Source: Gluconobacter sp. P1C6_b (GTDB taxonomy: Bacteria; Pseudomonadota; Alphaproteobacteria; Acetobacterales; Acetobacteraceae). Taken from it: a stretch of DNA of 64,000 bases. The position numbers and the translations under genes were made by a program. Below, piece by piece: positions 1 to 64,000 of the stretch. The DNA is taken from positions 62,001-126,000 of the forward strand of contig NZ_JACRVU010000003.1 of NCBI RefSeq assembly GCF_018811945.1. Direction: 5' to 3'. The notes below the pieces were generated by a model that saw nothing but the letters and a program-made list of their open reading frames with translations, did not search any database and had not been told where the DNA came from. Numbering within the stretch: the first letter of the stretch is position 1; every line of letters begins with the position of its first letter.

Positions 1-1
1 T

Positions 2-127
2 CTCATCTGGCTTGAGGCCATTCTCCCGGCCGTCGTCTGCGCGGGCATGCTGTTCCTCGAACAGTGGACCGGAACCGTGCGTCAGACCGCCCCGGCCACC
101 CTGACATCCCCGGGGCCCGCCCGATGA
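2..127 (+). CDS. lptF: LptF, LPS export permease (C-terminal fragment)
   Basis: Only the last 41 codons are inside the window; the 5' part lies before base 1. The visible tail starts with a hydrophobic helix (IWLEAILPAVVCAGMLFL) and ends in a short Pro/Ala/Thr-rich cytoplasmic tail, as expected for the last membrane segment of LptF. Its TGA at 125-127 overlaps the ATG of lptG in an ATGA junction, the usual lptF-lptG arrangement. LptF and LptG form the inner-membrane part of the LptB2FG transporter that extracts lipopolysaccharide. The call rests mainly on this context. Confidence 0.7.
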   Translation, partial: LIWLEAILPAVVCAGMLFLEQWTGTVRQTAPATLTSPGPAR

Positions 128-1314
128 GAGCCATCCCGTCCCCCCGTCTGGGCCCCTGGCTGACATCCCTGTTCCAGGCACTCAGCACCCGCGACGAACA
201 TGCCGGGTTCTCCACGACCCTGGCGATCTACATTGCGCGGCAGTTCATGCTGAGTACCCTGTCCATGGTGCTGGCCCTGACCGGGCTGGTGTCCCTGTTC
301 GATTTCATCGACCTGCTGCGCCGCGCGGCAACCCGGCCCAACGTCCCGGCCAGCCTCATCGTCAAGATCGCGGCCCTGCACGTTCCTTACTACATCATCT
401 ACGTCCTCCCCTTTGGCATCCTGCTGGGCGGGATCGTCTGCTTTTCCCGCCTGACGCGCTCCTCCGAACTCATCGTGGCGCGCGCCGCGGGCATTTCCGC
501 CTGGCAGTTCCTCGCCAGCCCGCTGGCGTGCGCCCTGCTGACCGGCCTGCTGACGACAACCGGCATCTCGGCCCTGTCCTCGACCATGTTCCGCAGCGCC
601 GAAATGCTCGACCAGACCTATCTGCGCACCGGCGGCGGCCCCCTGACGCTCAATGGAGGCGCCCTGTGGCTCAGACAGTCCGATGACGGTCTGGTTCCGC
701 ACGGTGTTGCGATCCTGCATGCCCAGGACGTCCATCTCATTGACGGCGCACTGAAGGTTTCGGGCGTCTCGATCTTCCGCCTCGATGACCGGGACCGCCT
801 GATCGTCCGCGTCGAAGCGCCCCAGGGCGCGCTGGGCGATCACCAGTGGATCCTGCACGGAACCTCGGTGCTCCACCCCGATCACCTGCCGCAGCAGATC
901 GGAGACATGACCCTGCCCTCCGATCTGACGGTCAGCCGCGTTCAGGAAAGTTTCGCATCGCCGGACACCCTCTCCGTCTTCGCACTTCCGGGCTTCATCA
1001 GCCTTCTGGAGCGCTCGGGATTCCCCTCGATCCGGCACAGACTTCATTTCCAGTCGCTACTGGCCCTTCCCATTCTGGCCGGGACCATGGCATTGGTATC
1101 CGCAGGCTTCTCGATGCGCCCGACACGGCGCGGCGGCGTAGCCCGGATGCTGGGATCGGGAATCGCCGCAGGCTTTGCGCTGTTCACCATCTCGAAAGTG
1201 GCCGAACAGTTTGGTGAATCCGGCGCCCTGCCGCCGGTTCTTGCCGCATGGGCGCCGACAGGTGCGGGGCTCTGCCTCGCGGTGGCCCTTTTGCTGCACA
1301 TGGAGGATGGTTGA
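124..1314 (+). CDS. lptG: LptG, LPS export ABC transporter permease
   Basis: Inner-membrane permease of the LptB2FG complex that passes LPS to the periplasmic bridge. The 396-residue protein has a YjgP/YjgQ layout: N-terminal transmembrane helices around residues 37-60 and 80-105, the conserved cytoplasmic coupling segment SSELIVARAAGIS (about 118-130) that contacts LptB, a soluble periplasmic beta-rich middle (about 165-300), and helices near the C terminus. I chose ATG 124 because it forms the ATGA overlap with lptF; an in-frame start at 64 would lie inside lptF. It runs into lptD with a TGATG junction. Confidence 0.9.
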   Translation: MRAIPSPRLGPWLTSLFQALSTRDEHAGFSTTLAIYIARQFMLSTLSMVLALTGLVSLFDFIDLLRRAATRPNVPASLIVKIAALHVPYYIIYVLPFGILLGGIVCFSRLTRSSELIVARAAGISAWQFLASPLACALLTGLLTTTGISALSSTMFRSAEMLDQTYLRTGGGPLTLNGGALWLRQSDDGLVPHGVAILHAQDVHLIDGALKVSGVSIFRLDDRDRLIVRVEAPQGALGDHQWILHGTSVLHPDHLPQQIGDMTLPSDLTVSRVQESFASPDTLSVFALPGFISLLERSGFPSIRHRLHFQSLLALPILAGTMALVSAGFSMRPTRRGGVARMLGSGIAAGFALFTISKVAEQFGESGALPPVLAAWAPTGAGLCLAVALLLHMEDG

Positions 1315-3638
1315 TGACGGTGCCCCTGTGGCTCCCAACACGCGCCCGCAGACGCGCTTCGTTCGTCGGGGCCACGCTGATGGCTGGAACCGCGCTCGTG
1401 GCGCCGCAGAAGATGTCTGCCAACACGATGCAGCGCGACAATTCCCACGTCATCGTCATCGGAAAGCCAACATCCCAGACCGATCCCCTGACCTACCTTG
1501 CGGATAGCGAAAGCTATGCCAAGAACGGCCTGATCACATGGGAGGGCAATGTCCGCGTCTGGCAGGGCGATCACGCCATGCGCGCCGACCGCGTGACCTA
1601 TGACCGCAGCACCGGCATCCTGTCCGCCAAGGGCCATGTCGCCGTCGTGGAACCCGATGGCAGCACGACCTATGCCGATTATGTCGAGTTCAGCCATGGC
1701 ATGCATGACGGCATCGGCAGCGGCATCTATATTCGCATGGAAGACAACGCCAAGCTCGCTGGCAACGGCATGCGCCGCACGAACGGGATGCTCAATGACC
1801 TGACGCATGCCGTCTACACGGCCTGCAAGATCTGCGAGAAGAACCCCGACCTGCCTCCGTTCTGGCAGTTCCAGGCCTTCGACGCGACGCAGGACGTGCA
1901 GCACAAACGGCTCGAATTCGATCATGCCTGGCTGAAAATGCTCGGTCTGCCGGTTTTCTATTTCCCGTTCTTCTCCATGACCGATCCGTCCGTCAAACGG
2001 CAGAGCGGCTTCCTGATGCCGGGCATCAGCCCGCATGACCGCTATCTCGGCACCTATTTCACGCTCCCTTATTTCTGGGCCATTGACGAGCAGCAGGACC
2101 TGACGGTCCGCGGCCTCGTCTCCACCAAGACCGGTCCCGAACTGACGGCGCAGTACCGCAACCGCATGAACTTCGGCTCCGTCGATGTCACGGGCGGCGT
2201 GGCCTACGACACCCATAACGAAAGCGAGTACACCAACACCTTCGGCAACAATGTCGGCTCATCCAGCGAATATGGTGTGCAGGGCTATGTGTTCGGTCGC
2301 GCCAATTTCGCCCTCGACCGCAACTGGCAGCTTGGCGCCAACATCAACGTCGCCAGTTCCGCCAACTACATGCGTGACTACCGCGTCCCCGGCTACGGTC
2401 AGGAAATGCTGAATTCCAATCTGTTCCTCGAAGGATACGGCATTGGCTCCTATATGCGTCTCGACGGACAGGCCTATCAGGGCCTGAATCAGGGCACCAT
2501 CCGCAACTCCGACCTGCCCTGGGCACTTCCGCGGCTGACCTATGCCTTTCAGGGACAGCCCGACATGTTCGGCGGCCGTCTCAGCGTTCAGACGACCGAC
2601 TTCAATCTGTACCGCAAGAACGGCATCAATGATCAGCGAGGCGAAGCGGCCATCCAGTGGGACCGCCCGTTCCACAACAGGCTCGGCCAGCAGTTCCTGC
2701 TGACGGCCCGGCTTGATTCCATGGTCTATCACGCTACCCAGGCCTACCAGCAGCCGACCTACTACACGAACGCCGGAGGCAACCATCTCGTCGGGCAGGT
2801 CCAGCCAACCATCGCCCTGAAGATGAACTGGCCGTTCCTGCGCAGCTTCGCCAAGGGTCACGGCTCACAGATCCTGGAACCGATCGCCCAGATCATTGCT
2901 GCTCCCAACACCGGCAACTCGCAGAACCGCAACATCCCCAACGAAGACAGCCTGTCCTACGAGTTCACGGACACCACGCTGTTTTCCCTCAACCGCTATC
3001 TGGGCACGGACCGTCTCGACGGCGGCCTCCGCGCGAATGTGGGCATCCATCAGAACTGGTCCTGGAACGGCCACGCCATCGACATGCTCGTCGGCGAAAG
3101 CTTCCAGGAACATATCGACCACAACCGCCTGCCCTATTCCGGCCTCGACCATCACCTGTCGGACCCGGTGGGGCGCCTGCGCGTCAGCCCGAACCAGTAT
3201 GTCGATGTCACGGCCCGCGGCCGCTTTAACCCGTGGACCCACCAGTTCGACTACGGCGAAGGTCTCATCAGCACCGGCGTTCCGATGTTCCGCCTGACAG
3301 GTGGCTACGTCTATGCACCCGTGACACCATATTATTATTATGCGACAGATTTCCGCGAATCCGGCCCGAACGCGCCATATCTGGTCAAGACGAGCGAAGT
3401 GACAGGCGGATTTTCAGCCCACTGGCGCAATTACCATGCGTCCGGCTTCTTCCGTCGCAGCCTGTCCCGGAAACAGTTCGTCGCAAACGGTGGCACGATC
3501 GGCTATTCCAATGACTGTTTCGGGCTGGATATCATGTACATCAAACAATACACCCGTATCGGCGGCGAACAGCGAAACGAGACCATCCTGTTCAACTTCA
3601 CGTTCAAGACGATCGGCACCTTCGGAATCAACGGTTGA
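1314..3638 (+). CDS. lptD: LptD, outer-membrane LPS assembly protein
   Basis: Beta-barrel protein that inserts LPS into the outer leaflet together with LptE. The ATG at 1314 overlaps the lptG stop and gives 774 residues with a signal-peptide-like N terminus (basic residues, then a hydrophobic stretch at about 16-30). An OstA-type N-terminal domain (about 55-150) follows, including LTYLADSESYAKNGLITWEG, then the long aromatic-rich LptD barrel. Cysteines occur as a CKIC pair (171 and 174) and a single one near the end (735), a pattern compatible with the inter-domain disulfides of the family. It is followed directly by surA, whose product helps fold it. Confidence 0.93.
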   Translation: MTVPLWLPTRARRRASFVGATLMAGTALVAPQKMSANTMQRDNSHVIVIGKPTSQTDPLTYLADSESYAKNGLITWEGNVRVWQGDHAMRADRVTYDRSTGILSAKGHVAVVEPDGSTTYADYVEFSHGMHDGIGSGIYIRMEDNAKLAGNGMRRTNGMLNDLTHAVYTACKICEKNPDLPPFWQFQAFDATQDVQHKRLEFDHAWLKMLGLPVFYFPFFSMTDPSVKRQSGFLMPGISPHDRYLGTYFTLPYFWAIDEQQDLTVRGLVSTKTGPELTAQYRNRMNFGSVDVTGGVAYDTHNESEYTNTFGNNVGSSSEYGVQGYVFGRANFALDRNWQLGANINVASSANYMRDYRVPGYGQEMLNSNLFLEGYGIGSYMRLDGQAYQGLNQGTIRNSDLPWALPRLTYAFQGQPDMFGGRLSVQTTDFNLYRKNGINDQRGEAAIQWDRPFHNRLGQQFLLTARLDSMVYHATQAYQQPTYYTNAGGNHLVGQVQPTIALKMNWPFLRSFAKGHGSQILEPIAQIIAAPNTGNSQNRNIPNEDSLSYEFTDTTLFSLNRYLGTDRLDGGLRANVGIHQNWSWNGHAIDMLVGESFQEHIDHNRLPYSGLDHHLSDPVGRLRVSPNQYVDVTARGRFNPWTHQFDYGEGLISTGVPMFRLTGGYVYAPVTPYYYYATDFRESGPNAPYLVKTSEVTGGFSAHWRNYHASGFFRRSLSRKQFVANGGTIGYSNDCFGLDIMYIKQYTRIGGEQRNETILFNFTFKTIGTFGING

Positions 3639-3640
3639 GC

Positions 3641-5014
3641 ATGTCCAAGACCCACTGCATCGCCTCTACGGCCCTGGCTGCCCTGCTCGCCTTCTCGGCA
3701 GCCCTCCCCGCCACGGCCGCCCCGCATCACAAGGCGGACCCGAAAGCGGCTTCGAAAACTGCGGCGACCAAGCAGGAAGCTCCTCCGGCCAAGCCGCCCG
3801 AGGACCAGATTCTGGCCGTTATCAACGGACAGGTCCTCACGCAGCGTGACGTGGACAACCGCGCAAAGCTCTTCGTGCTCTCGACCGGCCTGCCCATCAG
3901 CCCGGAAATCATGAACCGCATGCGCGGCCAGATCATCCACCAGCTGATCGACGAGCGCCTGAAAACGCAGGAAATCCTGAAACTCCACATCAACGTGGAA
4001 CCGGACCAGATCGCTGGCGCCATCTCGAATATCGAACAGCGCAACGGCATGCCCAAGAACGCCCTGCGGGACCGTCTGGCCTCGGACGGCGTGTCGCTGA
4101 CAACGCTGATCGACCAGATCCGCGTGCAGATCGGCTGGATGCAGGTCCTGCGTGAAAAACTGGGCGAGGAAGGCCGGATCACCGCCACCCAGATCAGCCA
4201 GCGCGAACAGGCCCTTCAGGCCGAGCAGGGACGCGCCCAGTATTTCATGAGCGAGATCTTCGTTCCCGTGGCCGACCCGCGTCATGACGAAAACGAACTC
4301 GCCTTCACCAAGACAATCATTTCCCAGCTCCGCGAAGGTGCGCCCTTCCCGATCGTGGCCGCCCAGTTCTCGCAAGCCCAGTCGGCCCTCGATGGCGGTT
4401 CCATGGGCTGGGTGCAGGAAGACAACCTCGACCCGCAGGTCGTCAACATCGTCCGCCAGATGCCGATCGGCGCCATTTCCAATCCGATCCAGGTTGCGGG
4501 CGGTTTCGTGATCGCCACCGTTCAGTCAAAGCGCGTGGTCGGCAAGCAGATGGGCACCCTGCTCGACCTGCGACAGGCCTTCTTCCCGTTCGATGCGCCC
4601 CTGAACCCGCAGAACCCGACCGAACAGCAGCGTGCCGCCCTGCAGAAGGCGACAACAGCCGTGCAGACGGTCCATAGCTGTGACGCCATGGAAGCGCTCA
4701 ACAAATCCCTTGGGGAAAAGCGTCCCAGCAATCCGGGCTCGCAAATCCTCGAGCGCCTGATGCCCCAGATGAAGGCGGTTCTCGAAGCACTCCCTCCCAA
4801 CAGGGTCAGCCGTCCGCTGGTCTCAATGGACGGTATTGCCCTGCTCATGGTCTGCAATCGCCAGCAGAAAAACCTAGCTCAGCAGAGCCCGAGCGAAATC
4901 GCCGATCAGCTCATGAACGAGCGTGTCGAGCAGGCCTCCCGCCAGCTTCAGCGCGACCTTCAGCGTCGCGCGATCATCGAGATGCGTCCCGCCGCCAAGA
5001 CGGCCTTCAACTGA
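3641..5014 (+). CDS. surA: SurA-like periplasmic peptidyl-prolyl isomerase / chaperone
   Basis: Periplasmic chaperone for outer-membrane proteins such as LptD. The 457-residue protein has a signal peptide (hydrophobic AALAALLAFSAALPATAA), a SurA N-terminal domain (about 50-180, beginning DQILAVINGQVLTQRDV), one clear parvulin domain (about 205-305, with GGSMGWVQEDNL and GGFVIATV), and a weak second parvulin-like region. ATG 3641 is preferred over a TTG two codons earlier at 3635, which overlaps the lptD stop. The gene is translationally close to lptD upstream and rsmA downstream. Confidence 0.9.
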   Translation: MSKTHCIASTALAALLAFSAALPATAAPHHKADPKAASKTAATKQEAPPAKPPEDQILAVINGQVLTQRDVDNRAKLFVLSTGLPISPEIMNRMRGQIIHQLIDERLKTQEILKLHINVEPDQIAGAISNIEQRNGMPKNALRDRLASDGVSLTTLIDQIRVQIGWMQVLREKLGEEGRITATQISQREQALQAEQGRAQYFMSEIFVPVADPRHDENELAFTKTIISQLREGAPFPIVAAQFSQAQSALDGGSMGWVQEDNLDPQVVNIVRQMPIGAISNPIQVAGGFVIATVQSKRVVGKQMGTLLDLRQAFFPFDAPLNPQNPTEQQRAALQKATTAVQTVHSCDAMEALNKSLGEKRPSNPGSQILERLMPQMKAVLEALPPNRVSRPLVSMDGIALLMVCNRQQKNLAQQSPSEIADQLMNERVEQASRQLQRDLQRRAIIEMRPAAKTAFN

Positions 5015-5015
5015 C

Positions 5016-5834
5016 GTGTTCCTTCCCTCACTGCGTGACACCATCCAGGCCCATGGCCTGGATGCGAAAAAATCCCTCGGCCAGCACTTCCTTCTCGATC
5101 CGGGCATCTGCGCCCGGATCGCGGCCCTGGGCGGCGATCTGACAGGACGCAGCGTCGTCGAAATCGGACCCGGCCCCGGCGGCCTGACCCGCGCCCTGCT
5201 GGACACCCCTGCCAGCCGCGTCGATGTCGTGGAAATCGATGAGCGCGCCTGGCCCCTGCTGGACGAACTGGCCACTTACTACCCGGACCGCCTGCATGTC
5301 GTCCGCCAGGATGCCCTGAAGCTGGATGCTGCGGCTCTGGCTTCTGCTCCGCGCCAGATCATTGCGAACCTGCCCTATAACGTTGCCACCCCCCTACTCG
5401 TGGGCTGGCTGCGTCAGGCATCGCAGTGGGAACGGCTCTCGCTCATGTTCCAGCTTGAAGTCGCGGAACGCATCTGCGCGGCTCCGGGAAGCTCGGCTTA
5501 CGGACGCCTTGCGGTGCTCTCGCAATGGTGCGCTTCATGCTCGGTCGCCCTGCGCATCCCGCCAGCCGCGTTCTCGCCGCCACCCAAGGTCCATTCCGCA
5601 GTGGCCGTCATCATCCCCCATGCCGAACAGCCTTCTCCGCAGCTGTTCCGCGCCATGGAACAGGTCACGGCTGCCGCCTTCGGACAGCGCCGCAAGATGC
5701 TGCGCTCCTCGCTGAAATCCATCGGCGGCGAGCGTCTGCTGGAACAGGCCGAAATCGAGCCAACCCGCCGGGCCGAAACGCTCTCGGTCGCCGAATTCGC
5801 GCGGCTGGCGGAACTGAATCTCGCCAGCCGCTGA
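5016..5834 (+). CDS. rsmA: RsmA (KsgA), 16S rRNA A1518/A1519 dimethyltransferase
   Basis: Methylates two adenines near the 3' end of 16S rRNA with S-adenosylmethionine. Visible motifs are the N-terminal SLGQHFLLD, SAM motif I VEIGPGPGGLTRALL, the acidic loop VEIDERAW, and the catalytic NLPYN with Asn118. The GTG at 5016 lies one base after the surA stop and gives 272 residues, normal for the family; an upstream in-frame start at 4923 would lie inside surA. In many alphaproteobacteria pdxA sits between surA and rsmA, but here the two are directly adjacent. Confidence 0.95.
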   Translation: MFLPSLRDTIQAHGLDAKKSLGQHFLLDPGICARIAALGGDLTGRSVVEIGPGPGGLTRALLDTPASRVDVVEIDERAWPLLDELATYYPDRLHVVRQDALKLDAAALASAPRQIIANLPYNVATPLLVGWLRQASQWERLSLMFQLEVAERICAAPGSSAYGRLAVLSQWCASCSVALRIPPAAFSPPPKVHSAVAVIIPHAEQPSPQLFRAMEQVTAAAFGQRRKMLRSSLKSIGGERLLEQAEIEPTRRAETLSVAEFARLAELNLASR

Positions 5835-5840
5835 GGCTCC

Positions 5841-7061
5841 TTACGACGTCGCGCTTTCCCGTTCACGCTCGAACATGTAGTCCCGCGTGAACGGCACCGC
5901 GTCGATCGACCGGGTCAGCTGGAGCTGGAAGTTCATGTGGCCCTGCACCCGGAACGCAAGCTCGGCCCCCACGAGATAGAACTCGAACATCCTGACAAAC
6001 CGCTCGTCATACAGCGCCTGGATCTTGTCGCGATTGGCGTCGAAACGCTTGCGCCATTCCGCCAGGGTGCGTGCATAATGAAGGCGCAGCACTTCACAGT
6101 CCGTCATCCATAGCCCCGACCGCTCAATGGCCGCCAGTGTCTCGCTCAGCGCAGGCGAGTATCCACCCGGGAAAATGTATTTCTGGATCCAGGGATTGGT
6201 CGTCCCCGGCCCGTCCATTCGTCCGATGGAATGAATCAGCGCCACACCATCCGGCTTGAGGCAGGCTTTCAGCTGACTGAAAAATGCCTCGAACTGCGGC
6301 GGCCCGACATGCTCGAACATACCTACCGAGACGATCCGGTCGAACTGCTGATGCAGGTTGCGGTAGTCGATCAGCTCGAAGCGCACCTGATCCTCAAGCC
6401 CCTCGTCCTTCGCCCGCTTCCGCGCCACCTCGAGCTGCTCGCGTGACAGCGTGATGCCAAGGACCTTCGCGCCATAGTCCTTCGCCAGCGTCAGGGCCAT
6501 GCCACCCCAGCCACAGCCGATATCGAGCACCTCGAGCCCTGGACGATCCAGATTGAGCTTGGACGCGATATGCCGCTTCTTTGCGATCTGCGCCTCTTCC
6601 AGCGTCATGTCTTCACGCGCGAAATAGGCGCAGGAATACTGCCGGTCCCTGTCCAGGAACAGATCGTACAGCGTGCCGTTCAGATCATAGTGATGCGCGA
6701 CATTGCTGCGGGATTTCTTGAGCGAATTGAGCGTCTTCCACGCCCGCGTCACATAGCGCAGACGATCCTCGATCTCTTCAAAGACATGCCCGTGCCCGTT
6801 GATGTTCTCCATCAGGACCGTCAGCAGCGTCTCAAGCGTACAGCCATCGGGCACGATACTGCCCGCCATGTATTCCTCACCGAACGCCAGACCGGAATTG
6901 ATGATCAGGGCCCGCTCCGCCTGTTTGTTGAGCAGATGAAGTCCGGCTTCCAGTCCCGGCTTGCGGCCACGATAAGTGCGGACAGCACCATCACTGAACG
7001 TGACCCTCAGGCTTCCTGTCTGGATGAACTTCCTCAAGACAAAATCCAGAATCCGTTTCAT
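5841..7061 (-). CDS. cfa: Cyclopropane-fatty-acyl-phospholipid synthase
   Basis: Transfers a methylene group from S-adenosylmethionine to cis double bonds of membrane phospholipid acyl chains, an acid and alcohol stress adaptation. The protein has the SAM-binding motif LDIGCGWGG in its middle, followed by LGITLSREQLEVARKRAKDE and the SVGMFEHVG segment typical of the CFA family. I chose the ATG at 7061 (MKRILDFVLRKF, 406 residues); upstream codons to 7136 stay open but run into the rplI terminator. It converges with rsmA, only 6 bp away. Confidence 0.92.
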   Translation of the reverse strand: MKRILDFVLRKFIQTGSLRVTFSDGAVRTYRGRKPGLEAGLHLLNKQAERALIINSGLAFGEEYMAGSIVPDGCTLETLLTVLMENINGHGHVFEEIEDRLRYVTRAWKTLNSLKKSRSNVAHHYDLNGTLYDLFLDRDRQYSCAYFAREDMTLEEAQIAKKRHIASKLNLDRPGLEVLDIGCGWGGMALTLAKDYGAKVLGITLSREQLEVARKRAKDEGLEDQVRFELIDYRNLHQQFDRIVSVGMFEHVGPPQFEAFFSQLKACLKPDGVALIHSIGRMDGPGTTNPWIQKYIFPGGYSPALSETLAAIERSGLWMTDCEVLRLHYARTLAEWRKRFDANRDKIQALYDERFVRMFEFYLVGAELAFRVQGHMNFQLQLTRSIDAVPFTRDYMFERERESATS

Positions 7062-7136
7062 TCCGATCTCCTGTTTCCAATACCGGGAAAAAGCCCGAAC
7101 AGGTCTGGAGTTGTACTCCTCCGGAAGAACAGACAC

Positions 7137-7174
7137 AAAAAAACCCGGCCGGGGATATTCCCGGCCGGGTTTTT
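7137..7174 (-). terminator. Rho-independent terminator after rplI
   Basis: An 11-bp GC-rich stem (7143-7153 with 7160-7170, arms ACCCGGCCGGG and CCCGGCCGGGT) around a 6-base loop. It is flanked by an A run on one side and a T run on the other, so it could work in both directions. It lies just downstream of rplI and upstream of cfa, and so ends the rpsF-rpsR-rplI transcript. Confidence 0.9.
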
Positions 7175-7199
7175 CAGGACAAGGTCCTCGGTAAAAGCC

Positions 7200-7790
7200 T
7201 TACGCTTCTTCCGATGCCTCGGCAGCTTCGGCAGCAGCCTCTTCGGCGGCGTTCTCAGCCTGCAGTTCACCAAGGATGTTCTCATCCTCGTCCTGCACGC
7301 CGATGGCTTCGCCACGAGCCTGACGCTCTGCTTCTTCAGCGGAACGGGCAACGTTGACCGTCAGCGGAATGGACACTTCCGGATGCAGCACGATGCGTGC
7401 TTCCGTCAGGCCAAGCTGCTTGATCGGGTGTGCCAGAACAACCTGCTGACGGGAGATCGTCAGGCCGGCTTCCGTAGCGGCAGCCGCGATGTCGCGGGTG
7501 CTGACGGAGCCGTACAGGCTTCCGCTATCACCAGCCTGACGGATGATGACGACGGACAGCTCATGCATGCGCTCGGCAAGACGCTCGGCCTCTTCACGCT
7601 TCTTGAGGTTCTGGGCCTCAAGCTGGGCGCGCTCGGTCTCGAAACGCTTCTTGTTGGCAACCGTGGCGCGCATGGCCTTGGCCTGGGGCAGCAGGAAGTT
7701 ACGGGCATAACCCGGCTTCACGTGCACCAGGTCGCCCATCTGGCCGAGATGCTCGACCCGCTGCAGCAGGATCAGTGCGGTCTGGGACAT
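7200..7790 (-). CDS. rplI: 50S ribosomal protein L9
   Basis: Large-subunit ribosomal protein L9. The N-terminal domain is clear ([32 protein letters not shown]), followed by the long connecting helix and the C-terminal domain ([20 protein letters not shown]). At 196 residues it is about 45 longer than the usual ~150; the extra part is an Ala/Glu-rich acidic tail. It is the last gene of the rpsF-rpsR-rplI operon and is followed by a strong terminator. Confidence 0.97.
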
Positions 7791-7800
7791 GATGCTCTCC

Positions 7801-8091
7801 TCAGTTCACGACGTAGGGGAGCAGGGCGAGGAAACGGGCGCGCTTGATCGCCTGTGCCAGCTCACGCTGCTTCTTGGCCGAAACGGCCGTGATGCGGCTC
7901 GGCACGATCTTGCCGCGCTCCGAAAGGAAGCGGCTCAGCAGACGCACGTCCTTGTAGTCGATCTTCGGCGCGTTGGGGCCGGAGAACGGGCAGGACTTGC
8001 GACGACGGTAGAACGGACGACGTGCGCCAACTGCCGTGCGACGGGCAGCCGGGTTCACTTCGTTGACGTCGGGAGTGATGGTCTCGGACAT
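7801..8091 (-). CDS. rpsR: 30S ribosomal protein S18
   Basis: Small-subunit protein that pairs with S6 on the platform. The 96-residue sequence has a basic N terminus ([15 protein letters not shown]) and the family core [33 protein letters not shown], split here by function into the helix and the rRNA-binding SRIT segment. It lies between rpsF (5 bp gap) and rplI (10 bp gap), the standard order. Confidence 0.97.
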
Positions 8092-8096
8092 GTTTC

Positions 8097-8579
8097 TTAC
8101 TCCGCTCCGGCCGTCTCACGAGCATCGTCCTGCTCGCCACGTGCACGATATTCCTCACGGTCTTCGCTGCTGCGACGGGGACCGCCACGGCCGCTCTCGA
8201 AACGACCGGCCGGCTTGGAGCCGCCACGGAAGTTGCCGCGATCGCCACGATCGTCGCTCTTGCGAGCCAGAACCGGAGACGGGTTCTCGTCGATCTCGTC
8301 AACGCGCAGCGTCAGAACGCGCAGCACGTCTTCGTTCAGGCCCAGCTGACGCTCCAGCTCGCGCAGCGTGTCGGGGGTGCAGTCAAGGCCCAGCAGGACG
8401 TAATGGCCCTTGCGGTTCTTCTTGATGCGGTATGCGAGCGAACGCAGGCCCCAGAACTCGCGCTTCTGGATGGAACCGCCGTTGTCCTTGAGCAGGGTTT
8501 CGATGGTCTCGACCAGGGTTTCCACCTGAGCCTGCGACACATCGTTACGTGCGATGAGCACGCTTTCATACAATGGCAT
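8097..8579 (-). CDS. rpsF: 30S ribosomal protein S6
   Basis: First gene of the rpsF-rpsR-rplI operon. The N-terminal 100 residues carry the S6 fold ([38 protein letters not shown]). The last 60 residues are an Arg/Gly/Asp/Glu-rich, probably disordered extension ([20 protein letters not shown] and onward), making it 160 residues against about 95-135 elsewhere. Such tails are common in alphaproteobacterial S6. Confidence 0.97.
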
Positions 8580-8616
8580 GAATACTCCCTTCGGATGAGG
8601 TCAACCCGCGACTGGC

Positions 8617-8632
8617 TCCGGCCCATGCCGGA
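8617..8632 (-). promoter_or_regulatory. Hairpin in the rpsF leader
   Basis: TCCGGC-CCAT-GCCGGA is a perfect 6-bp inverted repeat with a 4-base loop, 38 bp upstream of the rpsF start. The rpsF operon is known in several bacteria to be autoregulated by an S6:S18-binding leader RNA, so this hairpin could be part of such an element. I cannot show the full consensus here. Confidence 0.3.
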
Positions 8633-8738
8633 AACAGGGCCCATGTTTCAGGGCACGGGTATAGCCGGTGCGATGCCACATCGCCCGGCAGGGAAAGGCG
8701 GCATTAATCACACCATGCGTCTCAAGGCAAGTCCTGCC

Positions 8739-9314
8739 TCAGAGTCGCTTCAGCCTTTGCGGCACATATTCGTCCGGAACATCCCAGCTTTCCGGTACGA
8801 CATACCGGAGCTCAAATCCCGCCCGCCGGTAATTCGGCAGCGCATGGGGATGATCGAGCGTGCAGGTATTGACCCGCAGACGCCAGCTTCCGACCCCGAA
8901 GGCCCGGGCCACGGCATGATCCAGAAGCGCACGCCCCAGACCGCGCCCCATCCCCCGCGACAGAAGGCCGAAATAGGCCAGATTGGCATCCCCGCCCTGC
9001 CTCAGATCCAGTTCATAGAACCCGAGCGGCTCACCGGAACCGTCACGCAGGACCATGAAATGAACGGCAGGATCATGAAGAATCCCCGCCAGTTCCGCAT
9101 CCGGCATCGACCGGCGCATCCACCAGCAGTAGTCCTGCCCCACCCCCGCATACAGGACGCGATAAAGGGGTACGGCCTCATCCCCCGTCACACGGGACAG
9201 GGAATATCCTTCCGGCAGAACAGGCGACGGACGGGGAGAGCGTGTCTCCAGAAAGATGACATCCACCGCAAGACGGGTGGATGTCCCTTTCGGCTTAAGC
9301 CAGTCCGGCAGCAT
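8739..9314 (-). CDS. GNAT-family N-acetyltransferase
   Basis: A 191-residue acetyl-CoA-dependent transferase of unknown substrate. The acetyl-CoA binding stretch is visible as GLLSRGMGRGLGRALLDHAV (R-x-G-x-G type), preceded by the beta strand GFYELDLRQGGDANLAYFG and followed by RLRVNTCTLDHPHAL. It starts 23 bp downstream of the rpoD stop on the same strand and is probably co-transcribed with it or transcribed from its read-through. Confidence 0.82.
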   Translation of the reverse strand: MLPDWLKPKGTSTRLAVDVIFLETRSPRPSPVLPEGYSLSRVTGDEAVPLYRVLYAGVGQDYCWWMRRSMPDAELAGILHDPAVHFMVLRDGSGEPLGFYELDLRQGGDANLAYFGLLSRGMGRGLGRALLDHAVARAFGVGSWRLRVNTCTLDHPHALPNYRRAGFELRYVVPESWDVPDEYVPQRLKRL

Positions 9315-9337
9315 CGCCCCGGTCCCGCGCCCGACGA

Positions 9338-11296
<1,959 letters not shown>

Positions 11297-11461
11297 TCGT
11301 CTCTCCGTCAACTCCGCCGCGAGTTAGCAATCCGGCAGCGTGCAGGTGGTCGATCCTGCGCCCGAAGTCAAGATTGGCACCCCAAAGAATGCAACCTTTC
11401 GGGAATAAAATTCGTTCCGGAAGCATTTCTTCCGCTATGTCGGAGCAATCTCCGCCGTCCC
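11297..11461 (-). promoter_or_regulatory. rpoD upstream region
   Basis: A 165-bp gap between dnaG (stop at 11462) and rpoD that must hold the rpoD promoter unless dnaG reads through. A 17-bp inverted repeat CGGAAG-N5-CTTCCG lies at 11418-11434 close behind dnaG; it lacks a convincing T tract, so it is either a weak terminator or a protein site. No -35/-10 pair could be assigned with confidence. Confidence 0.35.
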
Positions 11462-13309
11462 TTACTCTCCGACCCTCTCTCCGCTTTTGAGGGCATCGCG
11501 AACCCTCAGCCGGGTCATGAGTGCATTGGGAAAACGAAGTCCGCTCTGCCCGTTCTCATCCACGAAAGGCTCCATATCCCCTTCAATCACGGCCCGGGTC
11601 ACGTCCTCTTCCAGGGTCCGCTCGAAGGTCTGGAAATTGACCAGAGCATAAAAATGCCACCAGCTTTCAATGACATCCACTTTCAGGATCTCATCCTTGA
11701 CCTTCCCGTCGCCCACACTGCGCGGCAGCGGCCCGCCTTTCACCCTTCCCGCCAGATCCGCCAGCCCATGCTCCTCCAGCCAGGACATGCAGCCCTCTTC
11801 CGTCAGGGCATCCCGCTCCTCTTCCTGACAGGACCAGTCCAGCAGGGCCGAGCGCAGACGATCCAGTTCAGACGGCAGATGCAGACCGCTATACGCCTGT
11901 TCCACCTCCGGAAGGATATCGGGATGGTGAAGCAGCATCGCCGTCATGATGTTCAGCCGCTCCAGATTTCCCGACTCCACATCGCGCATTGTTCCCGGCG
12001 CCTGCGTGGACAGCGGCAGACTCTCGCCTCCCTTGCGCGGGAAATTCTTTTTCCGCCGGAAACGCGCAAAGAACATGTCCAGCAGCGTGCTGCGATATTC
12101 CGATGCCAGCGCCTTGTCCGGAATAAGCCGCGACAGCGCCACCAGCTTTTCACGCAGCGCCGCCCGCTGGTCCGGCCCCGGATCCACCAGCCCCACCGTC
12201 AGCAGCCCGAACAGCTCCTCCGCCATCGAGGTCGCGCCAGACAGCGCCTCCTGCATAGCTTTCGGTCCCCGGCTGCGGATCAGACTGTCCGGATCATCTT
12301 TCGGATCCAGCCGACAGAACCGGATCGTCCGCTCCGGCGACAGGAGCGGCAGCGAAACCTCACAGACCCGCAGCGCCGCCCGCGCACCCGCCGCATCACC
12401 ATCAAGACACAGGATCGGTGAAGGCGACATCCGCCACAGCAGCTCAAGCTGCTCCTCGCCCATCGCAGTGCCCAGAGGAGCCACGGCCCCGCCGAACCCC
12501 GCCTGATCCATGGCGATGACGTCCATATAGCCCTCGACCACCACGAGATCCGCCCCGCGATGCACGGCTTCCCGCGCCAGGTCGAGATTGAACAGCGTCC
12601 GCCGTTTGGAGAACAGGGCGGTCTCCGGACCATTGAGATATTTGGGCTGGCCGTCTCCCAGCGTCCGGGCGCCGAAGGACATGATGCGACCGCGCCGGTC
12701 CCGGATCGGGAATGTCACGCGATTGAAGAACAGCTCCCCTTTCGGAGCCCCCTGCTCATCCACGCGCATGATACCGGCGCGGATCAGCATCTCGACCGTC
12801 ACCCCATGCGGTCGCAATTCGTCCAGCAACTGCCGTCCGTCCCCGGACCATCCCAGACCGAACCGCTCGATCGTCTCATCCCTCAGCCCCCGCCCGCGCA
12901 GATAGGCGAGCCCCTCGCGCCCTTCCGGCCGATACAGACGCCGTCGATAACTCTCCTGCACGAGATTGAGCACGTCACCGAGCGACTGCGCTTCCCTGGC
13001 ACGGGCTTCCGTTCGCGGATCGGCTTTCGGAACCTCGAGTCCCGCCTCAGACGCAAGCTGTTCGACGGCTTCAGGAAAGCTGCGTCCCTCGCTCTGCATC
13101 ACATAGCTGATGGCATCGCCGTGCACGCCACAGCCGAAGCAGTGGAAATGATCGTCATAGATGTAGAAGGACGGCGTTTTCTCGCCATGAAACGGACAGC
13201 AGGTTTTCCAGTTCCGCCCGGACCTCACCAACTTGTTACGCCGCCCGATCAGCGACGGAAGCGGCGTCCGGTTCCGCAGTTCGTCCAGAAAAGCAGCATC
13301 AATTGCCAT
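11462..13309 (-). CDS. dnaG: DnaG, DNA primase
   Basis: Synthesises RNA primers at the replication fork. The N-terminal CHC2 zinc finger is clear (CPFHGEKTPSF and HCFGCGVHGDAISYVM), followed by the primase core and a TOPRIM domain (VVVEGYMDVIAMDQAGF and LDGDAAGARAAL). The C-terminal part should bind the DnaB helicase. I start it at ATG 13309 (MAIDAAFLDELR, 615 residues); a GTG at 13351 would add 14 residues with no family support. The dnaG-rpoD order is the macromolecular synthesis operon layout. Confidence 0.95.
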   Translation of the reverse strand: MAIDAAFLDELRNRTPLPSLIGRRNKLVRSGRNWKTCCPFHGEKTPSFYIYDDHFHCFGCGVHGDAISYVMQSEGRSFPEAVEQLASEAGLEVPKADPRTEARAREAQSLGDVLNLVQESYRRRLYRPEGREGLAYLRGRGLRDETIERFGLGWSGDGRQLLDELRPHGVTVEMLIRAGIMRVDEQGAPKGELFFNRVTFPIRDRRGRIMSFGARTLGDGQPKYLNGPETALFSKRRTLFNLDLAREAVHRGADLVVVEGYMDVIAMDQAGFGGAVAPLGTAMGEEQLELLWRMSPSPILCLDGDAAGARAALRVCEVSLPLLSPERTIRFCRLDPKDDPDSLIRSRGPKAMQEALSGATSMAEELFGLLTVGLVDPGPDQRAALREKLVALSRLIPDKALASEYRSTLLDMFFARFRRKKNFPRKGGESLPLSTQAPGTMRDVESGNLERLNIMTAMLLHHPDILPEVEQAYSGLHLPSELDRLRSALLDWSCQEEERDALTEEGCMSWLEEHGLADLAGRVKGGPLPRSVGDGKVKDEILKVDVIESWWHFYALVNFQTFERTLEEDVTRAVIEGDMEPFVDENGQSGLRFPNALMTRLRVRDALKSGERVGE

Positions 13310-13383
13310 GGGCAGGAAGAGCCTTTCATGCGGGTTGGAAAGAAGATCCACGAGCGAATACAGCGCCAGCCCTTCTGTTTAAA

Positions 13384-13397
13384 GGAAACTTTTTCCC
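13384..13397. promoter_or_regulatory. GGAAACTTTTTCCC inverted repeat upstream of dnaG
   Basis: An imperfect inverted repeat 75 bp upstream of the dnaG start. Its reverse complement GGGAAAAAGTTTCC resembles the GGGAAAAAACTTCCC repeats in front of carA. Function unknown; it may be chance similarity of A/T-run sequences. Confidence 0.25.
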
Positions 13398-13437
13398 GAA
13401 ATCCACCATGCGCCCCTTCCTGACGAAGCGCAGAAAA

Positions 13438-13453
13438 CTGACCGATCGGTCAG
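13438..13453. promoter_or_regulatory. Palindromic operator 1 upstream of pntAA (TetR/NemR-like box)
   Basis: CTGACCGATCGGTCAG is a perfect 16-bp palindrome. Together with a second copy centred 34 bp downstream it forms a tandem operator in front of the pnt-adh operon. The core GACCG-N2-CGGTC matches the type of site bound by TetR-family repressors; the E. coli NemR box has a GACC-N4-GGTC core. No TetR gene is in the window. Confidence 0.65.
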
Positions 13454-13470
13454 CGCTGCCACAGAATCAT

Positions 13471-13488
13471 AATGACCGATCGGTCATT
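13471..13488. promoter_or_regulatory. Palindromic operator 2 upstream of pntAA
   Basis: AATGACCGATCGGTCATT is a perfect 18-bp palindrome sharing the 14-bp core TGACCGATCGGTCA with the first site. Centre-to-centre spacing is 34 bp, about three helical turns, which would allow two dimers on nearly the same face of the DNA. The AT-rich stretch just after it (13489-13530) could contain the promoter. Confidence 0.65.
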
Positions 13489-13548
13489 ACGAATAATTTC
13501 AGCACAGATATAATTTCTTCCTTTTGATATCCATCAATGGTTTCCGCC

Positions 13549-13599
13549 CTGAACAGGCGCCAAGATGGCGCCGAACAGGGCGCGGGCCCTCCTGTTCAG
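13549..13599 (+). promoter_or_regulatory. Structured leader upstream of pntAA
   Basis: A 9-bp outer stem (CTGAACAGG at 13549-13557 with CCTGTTCAG at 13591-13599) encloses an inner hairpin of two GGCGCC hexamers separated by AAGAT (13556-13572; the first hexamer overlaps the outer arm by two bases, so the forms may compete). It sits 52 bp before the pntAA start, in the likely mRNA leader. It could modulate elongation or translation; no known riboswitch is recognised. Confidence 0.4.
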
Positions 13600-13651
13600 C
13601 CTTCTCTTTGGCGACAGCCCGCGCCCGACGACAGACACAGGATCGCAGCCA

Positions 13652-14866
13652 ATGACTGTCAGGATTTCAGTCCTGAAAGAACGCGACGAAGGCGGGGAAC
13701 GCCGCGTCGCTCTCATTCCTCAGGTCGCCGAGAAACTGGCCCCGCTGGGGATCGCCTTTTCCATGGAGACAGGTGCGGGCGTCGCCTCATCCTATCCCGA
13801 CAGCACCTATAAGGACGTGACCTTCTCGCCGGACCGCAACGCCCTTGTCGCGGAGGCCGACATCGTCCTCGCCGTCCAGCCGCCAACGCTGGAAACGGTG
13901 AAGGCGATGAAGCCCGGCGCCATTCTCATTTCCTTCATCTATGGCCGCAACAACCCGGATCTGGTGAAAGCCCTGCGGGACGGGAAGATCACCTGTTTCG
14001 CTATGGAACTGGTGCCCCGCATTTCCCGTGCACAGGCCATGGACGCCCTGTCCAGTCAGGCCACGCTGGCCGGGTATTACGCCGTCCTGATGGGCGCGGT
14101 GCACATGCCCAAGATCCTGCCCATGATGACCACGGCCGTCGGCTCCCTGCGCGCCGCACAGGTTCTGGTCATGGGCCTTGGCGTGGCGGGTCTTCAGGCT
14201 CTGGCCACTGCCAAGCGCCTCGGCGCCGTCACCGAAGGCTATGACGTCCGCCCCGAGACGAAGGAAGAGGCGCAGTCGCTGGGCGCAAAATTCGTCGATA
14301 CCGGCGTCGATGCCACCGGTCAGGGCGGCTATGCCCGCGAACTGACCGACGACGAGAAACAGAAGGTCCGCAAGGCGCTCAGCGACCATATCGCCCGCTC
14401 CGACCTGATCGTCACGACCGCCGCCGTCCCCGGCAAACATGCTCCCCGCCTGATCGACGCCGAACAGATCAAGGCCATGAAGCCCGGCGCAGTCATCATC
14501 GACCTTGGCGCCGAAGGCGGCGGCAACTGCGAAGGCACACAGGCCGGACAGACCGTGCAGGTCGGGCCCACGACCATCGTCGGCCCCGTCAACGTCCCGT
14601 CCATGCTCGCCGAGCAGGCCAGCGAACTCTACTCCAAGAACATCATGCATCTGCTCCAGCAGATCATCACCAAGGACAAGGGTCTGGCGCCGGACTTCAC
14701 CGATGAAGTCATCTCCGGCACCGCGCTCACGCATGGGGGATACATCACGAATGACGGCATCCGCACCGCCGTCGATCCGAATTCGCCAGCCCCGCCCGCG
14801 CCTGCTGCCACTCCCGCGCCCACAACTCCCGCCGCAAACGACACGGGCAAGGAGACCGCAAAATGA
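13652..14866 (+). CDS. pntAA: Proton-translocating NAD(P)+ transhydrogenase, alpha-1 subunit
   Basis: NAD(H)-binding domain I of the membrane transhydrogenase, which uses the proton gradient to reduce NADP+ with NADH. The 404-residue protein starts with the alanine-dehydrogenase-like ERDEGGERRVALIPQVAEKL and has the Rossmann segment VLVMGLGVAGLQALATAKRL, followed by a Pro/Ala-rich tail. ATG 13652 (MTVRISVLKERDE) has an AGGA site upstream; an ATG at 13565 falls inside the structured leader. The three-subunit split is as in Rhodospirillum. It overlaps pntAB by ATGA. Confidence 0.95.
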   Translation: MTVRISVLKERDEGGERRVALIPQVAEKLAPLGIAFSMETGAGVASSYPDSTYKDVTFSPDRNALVAEADIVLAVQPPTLETVKAMKPGAILISFIYGRNNPDLVKALRDGKITCFAMELVPRISRAQAMDALSSQATLAGYYAVLMGAVHMPKILPMMTTAVGSLRAAQVLVMGLGVAGLQALATAKRLGAVTEGYDVRPETKEEAQSLGAKFVDTGVDATGQGGYARELTDDEKQKVRKALSDHIARSDLIVTTAAVPGKHAPRLIDAEQIKAMKPGAVIIDLGAEGGGNCEGTQAGQTVQVGPTTIVGPVNVPSMLAEQASELYSKNIMHLLQQIITKDKGLAPDFTDEVISGTALTHGGYITNDGIRTAVDPNSPAPPAPAATPAPTTPAANDTGKETAK

Positions 14867-15192
14867 TTACCGCAATGACATTCGTCATCGCCCTGTACAT
14901 CTTCATGCTCGCGGCGTTCACGGGCTATGAGGTCATCAGCCGCGTTCCCTCCATCCTGCACACACCCCTCATGTCCGGTTCGAACTTCGTGCACGGCATC
15001 GTGGTCGTCGGCGCCCTTGGCGCGCTGTTCAACGCGTCTTCCGTTCTGGAGCAGGTCATCGGCTTTCTGGGCGTCATGCTCGGCGCCGGTAACGTGGTCG
15101 GCGGCTATGTCGTGACCGACCGGATGCTGGCCATGTTCAAACCCAGCACGAAGCCCGCAACATCGGCTCCGGCATCAGGAGCCAGATCATGA
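14863..15192 (+). CDS. pntAB: Transhydrogenase alpha-2 subunit (membrane)
   Basis: Small 109-residue membrane subunit carrying part of proton-conducting domain II. Hydrophobic helices are visible near the start (TFVIALYIFMLAAFTGYEVI), in the middle (GIVVVGALGALFNA) and after it (VIGFLGVMLGAGNVVGGYVV), plus the conserved FVTDRML-type ending seen here as VVTDRMLAMF. It overlaps its neighbours by ATGA on both sides, so the three pnt genes are translationally coupled. Confidence 0.95.
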   Translation: MITAMTFVIALYIFMLAAFTGYEVISRVPSILHTPLMSGSNFVHGIVVVGALGALFNASSVLEQVIGFLGVMLGAGNVVGGYVVTDRMLAMFKPSTKPATSAPASGARS

Positions 15193-16610
15193 TCCTGCTC
15201 GCCTATATCGTGGCCCTCAGCGGGCTGATCGCTTCCGGCCTTCTGGTCTATGGCCTCAAGCGCATGTCCTCCCCCGTCACGGCCGTCTCCGGCATCGTGA
15301 CCGCAGGCTGGGGCATGCTGTTTGTCGTCGCAGCCAGCTTCCTGCAGATTTTCAGCGTTTCCGACGCAGCCCGGCCCCATCTCGTCGTGAACGTCGTCCT
15401 CGCCGTGCTCGCACTGCTGATCGGTGGCGGCTGGGCCGGGTGGAAAGGCCGCAGCGTCGCCATGACCGCGATGCCGCAGATGGTCGCCCTCTTCAACGGC
15501 ATGGGCGGCGGAGCTGCCGCAGCCGTGTCCGTCATCGCCCTCACCGGCCCGAAAGACACCGGCATCGGCCAGCTTCTCGTCACCGTCGCCGGTGGCCTGA
15601 TCGGCAGCATGTCCCTCTCCGGCTCGCTGATCGCCTGGGCCAAGCTCGACGGGCGCATGAACAAGCCGCTCCGCTTCGGCGGACAGCGCATCGTCAACGC
15701 CGCCGTCTTCATGCTGACGATCCTGCTTGGTGTCATGGCCGTCGCCCAGTACCATCAGCCCGGCGGTGGCCTGTTCGCCCTGCTGTTCTTCATCGGTGCG
15801 CTGCTCTGCGGCATCTGTATGACCGTCCCCATCGGCGGTGCGGACATGCCGGTCGTGATCTCGCTGTACAACGCCTTCACGGGTCTTGCCGTCGGACTTG
15901 AAGGCTATGTCATGGCCGATCCGGCCCTGATGATCGCCGGCATGGTCGTGGGGTCCGCCGGTACGCTGCTGACGGTCATGATGGCCAAGGGCATGAACCG
16001 CTCCATCTCGAACGTCCTGTTCAGCAATTTCGGTGAAACCACCGCCGCCGCTGCCACAGGCCCGCAGAAAGAAGCCAAAGCCGTCGCTGCGGGCGATGCG
16101 GCCACCACGATGCGCTACGCCTCCACGGTCATTATCGTGCCGGGCTACGGCCTCGCCGTCGCACAGGCCCAGGGCAAGCTCTACGAATTCGTCAAACTGC
16201 TTCAGGCCGCGGGCGTGGACGTGAAATTCGCCATCCACCCGGTCGCCGGACGCATGCCGGGCCACATGAACGTGCTGCTCGCCGAAGCCGGCGTGCCGTA
16301 CGACATGATCTACGACATGGACGACATCAACGACAGCTTCGCCGATACCGACGTCGCCCTCATCATCGGCGCGAACGACGTGGTGAACCCCTCTGCCCGG
16401 ACGGACAAGTCCTCCCCGATCTACGGCATGCCGATCCTGAATGCCGACAAAGCCCGTCAGGTCTTCGTCATCAAGCGCGGCATGGGCATGGGCTATTCCG
16501 CCGTGCAGAACCCGCTGTTCTTCCAGGACAACTGCGCCATGGTCTTCGGCGATGCGCAGGCCGTGCTTTCCAAGATGGTGGAGGCCGTCAAGGGCCTCTC
16601 CGCCTCGTAA
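15189..16610 (+). CDS. pntB: Transhydrogenase beta subunit
   Basis: Completes the transhydrogenase: about 270 residues of membrane domain II followed by the soluble NADP(H)-binding domain III. Domain III signatures are VIIVPGYGLAVAQAQGKLYE, FAIHPVAGRMPGHMNVLLAE and IIGANDVVNPSART. Length 473 is normal. It ends 24 bp before the first alcohol dehydrogenase gene, so NADPH supply and alcohol or aldehyde turnover are genetically linked. Confidence 0.96.
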   Translation: MILLAYIVALSGLIASGLLVYGLKRMSSPVTAVSGIVTAGWGMLFVVAASFLQIFSVSDAARPHLVVNVVLAVLALLIGGGWAGWKGRSVAMTAMPQMVALFNGMGGGAAAAVSVIALTGPKDTGIGQLLVTVAGGLIGSMSLSGSLIAWAKLDGRMNKPLRFGGQRIVNAAVFMLTILLGVMAVAQYHQPGGGLFALLFFIGALLCGICMTVPIGGADMPVVISLYNAFTGLAVGLEGYVMADPALMIAGMVVGSAGTLLTVMMAKGMNRSISNVLFSNFGETTAAAATGPQKEAKAVAAGDAATTMRYASTVIIVPGYGLAVAQAQGKLYEFVKLLQAAGVDVKFAIHPVAGRMPGHMNVLLAEAGVPYDMIYDMDDINDSFADTDVALIIGANDVVNPSARTDKSSPIYGMPILNADKARQVFVIKRGMGMGYSAVQNPLFFQDNCAMVFGDAQAVLSKMVEAVKGLSAS

Positions 16611-16634
16611 CACCCGCCAGAAGGAGCCTTTCCC

Positions 16635-17666
16635 ATGGCTGATACCATGCTCGCCGCCGTCGTCCGTGAATTCGGCAAGCCGCTCTCCATCGAGCGGCTG
16701 CCCATCCCGGACATCCAGCCCCACCAGATCCTCGTGAAGGTCGATACCTGCGGCGTCTGTCACACCGACCTGCACGCCGCGCGCGGGGACTGGCCGTCCA
16801 AGCCCAACCCGCCATTCATTCCCGGCCATGAAGGTGTCGGCCACATCGTCGCCGTCGGCAGTCAGGTGGGCGATTTCGTCAAAACCGGCGATGTCGTTGG
16901 CGTGCCGTGGCTCTACTCCGCCTGCGGTCACTGCGAACACTGTTTTGGCGGCTGGGAAACGCTCTGCGAAAAGCAGGAAGACACCGGCTACACCGTCAAT
17001 GGCTGCTTTGCCGAATACGTCGTCGCAGACCCCAACTACGTCGCGCACCTGCCCTCGACCATCGATCCGCTTCAGGCATCCCCCGTCCTGTGCGCGGGGC
17101 TGACGGTCTATAAGGGCCTGAAAATGACGGAAGCTCGCGCGGGACAGTGGGTCGCGATTTCGGGCGTCGGCGGCCTTGGTCAGATGGCCGTGCAGTACGC
17201 CGTCGCCATGGGCATGAATGTCGTCGCCGTGGATATCGACGACGAAAAACTCGCCACGGCCAAAACGCTCGGCGCGGCATTGACGGTCAACGCTAGGGAC
17301 ACCGATCCTGCAAAGTTCATCCAGCAGCAGATCGGCGGCGCACATGGCGCCCTCGTCACCGCTGTCGGACGGACGGCGTTTTCGCAGGCCATGGGCTATG
17401 CCCGGCGCGGCGGCACCATCGTCCTGAACGGACTGCCACCCGGCGATTTCCCGGTCTCGATCTTCGACATGGTCATGAACGGCACCACCATCCGCGGCTC
17501 CATTGTCGGAACGCGGCTGGACATGATCGAAGCCATGGATTTCTTCGCCCGCGGCAAGGTCAAATCCGTCGTCACCCCCGGAAAACTTGAAAACATCAAT
17601 ACGATCTTCGACGATCTGCAGAATGGTCGCCTCGAAGGCCGGACAGTGCTCGATTTCCGGTCCTGA
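16635..17666 (+). CDS. Zinc-dependent alcohol dehydrogenase (AdhP-like)
   Basis: Cytosolic medium-chain alcohol dehydrogenase, 343 residues. The catalytic zinc ligands are in CGVCHTDLHAARGDW and PGHEGVGHIVAVG, the structural zinc site is the four-cysteine loop CGHCEHCFGGWETLC, and the nucleotide fold is GVGGLGQMAVQYA followed by VVAVDIDDEK, whose acidic residue after the second strand favours NAD over NADP. A good AAGGAG site precedes ATG 16635. It is the fourth gene of the pnt operon. The natural substrate is unclear; short primary alcohols and aldehydes are likely. Confidence 0.9.
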   Translation: MADTMLAAVVREFGKPLSIERLPIPDIQPHQILVKVDTCGVCHTDLHAARGDWPSKPNPPFIPGHEGVGHIVAVGSQVGDFVKTGDVVGVPWLYSACGHCEHCFGGWETLCEKQEDTGYTVNGCFAEYVVADPNYVAHLPSTIDPLQASPVLCAGLTVYKGLKMTEARAGQWVAISGVGGLGQMAVQYAVAMGMNVVAVDIDDEKLATAKTLGAALTVNARDTDPAKFIQQQIGGAHGALVTAVGRTAFSQAMGYARRGGTIVLNGLPPGDFPVSIFDMVMNGTTIRGSIVGTRLDMIEAMDFFARGKVKSVVTPGKLENINTIFDDLQNGRLEGRTVLDFRS

Positions 17667-17690
17667 ACGATAGCCACAGGAGAACACGCC

Positions 17691-18674
17691 ATGTTCGCCA
17701 TGCAGCTCAAAGCCCATCACACCCCTCTGGAATGGGTCGAACTCCCCGATCCCGAGCCCGGTCCCGATGAAATCCGCATCCGGATCGGCGCCTGCGGCGT
17801 GTGCCGGACGGACCTGCATGTCGTGGATGGCGAACTCCCCCACGCCACCCTCCCCATCATTCCCGGCCACGAAATCGTCGGCCGGATCGACAAACTGGGC
17901 AGCAATGTCACCGGTCTGTCGGTGGGCGAGAGGGTCGGCGTGCCCTGGCTCGGACATACCTGCGGACACTGCTATTACTGCACGCACGGGATGGAAAATC
18001 TCTGCGACCATCCCCTCTTCACAGGCTTCACCCGCAATGGCGGCTACGCCACCATGACGGTCGCCGATGCCCGTTACGCCTTCCCGATGGGCGACAAGGG
18101 CGAAGACAAGGATCTGGCTCCCCTGCTCTGCGCCGGGCTGATCGGCTGGCGCTGCCTGAACAAGGCGGGAGATGGAAAGAAAATCGGCCTCTACGGCTTC
18201 GGCGCGGCCGCCCATATCATCACGCAGGTCCTGCGCTGGCAGGGCCGGGACGTCTACGCCTTCACGTCCCCCGGCGACACGCAGAAACAGGATTTCGCCC
18301 GCTCCCTCGGCGCAATCTGGGCCGGTGGCTCGGACGAACTGCCGCCCGAACCGCTCGACGCCGTCATCCTCTTCGCCCCCGTCGGCGCCCTGCTCCCCGC
18401 CGGTCTCAAAGCCATTCGCAAGGGCGGAAAAGTCGTGTGTGGCGGCATCCACATGAGCGAGATCCCGGCCTTTTCCTACGACACGCTGTGGGAAGAGCGC
18501 GAAATCGTCTCCGTCGCCAACCTAACCCGGCAGGACGGTCTGGAATTCCTGAAAATCGCTCCGGAAATCGGCATCAAAGTGACCAACACCCCCTATGCCC
18601 TCAAAGACGCCAATCAGGCCCTCGATGACCTTCGGCACGGCCGTTTCGACGGTGCCGCCGTATTGCTGCCCTGA
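17691..18674 (+). CDS. Second zinc-dependent alcohol dehydrogenase
   Basis: Another medium-chain dehydrogenase, 327 residues, only distantly similar to its neighbour. It keeps the catalytic zinc site (CGVCRTDLHVVDG, PGHEIVGRID), the structural zinc loop (CGHCYYCTHGMENLC) and a Rossmann segment (GLYGFGAAAHIITQVLRWQG) with an atypical GFGAAA. The residue after the second strand is Thr/Ser (AFTSPGD) rather than an acid, which hints at NADP(H) use, fitting a position behind pntB. A CAGGAG site precedes ATG 17691, 24 bp after the first dehydrogenase. Confidence 0.87.
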   Translation: MFAMQLKAHHTPLEWVELPDPEPGPDEIRIRIGACGVCRTDLHVVDGELPHATLPIIPGHEIVGRIDKLGSNVTGLSVGERVGVPWLGHTCGHCYYCTHGMENLCDHPLFTGFTRNGGYATMTVADARYAFPMGDKGEDKDLAPLLCAGLIGWRCLNKAGDGKKIGLYGFGAAAHIITQVLRWQGRDVYAFTSPGDTQKQDFARSLGAIWAGGSDELPPEPLDAVILFAPVGALLPAGLKAIRKGGKVVCGGIHMSEIPAFSYDTLWEEREIVSVANLTRQDGLEFLKIAPEIGIKVTNTPYALKDANQALDDLRHGRFDGAAVLLP

Positions 18675-18798
18675 TCCACGTCAAAAGCAGGTTTCAGAAA
18701 GATGAATTTTCAGGATACATATTGCACAGCGCGACAGAAAGTATCGCGCATGGATCCTGAAACCATCGCAATACTGCGCGCTACCATCAGAAAGAGAT

Positions 18799-20178
18799 AT
18801 GGGACAGACACAGACCGCCCCACCCGACATTTCCTGCCCCGCCTTCGACCTGCTGCCTGATCTGATCTGCATGGAGCCTGTCAGCAACGCAGGCGCCATG
18901 CACTTCAACACGGCCTGGAAGCAGCAGGCCGCAGCCCTTGGTGTGCCGCTCGCCTTTTCAGAGTGGCTCCCGGTCATTGTCCCCGCCGATCAGGCGGAGA
19001 TCACCCGTATCCTCCGCGACACCGCCCGCTCAGATCAGCTCCGGAGCACAAGCTTCCGCATTCTGAACCCTGACGGACACATCCGCTGGTTCCTCCTGCG
19101 CCTCGTCCAGCGCCTGCCCACCAACGGCGAAGACACCGTCCGCCTCCTCATCCTGACCGACATCCACGAACAGAAACGCCACGAGGAAGCCCTTCTCCAG
19201 AAGGCCGACATCCGTGATCGCATGCTCAATGTTAGCGTAGACTGCATCAAGGAAATCACAAAAGACGGCACCCTGGTTCATATGAACACGGCGGGCTGCA
19301 GTGCCCTCGGCGTGGACAGCACCTCAGGCTTCGGCATGCGCTGGCTCGGCCTGCTCCCGCCGGAAGCGCATGCGCCCGGCAGCGAGGCCCTGAGGGACGC
19401 CGCCGAAGGACAGAACGCCCGCTTCATGGGCGTCAGCCAGCTCCCCGGCCAGCCCATCCGGCACTGGGACAACATGCTGACCCCGCTTCTGAATCCCGAT
19501 CAGAGCGTCGAAGCCATTCTCTGCGTCTCGCGCGATGTGACGACCCAGCGCGAAAATGAGCAGCGGATCGCCCTGCTGCTCAACGAACTGAACCACCGCT
19601 CCAAAAACATGCTCGCCATCTTCCAGGCCCTGATCCGGCGCACCGTCCCCGACCCCACAGCCCCTTTCGTCAAGGTTCTGGAAGAGCGCATCACCTCCAT
19701 CGCCAGAAGTCAGGATCTTCTGATCCACGGCGAGTGGACGGGTGCCACAGTCCGCGACGTCGTCACGTCCCAGACGGTTGTCGCCGGCGATTTTCCGGCC
19801 ACACGTCTGCGCATCGAAGGCGATCCGGAGCTTCAGTTCGTCCCCGACACCGCCGACCGCATCGGTCTGGCCATCTACGAGCTGACCACCAACGCCATCA
19901 AATATGGCGCCCTGTCGAACGACACCGGAATCGTAACCGTCAGCTGGGGTCTGCACGACGAAGAGGACAAACCCGTCTTCCGGATGAGCTGGAAAGAGAC
20001 CGGCGGTCCCACCGTTTGCAGACCCGAACGCCGCGGCTTCGGATCGATCGTCATCGAACACAATCCCCGCTCGATCCCCGGTGCCAGCAGTTCCTGCTCC
20101 CATGAACCGGACGGCACCGTCTGGACCTTCAGCGCACCAGCCGAAAATGTCGTGCGCTGCCCCTCCCGATTGTTCTGA
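18799..20178 (+). CDS. PAS-containing HWE-family sensor histidine kinase
   Basis: A soluble 459-residue sensor with no predicted membrane segment. One PAS-like fold covers about residues 15-125 (SFRILNPDGHIRWFLLRLVQ) and a second about 140-255. The kinase part has phospho-acceptor His266 in ELNHRSKNMLAIFQAL, the defining H-x-E-W as HGEW (310-313), the N box ELTTNAIKYGALS and the late glycine motif RGFGSIVIEHNP. HWE kinases usually act through atypical response regulators or anti-anti-sigma proteins; none is adjacent. An AGAAAGAG site precedes ATG 18799. Confidence 0.88.
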   Translation: MGQTQTAPPDISCPAFDLLPDLICMEPVSNAGAMHFNTAWKQQAAALGVPLAFSEWLPVIVPADQAEITRILRDTARSDQLRSTSFRILNPDGHIRWFLLRLVQRLPTNGEDTVRLLILTDIHEQKRHEEALLQKADIRDRMLNVSVDCIKEITKDGTLVHMNTAGCSALGVDSTSGFGMRWLGLLPPEAHAPGSEALRDAAEGQNARFMGVSQLPGQPIRHWDNMLTPLLNPDQSVEAILCVSRDVTTQRENEQRIALLLNELNHRSKNMLAIFQALIRRTVPDPTAPFVKVLEERITSIARSQDLLIHGEWTGATVRDVVTSQTVVAGDFPATRLRIEGDPELQFVPDTADRIGLAIYELTTNAIKYGALSNDTGIVTVSWGLHDEEDKPVFRMSWKETGGPTVCRPERRGFGSIVIEHNPRSIPGASSSCSHEPDGTVWTFSAPAENVVRCPSRLF

Positions 20179-20255
20179 ACGCAGGATTGGGGCATGCTCG
20201 GCTCCGTCTCTCTGCTACCGGGTGCTCCGGCAGCTTTGGAAAACAGGAAGCGTTC

Positions 20256-20636
20256 ATGAAAAAGTACCTGATGCTTGCCGCCGCAGCCGGTCTGCTGGCG
20301 ACATCGATCACCACGGCAGAAGCAGAACCGGGTGGCTGCCTCAAATACGGCGCTGCCGGCGCCGTCGGTGGACACGTCGCCAACCATCATGGTGTCCTCG
20401 GCGCCATGGGCGGCTGCGTGACCGGCATGTATGTGCGTCACCGTTACCGCAAGGAAGCCCGCGCAAAGGCCGCTCTGTACGACAAGGAACATCCGGGCGC
20501 CAAGGGATCCTATGAAGAGAAAGCCACGGCCTACGACGTCGAGCATTCCACGACCCCGGGCCAGATGACCAACCCGGGCGCATCTTCTGCCGCTCCCGGC
20601 ACCAGCCCGGCTCCGGCCGCACAGCCGCAGCAGTAA
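20256..20636 (+). CDS. Small secreted glycine-rich protein
   Basis: A 126-residue protein starting at ATG 20256 after an AACAGGAA site. It has a signal peptide (KKYLMLAAAAGLLATSITTA, cleavage near AEA-EP), a glycine-zipper-like region (KYGAAGAVGGHVANHHG and LGAMGGCVTGMYVR) with two cysteines, a charged segment, and a Pro/Ala/Ser/Gln-rich tail. Related small glycine-zipper proteins are common in acetic acid bacteria; the function is unknown. It probably acts in the periplasm or on the outer membrane. Confidence 0.7.
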   Translation: MKKYLMLAAAAGLLATSITTAEAEPGGCLKYGAAGAVGGHVANHHGVLGAMGGCVTGMYVRHRYRKEARAKAALYDKEHPGAKGSYEEKATAYDVEHSTTPGQMTNPGASSAAPGTSPAPAAQPQQ

Positions 20637-20664
20637 CACCTCCAGTCCTTTACGACTGAGAGCG

Positions 20665-20688
20665 TCGGGCTCCCGCAAGGGGGCCCGA
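20665..20688. terminator. Hairpin between convergent genes
   Basis: TCGGGCTCCC-GCAA-GGGGGCCCGA forms a 10-bp stem with one G-T wobble and a 4-base loop in the gap between the secreted protein gene (+) and the CDF transporter gene (-). There is no T tract, so termination efficiency is uncertain. Confidence 0.55.
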
Positions 20689-20695
20689 TCTGCGT

Positions 20696-21658
20696 TCAGG
20701 GATGCTGCACGGCAATATCCGGAGCACTGTCCCGCTTGTCCTGCGCCTCGACATACATCCGCAGCACCGACGGATACCGCGTCCGCGTCATCCGCTCCAG
20801 CGCCGAGACCCCCTGCTCCACCTGCCCGGCCGTCAGCGTATCGTCCCAGTCCAGCGACAGCAGAACGATGATGCTCCCCGGCCCCCGCGTCTCGGTCACA
20901 ACCTCGTTCACCCCGACCACACCCGGCAACTTCGCCGCCTGCTCCCGCACGAACGCATCGATTTCCGGACTGCTCTCCCCGACCAGCAGGGAGCGCGTCT
21001 CGTTCGTCAGCAGCACCGCAACAATCACCAGAACCACCCCGATCAGCAGCGACGCCACACCATCGAGCACATACCACCCCGTCACGACGGACAGCACGGT
21101 GAAGACCAGCGCGATCATCAGACTGACCAGCGCCGCCCCATCTTCGAACAGTACGACAAACAGCCCCGGATCCGTGCTGCGCCGGATCATGGTCCACAGG
21201 GAGCCTTTCCCGGACGGCAGGGATTTCATGGCCGCCAGAAACCCGTAGCCTTCCATACTGCCCGAAATCCCGAGGATGGCGACATTCAGCCACCAGCCGG
21301 GAAAGACATGCCCCAGCACACGGACCTGATCCATCGCGGCGGGATGCCAGACCTTCTCCCAGCCTTCATGCAGGGAGGCGACCCCGCCGCCAATGAACAG
21401 CGCACCCGCCACGACCAGCGTCCAGAAATAAAGCTCCCGATGATGCCCCAGAGGATGTTCCTTCGTCGCAGGCGCCGCCGCACGCTTCATGCCTACCAGC
21501 AGCAGAAGCTGGTTGCCGCAATCGACAAAGGAATGAACCGTCTCTGCCAGCATCGCGGCCGAACCGGTCAGCAGAGCCGCCACACCCTTCACGCAGGCAA
21601 TCGCAAGATTGACCCCCAGCGCAATGAAAACGACCTTCGTTGAACCACCTGCCGACAT
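20696..21658 (-). CDS. Cation diffusion facilitator family transporter
   Basis: Inner-membrane proton-coupled exporter of divalent metals. The 320-residue protein has the CDF layout: helices from residue 8 onward, the metal-site motif HSFVDCGNQ (HS-x2-D) in helix 2, a second acidic site as EDGAAL and LDGVASLLIG, and a cytoplasmic C-terminal domain (SSPEIDAFVREQAAKLPGVV) ending in a short tail. The substrate cannot be read off; zinc, iron and manganese are all possible. No metal regulator is next to it. Confidence 0.85.
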   Translation of the reverse strand: MSAGGSTKVVFIALGVNLAIACVKGVAALLTGSAAMLAETVHSFVDCGNQLLLLVGMKRAAAPATKEHPLGHHRELYFWTLVVAGALFIGGGVASLHEGWEKVWHPAAMDQVRVLGHVFPGWWLNVAILGISGSMEGYGFLAAMKSLPSGKGSLWTMIRRSTDPGLFVVLFEDGAALVSLMIALVFTVLSVVTGWYVLDGVASLLIGVVLVIVAVLLTNETRSLLVGESSPEIDAFVREQAAKLPGVVGVNEVVTETRGPGSIIVLLSLDWDDTLTAGQVEQGVSALERMTRTRYPSVLRMYVEAQDKRDSAPDIAVQHP

Positions 21659-21730
21659 TCTGGCCTCATCCGCAAAAACAGGATTTCAGAGTGAGGACCT
21701 CGACGCAGGACTGTCAAACCCTGCCCCACA

Positions 21731-22126
21731 CTATTGCAGGCTTCCCAGCGCACCATCACCGTCATGGCCCTGCTGGACACGCGTCAGTTCATCCACAAGA
21801 CAGAGCCGCCCGTCACGGAACTGGTAAAACGCAACCACTCTGATCACGCTCCGCACTCCGGAAGGGCGGGTCACTGACGCCAGATGAACCGTCGCCGCCC
21901 GATCCTTCTCACAAACGAGATGCAGGATCTCGATTTCCAGAGACGAAAGCCCCTCGCGCAGGGCCAGCGTATGAGCGCGAAAATCCGCCAGCGTCATTTC
22001 CCGCCCATCCACAATCTGCCGATAATCGGGCGTCATGAACGCCGTCAGCGCATCCAGATCGGATCCGAAATCCGTAAACATGGTGAACATGTCCCGAATG
22101 ATTTTTTCCGGAGCATGACCGGACAT
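21731..22126 (-). CDS. NTF2/SnoaL-like protein
   Basis: A small cone-fold protein of 131 residues from ATG 22126 (a GTG at 22144 would add six). It has the pattern of SnoaL-like proteins: helices (KIIRDMFTMFTDFGSDLDAL), FMTPDYRQIVDGREMTLADF, and strands ending VIRVVAFYQFRDGRLCLVDE. No catalytic residues can be assigned. It follows the HIBADH-like gene on the same strand with a 19-bp gap, so it is probably co-expressed with it and may act on a related small metabolite. Confidence 0.7.
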   Translation of the reverse strand: MSGHAPEKIIRDMFTMFTDFGSDLDALTAFMTPDYRQIVDGREMTLADFRAHTLALREGLSSLEIEILHLVCEKDRAATVHLASVTRPSGVRSVIRVVAFYQFRDGRLCLVDELTRVQQGHDGDGALGSLQ

Positions 22127-22144
22127 CACACTATGCCCTGACAC

Positions 22145-23026
22145 TTATTTCAGCCCACTGTCCTGCCGCGCCCGCTCCAGCAGCACGACGAAATCCCGCC
22201 CGGCATCCCCGGCACTGATCGCACTCAGCAACCGGTCCCGCACCACCGAGGCATAAGGCAGCGGAACAGCATGCTCTCCCCCGGCCTTAAGGAACATCTC
22301 CATGTCCTTGAGCCCCAGCGTCACCGGCGCGCCCGGATGGTCGTACTCATGATCGACCATCAGCTTTCCGTAATTCTTATGAACCGGCGCATTGTAAAAA
22401 CTGCCCGTCATGATCTCGAAAATCCTATGCGGATCCGTCCCGGCCTTTTCATTCAGCGCAAAGACTTCCGCCATCTGCTCGATCGTCGAATAGATCATGA
22501 AGTTCAGCGACAGCTTGGCCAGATTGGCCTGAACCGGATCCTGCCCCACTTCGAAAATCTTCGACCCGAAACATTCCAGCAAAGGCCGCAGACGCTTCAG
22601 CGCCTCCTCCGCGCCCGCCGTCACGACGAACAGCTCACCCGCCTTCGCGGCTGGCGGACGCCCCAGCACATTGGCACTGACATAGAGCTGCCCATGCTCA
22701 GCATGCCCGTCCCGCAGACGGCGCGCCTGCTCCAGGGACAGTGTACCGCTGCACGCATGAATGCCGCCCGGCGCCAGAGCTGTGGCAATGCCGTGCTCCC
22801 CGAAAACAGCCTCTTCCGTGCTGGCATCATCGAACAGCATGGAGAACACGACCTCCACCTGCCGCGCCACATCCGCAGGCGTTTCGGCAAAAACAGCCCC
22901 CTGCGCCACCAGATCATCCGCCTTCGCGCGCGTCCTGTTGGTTACGACAAGCTCGTGCCCTCTCTTGAGAAGACGCTCCGCCATTGCATGTCCCATGGCC
23001 CCGAGGCCCACAAAACCGACTTTCAT
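22145..23026 (-). CDS. NAD(P)-dependent oxidoreductase, 3-hydroxyisobutyrate dehydrogenase family
   Basis: A 293-residue beta-hydroxyacid dehydrogenase. The N-terminal Rossmann motif is VGFVGLGAMGHAMAERLLKR; the Asn-Arg after strand two (VVTNRT) suggests NADP use. The substrate segment ACSGTLSL and the catalytic-lysine helix ANLAKLSLNFMIYST are in their usual places. Relatives include glyoxylate/succinic semialdehyde reductases and imine reductases. It is transcribed away from an AraC gene and followed by the NTF2-like gene. Confidence 0.85.
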   Translation of the reverse strand: MKVGFVGLGAMGHAMAERLLKRGHELVVTNRTRAKADDLVAQGAVFAETPADVARQVEVVFSMLFDDASTEEAVFGEHGIATALAPGGIHACSGTLSLEQARRLRDGHAEHGQLYVSANVLGRPPAAKAGELFVVTAGAEEALKRLRPLLECFGSKIFEVGQDPVQANLAKLSLNFMIYSTIEQMAEVFALNEKAGTDPHRIFEIMTGSFYNAPVHKNYGKLMVDHEYDHPGAPVTLGLKDMEMFLKAGGEHAVPLPYASVVRDRLLSAISAGDAGRDFVVLLERARQDSGLK

Positions 23027-23041
23027 GATCCTGATCTCCCG

Positions 23042-23058
23042 CTGAACACTCCGTTCAG
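23042..23058. promoter_or_regulatory. Inverted repeat in the HIBADH/araC divergent region
   Basis: CTGAAC-ACTCC-GTTCAG is a perfect 6-bp inverted repeat 15 bp upstream of the oxidoreductase start. It lies in the 5' leader or operator region shared with the divergent AraC-type gene. It may be a regulator site or an mRNA hairpin. Confidence 0.4.
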
Positions 23059-23138
23059 GGCTTCAAACCCGTCCGGAGACGACAGTTCTAGCGAAAGTCA
23101 TTTTGGCGTTCTCACGCTCTCAGGCCATAGTTCGACTC

Positions 23139-23936
23139 ATGTACGCCAATTCCTTCATGACCCCCGCGGCCGCAGTCTGTCCAGACGCCGGAACGCCATG
23201 GCTTCTCGGCGGCCACATGAAGCAGGACACACGCCGGATTGCCGAACGCCACGCCCATAAACGCGGCCAGATTTTCGGGATTGAAAGCGGCGTCATGGCC
23301 ATCCGCACCGAACACGCCTACTGGCTGATCGCCCCCGGCCAGTGCCTCTGGCTCCCGCCACACATTCCGCACGACGCCCGCTCCCACGGCGCCGTCGCAG
23401 GCTGGAGCCTGTATGTCAGTGAAGCACGATGCTCCGCCCTGCCGGCCCAACCCTTTCTCGCTGGCGGAACACGTCTCCTCACCGCTCTGGCAGACCGCCT
23501 CTCCCACGATGCCGACGAAGCCAGATGGGCCGCGCATATCGCCCGCCTCGCGGAATGCTTCTGGCACGAGTTTCTCGCCGCCCCACGCGCCGCCCTATCC
23601 CTGCCTTTCCCGAAAAGCGAGCAACTCTGCCGCGTCGCCAACACCCTTAGCGACAATCCCGCAGACCAAAGGGACCAGAAAGACTGGGCAGAACTGGCCG
23701 CCATGTCGCTCCGCTCCTTCGTCCGCCATTTCACGCTTGAGACAGGACTGCCGTTCTCCGTATGGCGGCAACGCCTGCGCATCCTGAACGCACAGGAAAA
23801 ACTGGCACGCGGCGAAAGCGTGGCCAGCGTGGCACTGGACGTCGGTTATGAAAGCCTCGGCGCCTTCGCCACAGCCTTCCACAAAAACACAGGCTACCGG
23901 CCCAGCGATTACGCCAAGCTCTGCCGGACACCCTGA
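23139..23936 (+). CDS. AraC-family transcriptional regulator
   Basis: The N-terminal half is a cupin-like sensor (HAHKRGQIFGIESGVMAIRT, LIAPGQCLWLPPHIPH). The C-terminal half has the two helix-turn-helix motifs: WAELAAMSLRSFVRHFTLET and SVASVALDVGYESLGAFATA, ending with the family signature GYRPSDYAKL. It is divergent from the HIBADH-like gene and probably controls it. The start is uncertain: ATG 23139 gives 265 residues, ATG 23157 and a TTG at 23103 are alternatives, and no strong ribosome binding site is seen. Confidence 0.85.
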   Translation: MYANSFMTPAAAVCPDAGTPWLLGGHMKQDTRRIAERHAHKRGQIFGIESGVMAIRTEHAYWLIAPGQCLWLPPHIPHDARSHGAVAGWSLYVSEARCSALPAQPFLAGGTRLLTALADRLSHDADEARWAAHIARLAECFWHEFLAAPRAALSLPFPKSEQLCRVANTLSDNPADQRDQKDWAELAAMSLRSFVRHFTLETGLPFSVWRQRLRILNAQEKLARGESVASVALDVGYESLGAFATAFHKNTGYRPSDYAKLCRTP

Positions 23937-23944
23937 AAACAAAA

Positions 23945-23970
23945 AAAGCCGCCCCCGAAGGAGCGGCTTT
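23945..23970. terminator. Bidirectional terminator between araC-type gene and yqeY
   Basis: AAAGCCGC and GCGGCTTT arms around a 10-base loop, with an A run on the left that gives a good T tract on the minus strand. It serves the convergent AraC and YqeY genes. Confidence 0.85.
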
Positions 23971-23994
23971 CCATCCTGCGACTTGATCGACGGA

Positions 23995-24450
23995 TCAGGC
24001 CGAAAGATGCGCCTTCACCAGTGCACTGGCCTTCGCCGGGTCCAGATCCGCGCCAAAACGCTCCTTCAGCGCAGCCATGACCTTGCCCATGTCCTTCATG
24101 CCAGTCGCTTCCGTCTTCTTCACGGCCTCTTCGATCCCGGCCTTGAGCTGACCTTCGTCCAGCTCCGGCGGCAGGTAGGACTTGATCGTCGCGATCTCGC
24201 CCTCTTCCTTTTCCGCCAGCTCCGGACGGCCACCCTCACGATACATCGTGGCGGATTCAGTGCGGGACTTGATCATGGAGCGCAGGGCGGAAATGATGTC
24301 CGTATCCGTCACCTCAGCGCTCCTGGCGCGGGCGGCAACGTCCAGATCCTTGATCTTGGCCGTGATCCCGCGGATCTGCGCCACTGTCTCGGACTGACCG
24401 GCCTTCATGGCTGTCTTGAGGTCGTCCATGATCTGCTTGCGAAGCGACAT
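23995..24450 (-). CDS. GatB/YqeY domain protein
   Basis: A stand-alone YqeY protein of 151 residues related to the tRNA-binding tail domain of GatB. Typical features are LRKQIMDDLKTAMKAG at the start, ISALRSMIKSRTESA, EKEEGEIATIKSYLPPEL in the middle and GKVMAALKERFGADLDPAKA at the end. It has a GGAGAA ribosome binding site. It is divergent from carA; in many bacteria yqeY sits near dnaG and rpoD, which here are about 11 kb away. Function is not well established. Confidence 0.9.
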   Translation of the reverse strand: MSLRKQIMDDLKTAMKAGQSETVAQIRGITAKIKDLDVAARARSAEVTDTDIISALRSMIKSRTESATMYREGGRPELAEKEEGEIATIKSYLPPELDEGQLKAGIEEAVKKTEATGMKDMGKVMAALKERFGADLDPAKASALVKAHLSA

Positions 24451-24588
24451 CGCCGTTCTCCTTCATCGGACAGCCCGCAGGAAACTCCCTCGGCGAGCCG
24501 TCCCTCATTCCTTGAATGGCGGCAAAATCGCACAAAAGCCGGTTTGCAACAATCCGCCCTCCCCGTGTGGCCGCAAAACAAGCCATTC

Positions 24589-24603
24589 GGAAAAAACTTC
24601 CCA
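24589..24603. repeat. Inverted repeat copy 1 upstream of carA
   Basis: GGAAAAAACTTCCCA is repeated exactly 44 bp downstream. The core GGAA-N5-TTCC is an inverted repeat. It lies 110 bp before the carA ATG in the yqeY-carA divergent region and is a candidate operator. Confidence 0.5.
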
Positions 24604-24632
24604 CCCCCTTCCGAAACGCAGAACAGGCAGTG

Positions 24633-24647
24633 GGAAAAAACTTCCCA
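24633..24647. repeat. Inverted repeat copy 2 upstream of carA
   Basis: Second exact copy of the 15-mer, here with an extra G that extends the symmetry to GGGAA-N5-TTCCC (24632-24646). It is followed by ATTCCG, and the first copy is also followed by a TTCCG (after a few Cs). The 44-bp spacing is about four helical turns. Confidence 0.5.
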
Positions 24648-24712
24648 TTCCGTTTCCGATCCCTTATTCAGAGGCCCCAGAAGTACATCCGGCAGCCAGC
24701 AACGGGGCGACC

Positions 24713-26089
24713 ATGGACATCGACAGAATCATCGAAAAAGCCGGAGGCGCGGACGAGATCGCCGCTCTTGCAGGCGTCGGACTGGAAGCCGTCCGCAAAT
24801 GGCGCCAGTCCCGCATGGTCCCGACCAAGCACTGGCCAGCCCTGCTGCGCGTGCCGGGAATCGCCCTGCAGGATCTGACAGCAGACCTCACCGCGACTGA
24901 AACCCAGCAAGAACAAGAAAGAGAGACGGACGTGTCCAATCCCTGCCCTCCCGGCGCCAACGCCGCCCTTGTCCTTGCCGATGGGACGGTCCTGTGGGGC
25001 CGTGGCTTCGGTGCCCATACGGAAGGCGCCGTCGGAGAACTCTGCTTCTCCACCGGCATGACCGGCTATCAGGAAACCCTGACCGATCCGTCCTTCGCCG
25101 GACAGATCGTGACCTTCACCTTCCCGCATATCGGCAATGTCGGCACAAACGGCGATGACAACGAGGCCCCGAAAATGGCCGCCCTCGGCGCCGTCTTGAA
25201 GGAAGACATCACCGCCCCGGCAAGCTGGCGCTCCCACGAGCCCTTCGCCGCATGGCTCCGCGATCACGGTCGTGCGGGTATCAGCGGCATCGACACCCGC
25301 GCCATCACTCGCACCCTGCGCGACAACGGCCCGCAAACCGCCATCCTCGCCTTCCCGGAAAACGGCCGTATCGACACGGACAGCCTGCTGAACCGCGCCC
25401 GGCAGTGGCCCGGCCTCGAAGGCATGGATCTGGCCAAGGAAGTGACACGCCCCAAGCGCGTCTGGACCGAAGGCGTGTGGCACTCCACGAAACCCGTGCG
25501 CGAAAACCGCCGCCGCGTCGTCGCCATGGATTATGGTGCGAAAGACAACATCCTGCGCTGCCTCGTGACCGCTGGCTGTGACGTCACCGTCCTGCCCGCC
25601 ACAGCTACCGCCGAAGAGATCCTGGAACTCAAGCCCGAAGGCGTGTTCCTCTCCAACGGCCCCGGCGATCCGGCCGCGACCGGCACCTATGCCGTCCCCG
25701 CCATCCGCAAAGTTCTGGACGCAAACGTCCCCGTCTTCGGCATCTGCCTCGGCCATCAGCTGCTCGCACAGGCTCTGGGCGGCAAAACCTACAAATTGGA
25801 GCGCGGCCACCGCGGCGCCAACCAACCAGTCAAGGACGTCGAGACCGGCCGCGTGGAAATCACCAGCCAGAACCACGGTTTCGCCGTGGACGAAAAGTCC
25901 CTGCCCGCGGATGTGAAGGTGACGCATGTGAGCCTGTTCGACGGCTCCAACGAAGGCATCGCCTCGACCACGAAGGACGCCTTCTCCGTCCAGTACCATC
26001 CAGAGGCGAGTCCCGGCCCGTCCGACAGTTTCTATCTTTTCGAGCGTTTCGTCGCGGTCATGGACCGTCGCGCTAAAGCAGGAGCCTGA
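24713..26089 (+). CDS. carA: Carbamoyl-phosphate synthase small chain with N-terminal helix-turn-helix domain
   Basis: Glutaminase subunit that feeds ammonia to CarB for arginine and pyrimidine synthesis. Canonical CarA begins near residue 74 (SNPCPPGANAALVLADGT) and has the small-subunit fold (FSTGMTGYQETLTDPSFAGQ) and a class I glutaminase with Cys345 in FGICLGHQLLAQALGG and the HPEASPGP triad segment. Ahead of it, in the same frame without a stop, ATG 24713 opens a 73-residue extension with a helix-turn-helix look (IIEKAGGADEIAALAGVGLE, AVRKWRQSRMVPTKHW). This resembles the small domain called carph-isopro in protein databases (from memory). A GTG at 24932 could give canonical CarA alone. 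Confidence 0.93.
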   Translation: MDIDRIIEKAGGADEIAALAGVGLEAVRKWRQSRMVPTKHWPALLRVPGIALQDLTADLTATETQQEQERETDVSNPCPPGANAALVLADGTVLWGRGFGAHTEGAVGELCFSTGMTGYQETLTDPSFAGQIVTFTFPHIGNVGTNGDDNEAPKMAALGAVLKEDITAPASWRSHEPFAAWLRDHGRAGISGIDTRAITRTLRDNGPQTAILAFPENGRIDTDSLLNRARQWPGLEGMDLAKEVTRPKRVWTEGVWHSTKPVRENRRRVVAMDYGAKDNILRCLVTAGCDVTVLPATATAEEILELKPEGVFLSNGPGDPAATGTYAVPAIRKVLDANVPVFGICLGHQLLAQALGGKTYKLERGHRGANQPVKDVETGRVEITSQNHGFAVDEKSLPADVKVTHVSLFDGSNEGIASTTKDAFSVQYHPEASPGPSDSFYLFERFVAVMDRRAKAGA

Positions 26090-26092
26090 GCC

Positions 26093-29347
<3,255 letters not shown>

Positions 29348-29363
29348 ACCCTGCCTGCCCCTG

Positions 29364-29398
29364 AAAAACCCCGCCGGAGCAATCTGGCGGGGCTTTTT
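29364..29398 (+). terminator. Rho-independent terminator after carB
   Basis: AAAAACCCCGCC and GGCGGGGCTTTTT arms around a 10-base loop, with a clear T run. It ends carAB and, read on the other strand, also the XRE/DUF2975 pair. Confidence 0.9.
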
Positions 29399-29402
29399 GT
29401 TT

Positions 29403-29609
29403 CTAATCGCCTGAATATCGAAGAAGATCGCCCGGCTGGCAGTTGAGAACCCGACACAGGGCCTCAAGGGTTGAGAACCGGATCGCCTTTGCTTTGCCTG
29501 TCTTGAGAATTGAAAGATTGGCCAGCGTCAGCCCCACTTTCTCCGAGAGTTCCGTCAAAGACATCCCCCGCGCCTTCAGCACCTCATCCAGATTGACCTG
29601 TACCGGCAT
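29403..29609 (-). CDS. XRE-family helix-turn-helix regulator (YozG-like)
   Basis: A 68-residue Cro/CI-type DNA-binding protein. The helix-turn-helix is MSLTELSEKVGLTLANLSIL, followed by LEALCRVLNCQPGDLLRY, the usual ending of this single-domain family. Its start overlaps the end of the DUF2975 gene by 26 bp, so both come from one transcript. Such regulators are often paired with DUF2975 membrane proteins. It probably binds the twin palindromes at 30138-30202. Confidence 0.88.
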   Translation of the reverse strand: MPVQVNLDEVLKARGMSLTELSEKVGLTLANLSILKTGKAKAIRFSTLEALCRVLNCQPGDLLRYSGD

Positions 29610-30129
29610 CAGATGACCTCATCCATTTCGGACTGAAGCTGAACACCCTCTCGAAAAGTAAGGCAATAAGATAAAGCAACCCCAGACACAGCGCGAAATC
29701 CGCAAGGTCCGAAAGAGAGGTAGTCCATGAGAAGGGACCGTAAGTTGCAGGATCAAAGAAGCTTGAAAGCATCTCTCCGAAAAAACCAATACAAACAAAA
29801 CAAAGGATTTTTCTGAAAATATCCCAAATCATCACAGAATTGTTTCGAGAAAAAATCTTCCCAGAGAGGACATTATCAATAATACCGACAGAATTCCTGA
29901 GAATATTTTTTAAAATATAGAGTTCAATGACTCCCATTACCAAACTGAATACGTCCTTCCCCTCCTGCGATAAAGAGTGAGGCGCCTTGTCCCAGAACAC
30001 ATAGAAGATCGGTGTGAAAACAAGAACAACTATCAACAGGACCAATTCGCTCCATAACAACACTGATGAGATGCCAGAGAGAAAACGCAGGATCTGACGA
30101 ACAAAGCGCAAGGTATTCATTTTCTTCAT
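29584..30129 (-). CDS. DUF2975 membrane protein
   Basis: A 181-residue protein with four hydrophobic helices (about 20-42, 63-82, 110-125, 142-165; for example VLLWSELVLLIVVLVFTPIF and FALCLGLLYLIALLFERVF). The helix 2 region and following ELYILKNILRN fit DUF2975 proteins. The coding region is clearly AT-richer than the flanking genes, which suggests acquisition from elsewhere. Function is unknown; by analogy with other DUF2975-XRE pairs it may regulate the activity or location of the XRE partner. The start is fixed by a GGAGG-like AGGAGGC site just upstream. Confidence 0.75.
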   Translation of the reverse strand: MKKMNTLRFVRQILRFLSGISSVLLWSELVLLIVVLVFTPIFYVFWDKAPHSLSQEGKDVFSLVMGVIELYILKNILRNSVGIIDNVLSGKIFSRNNSVMIWDIFRKILCFVCIGFFGEMLSSFFDPATYGPFSWTTSLSDLADFALCLGLLYLIALLFERVFSFSPKWMRSSDAGTGQSG

Positions 30130-30137
30130 AATGCCTC

Positions 30138-30156
30138 CTTATCGAAAAACGATAAG
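30138..30156. promoter_or_regulatory. Palindromic operator 1 of the XRE/DUF2975 module
   Basis: CTTATCGAAAAACGATAAG, symmetric TTATCG-N5-CGATAA, lies 9 bp upstream of the DUF2975 start and overlaps or adjoins its ribosome binding site. Its 17-bp core is the exact reverse complement of the second copy. Confidence 0.65.
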
Positions 30157-30183
30157 CACACCCATCGCCTGCCCAACAAAGAT

Positions 30184-30202
30184 TTTATCGTTTTTCGATA
30201 AA
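30184..30202. promoter_or_regulatory. Palindromic operator 2 of the XRE/DUF2975 module
   Basis: TTTATCGTTTTTCGATAAA, the same TTATCG-N5-CGATAA palindrome, centred 46 bp from the first. The 27-bp segment between them probably holds part of the promoter. It is also about 95 bp upstream of greA on the other strand, so repression could reach greA. Confidence 0.65.
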
Positions 30203-30294
30203 TAAAAATACGCCATCTTGCAAAAAACTCCCTGAAATCCTATATTGTCAGGCTGTTTATTAAGTTTCAGTCACGCTTTTTCGAGGATTTCAGA

Positions 30295-30768
30295 GTGCAG
30301 AAGATCCCCATGACCGCGAAGGGACAGCAGCGTCTCGAAGACGAACTTCGGACCCTCAAGAGCGTCGACCGCCCGGCCGTCATCCGCGCCATCGCAGAAG
30401 CCCGCGAACATGGGGACCTGTCCGAAAACGCCGAATACCACGCCGCCCGTGACCGCCAGTCCTTCATCGAAGGCCGCGTCCTGGAGCTGGAAGGGATCAT
30501 CTCTAATGCCGAGGTGATCGACCCTTCGACGCTGACCGGAACGCGCGTCCGTTTTGGCGCGCATATCGAACTCGTCGACGAAGAGACCGACAAGGAAGCC
30601 CTGTACCAGATCGTTGGCGTTCATGAGGCCGACATCAAGCAGGGCCTGATCTCGATTTCCTCGCCTCTGGCCAAAGCCCTGATCGGCAAGGATGTCGGTG
30701 ACTCCGTTTCCGTTCCCGCCCCTGGCGGAGACCGGACCTACGAAATCCTCAAGGTCACATATCGCTGA
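30295..30768 (+). CDS. greA: Transcription elongation factor GreA
   Basis: Rescues backtracked RNA polymerase by stimulating transcript cleavage. The 157-residue protein has the N-terminal coiled coil with the acidic tip (EDELRTLKSVDRPAVIRAIA, EHGDLSENAEYHAARDRQ) and the C-terminal FKBP-like domain (ISSPLAKALIGKDVGDSVSV). It uses a GTG start with an AGGA site upstream. Its TGA overlaps the ATG of ilvA. Confidence 0.96.
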   Translation: MQKIPMTAKGQQRLEDELRTLKSVDRPAVIRAIAEAREHGDLSENAEYHAARDRQSFIEGRVLELEGIISNAEVIDPSTLTGTRVRFGAHIELVDEETDKEALYQIVGVHEADIKQGLISISSPLAKALIGKDVGDSVSVPAPGGDRTYEILKVTYR

Positions 30769-31994
30769 TGTCTGACGTCCTGACGTCCACCACCCCTGTC
30801 GTGACCATCGCGGATATCGAAAGCGCCCATGAGCGCATCGCGTCCACCGTGGTTCGCACGCCGACGATTTCCTGCCCCGCGCTGTCCAAACTGACGGGCG
30901 CGGACATTACGCTCAAGCTCGAAAACCTTCAGGCGATCGGCTCCTTCAAGGAGCGCGGAGCGGCCAACAAAATGGCCCTCCTGACGCCGGAAGAGCGGGC
31001 ACGCGGCGTCATTACCGTCTCGGCAGGCAATCATGCACAGGGTGTGGCCCGTCAGGCCAGTCTTCTCGGCATTGATGCCACCATCGTCATGCCGCGCTTC
31101 ACGCCGGCCACCAAGGTCGCGGCAACGCAGGCCTGGGGCGCGAATGTCGTGCTCGCCGGTGACGATTTCGCACAGGCCAGCGAAACCGCTGCCGAACTCC
31201 AGAAGCAGGACGGCCGGGTCCTCGTCCATCCGTTCAATGACCCGGCCGTCATTGCAGGTCAGGGCACGGCTGCACTGGAGCTGCTGCAGGATGCTCCGGA
31301 TATCGACACCGTCGTCGTCCCCGTGGGCGGTGGCGGCCTGATCGGTGGATTTGCCACCGTCATGGCGGCGCTCCGCCCGGATGTCGAGGTCATCGGCGTG
31401 CAGGTCGAAGCCTATGCCTCGCTGTCCAATTATCCGCAGGAAGACGGCCCGACGCAGGGCGGCTCGACCATCGCGGAAGGTATTGCGGTCACGAAACTCG
31501 GCGATCACTGCCTGAACGCCTTTCGCAACAAGATCTCGAAGATCCTCGTCGTCAGCGAACTTCAGGTCGAAAGCGCCATCACGACGCTGGCCGAAAAAGC
31601 CAAGCAGGTCTGTGAAGGCGCAGGAGCCACTGGCCTCGCGGCCGTTCTGGCCTATCCGGAGCTGTTCAGGGGACGCCGCGTTGCCCTTCCCCTTTCGGGC
31701 GGGAACATCAACGCTCGCATTCTTGCCAACACGATCCTGCGCTCCCTCCTCCGGGACGGGCGGATCCTGCGTCTGATCTTCCAGATCCCTGATCGTCCGG
31801 GCATGCTGGCGGACATCTCGGCCCGCATTGGCAATTACGGCGGGAACATCATCGAAGTCTCCCATCACCGCCTGTTTGCGTCTCCGTCTGTTCAGACGGC
31901 CGAGCTGCTGGTGATGGTGGAAGCCCGCGACACCGAACATGCCCACCAGATCGAGACCGATCTGGCGCGGCATTATATCGTCCGGCGGGACTGA
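30768..31994 (+). CDS. ilvA: Threonine ammonia-lyase (threonine dehydratase) with ACT domain
   Basis: Pyridoxal-phosphate enzyme converting threonine to 2-oxobutanoate for isoleucine synthesis. The cofactor lysine is in GSFKERGAANKM, the phosphate loop is VPVGGGGLIGG, and a single C-terminal ACT domain starts at about residue 330 (LIFQIPDRPGMLADISARIG). The 408-residue length matches the shorter class. It shares one base with the greA stop (TGATG). It converges with the DUF1330 gene with a 3-bp gap. Confidence 0.92.
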   Translation: MSDVLTSTTPVVTIADIESAHERIASTVVRTPTISCPALSKLTGADITLKLENLQAIGSFKERGAANKMALLTPEERARGVITVSAGNHAQGVARQASLLGIDATIVMPRFTPATKVAATQAWGANVVLAGDDFAQASETAAELQKQDGRVLVHPFNDPAVIAGQGTAALELLQDAPDIDTVVVPVGGGGLIGGFATVMAALRPDVEVIGVQVEAYASLSNYPQEDGPTQGGSTIAEGIAVTKLGDHCLNAFRNKISKILVVSELQVESAITTLAEKAKQVCEGAGATGLAAVLAYPELFRGRRVALPLSGGNINARILANTILRSLLRDGRILRLIFQIPDRPGMLADISARIGNYGGNIIEVSHHRLFASPSVQTAELLVMVEARDTEHAHQIETDLARHYIVRRD

Positions 31995-31997
31995 CCT

Positions 31998-32285
31998 TCA
32001 GAGACCGTCCACGATAACAACGTTATAGGGCCCGGCTTTCCAGCGATGCGCGGCGGCCTTCTGATAGGCCGGGCTTTCATACCAGGCCCGGGCCGACGCC
32101 GCATCCGGAAACTCGATAATCACGACACCATCAGGCTCGGTCCCTTCGAGTTTTTCCTGCTTGCCGTAAGCCGCAAGAATCTTGGCCGGAAAGCCTTTGA
32201 AGGTCTCACCAACCACTTCCGAATATTTCTGGAATTCGCCCGGGTCGGTCAGCTTTTCACGAATAAACACAGCATAGGCAGGCAT
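31998..32285 (-). CDS. DUF1330 family protein
   Basis: A 95-residue dimeric alpha/beta-barrel type protein of unknown function. Typical family features are MPAYAVFIREKLTDPGEFQK at the start, VIIEFPDAASARAWYESPAY in the middle and YNVVIVDGL at the end. ATG 32285 has an AGGGGAG site and begins with the conserved MPAY; the longer in-frame option to 32345 lacks family support. There is no room for a terminator between it and convergent ilvA. Confidence 0.88.
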   Translation of the reverse strand: MPAYAVFIREKLTDPGEFQKYSEVVGETFKGFPAKILAAYGKQEKLEGTEPDGVVIIEFPDAASARAWYESPAYQKAAAHRWKAGPYNVVIVDGL

Positions 32286-32366
32286 GGAACGCTCCCCTCT
32301 GGATGAGCCTCCATACCCGCCACAAAACCGCTGAAGTTTCAGCACACAAGAGCGTGTGCCAAAGCC

Positions 32367-33005
32367 TCAGCGCGTGCCGAACAGACGGTCACCAGCATCA
32401 CCGAGACCCGGGACGATATAGCCGTGTTCGTCCAGATGACTGTCGATCGAGCAGGTCACGATCTGCACATCCGGGTGCAGTTCCGCCATGTGGGCAATAC
32501 CCTCGGGAACTGCCAGCAGACAGGCGAAGATCGGGTTCGTTGCACCGGCAGCCTTCACGCGCGTCAGCGCAGCGGCGGCGGAGTGCCCTGTTGCCAGCAT
32601 TGGGTCGAGCACGATGCAGGTCCGTCCCGGAACATCGCTGGGCATGTTGAAGTAGTATTCGCTGACTTCCAGCGTCTCGTGATCGCGGCGCAGACCGATA
32701 TGTCCGACACGCGCGGACGGCACCAGATCCAGCATGCCATCCAGCAGACCATTACCGGCACGCAGGATGGAGACAAAGCACAGCTTCTTGCCGTCCAGTT
32801 CCTCACCTTCCATCGGGCCACTCGGCGCTTCGATATGCCGCGGCGCCAGCGACAGGTTGCGCGTGGCTTCATAGGCCAGCAGCAGGCTCAGTTCGCGCGT
32901 CAGGCGACGGAAACCGGCCGTGGATGTATTGCGGTCACGCAGACGGGTCAGCTTGTGGCGCACCAGCGGGTGGTCGAGGACGATAGGCGGCAGCGCCTGA
33001 CTCAT
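32367..33005 (-). CDS. upp: Uracil phosphoribosyltransferase
   Basis: Salvages uracil to UMP with PRPP. The 212-residue protein has [13 protein letters not shown] near the N terminus, [20 protein letters not shown], the PRPP-binding loop [12 protein letters not shown] and the uracil-binding end [19 protein letters not shown] 33005 overlaps the msrB stop by ATGA; the longer reading frame to 33056 is inside msrB. Confidence 0.95.
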
Positions 33006-33418
33006 ACTTTTTCTCCTTCGGCCGGGCGGAAATCGAGCGCCAGACCGTTCATGCAATAACGAAGCCCCGTGGGCGGCGGACCATCGGGAAAGACATGCCC
33101 CAGATGGCCTTTGCAGTTCGCGCAGTGGACTTCGGTGCGGACCATGCCATAGCGGCTGTCCTGCGTGGTTTCGACGCCATCCGGCAGGGACTGGAAGAAT
33201 GAGGGCCAGCCGCTGCCGCTATCATATTTCGTTTCCGAAGCAAAAAGCGGACGCCCGCAGGCCGCACAGGCATAAATCCCCGCGCGCTTCTCGTCGTTGA
33301 GAGGGCTGGAGCCGGGACGTTCCGTTCCGTGTTCATGAAGGATCCGCCGCTGTTCCGGTGTCAGGCCAACACCGCAGCCACTGCCGGTCTGCCCGTTCGG
33401 GCCGCAACTCTGGGTCAT
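33002..33418 (-). CDS. msrB: Peptide-methionine (R)-S-oxide reductase MsrB
   Basis: Repairs the R form of oxidised methionine. The 138-residue protein has both zinc CxxC pairs ([11 protein letters not shown] and [13 protein letters not shown]), the substrate segment [10 protein letters not shown] and the catalytic cysteine in [15 protein letters not shown] 33418 ([10 protein letters not shown]) is chosen; the open frame continues upstream to 33490 without support. It is translationally coupled to upp by ATGA. Confidence 0.95.
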
Positions 33419-33566
33419 GCTGGTTCTCCGGAAAATCTGAAAGGCGTCTTCTGACGATGTATGAAAGCGCGGCCGTATTTTGTCACGCATCTTAAGCTGT
33501 CATGACGCAACCCGACACAGAGACGCCCGTTAGGATTGCACAACATCAAGACGGAAGGATCCGGTC

Positions 33567-33758
33567 ATGAGTTCCATCGAAGACAAGATCAAGGGCGTTG
33601 CCAATCAGGTGACTGGCAAGGTCAAGGAAGAAGTCGGTCACATGACGAACGACAAGGAACTTGAAGGCGAAGGCGTGGCCCAGAACCTCAAGGGCAAGGT
33701 CCAGAAAACCACGGGCGACGCCAAGGATGCGGTCAAGAGCGGCATCGACAAGCTCTGA
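33567..33758 (+). CDS. CsbD family stress protein
   Basis: A 63-residue, charged, probably natively flexible CsbD protein: SSIEDKIKGVANQVTGKVKE and the repeat-like LKGKVQKTTGDAKDAVKSGI. CsbD proteins are general-stress products of unknown mechanism. A GGAAGGATCCGGTC stretch precedes the ATG. A related, membrane-anchored protein is encoded at 53677-53967. Confidence 0.9.
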   Translation: MSSIEDKIKGVANQVTGKVKEEVGHMTNDKELEGEGVAQNLKGKVQKTTGDAKDAVKSGIDKL

Positions 33759-33781
33759 AGCTGTCCCCCCGATCACAATGC

Positions 33782-33806
33782 AACGCCCGCCGTCATGGCG
33801 GGCGTT
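33782..33806 (+). terminator. Hairpin after csbD
   Basis: AACGCCCGCC-GTCAT-GGCGGGCGTT forms a perfect 10-bp stem; flanking AATGC and GCATT extend it. The T tract is short, but position between csbD and gpmI fits a terminator. Confidence 0.75.
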
Positions 33807-33874
33807 CGCATTTGTGGGGAATGATGGCATGATGGGCGACAGTCCCATTCCTCCTTTCCTGCAGGAGACATCCC

Positions 33875-35407
33875 ATGTCCGCATCCTCGACACCCCGCCC
33901 CGTCATGCTCGTCATTCTCGACGGCTTCGGCTGGCGGGAGGATGAGTCCGACAATGCGGTCCGTCTCGCAAACACTCCGACTTTCGACACCCTCTGGGCC
34001 ACAAGCCCCCACGCCTTCCTGAAAACCTCGGGCGAGGATGTCGGCCTGCCCGACGGGCAGATGGGCAATTCCGAGGTCGGACATCTGAATATCGGTGCCG
34101 GTCGTGTGGTGATGCAGGAACTCCCCCGCATCTCCCGCAGCGCCCGGGACGGCTCCCTGCCACAGAACCCCGCTCTTCTGGAGTTCATCGCAGCCCTGAA
34201 GGCGTCGGGCGGAACCTGCCACCTCATGGGTCTGATCTCGCCCGGCGGTGTGCATGCCCATCAGGATCATGTGGTCGCACTGGCAAAAATTGTCAGCGCG
34301 GCAGGTGTGCCCGTAGCCGTCCATATCTTCAGCGATGGCCGCGACACGGCACCGCGATCGGGTGAGGACTTCATCGGGAAATTCCTGAAGGACCTGCCTG
34401 ACAGCGTGCAGATCGCAACGCTGAGCGGTCGCTATTACGCCATGGACCGGGATCGCCGCTGGGAGCGCGTCGCCCTCGCTGTCGAGGCCATCCGGGACGC
34501 GAAAGGCCCACACGCGACGGACGCCCTCTCGGCTCTTCAGGCCAGTTACGCCAGCGACAAGGGAGACGAGTTCGTTCTTCCCACCGTTCTGGGTGATTAT
34601 GCCGGCATGAAGGACGGAGACGGCATTCTGGCCTGCAACTTCCGCGCAGACCGCATCCGCCAACTGCTGGACGTCCTCGTCCTGCCGGACTTTGCGGAGT
34701 ATGACAGCGGCCGTAAGGTGAAATTCGCAGCCGTCTGCGGCATGTCGCGCTATTCCGATCATCTGGCACCTTACATGAGCATCCTGTTCCCCAAGGTGCC
34801 GCTCGACGATCTGCTGGGAGACGTGGTCGCCAAGGCTGGCAGGACCCAGCTCCGCATGGCTGAAACGGAAAAATATCCGCACGTCACCTACTTCCTGAAC
34901 GGTGGCCGCGAAGTCCAGTTCGACGGTGAAGAGCGCATTCTGGTCCCCTCCCCCAAGGTCGCGACCTACGATCTGCAGCCCGAGATGTCCGCCCCCGAAC
35001 TGACGGACAGGGCTGTTGCCGCCATCGAGAGTGGCAAATTTGACATGATCGTCCTGAACTTCGCCAATCCGGACATGGTCGGCCATACCGGTTCCCTGCC
35101 CGCAGCCATCAAGGCCTGCGAGACCGTCGATCAGGGGCTGGGCCGCATCAATGACGCCATCATCAAGGCCGGTGGCAGCCTGCTTGTCACGGCGGACCAC
35201 GGCAACTGCGAAACCATGCGCGATCCCGTGACGGGTGGTGCGCACACCTCGCACACGCTGAACGTCGTGCCTGTCATTCTGGCGCATGCGGATGGCCAGA
35301 CCATCCATGACGGCCGTCTGGCTGATCTGGCTCCCACCATGCTGGCCCTAATGGGCGTGAAGCAGCCTGAAGCCATGACGGGTGTTTCCCTGCTTGAAAG
35401 CGCCTGA
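33875..35407 (+). CDS. gpmI: 2,3-bisphosphoglycerate-independent phosphoglycerate mutase
   Basis: Interconverts 3- and 2-phosphoglycerate using two manganese ions and a catalytic serine. The 510-residue protein has the start VMLVILDGFGWRE, the nucleophile segment DGQMGNSEVGHLNIGAGR, and late metal ligands in NPDMVGHTG and TADHGNCETM. It is first in gpmI-envC-ctpA-yibQ-rppH, and its last 26 bp overlap the envC reading frame. Confidence 0.96.
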   Translation: MSASSTPRPVMLVILDGFGWREDESDNAVRLANTPTFDTLWATSPHAFLKTSGEDVGLPDGQMGNSEVGHLNIGAGRVVMQELPRISRSARDGSLPQNPALLEFIAALKASGGTCHLMGLISPGGVHAHQDHVVALAKIVSAAGVPVAVHIFSDGRDTAPRSGEDFIGKFLKDLPDSVQIATLSGRYYAMDRDRRWERVALAVEAIRDAKGPHATDALSALQASYASDKGDEFVLPTVLGDYAGMKDGDGILACNFRADRIRQLLDVLVLPDFAEYDSGRKVKFAAVCGMSRYSDHLAPYMSILFPKVPLDDLLGDVVAKAGRTQLRMAETEKYPHVTYFLNGGREVQFDGEERILVPSPKVATYDLQPEMSAPELTDRAVAAIESGKFDMIVLNFANPDMVGHTGSLPAAIKACETVDQGLGRINDAIIKAGGSLLVTADHGNCETMRDPVTGGAHTSHTLNVVPVILAHADGQTIHDGRLADLAPTMLALMGVKQPEAMTGVSLLESA

Positions 35408-36683
35408 TCCACGGCCGTTTCTGCCGCTCGTCCTGCTCCTGTCGCCCGGCTGGGCGGCAGCACATCACGCGTCTCATCATCATGCCCGTCACACAGAAAA
35501 ACCGGCGGTCGCCGCGCCCAGCGAGGGACAGAAAGCCCTTGCCCGCGCCCAGGCCGCGCGCCGGGCTCTGGAAAAACGGCAGGCGGATGAAGCAGCGGCC
35601 CTGAAAGCAAAACAGATTGCCTCGGCACAGGCCGAAGCAAAGGCGCGGCAGGACAATGCCCGCACCCTCGCCTTCACGGCCCAGACCCATACGGCCCAGT
35701 CCGCCGTGGACACGACCCAGAGCCGTATTCTTGCACTTAAGGCCAGTATTGCGGAGCTGATGGACAAGCGGACGACTGTTGAAGCGGATATCCGCCAGCA
35801 GAATGCCGCCCTGCAACCGCTGCTTCCCGTCGCAGCGCGCCTGTCCATTGCACCGGATGCCGCATTGCTGGCCTCTCCGGAAACAGCGTCAGAAAGCGTC
35901 ACCGCGCTCTCCGTCCTCGGCGGTTTCTCCCGCCTGACCCAACAGCGTGCCCAGGCGCTTCAGTCCCGCGAAGACGAACTCCATGCCATCGGCATTGATC
36001 TGGACAGCCGACAAAAGGAACTCGCGGAACTGCTCGCGCAGCAGACCCGTGAGCGTAATGCCGCCGCCGCCCGGACCCGAATTGCGGCACGGCAGGAAGC
36101 TGTCGCAGATCAGGGTGCCCAGAAAGCCCGCAAGGCCGTGGCTGATGCCATGCAGGCCGCAGCGGATCTGTCCGCCGAAATTGACGCGCTGGTCCGACAG
36201 GAAGCCCAGGCCCGCGCCGAACTGGAAAAGGAAGCCGCCGCCCTGACCCGTCAGCATCAGCTCGAACGTGCCCGCCATGCCCGATCGCAGGCCCAGGCGC
36301 TCTCCTCGAGCGGACAGGGCGTCTCCAGCGGCAGTGGTCATGCCCCCGTCTCAGGCCGGGTTTCCGTCCGCTGGGGCCAGACGACGGAAGCGGGCCCCGC
36401 AACCGGCATTACCTATGCCGCCCTCTCTTCTGCCCCCGTACAGGCCCCCTGCACGGGCCGAGTCGAATTTGCCGGCCCCTTCCGCTCCTTCGGACAGATG
36501 CTGATCCTCGACTGTGGACGGAATTACCGCTTCGTCCTTTCCGGACTGGGACAGCTGAATGTTTCGGGTGGCCAAAGCATCAGGAAAGCTGCCACACTGG
36601 GCCAGATGCCTGCGGCCGACGGAATGCTTTTTGTCCAGCTCCGACATGGTACGCAGGTTGTCAGTCCCGCTCCTTTCCTCTGA
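35382..36683 (+). CDS. EnvC-like murein hydrolase activator (degenerate LytM domain)
   Basis: Periplasmic coiled-coil protein, 433 residues. It has a hydrophobic secretion signal (PFLPLVLLLSPGWAAAH), two long Ala/Gln/Arg/Glu-rich coiled coils (about 45-150 and 180-300), and a C-terminal LytM/M23 fold (about 320-433: PVQAPCTGRVEFAGPFRSFG, LILDCGRNYRFVLSGLGQL). The zinc-binding HxxxD and HxH of active M23 peptidases are absent, as in EnvC, which activates amidases rather than cutting itself. The GTG at 35382 lies inside gpmI; a TTG at 35394 is an alternative. Confidence 0.85.
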   Translation: MFPCLKAPDPRPFLPLVLLLSPGWAAAHHASHHHARHTEKPAVAAPSEGQKALARAQAARRALEKRQADEAAALKAKQIASAQAEAKARQDNARTLAFTAQTHTAQSAVDTTQSRILALKASIAELMDKRTTVEADIRQQNAALQPLLPVAARLSIAPDAALLASPETASESVTALSVLGGFSRLTQQRAQALQSREDELHAIGIDLDSRQKELAELLAQQTRERNAAAARTRIAARQEAVADQGAQKARKAVADAMQAAADLSAEIDALVRQEAQARAELEKEAAALTRQHQLERARHARSQAQALSSSGQGVSSGSGHAPVSGRVSVRWGQTTEAGPATGITYAALSSAPVQAPCTGRVEFAGPFRSFGQMLILDCGRNYRFVLSGLGQLNVSGGQSIRKAATLGQMPAADGMLFVQLRHGTQVVSPAPFL

Positions 36684-36811
36684 TCCGGTTTGCCGAGCGC
36701 GTCTGACCTTGTAGGATCGTTTCTTAATAATTTGGCAACCCGAACCGGCCTAGTCTGCCTTCAAGGTGACGACGGTCAGTACGTTCCTTCGTTCCCAAGG
36801 ATGGAGATCAC

Positions 36812-38269
36812 ATGAAGTTTCGCAGTGGCCTGTTGCTGGGCACCGCCTTTCTGGCCGGACTGGCCGTCGGACCGGGAGCCCTGCGTCTTGCTGGCTCCGG
36901 CGACTTTCCGGGTGCAGCCCTCGCCCGTGAAATCTCCCATGACAACAGCGCGGAAACCGTCCGCCTGCTGACGCTGCTGGGAACGGTCATGGACGTGGTG
37001 AAGGCGGAATATGTCCACCCCGTCTCCGACAAGGACCTCATCAATAACGCGCTTGACGGGATGGTCGGCAACCTCGATCCCCATTCGTCCTACATGACCG
37101 CGGCCCAGTTCCACGACATGCAGACCGAGATTTCGGGCAAGTTCGGTGGCCTAGGCCTTCAGGTTCAGGGTGAGTCCGGACATGTCCGCGTGGTCTCCCC
37201 GATCGACGGAACCCCCGCCGCGCGCGCAGGCATCCAGCCTGGCGATTTCATCACGATGGTCGACCACAAGAGCATTGATGACCTGACGCTCGATCAGGCC
37301 GTCCGCAAGATGCGTGGTGATCCGGGCACGAAAATCAGCCTGACGATCGTCCGCCCCAAGACCGGCAAGACGCTCACCTTCGACATGACGCGCGAAATCG
37401 TGCACGTCCAGATCGTGAAGTCTGCGCTGTATGGCAGCACGGGCTATATCCGCCTGACCGAGTTCGATGACGATCTCGAAAGCGCCATGCATGCCGCGTT
37501 CGACAAGCTCAAGGCACAGGCCACCAAGGCGCCGGGCGGCAAGCTGACCGGTATCATCCTTGATCTGCGCTCCAATCCGGGCGGCAAGCTCGATCAGGCC
37601 ATCGCTGTCTCGGACGACTTCATCAAGGACGGTGAAATCGTCTCGATCCGTGGCCGTCACGCCGAAAACAACCAGCGCTGGGACGCCAAGGGCACGGACA
37701 TCACCAATGGCCTGCCGATCGTCGTCCTGACGAATGGTGGCTCGGCCTCGGCCAGTGAAATCGTGGCTGGTGCCCTGAAGGATCATCACCGCGCCATCAT
37801 CCTTGGCGAGAAGACCTTCGGGAAAGGTTCGGTCCAGACTCTCATCCCCATCGGCGATCAGGGTGCCGTGCGTCTGACGACAGCTCGCTATTACACGCCG
37901 TCCGGCCGCTCCATTCAGGGCCTGGGCATTACGCCTGATATCCCCGTTGCCGAGACGAAGGATGACGATGCCTATGGTTATCGTGAGGCCGACCTGTCCC
38001 ACATCCTGACGAATATTGGCGGTAACCGGACGAACGAAACGCCGCGTACCGATATCCCGCCGATCGCGAAATCCATCCCGAAGATGCCGGATGCCAGCTG
38101 GCCCGCATTCGATGCTACGAAGCCTGCAACCGATTTCCAGCTTCAGCAGGCGATCAAGGTGATCAATGCCATGGCGGGCCTCTCAAATCCTGCACCGGCC
38201 ACCGCACCGGCAACAGAGGTCAAGGCTGCCGCGCCGACCGCTCCCAAACCACCTGAAGCCCACCACTGA
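36812..38269 (+). CDS. Carboxyl-terminal processing protease CtpA (S41)
   Basis: Periplasmic serine protease acting on tails of envelope proteins and peptidoglycan hydrolase factors. After a signal peptide (LLLGTAFLAGLAVGPGALRL) there is an N-terminal region with DKDLINNALDGMVGNLDPHS, a PDZ domain (about 100-180: GTPAARAGIQPGDFITMV) and the S41 core with the catalytic serine in GGSASASEIVAGALKD and lysine in GEKTFGKGSVQTLIPI. Length is 485 residues with an Ala/Pro-rich tail. A GGAGATC site precedes ATG 36812. Confidence 0.95.
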   Translation: MKFRSGLLLGTAFLAGLAVGPGALRLAGSGDFPGAALAREISHDNSAETVRLLTLLGTVMDVVKAEYVHPVSDKDLINNALDGMVGNLDPHSSYMTAAQFHDMQTEISGKFGGLGLQVQGESGHVRVVSPIDGTPAARAGIQPGDFITMVDHKSIDDLTLDQAVRKMRGDPGTKISLTIVRPKTGKTLTFDMTREIVHVQIVKSALYGSTGYIRLTEFDDDLESAMHAAFDKLKAQATKAPGGKLTGIILDLRSNPGGKLDQAIAVSDDFIKDGEIVSIRGRHAENNQRWDAKGTDITNGLPIVVLTNGGSASASEIVAGALKDHHRAIILGEKTFGKGSVQTLIPIGDQGAVRLTTARYYTPSGRSIQGLGITPDIPVAETKDDDAYGYREADLSHILTNIGGNRTNETPRTDIPPIAKSIPKMPDASWPAFDATKPATDFQLQQAIKVINAMAGLSNPAPATAPATEVKAAAPTAPKPPEAHH

Positions 38270-38286
38270 CAAGGACATCCCGGATC

Positions 38287-39474
38287 GTGCAGAACCGTCC
38301 CGCCTCCAGCCGACCAGGGCTCTGGCAGCGACTTCCCGTGATTGGACGCCTTCTGATCGCGTTCTGGGCCGTTCTTCTGGCGGGAGGAGCCGGTGCGGCG
38401 GCGTTTCTGTTGCACCAGCAGAAACCCGCTGTCCTCGCGCAGGTCACTCCGCAGCCCAAACCCCCTCTGCCTGCGCAGCCCACCTCCCCGGCCAAGTCCT
38501 CTATTGTTTCCACTCCGGCACCAAAAGAGACAACCGTGACAGCCGCCGGGGCTCAGGCACCCGCCGCGCCGGTTCCGGCAAAGCCGGCTGACATGACGTT
38601 ACCGACGGCAGCGACCACCATTCCCGCCAAGGCTGTTCCGCCTTCACCAGCGGGCTCTTCAACCGCTGTGACACAACAGACCCTGCCGCCGGTCATGTCC
38701 TCTGCCGCTTCCCCGTCTTCGCTGGCAGCTTCCCCGGCGCCCCTCCCGACCGACAAAACCGCCATTGCAATCGTGCTCCAAGGATTTGGCTATTCCGATG
38801 CGCTGACCTACGACGTTCTTTCGCGTATTCCCGCACCTGTGGCAGTTGGGATTTCGCCTTATGTCAGCAATATCAGCGACATCATTGCGCGGGCCCATGC
38901 CAGTCACAGGGAAGTCTATGTCACCCTTCCCATGCAGAGCGCCCATCCCGAACGGGTCGATGAAGGCCCGCACGCGCTGGGATATGGAAACTCCGCTGCT
39001 GATGATCAGCGCGAACTGGAATGGTGCCTCTCCCGTGCCGCAGGCGCGGAAGGACTGACGGATGCGTCTGAAAACGGAGACGACCAGCCGGGCGGCGGCT
39101 ATGCGACTTCGCCCGATTTTTCACCGATTGCCAGTACCATCAGCAGCCGGGGCCTGCTCTATCTGGCAGGATCCGCGCAGGATGGCCGTCGTACCCGCGG
39201 AATGACTGCAACGGCCTGGATAGACGGGGACACGGACGCCGCCACTCTGGACAGCCGTCTGGCCGCCCTGCTGCCTCAGGATGGAAAGCCGGCAAAGATT
39301 CTGCTGATGGTCGGACCGATCACGCCTGTCATGATCGACCGTCTCGCAAACTGGCTTAAAGGTCCGGCCGCGCAGAACTTCGTCGTTGTACCGCCATCAG
39401 CTTTCGCAGATAGCGGCATCAGCAACGATCAGGCCGCCAATCTTTCGCCTCCCAATCCGGTAGCGCCCCTATGA
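38287..39474 (+). CDS. Divergent polysaccharide deacetylase family protein (YibQ-like)
   Basis: A 395-residue exported or membrane-anchored protein. An N-terminal helix (LLIAFWAVLLAGGAGAAAFL) precedes a long Pro/Ala/Thr-rich linker (about 45-155). The C-terminal half is the divergent deacetylase fold: TAIAIVLQGFGYSDALTYDV, VAVGISPYV, and VYVTLPMQS. The family keeps the NodB-like fold without the full metal site, so catalytic activity is uncertain. It follows ctpA by 17 bp with a GTG start and overlaps rppH by 4 bp. Confidence 0.85.
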   Translation: MQNRPASSRPGLWQRLPVIGRLLIAFWAVLLAGGAGAAAFLLHQQKPAVLAQVTPQPKPPLPAQPTSPAKSSIVSTPAPKETTVTAAGAQAPAAPVPAKPADMTLPTAATTIPAKAVPPSPAGSSTAVTQQTLPPVMSSAASPSSLAASPAPLPTDKTAIAIVLQGFGYSDALTYDVLSRIPAPVAVGISPYVSNISDIIARAHASHREVYVTLPMQSAHPERVDEGPHALGYGNSAADDQRELEWCLSRAAGAEGLTDASENGDDQPGGGYATSPDFSPIASTISSRGLLYLAGSAQDGRRTRGMTATAWIDGDTDAATLDSRLAALLPQDGKPAKILLMVGPITPVMIDRLANWLKGPAAQNFVVVPPSAFADSGISNDQAANLSPPNPVAPL

Positions 39475-39983
39475 CTGATCCCATGACCCTTCCCTACCGC
39501 CCGAATGTGGGAATTGCGCTCTTCAACCGTGACGGCAAGCTGTTCATCGCCCGGCGCACAGACCTTCCGGGAGATGTCTGGCAGTGCCCACAGGGCGGCA
39601 TTGATGAAGGTGAGACATCACAGGTCGCCGCCCTGCGCGAAATGGGAGAAGAAATCGGAACCCGGAACGCGCGCATTCTTGCCGAACGGAGTGGCTGGCT
39701 TTCCTATGATCTGCCGCCCGACCTGATCGGAAAGGCCTTGGGAGGACGTTTCCGGGGGCAGACCCAGAAATGGTTCGTGATGGGTTACGAAGGACAGGAT
39801 TCCGATATCCGTCTGGACCTTCAGGACCCGCCCGAATTCGACGCCTGGGAGTGGGTCGAACCGCAGGCGGTTCTGAAACGCAATCTGGGCTTCAAGAAAG
39901 CCCTCTATGCCGATCTGATTCCTGAACTGGCAGCGCTTTTTCAGGCTGCTGCCAGGGACTGGGTCCGCACCAGCCGCGCGTAA
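39471..39983 (+). CDS. rppH: RNA pyrophosphohydrolase RppH (Nudix)
   Basis: Removes pyrophosphate from 5' ends of mRNA to start decay. The 170-residue protein has the N-terminal PYRPNVGIALFNRDGKLFIA, the RppH hallmark WQCPQGGIDEGE, the complete Nudix box (GGIDEGETSQVAALREMGEE continuing IG) and FRGQTQKWFVM. Its start overlaps the yibQ-like gene by ATGA. Its last 43 bp overlap the 3' end of the convergent ABC transporter gene. Confidence 0.95.
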   Translation: MTDPMTLPYRPNVGIALFNRDGKLFIARRTDLPGDVWQCPQGGIDEGETSQVAALREMGEEIGTRNARILAERSGWLSYDLPPDLIGKALGGRFRGQTQKWFVMGYEGQDSDIRLDLQDPPEFDAWEWVEPQAVLKRNLGFKKALYADLIPELAALFQAAARDWVRTSRA

Positions 39984-41695
39984 AGGCCATCCTTGCGGAG
40001 AAGTTCGGCATGGGTGCCGGCTTCGGCGACGGCGCCCTGATCCATCACAACGATCAGATCGGCAGCCTGCACGGTGGAAAGCCGGTGCGCGACGATCACT
40101 GTCGTACGGCCTGAACGCAGGTTTGCCAGTGCATTCTGCACCCGCGCCTCGCTTTCGGAATCAAGCGCACTCGTCGCTTCATCCAGCAGCAGGACGCGCG
40201 GGTTACGAAGCAAAGCGCGGGCCAGAGCCACGCGCTGACGCTGGCCACCGGACAGTCGGCGTCCGCCCGGCCCGACCCGGGTTTCCAGACCCGCGGGCAG
40301 GTTATCGAGGAAATCGACCGCAGCCATGGCACAGGCCTTTTCGACCTCGCTGCGTGAGGCGGAAGGCCGCCCGATCCAGATATTCTCAAGCACGGACATG
40401 TCGAACAGGGTCGTATCCTGACTGACATACGCGATGGCGTCCCGAAGAGAGGACAGGGTCAGATCCCGCAGATCCACGCCTTCAAGACGGATGCTGCCCG
40501 CGCTGACATCGTGCAGACGCGGGATCAGGGAAAGTGCCGTGGATTTTCCGGCGCCGCTCGGCCCCACGAGCGCAACGGTTTTCCCAGGCTGAACATCGAA
40601 GGTCAGGTTCTGCAGACCGACCCTGCCATCCTCGTAACGATAGCTGGCCTGCTGGAACGCCAGATGTCCTTTTCCGGACGGCAGGGGTTTCGCGTTCGGA
40701 CGTTCTACGACTGCCGGGGGTTCATCGATCACGGCAAAAACCCGCGACAGACCAGCCAATCCTTCCTGAAGAGCCGTATTGAGCGAGCCCAGCGCCCGGA
40801 TCGGCCGGGCGGCAGTCAGGAGAGCGGCAATAAAGGCGGTGAAGTCCCCCAGTGTCGCACCGCCCTGAGCCGCGCGCCAGCCTGCAAACCCCAGCACTGC
40901 TGCCACAGCGGCACCGCCCAGAACCTCCAGAACCGGATCGACACGCGCGCGCCCTTTGGCAATCCGCAGGAAGGCCGAGTGTAGCAGATCCAGCGAGTGA
41001 TCGACACGCGTGCTTTCCCGCTCTTCCATCCGGTAGATGCGGACCTGCCGGGCCAGAGCAAAACTTTCGTTGAGCAGGGCCGAGGTCTCGCCGATCTGCT
41101 CCTGCATGCCGCCCGAGGCCCGGCGCACTTTCTTGCCCAGCTTCTGGATAGGCACGGCCGCAACCGGGTAGAGCACGAGCGCAATCAGGCTTAGTTCCCA
41201 GTCCGTGACGATCATGGAAATGACGAGCCCCACCACCGTCACCGCATCACCGAGCGCGTTGACAACACGGATCATGGCCTCGCGGATCGAAATGGCATCC
41301 GTGGTGAAACGGGCGGCCCATTTGGCAGGGGCATCCTTTTCGATGGTCGAGACGTCAGCCTGAAGCGCATGGGCGAACATGCGCGACTGCAAGCCGCGGA
41401 TTACGGCCAGAACCAGTCCCTGCACGGCAATCGTCTGCCCGTACTGGGACGCGGCTTTCAGTCCAGTCACGATTACAACCAGAGCCGGCACCTGATAGAG
41501 GATCCGGGAATCATGGGCCGCGAACATGTCCACGGCCCGCTTGATGACCGCAGGATAAAGCGCGGTCAGCCCTGCCATCAGGACCGTCAGAACAATGACG
41601 GAGATGATCCGTCCCACATGCTGGCGCATTTCCTCACGCCAGATGCGTTTCATCAGGACGCGGCTGTCCGTATCAAGAGCTGTCGTTTTCGTCAT
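39941..41695 (-). CDS. MsbA-like ABC exporter (fused permease and ATPase)
   Basis: A 584-residue half-transporter with six helices over about residues 25-310 (for example IISVIVLTVLMAGLTALYPA and VVGLVISMIVTDWELSLIAL) and a complete ATPase domain: Walker A GPSGAGKSTALSL, Q loop AYVSQDTTLF, signature LSGGQRQRVALARALL, Walker B VLLLDEATSALD and switch VIVAHRLSTV. It could flip lipid A or export drugs; sequence alone does not settle this. The ribosome binding site before ATG 41695 is weak, and ATG 41653 is an alternative. It converges with rppH and overlaps it by 43 bp. Confidence 0.88.
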   Translation of the reverse strand: MTKTTALDTDSRVLMKRIWREEMRQHVGRIISVIVLTVLMAGLTALYPAVIKRAVDMFAAHDSRILYQVPALVVIVTGLKAASQYGQTIAVQGLVLAVIRGLQSRMFAHALQADVSTIEKDAPAKWAARFTTDAISIREAMIRVVNALGDAVTVVGLVISMIVTDWELSLIALVLYPVAAVPIQKLGKKVRRASGGMQEQIGETSALLNESFALARQVRIYRMEERESTRVDHSLDLLHSAFLRIAKGRARVDPVLEVLGGAAVAAVLGFAGWRAAQGGATLGDFTAFIAALLTAARPIRALGSLNTALQEGLAGLSRVFAVIDEPPAVVERPNAKPLPSGKGHLAFQQASYRYEDGRVGLQNLTFDVQPGKTVALVGPSGAGKSTALSLIPRLHDVSAGSIRLEGVDLRDLTLSSLRDAIAYVSQDTTLFDMSVLENIWIGRPSASRSEVEKACAMAAVDFLDNLPAGLETRVGPGGRRLSGGQRQRVALARALLRNPRVLLLDEATSALDSESEARVQNALANLRSGRTTVIVAHRLSTVQAADLIVVMDQGAVAEAGTHAELLRKDGLYARLVRTQSLAAA

Positions 41696-41740
41696 ACCGG
41701 GGGGTTTAGCAGGCCTTGCGAAAAGGGCGAAACCGCCGCT

Positions 41741-42931
41741 TCATTTCTGCGTGGCAAGATAGGCCAGACACGCGTTCCGGTCCGGCAGGCATCCCTGCGC
41801 CATCCACCAGTCCCGCCCCGTTTTCAGCCATTGCCCCATGCCCGGCCCCGGCCGGACACCTTGTATAATGGCATCCTTGCCCGATAGCGGGAATTCGGGC
41901 TGAGGTATGGCCTGCAACCGTGAACGGAACCGGTCCCACACGCTGTCAGGCTTGCCCACAAGATGGGCCTGGAGCAACCAGCTCCGCTCTACAAGCCGGT
42001 CCAGATCCTGCAGCACCCGCAGGCGACGAAGGTCGTCATCGGACAGTTCCGGATGCAGGGCCGGTTGAGCGGACGCCCAGGCCTCGATCTTCGCGCCATC
42101 TGCATTGGACAGTTTCAGGCGACCAGCCAGCTCCGAGTTGTTCCGGTGACACAGCGCAAAAAGCCTGAGCAGGGAAGACACCGGAGCCTCACAGGCCAGC
42201 AGACGGTTCAGGAAATGCTGGTCCGGCTCTGGCAGAATGACCTGAAGCAAGCCGACCGATGCCATTGCCCCGATCGTTTCGCTAAGGCGCGGGCCGGACA
42301 GAATTCTCAGCAGCTCCGAAGCGACCCGTTCAGCCGAGAGCGTGCCAATCAGTCCAAGCTGCTCCGAGACGGCCTGACACGCCTCCGGGTCCGGAAAGCC
42401 ATGCCCGTATCGCGCATCGAACCGGAAGAAACGAAGGGCTCTCAGCGCATCTTCCGCGATCCGGCGCGAGGCCTCTCCGACGAACCGCACGCGATGGTTC
42501 TGAAGATCCTCCCGGCCACTGAAATAATCATGGAGCCGGTCGTGACAGTCCAGCGACATGGCATTGATCGTAAAGTCCCGCCGGGCCGCGTCTTCCGCCC
42601 AGTCCTGCGTCCAGGCCACGATCGCGTGGCGCCCGTCTGTTTCCTCATCGCGACGCAGGGTCGTGATTTCGTAGGGCACATTGCCCAGCAAGGCCGTGAC
42701 GGTCCCATGAGCAAGCCCGGTGGGAATCACGCGGATCCCGGCTTCTTCCAGCCGGCGCTGCACATCATCTGGTGGTTCCGGAGTCGCGAGATCCAGATCA
42801 TGGACGGGAACACCGGCGAGCAGATCGCGTACCGATCCGCCGACGAGGCGCGCCTCAGGCAGGACAGACCAGATACGATCCAGTCCCGTATGATCTGACA
42901 GCCGCTCCAGCAGGCCGGAATTCTGCGTCAT
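41741..42931 (-). CDS. cca: CCA tRNA nucleotidyltransferase / poly(A) polymerase family
   Basis: Adds or repairs the 3' CCA of tRNA. The 396-residue class II enzyme has RLVGGSVRDLLAGVPVHDLD (GG-x-VR and DxD metal site), the strand YEITTLRRDEETDGRHAIV, RRDFTINAMSLD, and RIAEDALRALRFFRFDARYG. Because the genome context shows one such enzyme next to a DUF1285 gene, a standard alphaproteobacterial pair, CCA addition is the likely role. ATG 42931 overlaps the DUF1285 stop by ATGA. Confidence 0.92.
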   Translation of the reverse strand: MTQNSGLLERLSDHTGLDRIWSVLPEARLVGGSVRDLLAGVPVHDLDLATPEPPDDVQRRLEEAGIRVIPTGLAHGTVTALLGNVPYEITTLRRDEETDGRHAIVAWTQDWAEDAARRDFTINAMSLDCHDRLHDYFSGREDLQNHRVRFVGEASRRIAEDALRALRFFRFDARYGHGFPDPEACQAVSEQLGLIGTLSAERVASELLRILSGPRLSETIGAMASVGLLQVILPEPDQHFLNRLLACEAPVSSLLRLFALCHRNNSELAGRLKLSNADGAKIEAWASAQPALHPELSDDDLRRLRVLQDLDRLVERSWLLQAHLVGKPDSVWDRFRSRLQAIPQPEFPLSGKDAIIQGVRPGPGMGQWLKTGRDWWMAQGCLPDRNACLAYLATQK

Positions 42932-43545
42932 GCAGGACGCGAAAGCGGGAAGAAACAGTCCTGGCTCCAGACACCGAGACAGGGCTCACCCTTCACATGT
43001 CCGGGAACCGCAAGGGCCGCGAGTTCGTAATGCACCGCACGTGTCACCCGCGCGAGGATGGGGAAAGCCCCCTCGCCGTCACGGACATGGACATAGGGCA
43101 CGCTGGCGCACTCGTCCGACGGACGGTCCCAGTCACAGGAGAGCGGATGTTCGGGGCCGATACAGATCAACTCATCCATATTCGTGCGGAAACAGAGATT
43201 CTGCTGTCGGCCGCAGGTTCCGCGGAAATCCAGTTCGACGGCCACAAACGGCACATCCTCAACCTGGATGATCCCCTGTTCCATCGGCGTTTTCAGCCAG
43301 TAGGTTCCTTCAGGATCGCGGGTCAGCATCGAAGAGAACATACACAGCATGGCTTTGCGTTTGATCACCGAGCCCCGATAGAGCCAGGTGCCATCGCGCT
43401 GGATGAGAAAAGGCAGCAGCCGGGGGCCTGTACCAGGCGTTCCGGGAAAGGAAGACGGAGGCATCAGGGGATCTGGAGACAGGGCGGCGTCAGGTCGGGC
43501 CGCCTGCCGGAACTGATGATCGCTCAATTTTCCCTCCAACTGCAT
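42928..43545 (-). CDS. DUF1285 family protein
   Basis: A 205-residue protein of unknown function. The family core is PFLIQRDGTWLYRGSVIKRK, LTRDPEGTYWLKTPMEQGII and VEDVPFVAVELDFRG; a C-terminal variable part follows. ATG 43545 (MQLEGKLSDHQF) has an AAGAGAG site; an ORF start at 43578 is possible but unsupported. It is coupled to cca by a 4-bp overlap, which suggests a role in RNA metabolism, and is divergent from moxR. Confidence 0.85.
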   Translation of the reverse strand: MQLEGKLSDHQFRQAARPDAALSPDPLMPPSSFPGTPGTGPRLLPFLIQRDGTWLYRGSVIKRKAMLCMFSSMLTRDPEGTYWLKTPMEQGIIQVEDVPFVAVELDFRGTCGRQQNLCFRTNMDELICIGPEHPLSCDWDRPSDECASVPYVHVRDGEGAFPILARVTRAVHYELAALAVPGHVKGEPCLGVWSQDCFFPLSRPA

Positions 43546-43619
43546 AAAAACTCTCTTCTCACACCAACTTGGGTGCAATCGAGCCTTGATGAAACCCCCA
43601 CACCTGTCAGACTGGCGTC

Positions 43620-44648
43620 ATGAGCGAGCAGCAATATTCTTCCGGCGTTTCCGCCGGCACCCTGCAGGGCGAGGCGGACGTGGCTGAAGCCGACCGTCTG
43701 GCCCCGGTTCTCCGTCAGGTCCGTCAGGCCATCGGAGGCATTGTTCTGGGCCAGGACAGCGTCATTGAACAGGTGCTTGTCACGATCCTCTCCGGTGGTC
43801 ACGCGCTTCTGATGGGCGCGCCCGGTCTGGGCAAGACCCTTCTGGTCAATACGGCATCGCGCGTGCTGGGTCTGGATGCCACGCGCATCCAGTTCACGCC
43901 TGACCTGATGCCGTCTGACATTACGGGTGCGGAAATCCTCGATCAGGATGCAGACGGGCGACGCGCCTTCCGCTTCCTGCCCGGCCCGATCTTCGGTCAG
44001 CTCGTTCTGGCCGACGAAATCAACCGTGCCAGCCCACGCACCCAGTCCGCGCTGCTTCAGGCCATGGCGGAACGTCGCGTGACGCAGGGCGGCAAGGATT
44101 ACGCTCTTCCGCGTCCTTTCCACGTTCTTGCGACCCAGAACCCGATCGAGCAGGAAGGCACCTATCCGCTCCCTGAAGCCCAGCTCGACCGTTTCATGCT
44201 TCAGATCAGCCTCGGCTTTCCGGAGCGGGACGCGGAACGTCAGATGCTGCTTCAGACCACAGGCGCCACGACGCCGATGGCCACGGCGTTGATGAATGCC
44301 GAGAGCCTTCTTGCAGCCCAGAATCTTGTTCGCCGTCTGCCGGTCGGTGACCAGATCGTGGATGCGATCCTGACGCTGACGCGCTCGCTGCGTCCGGAAG
44401 ATCCGTCCGCTTCACCGGAAGTGCGGGAAGCCGTTTCCTACGGTCCCGGCCCCCGTGCGGCACAGGCCCTTATGATCGCAACCCGCGCCCGTGCGCTGCT
44501 GGACGGTCGTCTGGCTCCGAGTCTTGATGACGTCGTGGCCCTCGCAAGCCCGGTCCTGTCCCATCGTATCGGACTGGGCTTTGGCGCACGCGCATCGGGA
44601 ACGGATCGCGAAGCCCTGATCCGCAAGCAGGCCCAGGCCCTCCTCTGA
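43620..44648 (+). CDS. MoxR-family AAA+ ATPase
   Basis: A 342-residue chaperone-like ATPase. It has Walker A LLMGAPGLGKTLLVNT, the MoxR segment QFTPDLMPSDITGAEILD, Walker B LVLADEINRASPRTQSALLQ, sensor 1 VLATQNPIEQEGTYPLPEAQ, and the C-terminal lid. MoxR proteins typically act with DUF58 and vWA partners encoded directly downstream, as here, to mature or activate envelope or metal-dependent complexes. It is first of a five-gene operon and divergent from DUF1285-cca. Confidence 0.92.
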   Translation: MSEQQYSSGVSAGTLQGEADVAEADRLAPVLRQVRQAIGGIVLGQDSVIEQVLVTILSGGHALLMGAPGLGKTLLVNTASRVLGLDATRIQFTPDLMPSDITGAEILDQDADGRRAFRFLPGPIFGQLVLADEINRASPRTQSALLQAMAERRVTQGGKDYALPRPFHVLATQNPIEQEGTYPLPEAQLDRFMLQISLGFPERDAERQMLLQTTGATTPMATALMNAESLLAAQNLVRRLPVGDQIVDAILTLTRSLRPEDPSASPEVREAVSYGPGPRAAQALMIATRARALLDGRLAPSLDDVVALASPVLSHRIGLGFGARASGTDREALIRKQAQALL

Positions 44649-44653
44649 TCGCC

Positions 44654-45580
44654 GTGAAAAGTCCGTCCGATACCCTGCGCAGCCTCTTCCGCCGCAACCG
44701 GGATGCCGCTTCCAGCGCTCCGGTCGTGCAGGCGGAAAGTCTGGCCCTGCCCGCCCTTGTTCTTGAAGCCGAAAAAATTGCCGCGAGCCTGCAAAGCGGT
44801 GTTCACGGTCGCAGGCGTTCAGGCGCGGGTGAGGATTTCTGGCAGTTCCGTCCCTATCACGCCGGCGAGCCTGCAACGTCCATCGACTGGAGGCAGTCTG
44901 CCCGCTCTCCGGTCGAGGACACGTTCTGGGTCCGGGAACGCGAGCGGGAAAATGCCCAGTCGCTGATGCTGTGGTGCGACCCATCGCCCTCCATGCAATG
45001 GCGCTCGTCCGAGATCCTGCCCACCAAGGCGGAGCGGGCCCAGCTCTGCACGCTGGCGCTGGCTTCCGCGTCCCTGCGGGGTGGGGAACGCACCGGGCTG
45101 CTGACCGGGATTGAGGCGGGACGTGCGCTGGCTGGTCGGCAGGTCCTGCCGCGGCTGGCTGCCTCCCTTCTGCGTCCGGATGCGGATGAACCCGAATTTC
45201 CGCGAATGGCGCTCGTTCCCGCCCGGTCCGATCTGGTTGTGATCAGCGACTTCCTATGGGACGAAGACCGGATCGACACTTTTCTCAAGACCTGCGCCAG
45301 CCGCCCTGTGCGAACGCATCTTCTCTGCGTTCTCGATCCTGCGGAACGGGAACTGAAACGCTCCGGTCGAATCCGGTTTGAAGGGCTGGAAGGCGGCGTT
45401 CTGACGCTTCCTGCAATGGAAAGTCTTGGACCGGCCTATGAACAGGCTATGAATGCCCATCTGGCAGCCCTGAAGCAGAGTGCGGCCTCGCTCCATGCCG
45501 ACTGCATCATGCATGACACGTCGCAGAACCCGCTTCCGGCCCTGCTTGCCCTTCACATGGCGTTGGGAGGCGGCCGATGA
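44654..45580 (+). CDS. DUF58 domain protein
   Basis: A 308-residue partner of MoxR. The family signature is SGAGEDFWQFRPYHAGEPAT followed by SIDWRQSARSPVEDTFWVRE, then a vWA-like fold starting SLMLWCDPSPSMQW, where the DPSPS resembles a metal-ion-dependent adhesion motif (D-x-S-x-S). It uses a GTG start six bases after the moxR stop and overlaps the next gene by ATGA. Unlike many DUF58 proteins it has no N-terminal membrane helices. Confidence 0.9.
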   Translation: MKSPSDTLRSLFRRNRDAASSAPVVQAESLALPALVLEAEKIAASLQSGVHGRRRSGAGEDFWQFRPYHAGEPATSIDWRQSARSPVEDTFWVRERERENAQSLMLWCDPSPSMQWRSSEILPTKAERAQLCTLALASASLRGGERTGLLTGIEAGRALAGRQVLPRLAASLLRPDADEPEFPRMALVPARSDLVVISDFLWDEDRIDTFLKTCASRPVRTHLLCVLDPAERELKRSGRIRFEGLEGGVLTLPAMESLGPAYEQAMNAHLAALKQSAASLHADCIMHDTSQNPLPALLALHMALGGGR

Positions 45581-48309
45581 TTCTTCTCGCCCCGTTCCTG
45601 CTGCTCGGCCTTCTCACGCTTCCCGCCTTGTGGTGGCTGGTCCGCGCCACACCGCCTGCCCCGCAGGATCAGCGCTTTCCGTCCCTGCTCATCCTGAACC
45701 GGCTGACGGCACGGCGTGAAGATGCGGCCCGCTCCCCGCTCTGGTTGCTGCTGCTGCGCATCGCAGCCGTGGCCCTCGTCATTTTTGGACTGGCCCGGCC
45801 TGTTCTGACCCCGCATCAGGCCGAACCCGGAAGTGGCTCTCTCACGCTTGTCCTCGATGACGGCTGGGCCGCTATTCCGCACTGGAACGAACGTATTTCC
45901 GCAGCTCTGGCCCTTGGTGAAACGGCGATCCGCAATGGTCAGGACGTAACGCTCCTGTATGCAGCGCGCGCTCCCGATGGTGCGATGCCCGAAGCGTTCA
46001 CGACGCATGATGCGCACGCCCTGTCCGAACATCTCTCCCGACTACGGCCTCAGCCCTGGCCCACGGACCGTCAGGCCCTGGCGTCCCTGCTCCAGCATCG
46101 GGACCTTTCCGGCCAGCGCGTGATGATCCTTTCGGACGGGCTGGCGGAAACGGGTGACAACGCGCTGCATGATGCGCTCGCAAAGGCCCGTTCCGTGCAG
46201 GATATGCGCTGGAATGGCTGCGATATCCTGCGTCTTGCCGCATCCACAGGTCAGGACGGCGCCCTTCATGCCAGAGTGGACACGCTGTCCTGTCCGACGC
46301 GGACCGTGACGCTCCATGCCGCCAATGCCAATGGTGGAACACTCGCCGCCTATCCCGTCAGAACCGGACAGGATCAGACGATCTCGCTTCCGGCTCTCCT
46401 GCGGAACCAGCTTGATCATCTGACGCTGGAAGGCGCGACCGGCCCTGCTGCTGTGCACCTGATGGGACAGGCCGATCACCGCCGCCCCGTCGGCATCCTC
46501 CAGACGCCCGGCGACGCCACACCGCTCGTGGGTTCGGCGTTCTTCCTGAACCGCGCATTGCAGCCCATTTCAGACCTACACAGCGGGGATGCGACGGCGC
46601 TGCTGGGTGCGCCCCTGTCTGTCCTGATTGCGACCGATGGTGCCCTCTCCGGCGATCAGACACGCAGCCGTGTCCTGAACTGGGTCCGTCATGGCGGCAT
46701 GCTCGTCCGCTTTGCCGGCCCCGGCCTCGCCGCCGATCAGGGGACTGCGCCCGACGCCACATCAGACGCGCTTCTGCCTGTCCATCTCATGAGCGGCATG
46801 CGGCAACTCGGCGGCCCCATGTCCTGGGGCAAACCCCAGACACTGGCGCCCTTCCCCGAGACATCGCCGTTCTCCGACCTGACGATCCCGCCCGATGTCA
46901 CGGTCTCCAGACAGGTTCTGGCCAAGCCGGAAACGGGCCTGACAGATCACGTCTGGGCGGCCTTGAGTGACGGTACGCCTCTCGTGACCGCACGGGCGGA
47001 AGGGAACGGCGAGATCGTCCTGTTCCATGTCACTGCTTCGCCGGACTGGTCCAATGTCCCGCTGTCCGGCCTGTTCCCTGATATGCTGGAGCGCCTGATC
47101 GAGCGTTCCGCCGGTGTTGCGGGCGGGGGGCCTTCGGAGCTTGCCCCCTGGCGTATCGTCGGCAGTGACGGCGGGCTCATCATGCCGCCACAGGCCGCAC
47201 GCTCCATCCGCGTCTCGGATCTGGCGCATACGCCTGTCTCCGTCAGCCATCCCGCCGGACTCTATGGTCCGGCCCACGGAACGCATGCCCTGAACCTTTC
47301 CGATTCTGCGCCTGCAATGAAGGAAGAACCCCTGCTTGGAACCCGGATTTCACCGGATGGAGCCCATGCAGACCATCCGCTTGGCCCTGCGCTGATGACA
47401 GCGGGCCTGCTGCTGTTGCTGCTGGACCTGATCCTGTCCCTGCGTCGGCGCGGTCTGCTGGGGGCGCTTGCCGTCGGCACACTTCTGTTGCTGCCGATAC
47501 CTCAATCCCATGCTCAGGCCCCTGCACCGCTTCCGACAACGGTGCCACAAGCCGCTCTTGAAACAAGACTGGCCTATGTCATCACCGGCCATGACGATAT
47601 CGACACCGTCTCCCGCGAGGGGCTTCAGGGCCTCTCCGACTTCACGACTGCACGTAGTTCCGCAACGCTCGGCCATCCGGACGGTGTCGTTCCGGGCAAG
47701 GATGATCTGGCGTTCTATCCGCTCCTGTACTGGCCGGTCACACCCGATGCCCAGCCCGATCCCGAACGTACCAAAGCCCTCAATGCCTTCATGGATCACG
47801 GTGGCATCCTGCTGATCGACGAGCAGGGTGCGGGCACCGATACGGATTCCGGAACCAGTTCCGCCGCCCGGGCCGCGCTTCAGCGCGTCACTGACGGCCT
47901 CGTCGTGCCGCCGCTCGCCAAACTGACGGAAAAGCACGTTCTGGCCCACACCTTCTATCTGCTGCACAGCGGCTTCCCCGGCCGCGTTGCCGGGCAGCCT
48001 GTGTATGTGGCGCGCAATGGCGACGAAGCGAATGATGACGTCAGCCCGGTCATCATCGGCAATGGTGACTGGGCGCATGCCTGGGCGGTGCACGGATCGG
48101 GCAACCACCCCTTCGCCGTCATTCCCGGTGGCGAGGACCAACGGACGCAGGCCTATCGTTTCGGCATGAACATGGTGCTGTATGCCCTGACCGGAAACTA
48201 CAAGAACGACCAGGCCCAGTATCCGGAAATGCTCCGCCGCCTCGGCACGCCCGACAATGGGGCAGCCGCAACCAGTCCCGACAGCGTTGACGAGGAGGAC
48301 GCACCATGA
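45577..48309 (+). CDS. BatA-like membrane protein with DUF4159 domain
   Basis: A 910-residue inner-membrane protein. It begins with the BatA-type membrane segment (MILLAPFLLLGLLTLPALWW, then PPAPQDQRFPSLLIL and LWLLLLRIAAVALVIFGLAR). A periplasmic middle with vWA-like and class I amidotransferase-like folds follows, then a helix pair at about residues 605-650. The C-terminal DUF4159 (about 665-890) includes DLAFYPLLYWPVTPDAQPDP, GGILLIDEQGAG and PVIIGNGDWAHAWA. It is coupled to its neighbours by ATGA junctions. Confidence 0.87.
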   Translation: MILLAPFLLLGLLTLPALWWLVRATPPAPQDQRFPSLLILNRLTARREDAARSPLWLLLLRIAAVALVIFGLARPVLTPHQAEPGSGSLTLVLDDGWAAIPHWNERISAALALGETAIRNGQDVTLLYAARAPDGAMPEAFTTHDAHALSEHLSRLRPQPWPTDRQALASLLQHRDLSGQRVMILSDGLAETGDNALHDALAKARSVQDMRWNGCDILRLAASTGQDGALHARVDTLSCPTRTVTLHAANANGGTLAAYPVRTGQDQTISLPALLRNQLDHLTLEGATGPAAVHLMGQADHRRPVGILQTPGDATPLVGSAFFLNRALQPISDLHSGDATALLGAPLSVLIATDGALSGDQTRSRVLNWVRHGGMLVRFAGPGLAADQGTAPDATSDALLPVHLMSGMRQLGGPMSWGKPQTLAPFPETSPFSDLTIPPDVTVSRQVLAKPETGLTDHVWAALSDGTPLVTARAEGNGEIVLFHVTASPDWSNVPLSGLFPDMLERLIERSAGVAGGGPSELAPWRIVGSDGGLIMPPQAARSIRVSDLAHTPVSVSHPAGLYGPAHGTHALNLSDSAPAMKEEPLLGTRISPDGAHADHPLGPALMTAGLLLLLLDLILSLRRRGLLGALAVGTLLLLPIPQSHAQAPAPLPTTVPQAALETRLAYVITGHDDIDTVSREGLQGLSDFTTARSSATLGHPDGVVPGKDDLAFYPLLYWPVTPDAQPDPERTKALNAFMDHGGILLIDEQGAGTDTDSGTSSAARAALQRVTDGLVVPPLAKLTEKHVLAHTFYLLHSGFPGRVAGQPVYVARNGDEANDDVSPVIIGNGDWAHAWAVHGSGNHPFAVIPGGEDQRTQAYRFGMNMVLYALTGNYKNDQAQYPEMLRRLGTPDNGAAATSPDSVDEEDAP

Positions 48310-50345
48310 TGTTCGACCTGTCTCCGATGCTGCCGGTCTGGCTGCTAGCAACGCTGGCAATCCTGACTGTTGCGGGCGCGATTTACGGTGCGCTGCGTGG
48401 CGCACGTGGCATGCTCTGGCGGGCACTGGCTGTTCTGGCCCTTCTGGGCTGGCTGTCCGGCCCCCGTTCGCTCCATCCGGTACTGCGCCCCGTGCCACAG
48501 GATGTGCTGCTGGTTGTGGACCGCTCGGCCTCCATGCAGGTCGGGCACCGAACCGCCATCGCAGATCATGCTGCCGAACAGATCATGCAGGAAGCGGCCC
48601 ATCTTCCGGGCCTGACGCTGCATCGCGTCGATGTCCCGGGCGGTACCGGTCACGGAACGCGCCTGTTCGAGGCGCTGGACCATGCCGATCTGCCGCAGGG
48701 CCGTTTCGCGGGCGCCATCGTCGTGACCGATGGCATGGATCATGACGTCCCCCCCCATCTGCCGCCCCGCTTTCATGGCGCGAACGGCCAGACGCTTCCT
48801 CTGCATCTTCTGCTGACGGCCCATGGCGAGGAACAGGACCGCCGCCTGCGTATCCTGAGCACACCGCCCTATGCGATCGTCGGGCAGAACGCGACGATCC
48901 GCGTTCAGGTGGACGATCTGGGCGCCCCGAACGCTTCGGACGCCATCCTTACGATCCGCTCCGGCGACGCCCCGCCGCAGACACGCCCCATCCAGACCGG
49001 TACGCCGCAGGACATCACGCTGCCGGTCCAGCATCCGGGCGAGACGCTGGTTGGACTGTCCGTGTCCCCTCTGGCCGGGGAAGCATCCACCGAGAATAAC
49101 AGTGAAGTCGTGCGCATCCGTGGCGTCCGGGACCGGCTGCGCGTGCTGCTGGTCTCAGGTGTGCCCAATCAGGGCGAGCGCGTCTGGCGCCGGCTGCTGA
49201 AGGCCGACCCGTCCGTCGATCTCGTGCACTTCACCATCCTGCGCTCCCCCAATACCGATGACGGCACGCCGCTGTCAGATCTGGCACTGATCCCGTTCCC
49301 GATCCGCGAACTGTTTCAGGAAAAGATCCGCAGCTTTGATCTCATCATTCTGGACGGATTCCGCAACAGCAACATCCTGCCCGACGAGTACCTGACCAAT
49401 ATCGCCGATTATGTCCGCAACGGCGGCGGACTGCTGGTAACGGCCGGCCCTGAATTCACGCAGGACGGCACGCTTCAGGACACCAGCCTCGCACAGGTTC
49501 TCCCCGCGCATGTCAGCACGGATGGAATCGTCACCCGCGCCTTCCGCCCTTCCCTGACCGATCTCGGCAAAACCCATCCCGTGACTGCTGGCCTGACGGA
49601 AGACTGGGGCCCGTGGTATCGCGCCCTTCATCCGGACCAGTCACACGGCGAAGACCTGATGCACGGTCCCGATGGCGCGCCGCTTCTTCTGCTGGACCGG
49701 GTGGATCAGGGACGGGTAGCCATGCTGCTGTCGGACCAGCTCTGGCTCTGGTCGCGTGGTGAGGGTGGCGGCGGACCGCAGGCCGAGCTTCTGCGCCGCC
49801 TGTCGCACTGGCTGATGAAAGAACCGGATCTTGAGGAAAACCGCCTCACGTCCCGCATCGAAAACGGCCAGCTTGAAATCGAACGTCATGCCGCCGGTCA
49901 GCCCGTTTCGCCTGAAGCCTTCGTGACCGCCCCGGACGGAAAGCGCCAGCCCCTGACACTTACCCGGACGAAGGGCGTCTGGCACGCCACGGCCCCTGCC
50001 ACGATGCCCGGAATCTGGAGCGTCCGGCAGGATGGTCTCGTCGCCTTTGCCAGCCCCGTCTCGCATGATCCGATCGAGCGTCAGGACCTGCGCGCCACCG
50101 CGACCGTCATGGGTTCCAGCGCCAAAGCGGCCGGTGGGTCGGTCTTCTGGATCGCGGATCAGACGCCACATCTGCGGCAGGTTCCTGCAGGCTCGGCCAT
50201 GAGCGGTTCGGACTGGATGGGCCTTCCCGTCACGACCGCAGCCGTCGCGGGTGAGACACGCACGAAAGACCTTGTTCCCGCCTGGGCGACCCTGCTTGCG
50301 GCGCTGATTTTCCTCGCAATCGGCTGGTGGCGGGAAGGTCATTGA
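48306..50345 (+). CDS. Membrane protein with vWA-like domain
   Basis: A 679-residue protein with two N-terminal helices (LPVWLLATLAILTVAGAIYG and ALAVLALLGWLSG), a vWA-like domain starting VLLVVDRSASMQVG (D-x-S-x-S motif), an immunoglobulin-like strand-rich stretch, an amidotransferase-like region (GGGLLVTAGPEFTQDGTLQD at about 365-385), and a C-terminal helix (WATLLAALIFLAIGWW). It is the fourth gene of the MoxR operon. The paired vWA proteins are probably the targets or adaptors of the MoxR ATPase. Confidence 0.83.
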   Translation: MMFDLSPMLPVWLLATLAILTVAGAIYGALRGARGMLWRALAVLALLGWLSGPRSLHPVLRPVPQDVLLVVDRSASMQVGHRTAIADHAAEQIMQEAAHLPGLTLHRVDVPGGTGHGTRLFEALDHADLPQGRFAGAIVVTDGMDHDVPPHLPPRFHGANGQTLPLHLLLTAHGEEQDRRLRILSTPPYAIVGQNATIRVQVDDLGAPNASDAILTIRSGDAPPQTRPIQTGTPQDITLPVQHPGETLVGLSVSPLAGEASTENNSEVVRIRGVRDRLRVLLVSGVPNQGERVWRRLLKADPSVDLVHFTILRSPNTDDGTPLSDLALIPFPIRELFQEKIRSFDLIILDGFRNSNILPDEYLTNIADYVRNGGGLLVTAGPEFTQDGTLQDTSLAQVLPAHVSTDGIVTRAFRPSLTDLGKTHPVTAGLTEDWGPWYRALHPDQSHGEDLMHGPDGAPLLLLDRVDQGRVAMLLSDQLWLWSRGEGGGGPQAELLRRLSHWLMKEPDLEENRLTSRIENGQLEIERHAAGQPVSPEAFVTAPDGKRQPLTLTRTKGVWHATAPATMPGIWSVRQDGLVAFASPVSHDPIERQDLRATATVMGSSAKAAGGSVFWIADQTPHLRQVPAGSAMSGSDWMGLPVTTAAVAGETRTKDLVPAWATLLAALIFLAIGWWREGH

Positions 50346-50422
50346 AAAAATGTCACAATCCGGCACGCCTGAGAGGCATCTGCAGACTCGCACAGGACGA
50401 TCGATCACAGTATATTGGCATC

Positions 50423-51040
50423 ATGCGACTGCTCCCCACCCTGCCCCGCCTGCTGCTCGTTGCCGCTCTGGCAATGACGCCGACGATTCTCGTACCCTGG
50501 CATCACGCCCAGGCTCAGGATGCCGACGACGCCGAGGCTGAACAGGAAGCCGAAGCCGCCCAGAAGAAGGCCGAGGCCCGCAAGGCCGCCCAGCGCGCCG
50601 CGCCGCCTTCCGCCCTGCCCGGAGCAGAAGCCTCCGACGACGATGCCGGTCATGCCCGTTCGGACGTGAACCCGACCACCGCCCTGTTCGATGCCATCAA
50701 CCGCGGTTCCCTCAACGCTGCGAAAGAGGCCCTCAACCGCGGCGCCGACATGGGCGGTCACAACGTTCTGGACCAGACACCGCTGGATATGGCCATCGAC
50801 CTGAACCGCAAGGACATCATGTTCCTGCTTCTGTCGATGCGCACCTACAACCCCGATGGCAAAATCGAGAACAGCGTCTCTGACGAGGGCGTCGAGATGA
50901 AGAACGGCAGCGGCCATCTCACGATCGGCGGCAAATCCGTTACCCCGAAACGCTCCCTCGTCGCAGCGTCCCCGCATTTCGATACCAGCGGCGGAAAACC
51001 GGACCCGTCAGTCGGCTTCCTTGGTTTTGCAGGCCACTGA
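50423..51040 (+). CDS. Small exported ankyrin-like protein
   Basis: A 205-residue protein from ATG 50423, with a hydrophobic signal (PRLLLVAALAMTPTILVPWH), a Glu/Ala/Lys-rich coiled stretch (about 35-75), and about two ankyrin-type repeats (TTALFDAINRGSLNAAKEAL, NRGADMGGHNVLDQTPLDMA, IDLNRKDIMFLLLSMRTY). An open frame runs back into the previous gene to 50327, but the signal peptide supports the later start. It follows the vWA gene by 77 bp and ends at a strong terminator, closing the MoxR operon. Confidence 0.75.
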   Translation: MRLLPTLPRLLLVAALAMTPTILVPWHHAQAQDADDAEAEQEAEAAQKKAEARKAAQRAAPPSALPGAEASDDDAGHARSDVNPTTALFDAINRGSLNAAKEALNRGADMGGHNVLDQTPLDMAIDLNRKDIMFLLLSMRTYNPDGKIENSVSDEGVEMKNGSGHLTIGGKSVTPKRSLVAASPHFDTSGGKPDPSVGFLGFAGH

Positions 51041-51059
51041 TATTTTTGCACCAGACACG

Positions 51060-51091
51060 AAAAAAGCCGGAGACCAATCTCCGGCTTTTTT
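51060..51091. terminator. Bidirectional terminator between the MoxR operon and ccrM
   Basis: AAAAAAGCCGGAGA-CCAA-TCTCCGGCTTTTTT is a perfect 14-bp stem with A and T runs at both ends. It serves the two convergent transcripts. Confidence 0.95.
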
Positions 51092-51112
51092 TATACGCAC
51101 TGCCCCGGGGCG

Positions 51113-52198
51113 TCAGCCGACGTTGCGGAGCGCCTGACTTTCCTGACGCAGTACATCGATCTGGACGTACTGACCGTCCCGCTCGAAATACCAGAATGTC
51201 CAACCATTGCAGGATGGTGCATTGGTCAGCATCGCACCCAGCTTGTGGATTGAGCCACGCTGATTGCCCGACACGAGCGTGCCATCGGGCGTGACGGTTG
51301 CTTTCAGCCGCTTCTGCCGGTCATACAGCAGCGTCCCGGCCGGAAGGACACCGGTTTCCACGAAACTGCCGAACGGAATGCGCGGCATTTCGCGCTTGGC
51401 GGGCGTCGTCGCAAGCTGCTCGGAAGTCAGGCGCTCTTCACGCGCCACGCGTTCCCGCGCCGCCTTGACGTAATCCGGGTGACGTTCGATGGCAATGTAA
51501 TGGCGCCCAAGACGCTTCGCCATCGCGGGGGTCGTGCCGCTGCCACAGAATGGATCGAGCACCACATCATTGGCATTGGTCGAGGCGACCAGCACGCGAT
51601 GCAGCAGGCTTTCCGGCTTCTGCGTCGGATGCAGTTTCAGACCATGTTCGTTCTTCAGACGCTCATTGCCCGTGCACAGCGGCAGGTACCAGTCCGAACG
51701 CATCTGAAGATCGTCGTTCAGCGCCTTCATGGCCTGGTAGTTGAAGCGATACTTGCTCTGCGGGCCGCGCGCCGCCCAGATCAGCGTCTCATGCGCATTG
51801 GTGAAGCGACGCCCGCGGAAATTCGGCATCGGGTTGGACTTGCGCCAGACGATGTCATTCAGGATCCAGAAGCCCAGATCCTGCATGATCGCCCCCAGCC
51901 GGAAGACGTTGTGATACGACCCGATAACCCAGATCGTGCCGTCCTTGTGCAGGATACGGCGCGCTTCACTCAGCCACTCGCGCGTAAAATTGTCGTAGGT
52001 CGCGTAATCCGCGAACTTGTCCCAGTCATCGTCCACGCCATCCACGACGGTCTCGTCCGGGCGACGCAGTTCACCGCGCAACTGAAGGTTATACGGTGGG
52101 TCGGCGAAAATGCAGTCCACGCTCCCATCAGGAAGCGTCTTCATCGTCTCGATGCACTCTCCACGCAGGATCTGGTCGACGGGAAATTCACCGCTCAT
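51113..52198 (-). CDS. ccrM: CcrM, cell-cycle-regulated DNA adenine methyltransferase (GANTC)
   Basis: Methylates the adenine of GANTC after replication in alphaproteobacteria and so marks cell-cycle progress. The 361-residue beta-class enzyme has the catalytic [12 protein letters not shown] early, the target segment [34 protein letters not shown], and the SAM motif [20 protein letters not shown] late. It ends with the extra C-terminal domain (about 270-361, including [20 protein letters not shown]) that is specific to CcrM. ATG 52198 overlaps the rnhB stop. Confidence 0.96.
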
Positions 52199-52818
52199 GC
52201 TGCGTGTGCCTCTGCTTCAATCATGTTTCGTATCGGCGCGAACCCGCGCCTGTGATGGGGTGTCACCCCCCGGAGCTTCAGTCCCTGCAGATGCGCGGCC
52301 GTGCCGTAACCGGCATTGCGCTCCCAGCCATAGGCATCATGCCGCACGGCCAGACGCGCCATCAGACGGTCCCGCGTCACTTTTGCGATGATGGAGGCTG
52401 CGGCGATGGACAGGCTGATCCCGTCTCCACCGATCACCATTTTTATGGGGCATGGCAGCTTCGGGGCATGTTTGCCGTCCACAAGCGCCAGATCGGGAGT
52501 GCGTCCCAGACGGGACAGAGCGCGCCGCATGGCCAGATAACAGGCCTGGGCGATGTTGATCCGCTCGATTTCCGCGACGGATGCGGCGCCGACACCAATC
52601 AGGGCCTGCTCATCGGCCATCAGGGCCTCATAGGCCAGCATCCGGCGTCGGGCCGTCAGCTTCTTGGAATCATCAAGGAGAGAAGACAGGGTTTCTGACG
52701 GGGGAGCCGTAAATGCTACGGCAGAAGCCACCACCGGCCCTGCCAGAGGACCACGCCCGACTTCGTCGATCCCGACGACCAGCCCCCCATGGGCAGCTTC
52801 CAGGGCGTAATCCGGCAT
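52195..52818 (-). CDS. rnhB: Ribonuclease HII
   Basis: Cuts RNA in RNA-DNA hybrids and at misincorporated ribonucleotides. The 207-residue protein has the DEVGRG signature ([20 protein letters not shown]), the second acidic site LALVDGKH and the late Asp region [20 protein letters not shown]. It is the first gene of a two-gene operon with ccrM (ATGA overlap), a conserved alphaproteobacterial order. Its upstream region has four GANTC sites. Confidence 0.95.
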
Positions 52819-52861
52819 TTCTGAGCATTCTCCCCGACAGACACCCCGAAATCAGGTGACC

Positions 52862-52951
52862 GAATCGGTTTTGAATCATGGCGACTCGAAAGGGAAGCCC
52901 CAAAATGCACATTCTCCAAGTTTAATCTGTCAAGTGTGGTGGGAAAGACTC
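52862..52951. promoter_or_regulatory. GANTC cluster upstream of rnhB-ccrM
   Basis: Four GANTC sites occur in 90 bp: GAATC at 52862-52866 and 52873-52877, GACTC at 52883-52887 and 52947-52951. About one per 256 bp is expected by chance in sequence of even composition. The sites flank a TTGACA hexamer on the minus strand (52929-52934), a candidate -35. In Caulobacter the ccrM promoter is controlled by methylation of its own GANTC sites, so this is a candidate autoregulatory promoter. Confidence 0.6.
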
Positions 52952-52957
52952 TTTCCC
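52941..52957. promoter_or_regulatory. Palindrome with central GANTC upstream of rnhB
   Basis: GGGAAAGACTCTTTCCC is a 7-bp inverted repeat with a 3-base centre, extended by T and A to 19 bp. The GANTC site GACTC sits in the middle. It lies between the GYF_2 gene stop and the candidate rnhB promoter; no T tract follows, so an operator seems more likely than a terminator. Confidence 0.45.
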
Positions 52958-52964
52958 ATCGCCG

Positions 52965-53600
52965 TCAGAGTTCTTCCTGTTCGTTGTCCTGACCCGAGGC
53001 TGGCGGGGTTGAAGGAGCATGCTGATTCAGCTGTCCCTGCCGGGTCTGAAGCTCGGTTTCGATCTGTGGCAGCTGATAGATTTTTTCCGTCACGTTGGCT
53101 GCCAGCAGCACGAGACTGACGATCAGGAGCGACAGTCCGCGCCCGACAATCTGCCGCCGTCTCCAGAAATATCCGGGCAGAAACAGCCACCACCAGAAGC
53201 CCGGCGGGGTCTGTCCACTTTCACGGATGGAGTTCCGGTCCAGCATGAAGGACGTAAAGAACAAGGCAAGCGCCATCATTCCGACAATGGAAAAAGTCCC
53301 CATCCGCTCGCTGTCAGGGATATGTCGCCAGTCCAGGACGAGAAGCGCCAGGCGCTGGATCAGCCATGGCCCGACCAGCAGGACCCAGGCCCAGTGCTCC
53401 GAGATCCCGGCCGACATGCGCAGCAGCCCCGTAAGCGGAGACACCAGCCCCGCCGCACTGGCCGGCTTCCAGACGTCTCCGAATTCCGACGTCCAGACAA
53501 GCGTCTCAGGTCTGATGCGCTGCTGCATGATCAGACGCAGAATTTCTTCACGGGAGACGGGACCGGCCTGCTGCCCGTTATTCTCGTAAAACCATTCCAT
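52965..53600 (-). CDS. GYF_2 (DUF4339) domain membrane protein
   Basis: A 211-residue protein. The N terminus is a GYF_2 domain (EWFYENNGQQAGPVSREEIL, LIMQQRIRPETLVWTSEFGD), which in other proteins binds proline-rich peptides or senses partners. Four hydrophobic helices follow (about 70-90, 102-122, 137-150, 155-172), with a Gln/Ser/Pro-rich tail. Function unknown. Its ribosome binding site GGAGG is inside the hairpin at 53606-53633, so its expression is probably coupled to that structure. Confidence 0.78.
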   Translation of the reverse strand: MEWFYENNGQQAGPVSREEILRLIMQQRIRPETLVWTSEFGDVWKPASAAGLVSPLTGLLRMSAGISEHWAWVLLVGPWLIQRLALLVLDWRHIPDSERMGTFSIVGMMALALFFTSFMLDRNSIRESGQTPPGFWWWLFLPGYFWRRRQIVGRGLSLLIVSLVLLAANVTEKIYQLPQIETELQTRQGQLNQHAPSTPPASGQDNEQEEL

Positions 53601-53605
53601 GCAAA

Positions 53606-53633
53606 AAGCCTCCCGGATTACTCCGGGAGGCTT
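53606..53633 (-). terminator. Terminator-like hairpin carrying the GYF_2 gene ribosome binding site
   Basis: On the minus strand AAGCCTCCCGGA-GTAA-TCCGGGAGGCTT, followed by TTT, is a classic terminator for the upstream CsbD-like gene. The GGAGG in its 3' arm (plus-strand 53609-53613) is 8 bases before the ATG of the GYF_2 gene, so folding would hide the ribosome binding site. Confidence 0.8.
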
Positions 53634-53676
53634 CTAGCACAAAGACGTCGTTGTGGTCGAAGCGCCTCTTGCTCCC

Positions 53677-53967
53677 TCAGGAGCTTTTGCGGCCGAACAT
53701 CAATCCGCCCACGATCATTCCCACGACCGTCGCGATCACCAGCGAGATCAGGGGGCGATCCTGAACGAATGCCGTCGCGGCTTCGAGCTTGGTTTCACCC
53801 TCGTCGTACAGGTCAGCGAAATCCTGCTGCGCCATGCCGGAAAGCTGGTCGAACTTGCCTTCGGCCTGAAGCTTCGCATCGCCCGTCAGACCGCCGAAAC
53901 CGTCCTTGACCTTGCCCTTGGCTTCGTCCAGGAGGCCCTCGGCCTTCGTCTCAGTTGTATCAGCCAT
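53677..53967 (-). CDS. CsbD-like protein with C-terminal membrane anchor
   Basis: A 96-residue protein. The N-terminal half has two CsbD-type charged repeats (EGLLDEAKGKVKDGFGGLTG, DAKLQAEGKFDQLSGMAQQD); the C terminus has one transmembrane helix (LISLVIATVVGMIVGGLMFG) and a GRKSS tail, giving a layout like DUF883/ElaB stress proteins. An AGAGGAGAAC site precedes the ATG. It is followed by the hairpin at 53606-53633. Confidence 0.8.
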   Translation of the reverse strand: MADTTETKAEGLLDEAKGKVKDGFGGLTGDAKLQAEGKFDQLSGMAQQDFADLYDEGETKLEAATAFVQDRPLISLVIATVVGMIVGGLMFGRKSS

Positions 53968-54249
53968 CTTGTTCTCCTCTGTCCGGATAGACCTGTGTCT
54001 GCATTCAAACGCGCGACGGGAGCATCCGGTTCCTGTCCGATATGATCCCTGAGCACAGAAGAGACAAGCCCCGGGAAAAGGTAACGAAGCGTATCATTTT
54101 GCGTTCTTTTTGATTTTCATTGTCAAAACTGAACAGGATTTAAGGTCGCGTCATGGCAGGCGTTGGCCTCCTGCCTTATAGGTATGAAAACACACAGCAT
54201 CGCCGCCTGAGAGCCCTGTGCTCTGGTATACGGGAAAGACAGAACCACC
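53968..54249. promoter_or_regulatory. Divergent region before the efflux operon
   Basis: This 282-bp gap separates the CsbD-like gene (-) from the RND adaptor gene (+) and must hold both promoters. It includes an AT-rich stretch (54095-54140) with TTGTCA at 54120-54125 as a possible -35 for the efflux operon. No regulator gene and no strong palindrome was found. Confidence 0.35.
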
Positions 54250-55593
54250 ATGGATCAGCAGACGGCCGGCTCAAACGACCGCCTTACGAACAGCACAGCC
54301 CAGTCCTCCCCCCCCCCCGCACGCTCCCGTCGGCGCTGGGTCCTCTGGGGAATTGTCGTTCTGGTCGCTCTTCTGATCCTGTTCGCAGTTTTCCGCCCCC
54401 ATGGCGCAACGCACAAGCATGCCCGCGGGGCAGCCGCTGACGGAAGCGTGCAGCCCGTCGCCGTCGCAACCGCCCATATCGGCGACATGCCCGTCATTTT
54501 CCAGGAAATCGGCACGGTCGTCCCGGTCACCAATGTGACGATCACACCGCGCGTCAACGGCCATATCGCGGCCGTCTATTATCAGGAAGGCCAGCACGTC
54601 CATAAGGGTGACGAGCTCGAACTGATCGATCCGCGCCCCTATGAGGCCACGCTCGCCCAGTATCGCGGCACGCTCGCAGCCGACATCGCGCAGCTTGAAA
54701 AGGCCCGCGTGGACAACGCCCGTTATCAGCGCCTGATCAAGCAGAACTCGACCTCGGCGATGACGGCCCGGGATCAGGAATTCACGGTACAGCAGCTTGA
54801 AGGACAGGTCGAATATGATCGTGCCAATGTCCGCAATGCCGAGCTGAACGTGATGTACTGTCATATCATCGCGCCGGTCGATGGCCGTGTCGGTATCCGC
54901 GTGCTTGACGCAGGCAACTATGTCACCGCAGGTCAGTCCGGTGGCCTGACGATCCTGACTCAGATGCAGCCGATCTCCGTGATTTTCACGGTCCCGCAGA
55001 ACCAGCTTGGCGAGGTCGCGACCCATCTGCGTGAATCCGGCGAACTGACGGTCGAAGCCTGGAACAGCGACAACACCCAGAAACTCGCCACCGGCACGGT
55101 GAAGGCCCTCGACAGCCAGATCGATACCTCGACCGGAACGGTCCGGATGCGTGGCATTTTCGCGAACGAGGATGAACGCCTCTTCCCGAACCAGTTCGTC
55201 AATCCGCATCTGCTGGTCACGACGCTGCATAATGCCCTGCTCGTCCCCGGAAATGCACTGCAGACCGGTCCGGACGGACGCTTCGTCTACCGCGTCAAAT
55301 CCGACATGACCGTGGAAACCGTTCCCGTTACCGTGGGCGCCACCGACAGCACGAACGCGGTGATCCAGAAAGGCCTGAACGACGGTGACCGTGTCGTGAC
55401 GGACGGCGTCAGCCATCTGCGCCCCGGCCAGAAGGTCTCGATCCCCGATACGTCTTCGGCAGCAAAGCAGACCTCGGAAGCCGAACAGCAGACCGCTGGT
55501 CAGCACCGCCGTCACCGCAACGGACAGCAGAGCTCCGAAGCACCGCAGAAATCCAACGATCCGTCCTCGCCCGCCGATACCGGCAACCACTGA
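54250..55593 (+). CDS. RND efflux periplasmic adaptor (MdtA-like)
   Basis: Membrane fusion protein linking an RND pump to the outer-membrane channel. The 447-residue protein has one N-terminal helix (WVLWGIVVLVALLILFAVF), a lipoyl/hairpin region (GHIAAVYYQEGQHVHKGDEL, VDNARYQRLIKQNSTSAMTA), beta-barrel strands (LTILTQMQPISVIFTVPQNQ) and a membrane-proximal end (GLNDGDRVVTDGVSHLRPGQ). The last 50 residues are a Gln/His/Ser-rich polar tail. It is first of the adaptor-pump-pump-channel operon, the MdtABC order. Confidence 0.93.
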   Translation: MDQQTAGSNDRLTNSTAQSSPPPARSRRRWVLWGIVVLVALLILFAVFRPHGATHKHARGAAADGSVQPVAVATAHIGDMPVIFQEIGTVVPVTNVTITPRVNGHIAAVYYQEGQHVHKGDELELIDPRPYEATLAQYRGTLAADIAQLEKARVDNARYQRLIKQNSTSAMTARDQEFTVQQLEGQVEYDRANVRNAELNVMYCHIIAPVDGRVGIRVLDAGNYVTAGQSGGLTILTQMQPISVIFTVPQNQLGEVATHLRESGELTVEAWNSDNTQKLATGTVKALDSQIDTSTGTVRMRGIFANEDERLFPNQFVNPHLLVTTLHNALLVPGNALQTGPDGRFVYRVKSDMTVETVPVTVGATDSTNAVIQKGLNDGDRVVTDGVSHLRPGQKVSIPDTSSAAKQTSEAEQQTAGQHRRHRNGQQSSEAPQKSNDPSSPADTGNH

Positions 55594-55632
55594 TCGCCGA
55601 CCAGAACAGCAAGATTAGGGAACAGCAAGACC

Positions 55633-58600
55633 GTGAATCCGTCCCGCCTGTTCATCGAGCGCCCGGTTGCCACCAGCCTTCTGATGTTCGCCATCCTGCT
55701 GAGCGGCCTGCTCGGTTATCACTTCCTGGCCGTATCAGCCCTGCCGCAGGTCGAATACCCGACGATCACGGTCTCGACCTTCTATCCGGGCGCCGGCCCG
55801 GACGTGATGAGCACGTCCGTGACCGCTCCTCTGGAAACCCAGCTTGGCCAGATGGCCGGGCTGGACCAGATGACGTCCCAGTCCTCGGGAGGCGCTTCGG
55901 TCGTAACCCTGCGTTTCGGGCTCGACATGTCGATGGACGTGGCCGAACAGGAAGTCCAGGCGGCGATCAACAACGCCACCTCCCTGCTCCCCAGCGATCT
56001 GCCCGCACCGCCGATCTATGCGAAGGTCAATCCGGCGGACACCCCCGTCCTGACGCTCGGCATCACGTCCAAGACGCTGCCGCTTCCGGAGGTCGAGGAT
56101 TACGTCAACACGCGCCTTGAGCAGAAGATCAGCCAGATTTCCGGCGTCGGCCTCGTCACCCTGTCGGGCGGCAACCGCAAGGCCTACCGGATCCAGGTCA
56201 ACATCCCGAAGCTGACCTCCTACGGCATCGCGATTGACACGCTGCGCACCATCATCAGCACGGTGAACGTCAATTCGCCGACCGGTACGTTCGACGGCCC
56301 CAAGCGCTCCACCTCCCTGCGCATCGACGGCCAGATCCAGTCCGTCGAACAGCTCATGAACCAGGTGATCGCGTACCAGAACAACGGTCCGATCCGCGTG
56401 CGTGACATCGCGACCGTCGTCGAAGGTGCCGAGAACGCACAGCTCGCTGCCTGGGCCAACCGCACGCCCGCGCTGATCCTGAACGTGCAGCGCCAGCCCG
56501 GCGCAAACGTCATTGGTGTCGTGGACAACGTGCTGCGTGTCCTGCCGCAGCTCAAGCTCGATCTGCCCCCCGGTATTGACGTCACGCCCCTGACCGACCG
56601 CACCACGACGATCCGCGCCTCGGTCAATGACGTGGAATACGAACTCGCTCTGGCCATGCTGCTGGTTGTGGGCGTGATCTTCGTGTTCCTGCGGAATATT
56701 CCGGCGACGATCATTCCCAGCCTCTCCGTTCCGCTGTCGCTGATCGGCACGCTGGCGGCGATGTATCTGCTGGGCTTCTCGCTCGACAATCTCTCGCTGA
56801 TGTCCCTGACCATTGCGACCGGCTTCGTGGTCGATGACGCCATCGTGGTGATCGAGAACATCGCGCGTTATGTCGAGGCTGGCGAAGACCGCTATACCGC
56901 TGCGCTCAAGGGCGCGGGCGAAATCGGCTTCACCATCATCTCGCTGACGGTCTCGCTGATCGCCGTGCTGATCCCGCTGCTGTTCATGAAAGATGTCGTC
57001 GGGCGTCTCTTCCATGAATTCGCGATGACGCTCTCCATCACCATCATCATTTCCGCCGTTGTCGCCCTGACGCTGGTCCCGATGATGTGCGCGCGCCTGC
57101 TGTCCGATACACACGCGCCCTCCACGAAAAACACGGTCTGGAGCCGTCTGTCCAACAGCACAGAACGCGGCATCAATGCGCTGATCGCGGGCTATGGCCG
57201 CTGGCTCGACGTGGTGCTGCGCTTTCGTGTCACGACTCTTCTGGTCACGGTCGGCACGATCGTCCTGACGGGCGTTCTGGCCTGGACCATTCCCAAGGGC
57301 TTCTTCCCGACACAGGACACCGGCGTCATCCAGGGCATCTCCGTGATGTCGCAGGCCATTTCGTTCGAAGGCATGAAGGAGCGTCAGGCCGCGCTTGGAG
57401 ACGTGATCCTCAAGGACCCGGACGTCGCCAGCATCTCGTCCTTCGTCGGGATCGACGGCCAGAACATGACGCTGAATGTCGGCCGCTTCCTGATCAACCT
57501 CAAGCCGCGCGAACAGCGGACGAGTGACCTTCAGGCAATCCTGCGTCGCCTCTCTTCCGTCGGGCAGCAGGTGACCGGCGCCGAACTCTATGTCCAGCCG
57601 ATCCAGGACCTGTCGCTGGATTCTTCCATCTCCGCCACGCAGTACCAGTTCATGCTGGAAAACCCGGATTACGACACCTTCAAGACCTGGGTGCCGAAAT
57701 TCGTGGATGCGCTGCGCAAGGAGCCGTCCCTGACGGATGTGACGTCCGATCTTCAGGCCGAGGGACTGGTTGCCCAGCTCTCGCTCGACCGCCCGACCGG
57801 CGCGCGATACTCCATCACGCCGCAGACGATCGACAATCTTCTGTATGACAGCTACGGCCAGCGCCAGATCACCACGATCTACACGCAGTCCAACCAGTAC
57901 CGCGTCATTCTGGAAGCCGATCCGAAGCTCCAGACCGACCTGACGTCCCTGAGCCAGCTCTACCTGCCGGGCATCTCGTCCGAAGCCGGCGCCAGCACGT
58001 CCGGCCCGACCCGCCAGCCGACATCCGGTCTCGTGCCGCTGTCGCAGGTGACGACGATCACCCATGCGCTCTCGCCGCTTCTGATCAGCCATTACGGGCA
58101 GTTCCCCGCCACGACCGTCTCGTTCAACGTGGCCAATGGCTATTCGCTGGGAACCGCGACCGACGCCATCGAGCGCGTGGAAAAGCAGATCGGCCTGCCG
58201 CCCGAGTTCCAGACTGCCTTCCAGGGCACGGCCGCGGCGTTCCGCTCGTCGCTGTCCAACGAGGTCTGGCTGGTCATGGCGGCCGTGATCGCGGTCTATA
58301 TCGTGCTGGGTATTCTCTATGAGAGCTATGTCCACCCCATCACGATCCTCTCCACCCTGCCTTCGGCCGCCATCGGTGCGCTGATCGGGCTCTATCTGTT
58401 CGGGATGGATCTCGACATCATGGGCATCATCGGCATCGTGCTGCTGATCGGCATCGTGAAGAAGAACGCCATCATGATGATCGACTTCGCGCTCGAAGCC
58501 GAACGTCTGGAAGGCCATACGCCCCTTGAGTCCATCAAGCGCGCGGCCATGCTCCGTTTCCGTCCGATCCTGATGACCACGCTGGCCGCCCTGTTCGGCG

Positions 58601-58833
58601 CGCTGCCCCTGCTGCTTGGCACAGGCGTCGGCTCCGAACTGCGCCGTCCGCTGGGTGTGGCCATCGTTTTCGGCCTGATGATGTCGCAGCTCCTGACCCT
58701 GTTCACCACGCCCGTCATCTATCTGTTCATGGACGAACTCGGCACGCGGAGCCGTGCCTTCATCAAGCGTCACCGTCGCAGCAGCCCACCTTCGCCGAAC
58801 CAGCCCTCGAACCCCCAGACAGGCGCTCCGTGA
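55633..58833 (+). CDS. RND multidrug efflux pump, first subunit (MdtB-like)
   Basis: Inner-membrane proton-driven pump, 1066 residues. It has twelve helices in two halves with two large periplasmic loops. The proton-relay helix carries the typical double Asp as GFVVDDAIVVIENI, and the ends have GIVLLIGIVKKNAIMMIDFA and PILMTTLAALFGALPLLLG. GTG 55633 follows the adaptor by 39 bp, with an AGGGAACAGCAAGACC leader. The next gene overlaps by 4 bp, so the two pumps are made together, as in MdtBC heterotrimers. Confidence 0.94.
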   Translation: MNPSRLFIERPVATSLLMFAILLSGLLGYHFLAVSALPQVEYPTITVSTFYPGAGPDVMSTSVTAPLETQLGQMAGLDQMTSQSSGGASVVTLRFGLDMSMDVAEQEVQAAINNATSLLPSDLPAPPIYAKVNPADTPVLTLGITSKTLPLPEVEDYVNTRLEQKISQISGVGLVTLSGGNRKAYRIQVNIPKLTSYGIAIDTLRTIISTVNVNSPTGTFDGPKRSTSLRIDGQIQSVEQLMNQVIAYQNNGPIRVRDIATVVEGAENAQLAAWANRTPALILNVQRQPGANVIGVVDNVLRVLPQLKLDLPPGIDVTPLTDRTTTIRASVNDVEYELALAMLLVVGVIFVFLRNIPATIIPSLSVPLSLIGTLAAMYLLGFSLDNLSLMSLTIATGFVVDDAIVVIENIARYVEAGEDRYTAALKGAGEIGFTIISLTVSLIAVLIPLLFMKDVVGRLFHEFAMTLSITIIISAVVALTLVPMMCARLLSDTHAPSTKNTVWSRLSNSTERGINALIAGYGRWLDVVLRFRVTTLLVTVGTIVLTGVLAWTIPKGFFPTQDTGVIQGISVMSQAISFEGMKERQAALGDVILKDPDVASISSFVGIDGQNMTLNVGRFLINLKPREQRTSDLQAILRRLSSVGQQVTGAELYVQPIQDLSLDSSISATQYQFMLENPDYDTFKTWVPKFVDALRKEPSLTDVTSDLQAEGLVAQLSLDRPTGARYSITPQTIDNLLYDSYGQRQITTIYTQSNQYRVILEADPKLQTDLTSLSQLYLPGISSEAGASTSGPTRQPTSGLVPLSQVTTITHALSPLLISHYGQFPATTVSFNVANGYSLGTATDAIERVEKQIGLPPEFQTAFQGTAAAFRSSLSNEVWLVMAAVIAVYIVLGILYESYVHPITILSTLPSAAIGALIGLYLFGMDLDIMGIIGIVLLIGIVKKNAIMMIDFALEAERLEGHTPLESIKRAAMLRFRPILMTTLAALFGALPLLLGTGVGSELRRPLGVAIVFGLMMSQLLTLFTTPVIYLFMDELGTRSRAFIKRHRRSSPPSPNQPSNPQTGAP

Positions 58834-61800
58834 ATCTGGTCCGCCTCTTTGTCCTGAGGCCCGTCGGCACGACGCTGCTGGCCGTCGCTCTCGTGATGGG
58901 CGGCATCATGGGGTATTTCACCCTGCCGGTCGCCGATCTGCCGGACGTGGATTTCCCGGTCATTATGGTGACCGCGAACCAGCCCGGCGGATCCCCGTCC
59001 GAAATCGCGAGCACGATCGCCGGACCTCTGGAACGGCATCTGGGCGCGATTTCCGGCGTGACCGAAATGACGTCGGAATCCACGGTCAACCAGACGCGCA
59101 TCACGCTGCAGTTCGATCTATCGCGCGATATCAATGGCGCGGCACGTGACGTGGAAGCGGCGTTGCAGGGGGCGCGGCAGGATCTGCCGACAACCCTGCG
59201 CAGCAACCCGACCTACATGAAGGCGAACTCGAACGGGCCGCCCGTTCTTGCGCTGACGCTGACGTCCAGCACCCGGACGCCGCAGGAACTCTACGATTTC
59301 GCCAGCAACATCCTCATCCCGCAGCTTAGCCAGATCGAGGGCGTGGGTGATGTGGACATCCGTGGCGCCTCGCTGCCGGCCGTGCGGGTCGAGATCAATC
59401 CGCTGCGCCTGTTCCGTTACGGGATCGGCTTCGAGGATCTGCGCGCGGCCCTGGCGTCCGCGAATGCGCACACACCCAAGGGCTTTCTGGACGCCAATGG
59501 AGAGCGCATGATGCTCTCCACCAATGATCAGGCCACGAAGGCCGAGGAATACCGTGACCTGATCATCGCCTATCGCAACAGCCAGCCCGTCCGTCTTACG
59601 GACGTTGCGGAGGTCAATGACAGCGTCGAGGATCTCCGTCAGGCTGGCTACCTGAATGGTCAGGCCGCCATCATCTGCACCGTGTTCACCCAGGGCGGGG
59701 CCAACGTCATCAAGACGATCGACGGCATTCGCAGTCGCCTGCCCGTGCTCCAGTCCGCCCTGCCCGGCAACACCGATATCTCGATCCTGATCGATCGCTC
59801 CAAGACGATCCGGGCCTCGCTGGACGATACGAAACAGACGCTCATCATCGCTGTCGTGCTCGTTGTGGCGGTCGTCCTGCTGTTCCTGCGCAGCCTATCG
59901 GCCATCATGGTTCCGGCCATCGTGGTTCCGGTCTCGATCATTGGCACGTTCGGCGCCATGTCGCTGATGGGATACCAGCTCGACAACATGTCATTGATGG
60001 CCCTGACGATCTCGACCGGCTTCGTGGTCGATGACGCCATCGTCGTTCTGGAAAACATCGCCCGCTACATGGAGATGGGTTACGAGCGGCAGGAAGCCGC
60101 GATCAAGGGCACGACCGAGGTGGCCTTCACCGTCGTCTCGATCACCGTCTCGCTGATCGTCGTCTTCGCGCCGATCATGCTGATGGGCGGCATTGCCGGA
60201 CGCCTGTTCCATGAATTCGCGATGACCATGGTCATCACGCTCTGCATCTCGCTGGTCCTGTCCCTGACGCTGACGCCCATGATCAGCGCCCAGCTTCTGA
60301 CCCATACGGACGATCTGGGTCCAGGCCTGTGGAAGAAGATCGGCCGCTTCCTCGAACGTTCGATCAACGGCATTACCGCAGGTTACGGGCGCTCCCTCGA
60401 CTGGGCGCTGGGGCACCAGTTCCTGATCGCTATGTCCCTGCCCGCCACACTGGTTCTTGCGGGTGTGCTGTATGTGAAGATGCCCAAGGGCTTTTTCCCG
60501 TCCGAAGACACCGGACAGATCATGGGCCGCGTCGTCGCCGACCAGTCGATCTCGTTCCAGGCGCTCCAGAAAATCGTGGTCCAGGCCATGAAAGCCGTCG
60601 CATCCGACCGGGACGTCGTGGGCGTCATGGGCGGTGTGGGCGGGCGTTCGGCCAACTCGGCCAACATGTTCGTCGCCCTCAAGCCCAAATCCGAGCGCAC
60701 GGACGATCTTGCCACGACCATTCAGCGCCTGACCCGCCGGTTCTCCCACGTCCCCGGCGCGCAGCTTCGCCTGATGGCACCGGGCAGCGTGAGGATGGGC
60801 GCACGTCCCGGTGATGCCGCCTATCAGTATTCGCTGGAAGGCCCCTCCGCCGAGGACCTGTTCGAATGGACTCCCAAGATCGTGGCCGCGCTCTCGAAGC
60901 TGCCGGAACTCATGGACGTCACCTCGGACGTGGAACAGGGTGGACAGGGCATCAACATCGCGATCAACCGCGATACGGAGGCCCGATACTCCGTCACGCC
61001 GCAGTTGATTTCCAACACGCTCTATGATGCGTTCGGCCAGCGCTCGGCATCCATCATCTACGGCAATCTCAACCAGTATCGCGTCGTCATGGAAGCAGCC
61101 CCCCGCTACTGGCAGGATCCGTCGATGCTGGATCAGATGTGGGTCAGCATCTCGGGCGGGACAGCCGCGGGCGGAACGGCGTCCAACAACATCCGCGTCA
61201 AGGCCACAACCACGACCACCACCCTGTCCGAGAGCGAGATCTCCTATCAGAACTCGGTGGCCAACGCGCTCGCCGGCGGCAAGTCAGCCTCAAGCGGCTC
61301 TGCTGTGGCCACGAGCGCATCCACGATGGTGCCGCTCTCCGTCGTCTCACGTCAGCGCAACACCAACACGGCCCTGACCGTCAGCCATGACGGACAGTCC
61401 GTTGCGACGACCATCTCCTTCAACCTTGCCCCGGGCGTCTCGCTTGGTCCGGCTGTCGATGCCGTTCAGGCCGCCATGGTCAAACTGCATGTTCCTGCGG
61501 ATATTCATGGCGGGTTTGCCGGCAACGCGGCGGTCTTCCAGAAGTCGGTCGGCAACGAAGCCCTGCTGATCCTCGCAGCACTCGCGGCCGTCTATATCGT
61601 GCTGGGCATTCTGTATGAGAGCCTGATCCACCCCCTGACGATCCTCTCGACCCTGCCGTCTGCAGGTGTGGGCGCCATCCTGGCCCTTCAGGTCTGCGGT
61701 GAGGAGTTTTCCCTCATGGCTATGATCGGCGTGATCCTGCTGATCGGTATCGTCAAGAAGAACGCCATCATGCTGATCGACTTCGCCCTGGTGGCGCAGC

Positions 61801-62108
61801 GTGAGGGCCTGTCCCCCACGGAGGCCATCCGTCAGGCAAGCCATCTGCGCTTCCGTCCGATCCTCATGACATCGCTGGCAGCCGCGTTCGGCGCCGTGCC
61901 CCTGATCATCGGCAACGGATATGGCTGTGAACTGCGGCGTCCGCTGGGCATTGCCATCCTTGGCGGTCTCGTGGTCAGCCAGCTTCTGACCCTCTACAGC
62001 ACACCTGTCATTTTCCTGTATCTCGACCGGTTCGGGCGCGCCATGGGCCGTCTGCGGGCCCATATCGCCTCCTTCTTCCATCTTTCTTCCCGGGAAACAC
62101 AGTCCTGA
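58830..62108 (+). CDS. RND multidrug efflux pump, second subunit (MdtC-like)
   Basis: Second pump, 1092 residues, with the same helices and relay (GFVVDDAIVVLENI, ILLIGIVKKNAIMLIDFALV). Its second periplasmic loop contains a low-complexity Thr/Ser/Ala-rich insertion (about residues 770-830, including KATTTTTTLSES) that the first pump has only as a short Ser/Thr stretch. GTG 58830 overlaps the previous stop; the end is coupled to the channel gene by a TGATG junction. Confidence 0.94.
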   Translation: MNLVRLFVLRPVGTTLLAVALVMGGIMGYFTLPVADLPDVDFPVIMVTANQPGGSPSEIASTIAGPLERHLGAISGVTEMTSESTVNQTRITLQFDLSRDINGAARDVEAALQGARQDLPTTLRSNPTYMKANSNGPPVLALTLTSSTRTPQELYDFASNILIPQLSQIEGVGDVDIRGASLPAVRVEINPLRLFRYGIGFEDLRAALASANAHTPKGFLDANGERMMLSTNDQATKAEEYRDLIIAYRNSQPVRLTDVAEVNDSVEDLRQAGYLNGQAAIICTVFTQGGANVIKTIDGIRSRLPVLQSALPGNTDISILIDRSKTIRASLDDTKQTLIIAVVLVVAVVLLFLRSLSAIMVPAIVVPVSIIGTFGAMSLMGYQLDNMSLMALTISTGFVVDDAIVVLENIARYMEMGYERQEAAIKGTTEVAFTVVSITVSLIVVFAPIMLMGGIAGRLFHEFAMTMVITLCISLVLSLTLTPMISAQLLTHTDDLGPGLWKKIGRFLERSINGITAGYGRSLDWALGHQFLIAMSLPATLVLAGVLYVKMPKGFFPSEDTGQIMGRVVADQSISFQALQKIVVQAMKAVASDRDVVGVMGGVGGRSANSANMFVALKPKSERTDDLATTIQRLTRRFSHVPGAQLRLMAPGSVRMGARPGDAAYQYSLEGPSAEDLFEWTPKIVAALSKLPELMDVTSDVEQGGQGINIAINRDTEARYSVTPQLISNTLYDAFGQRSASIIYGNLNQYRVVMEAAPRYWQDPSMLDQMWVSISGGTAAGGTASNNIRVKATTTTTTLSESEISYQNSVANALAGGKSASSGSAVATSASTMVPLSVVSRQRNTNTALTVSHDGQSVATTISFNLAPGVSLGPAVDAVQAAMVKLHVPADIHGGFAGNAAVFQKSVGNEALLILAALAAVYIVLGILYESLIHPLTILSTLPSAGVGAILALQVCGEEFSLMAMIGVILLIGIVKKNAIMLIDFALVAQREGLSPTEAIRQASHLRFRPILMTSLAAAFGAVPLIIGNGYGCELRRPLGIAILGGLVVSQLLTLYSTPVIFLYLDRFGRAMGRLRAHIASFFHLSSRETQS

Positions 62109-63652
62109 TGACCGCCCTCCGTAAGTCTACCCTGCGCACTGCCCTGCTGGGGGCAGCGACCCTGCCTTTCCTGAGCGGCTGCATCGGCGGCATGGTCGGG
62201 CCGAACTATCATCGCCCGAAGGCCATCATCTCTGCAAAATTCAAGGAAGCGCCCCCGCCCCCCGGCTGGCAGGTTGCCGCCCCGGACCTTGCGAAGATGC
62301 CCAAGGGAGACTGGTGGACGGTCTTCAACGATCCTGTCCTGAACGATCTTGAGGAGCGGGTTGCCACATCCAATCAGAGCCTGAAGGAATACGAGGCGCA
62401 GTACCGCAAGGCTGCCGCCACGATTGACTCGATCCGCGCGCAGCTCTTCCCCACCCTGAGCGGCAAGTTCAGCTTCAACCGTAACTCGGAGGGCGGCAGC
62501 ACCTCGAATGCCAGCAACGGTATTCCCTACACGTCCAGCCAGTCCTACACGTCCAACACATGGACCACCGGCCCCTCCGCAAGCTGGACCGTGGACGTCT
62601 GGGGCATGATCCGCCGTCAGGTGCAGGAACAGGTCGCCGCGACACAGGCTGACGCGGCACTGGTTGCGAACATGCGCCTGTCCTATCAGCTTCAGCTGGC
62701 TCAGGATTATTTCGATCTGCGTTATCAGGACAGTCTGATTGCGCTCTACGCCCGCAATGTGGACCTGTATCGTCACAATCTGGAGATCCTCCAGAACCAG
62801 CTCGAAGCCGGTGTCGCCGATCCCGCAAGCGTGCTGCAGGCCCGGTATCTCCTGCAATCGACACAGGCCAGCCTCTCCAACGCGCATATTGCCCGCTCGC
62901 AGTACGAACATGCCATCGCGATGCTGACGGGCCGTGCTCCGGCAGAACTCACACTGGCGCCCTCTCCCCTGCCCGAAACGATCCCCCCGGCGCCTGTTGC
63001 GGTCCCTTCCATGCTGCTTCAGCGCCGTCCGGACGTGGCGCAGGCCGAGCGCAACATGGAATCCTATAATGCGGAGATCGGATACGAAATCGGGGCCTTC
63101 TTCCCACAGGTCACACTCTCCGCATCCTACGGCTACAGCGGCAATCCGCTCGAGCAGCTGATCCAGACCGCCACCCGGACCTGGAGCCTTGGCGCCGCGG
63201 CCACCGAAACCATCTTCGAGGGCGGCTCGCGCTCCGCTGCTGTGCGCAGTGCGGAAGCCGATTACGACAACGCCGTCGCCACCTACCGTCAGACAGTCTT
63301 GGCCGCGCTGCAGGACACCGAGGATCAGATGTCAGGGCTGCATTACCTCGATCAGCAGCTGGCCCTGCAGAATGCTGCAGTGAAATCCGCGGAGGCTGCG
63401 GTTCAGGTTTCGATGAACGAATATCTTGCCGGAACGCAGATCTATACGACCGTCATCACGGCCGAGCAGAATGCCCTGCAGTATCAGGAGACCCAGCTCA
63501 GCGTGCGGCAGCAGCAGTTCCTTGCCGAAGTAAAGCTGATAACGGATCTTGGCGGTGGCTGGAGCACTCAGCAGCTTCCCAGCAAGAATTCGCTCCAGAC
63601 GGATAATCCGCTGCTTCCATCCTTCATCCAGCGGGACAAGAACGGAAACTGA
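62108..63652 (+). CDS. Outer-membrane efflux lipoprotein (NodT/OprM family)
   Basis: Outer-membrane channel of the tripartite pump. The 514-residue protein has a lipoprotein signal with lipobox LSGC at about residues 25-28, the N-terminal GPNYHRPKAIISAKFKEAP, two TolC-type halves with long helices (LRLSYQLQLAQDYFDLRYQD-like region; VLQARYLLQSTQASLSNAHI), and the late RRPDVAQAERNMESYNAEIG signature. It closes the efflux operon and is followed by a terminator. Confidence 0.94.
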   Translation: MTALRKSTLRTALLGAATLPFLSGCIGGMVGPNYHRPKAIISAKFKEAPPPPGWQVAAPDLAKMPKGDWWTVFNDPVLNDLEERVATSNQSLKEYEAQYRKAAATIDSIRAQLFPTLSGKFSFNRNSEGGSTSNASNGIPYTSSQSYTSNTWTTGPSASWTVDVWGMIRRQVQEQVAATQADAALVANMRLSYQLQLAQDYFDLRYQDSLIALYARNVDLYRHNLEILQNQLEAGVADPASVLQARYLLQSTQASLSNAHIARSQYEHAIAMLTGRAPAELTLAPSPLPETIPPAPVAVPSMLLQRRPDVAQAERNMESYNAEIGYEIGAFFPQVTLSASYGYSGNPLEQLIQTATRTWSLGAAATETIFEGGSRSAAVRSAEADYDNAVATYRQTVLAALQDTEDQMSGLHYLDQQLALQNAAVKSAEAAVQVSMNEYLAGTQIYTTVITAEQNALQYQETQLSVRQQQFLAEVKLITDLGGGWSTQQLPSKNSLQTDNPLLPSFIQRDKNGN

Positions 63653-63660
63653 AGCACAGA

Positions 63661-63692
63661 AAAAGGGCGGGGCCATTGGCACCCGCCCTTTT
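63661..63692. terminator. Terminator between efflux operon and DUF1328 gene
   Basis: AAAAGGGCGGG and CCCGCCCTTTT arms (11 bp) around a loop that itself contains GCC-ATT-GGC. A and T runs on both sides make it suitable for both convergent transcripts. Confidence 0.9.
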
Positions 63693-63715
63693 CATATCCG
63701 CCCCGTCTGCCGAAA

Positions 63716-63886
63716 TCAGAGAGCGTGCAGCCCCGCGACACCTGCGAGAATGGCCAGCACTGCCAGGACCAGGAAGACGATGAAGAACAGCTTGGCGATC
63801 CCAGCCGTTGCGGCCGAAATACCAGAAAAGCCGAAAACACCGGCAATGATGGAAATGATAAAGAAAACAATCGCATAGTGCAGCAT
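63716..63886 (-). CDS. DUF1328 small membrane protein
   Basis: A 56-residue protein of two helices, read from the minus strand: [20 protein letters not shown], then [20 protein letters not shown], ending AGVAGLHAL. This is the YtjA-type DUF1328 pattern, common in proteobacteria and often stress-linked; the function is unknown. A GAGGAG ribosome binding site lies 8 bases upstream of ATG 63886. The other long minus-strand frames here are shadows. Confidence 0.85.
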
Positions 63887-64000
63887 GACGCAGGCTCCTC
63901 GCCCAAGAGTTCGTGGTCATGTCGTAACGTGACGCGCCTGCGGAAGTTTAACTTTTCCGAAAAAGACCTTTTCCCAACAAAATCCCGATGAAAAATGAGG
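63887..64000. other. Window end, upstream of the DUF1328 gene
   Basis: The last 114 bases are relatively AT-rich and probably hold the DUF1328 promoter. No further gene is seen. Confidence 0.3.

Follow-up and report, generated by a model that had tools for sequence, protein, structure and literature searches.

Gluconobacter sp. P1C6_b carries a cluster of GANTC sites directly ahead of the genes for ribonuclease HII (rnhB) and the GANTC adenine methyltransferase (ccrM), which raises the question of whether the methyltransferase reads its own target sites to control its own synthesis and, if so, why these sites stand before rnhB. Methylation autoregulation of ccrM has so far been described mainly from Caulobacter, whose ccrM gene is activated directly by CtrA. 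The locus was analysed in a stretch of 64,000 nucleotides (the window) and compared with ccrM loci of relatives and of other families of the Alphaproteobacteria.

The rnhB-ccrM locus and its GANTC sites

Four genes follow one another on the minus strand of the window in the order CsbD-like gene, GYF_2-domain gene, rnhB and ccrM (Table 1), the encoded CcrM sharing 98-100% identity with its counterparts in G. oxydans and close relatives. The rnhB stop and the ccrM start overlap by 4 bp (52195-52198) and the last 400 bp ahead of ccrM contain no GANTC. A gap of 146 bp (52819-52964) separates the stop of the GYF_2-domain gene from the rnhB ATG, and all four sites of the cluster, which spans 90 bp, lie inside it. 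The initial annotation had described four GANTC sites within 90 bp directly upstream of rnhB-ccrM and had placed rnhB inside the unit preceded by the cluster; the sites were confirmed, and the gene overlap together with the position of the whole cluster ahead of rnhB supports the second statement.

Table 1. Features of the rnhB-ccrM region in window coordinates
Feature	Position	Strand	Remarks
ccrM	51113..52198	-	GANTC adenine methyltransferase; Pfam PF01555 (N6_N4_Mtase) and PF18755 (RAMA)
rnhB, ribonuclease HII	52195..52818	-	Pfam PF01351; ATG at 52818
Conserved block, window version TTTTGGGGCTTCCCTTTCGAGTCGCCATGATTCAAAACCGATTCGG	52860..52905	-	Three proximal GANTC sites, spacing 10 and 11 bp; near-invariant in 13 Gluconobacter rows
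GANTC site	52862..52866	-	-48 from rnhB ATG; CGATTCG, fits YGAKTCK; 13/13 Gluconobacter rows
GANTC site	52873..52877	-	-59 from rnhB ATG; TGATTCA; 13/13 Gluconobacter rows
GANTC site	52883..52887	-	-69 from rnhB ATG; CGAGTCG, fits YGAKTCK; 13/13 Gluconobacter rows
CTTGACA, -35-like, candidate promoter	52928..52934	-	Invariant in 13 Gluconobacter rows
Palindrome TGGGAAAGAGTCTTTCCCA (gene strand)	52940..52958		19 bp around the distal GANTC, just past the GYF gene stop
Distal GANTC site	52947..52951	-	-133 from rnhB ATG; palindrome centre; 12/13 Gluconobacter rows
GYF_2-domain gene	52965..53600	-	Pfam PF14237; upstream of rnhB, co-directional

The background of one GANTC per 256 bp assumed in that annotation was mistaken, in a direction that favours the finding: the genome rate is about one per 690 bp (1.45 per kb in the 1.60 Mb sampled, 47% of the same genome), and the window holds 80 sites against 340 in shuffled sequence. 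As the genome is GANTC-poor, the cluster is more striking than had been supposed, the probability of at least four sites in the 146-bp gap being 6e-5 at the observed genome rate. However, about 1.4 clusters of four sites in 90 bp are expected by chance in the 3.39 Mb genome, so density is not decisive on its own and the weight falls on location and conservation.

Other GANTC clusters were recorded in the same genome. One of them, between thyX and tRNA-Thr (L091:18426-18636, contig C8), is the only further tight cluster in the sampled 47% that is clearly intergenic; there, eight GANTC in about 210 bp accompany one DnaA box TTATCCACA. The box is retained in most Gluconobacter relatives, the number of GANTC sites varies, and the region is a possible replication origin or DnaA site. 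Five GANTC in 130 bp, unusual for a GANTC-poor genome, lie within a coding sequence (L126:16905-17034, contig C12) that, judged from its translation, is presumably ihfA (IHF-alpha), and two further clusters (L134 and L157) are within open frames.

A consensus scan of the gap region returned no full or good sigma-70 promoter, and no good -10 element was found at the normal distance from CTTGACA in the Gluconobacter rows. The scans gave no preference between the candidate promoters CTTGACA, with a long spacer, and TTGGGC, around the first GANTC, and the array sites may lie in the promoter, in the leader or in both. The 146-bp gap contains neither a CtrA site (no TTAA-N6-8-TTAA, even when relaxed) nor a DnaA site, and Rfam gave no match in 52600-53200. 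The text of the G. oxydans 621H start-site paper mentions neither ccrM nor rnhB (PMC5756330).

Conservation among acetic acid bacteria

Eighty ccrM loci were collected from genome contigs, of which 47 together with the window gave 48 loci of acetic acid bacteria, covering Gluconobacter, Neokomagataea, Asaia, Swaminathania, Brytella, Bombella and a Bombella relative, Acetobacter, Gluconacetobacter and Komagataeibacter. At least three GANTC sites were present in the 175 bp before rnhB at all 48, and every cluster of four sites in 110 bp found in the loci of about 47 relatives (about 11 kb each) lay upstream of rnhB. The three proximal sites of Gluconobacter occupy -69, -59 and -48, or one base further, in 13/13 rows within the near-invariant block ATTTTTGGGCTTCCCTTTCGAGTCGCCATGATTCAAAACCGATTCGG, while other genera space their arrays differently, as exemplified by Acetobacter (-109, -83, -65, -49, -31) and Gluconacetobacter (-125, -114, -59, -47). 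The absence of positional conservation in relatives had been named beforehand as evidence against methylation autoregulation; position was found to be conserved within genera, and between genera the presence of the sites is kept while their position turns over. Over all genera, pairwise mismatch at shared sites was 2.9% for the GA..TC letters and 7.5% for the N, against 34% for the remaining region. The 13 Acetobacter rows gave no GA..TC mismatch in 1248 comparisons, and in both Acetobacter and Bombella rows the N of a site changes while GA..TC stays.

The palindrome fared differently. Reported as 17 bp long (52941-52957), it is present around the distal GANTC at a true length of 19 bp, but the proposal that it is a conserved site for a reader of methylation does not hold, since its length ranges from 5 to 27 bp in the 12 Gluconobacter loci that have the distal site, which is absent in a further one, G. 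wancherniae (L012). The 27-bp form occurs in G. oxydans NBRC 14819 and in G. potus and a 13-bp form in several others, and nothing beyond the bare 5-bp site is palindromic in G. morbifer and G. kanchanaburiensis. The palindrome starts about 6 bp past the stop of the GYF gene and could fold into a hairpin in some species. An intrinsic terminator of that gene was considered and rejected, because no U-run follows the hairpin and the arms are unpaired in some species, so that the palindrome qualifies neither as a plain terminator nor as a conserved site for a reader. Taken as a whole, the initial interpretation is supported in part, for the conserved sites and for rnhB inside the unit behind them, and not for the palindrome as a conserved reader site.

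A different symmetrical element was found in Acetobacter (L018, L021, L024, L025 and others), where a 15-bp inverted repeat, G.GCGACTCGG ... CCGAGTCGC.C, lies about 20-80 bp before rnhB with one GANTC in each arm. Some changes between species are compensated: pairing was retained in 87% of cells, compared with 29-41% in slid controls, and 13 cells changed on both sides; the pairs covering GANTC letters never vary, so that support for a structure is only moderate.

The bases flanking the array sites are themselves biased. Irrespective of whether all rows or one per lineage were counted, CGANTCG made up 41-42% of array sites against 3.2% in the genome sample, and YGAKTCK, the context of two of the four window sites, 50-52% against a background of 17.6%; symmetric flanks were seen at 64% of array sites against 26% in the genome sample. 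YGAKTCK is the extended motif proposed for activation by GcrA in Caulobacter, although the same study did not find it in Brevundimonas (PMC7987155). The genome encodes gcrA (PF07750 above the cut-off) as one 249-aa frame with both conserved ends, the DNA-binding and the sigma-interacting one, and GcrA is present in 55 of 60 family genomes. No GANTC was found within 200 bp at the promoter of gcrA itself, so the circuit need not copy that of Caulobacter.

GANTC arrays at ccrM across the Alphaproteobacteria

A survey of one genome per family across the Alphaproteobacteria yielded 29 other loci, in most of which rnhB adjoins ccrM. The order with rnhB directly upstream of ccrM (L191-L220) is widespread in the class and probably very old. 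Where a GANTC array is present in these families it usually lies between rnhB and ccrM: GANTC density in the 150 bp before ccrM is 19.8 per kb, compared with 1.85 per kb over the remainder of the 29 loci, and in 17 of them these 150 bp are the strict GANTC maximum of the locus. A recurrent layout was recognised before ccrM, consisting of TTGAC, about 3 bases, GANTC, 4-6 bases and a second GANTC (often TTGAC-N3-GANTC-N5-GANTC), and TTGAC-N1-6-GANTC was found ahead of ccrM at 17 of 28 loci, against a single occurrence in the remaining 217 kb of both-strand sequence. Of 61 spacings of 5-40 bp between adjacent sites, 24 measured 9-12 bp, where 7-8 were expected. Common ancestry underlies part of the evidence from spacing and motifs, and since descent from one promoter may explain part of the spacing, P-values attached to it are not to be taken literally.

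The place of the array followed the distance between the two genes. Among 134 loci scored, arrays of at least three sites before rnhB were found only where the rnhB-ccrM gap was 20 bp or less (57/57, median -4), and arrays before ccrM only where it was at least 38 bp (17/17 with known gap), a rule that is partly mechanical on the ccrM side, because a short gap puts the 150 bp inside rnhB, and not mechanical on the rnhB side. A quick tree of CcrM confined the rnhB-side arrays to one acetic acid bacterial group, in 57 of its 61 rows. The nearest relatives of that group (Lichenicoccus, KSS8) already have a gap of 5 bp with a single GANTC site, which suggests that the operon would have tightened first and the array before rnhB been built later, an order proposed tentatively, as the tree was quick and has many weak forks. 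At both places most deeper Acetobacteraceae with ccrM show 0-2 sites, with three in a single row (L041), and the same low number is seen in several other families; an array is thus not required for having ccrM.

Two further observations concern these loci. Several deep Acetobacteraceae (L235, L241, L243, L244, L245 and others) retain a TTGACGCGGC-like -35 element ahead of ccrM, although they mostly lack the GANTC sites of other families. Three ccrM loci titled Geothrix, Acidobacteria and Nitrosovibrio (L075, L076, L077) group with Acetobacteraceae and their relatives and look misbinned or mislabelled.

Proposed methylation-dependent control and its precedents

It appears rather likely that the 146-bp gap is the promoter region of an rnhB-ccrM operon and that the GANTC array makes this promoter respond to the methylation state that CcrM sets, the reader of the array probably being GcrA with sigma-70, as the extended motifs and the presence of gcrA suggest. 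Passage of the replication fork would leave the array sites, predicted to be methylated, in the hemimethylated state, and GcrA with sigma-70 RNA polymerase, or a different reader of methylation, would then bind differently at two to three sites that share a face of the helix. The predicted operon transcript would then be made during a limited period, until newly made CcrM remethylated the array and closed the loop. Since rnhB and ccrM are almost contiguous or overlap in acetic acid bacteria and both lie behind the array, rnhB has probably been drawn into the ccrM circuit, and RNase HII would come under the same control. With regard to the sign of the effect, repression by full methylation, as in the model for Caulobacter ccrM, and activation of the kind known from ftsZ would both be compatible with the sequence.

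Activation would mean that GcrA on the fully methylated array helps sigma-70 RNA polymerase to open the promoter, in a positive feedback ended by proteolysis. This is a possible alternative, if a somewhat doubtful one: GcrA joins sigma-70 polymerase and stimulates open-complex formation at methylated promoters (PMC7403470), fully methylated DNA is the form it binds best (PMC3667746), and in Caulobacter methylation raises the activity of ftsZ and mipZ promoters that have a conserved CGACTC (PMC3708114); the abundance of CGANTCG in the array, and the GANTC that directly follows the TTGAC element elsewhere in the class, are in keeping with it. However, the Caulobacter ccrM promoter, with two GANTC sites, is thought probably to be switched by their hemimethylation (review PMC10073500; PMC3973325), an effect called only 'most probably' direct (PMC3973325), and several array sites may fall outside the -35/-10 interval, a position tied to different timing in Caulobacter (PMC4287350). 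It is unlikely that the sites are instead kept as parts of binding sites for a methylation-independent factor or of a structure, as could be read from an N conserved above its surroundings (7.5% versus 34% mismatch), the symmetric flanks of 64% of array sites and the two Acetobacter sites in the arms of a long inverted repeat; variation of the N while GA..TC stays, the turnover of site number and position between genera while GANTC enrichment persists, and the arrays that many families of the class have next to ccrM itself are together hard to explain without the methyltransferase.

Helical spacing that recurs across families might also point to a platform for a protein that recognises pairs of hemimethylated or unmethylated GANTC one helical turn apart and, like SeqA, keeps the promoter closed after replication, and the DnaA box in the one other clearly intergenic tight cluster of the sampled 47% recalls the GATC clusters at oriC and the dnaA promoter. 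We know of no SeqA-like reader of GANTC and regard such a platform as improbable, given that promoter geometry or shared descent could give the same spacing and that the thyX-tRNA cluster is only a putative origin whose site number varies among relatives. Chance clustering in a short intergenic region, for which the 1.4 such clusters expected per genome of this size at the observed density would speak, is ruled out for practical purposes by conservation at 48/48 acetic acid bacterial loci and by the class-wide enrichment at ccrM.

On the preferred reading of a promoter that responds to the methylation state set by CcrM, a wider proposal may be ventured, which we hold more tentatively: in many alphaproteobacterial families ccrM would be equipped with a self-reading switch, an array of densely packed sites for its own product, ancestrally TTGAC-N3-GANTC-N5-GANTC between rnhB and ccrM, and in acetic acid bacteria this array would have been rebuilt one gene upstream once rnhB-ccrM became a tight operon, capturing RNase HII in a replication-timed methylation loop. 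The arrays amount to a class-wide prediction at the level of sequence, testable for example in Gluconobacter, where no full CtrA site was seen at the promoter. They also prompt one to ask why ribonucleotide repair by RNase HII travels with post-replicative methylation and is probably under joint control with it in acetic acid bacteria.

GANTC sites upstream of cell-cycle genes were tallied in a comparative study of 2010, whose authors concluded that regulation could not be deduced from them (PMC2877005); a study of 2021 made such a count for ctrA and not for ccrM (PMC8116508). Our search, which covered only a minority of subscription papers, found no publication naming rnhB together with ccrM and none on CcrM together with acetic acid bacteria, and priority is therefore not claimed. 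Targeting of the ccrM promoter by its own product is already known from Caulobacter; the variant described here is the array before rnhB and the class-wide layout.

Three known systems invite comparison. The GATC clusters of the E. coli dnaA promoter and oriC, read by SeqA, likewise gather methylation sites at a replication-linked promoter, but involve another methyltransferase and another motif. The promoters governed by GcrA and CcrM (ctrA P1, ftsZ, mipZ) have GANTC near or between -35 and -10, as may also hold for the Gluconobacter gap, and resemble it in their YGAKTCK or CGACTC motifs (PMC7987155, PMC3708114), and GcrA is present in Gluconobacter too; they usually have one site, whereas Gluconobacter has an array with a spacing of about one helical turn, the predicted target is the operon of the methyltransferase itself, and GcrA binding is putative. 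In Caulobacter crescentus, as predicted for Gluconobacter, GANTC sites lie in the promoter of the methyltransferase gene itself. In that species two sites are present and CtrA is a direct activator, whereas Gluconobacter has four sites (3-9 in relatives), no match to a full CtrA site, and an array that precedes rnhB, with ccrM second in the predicted unit.
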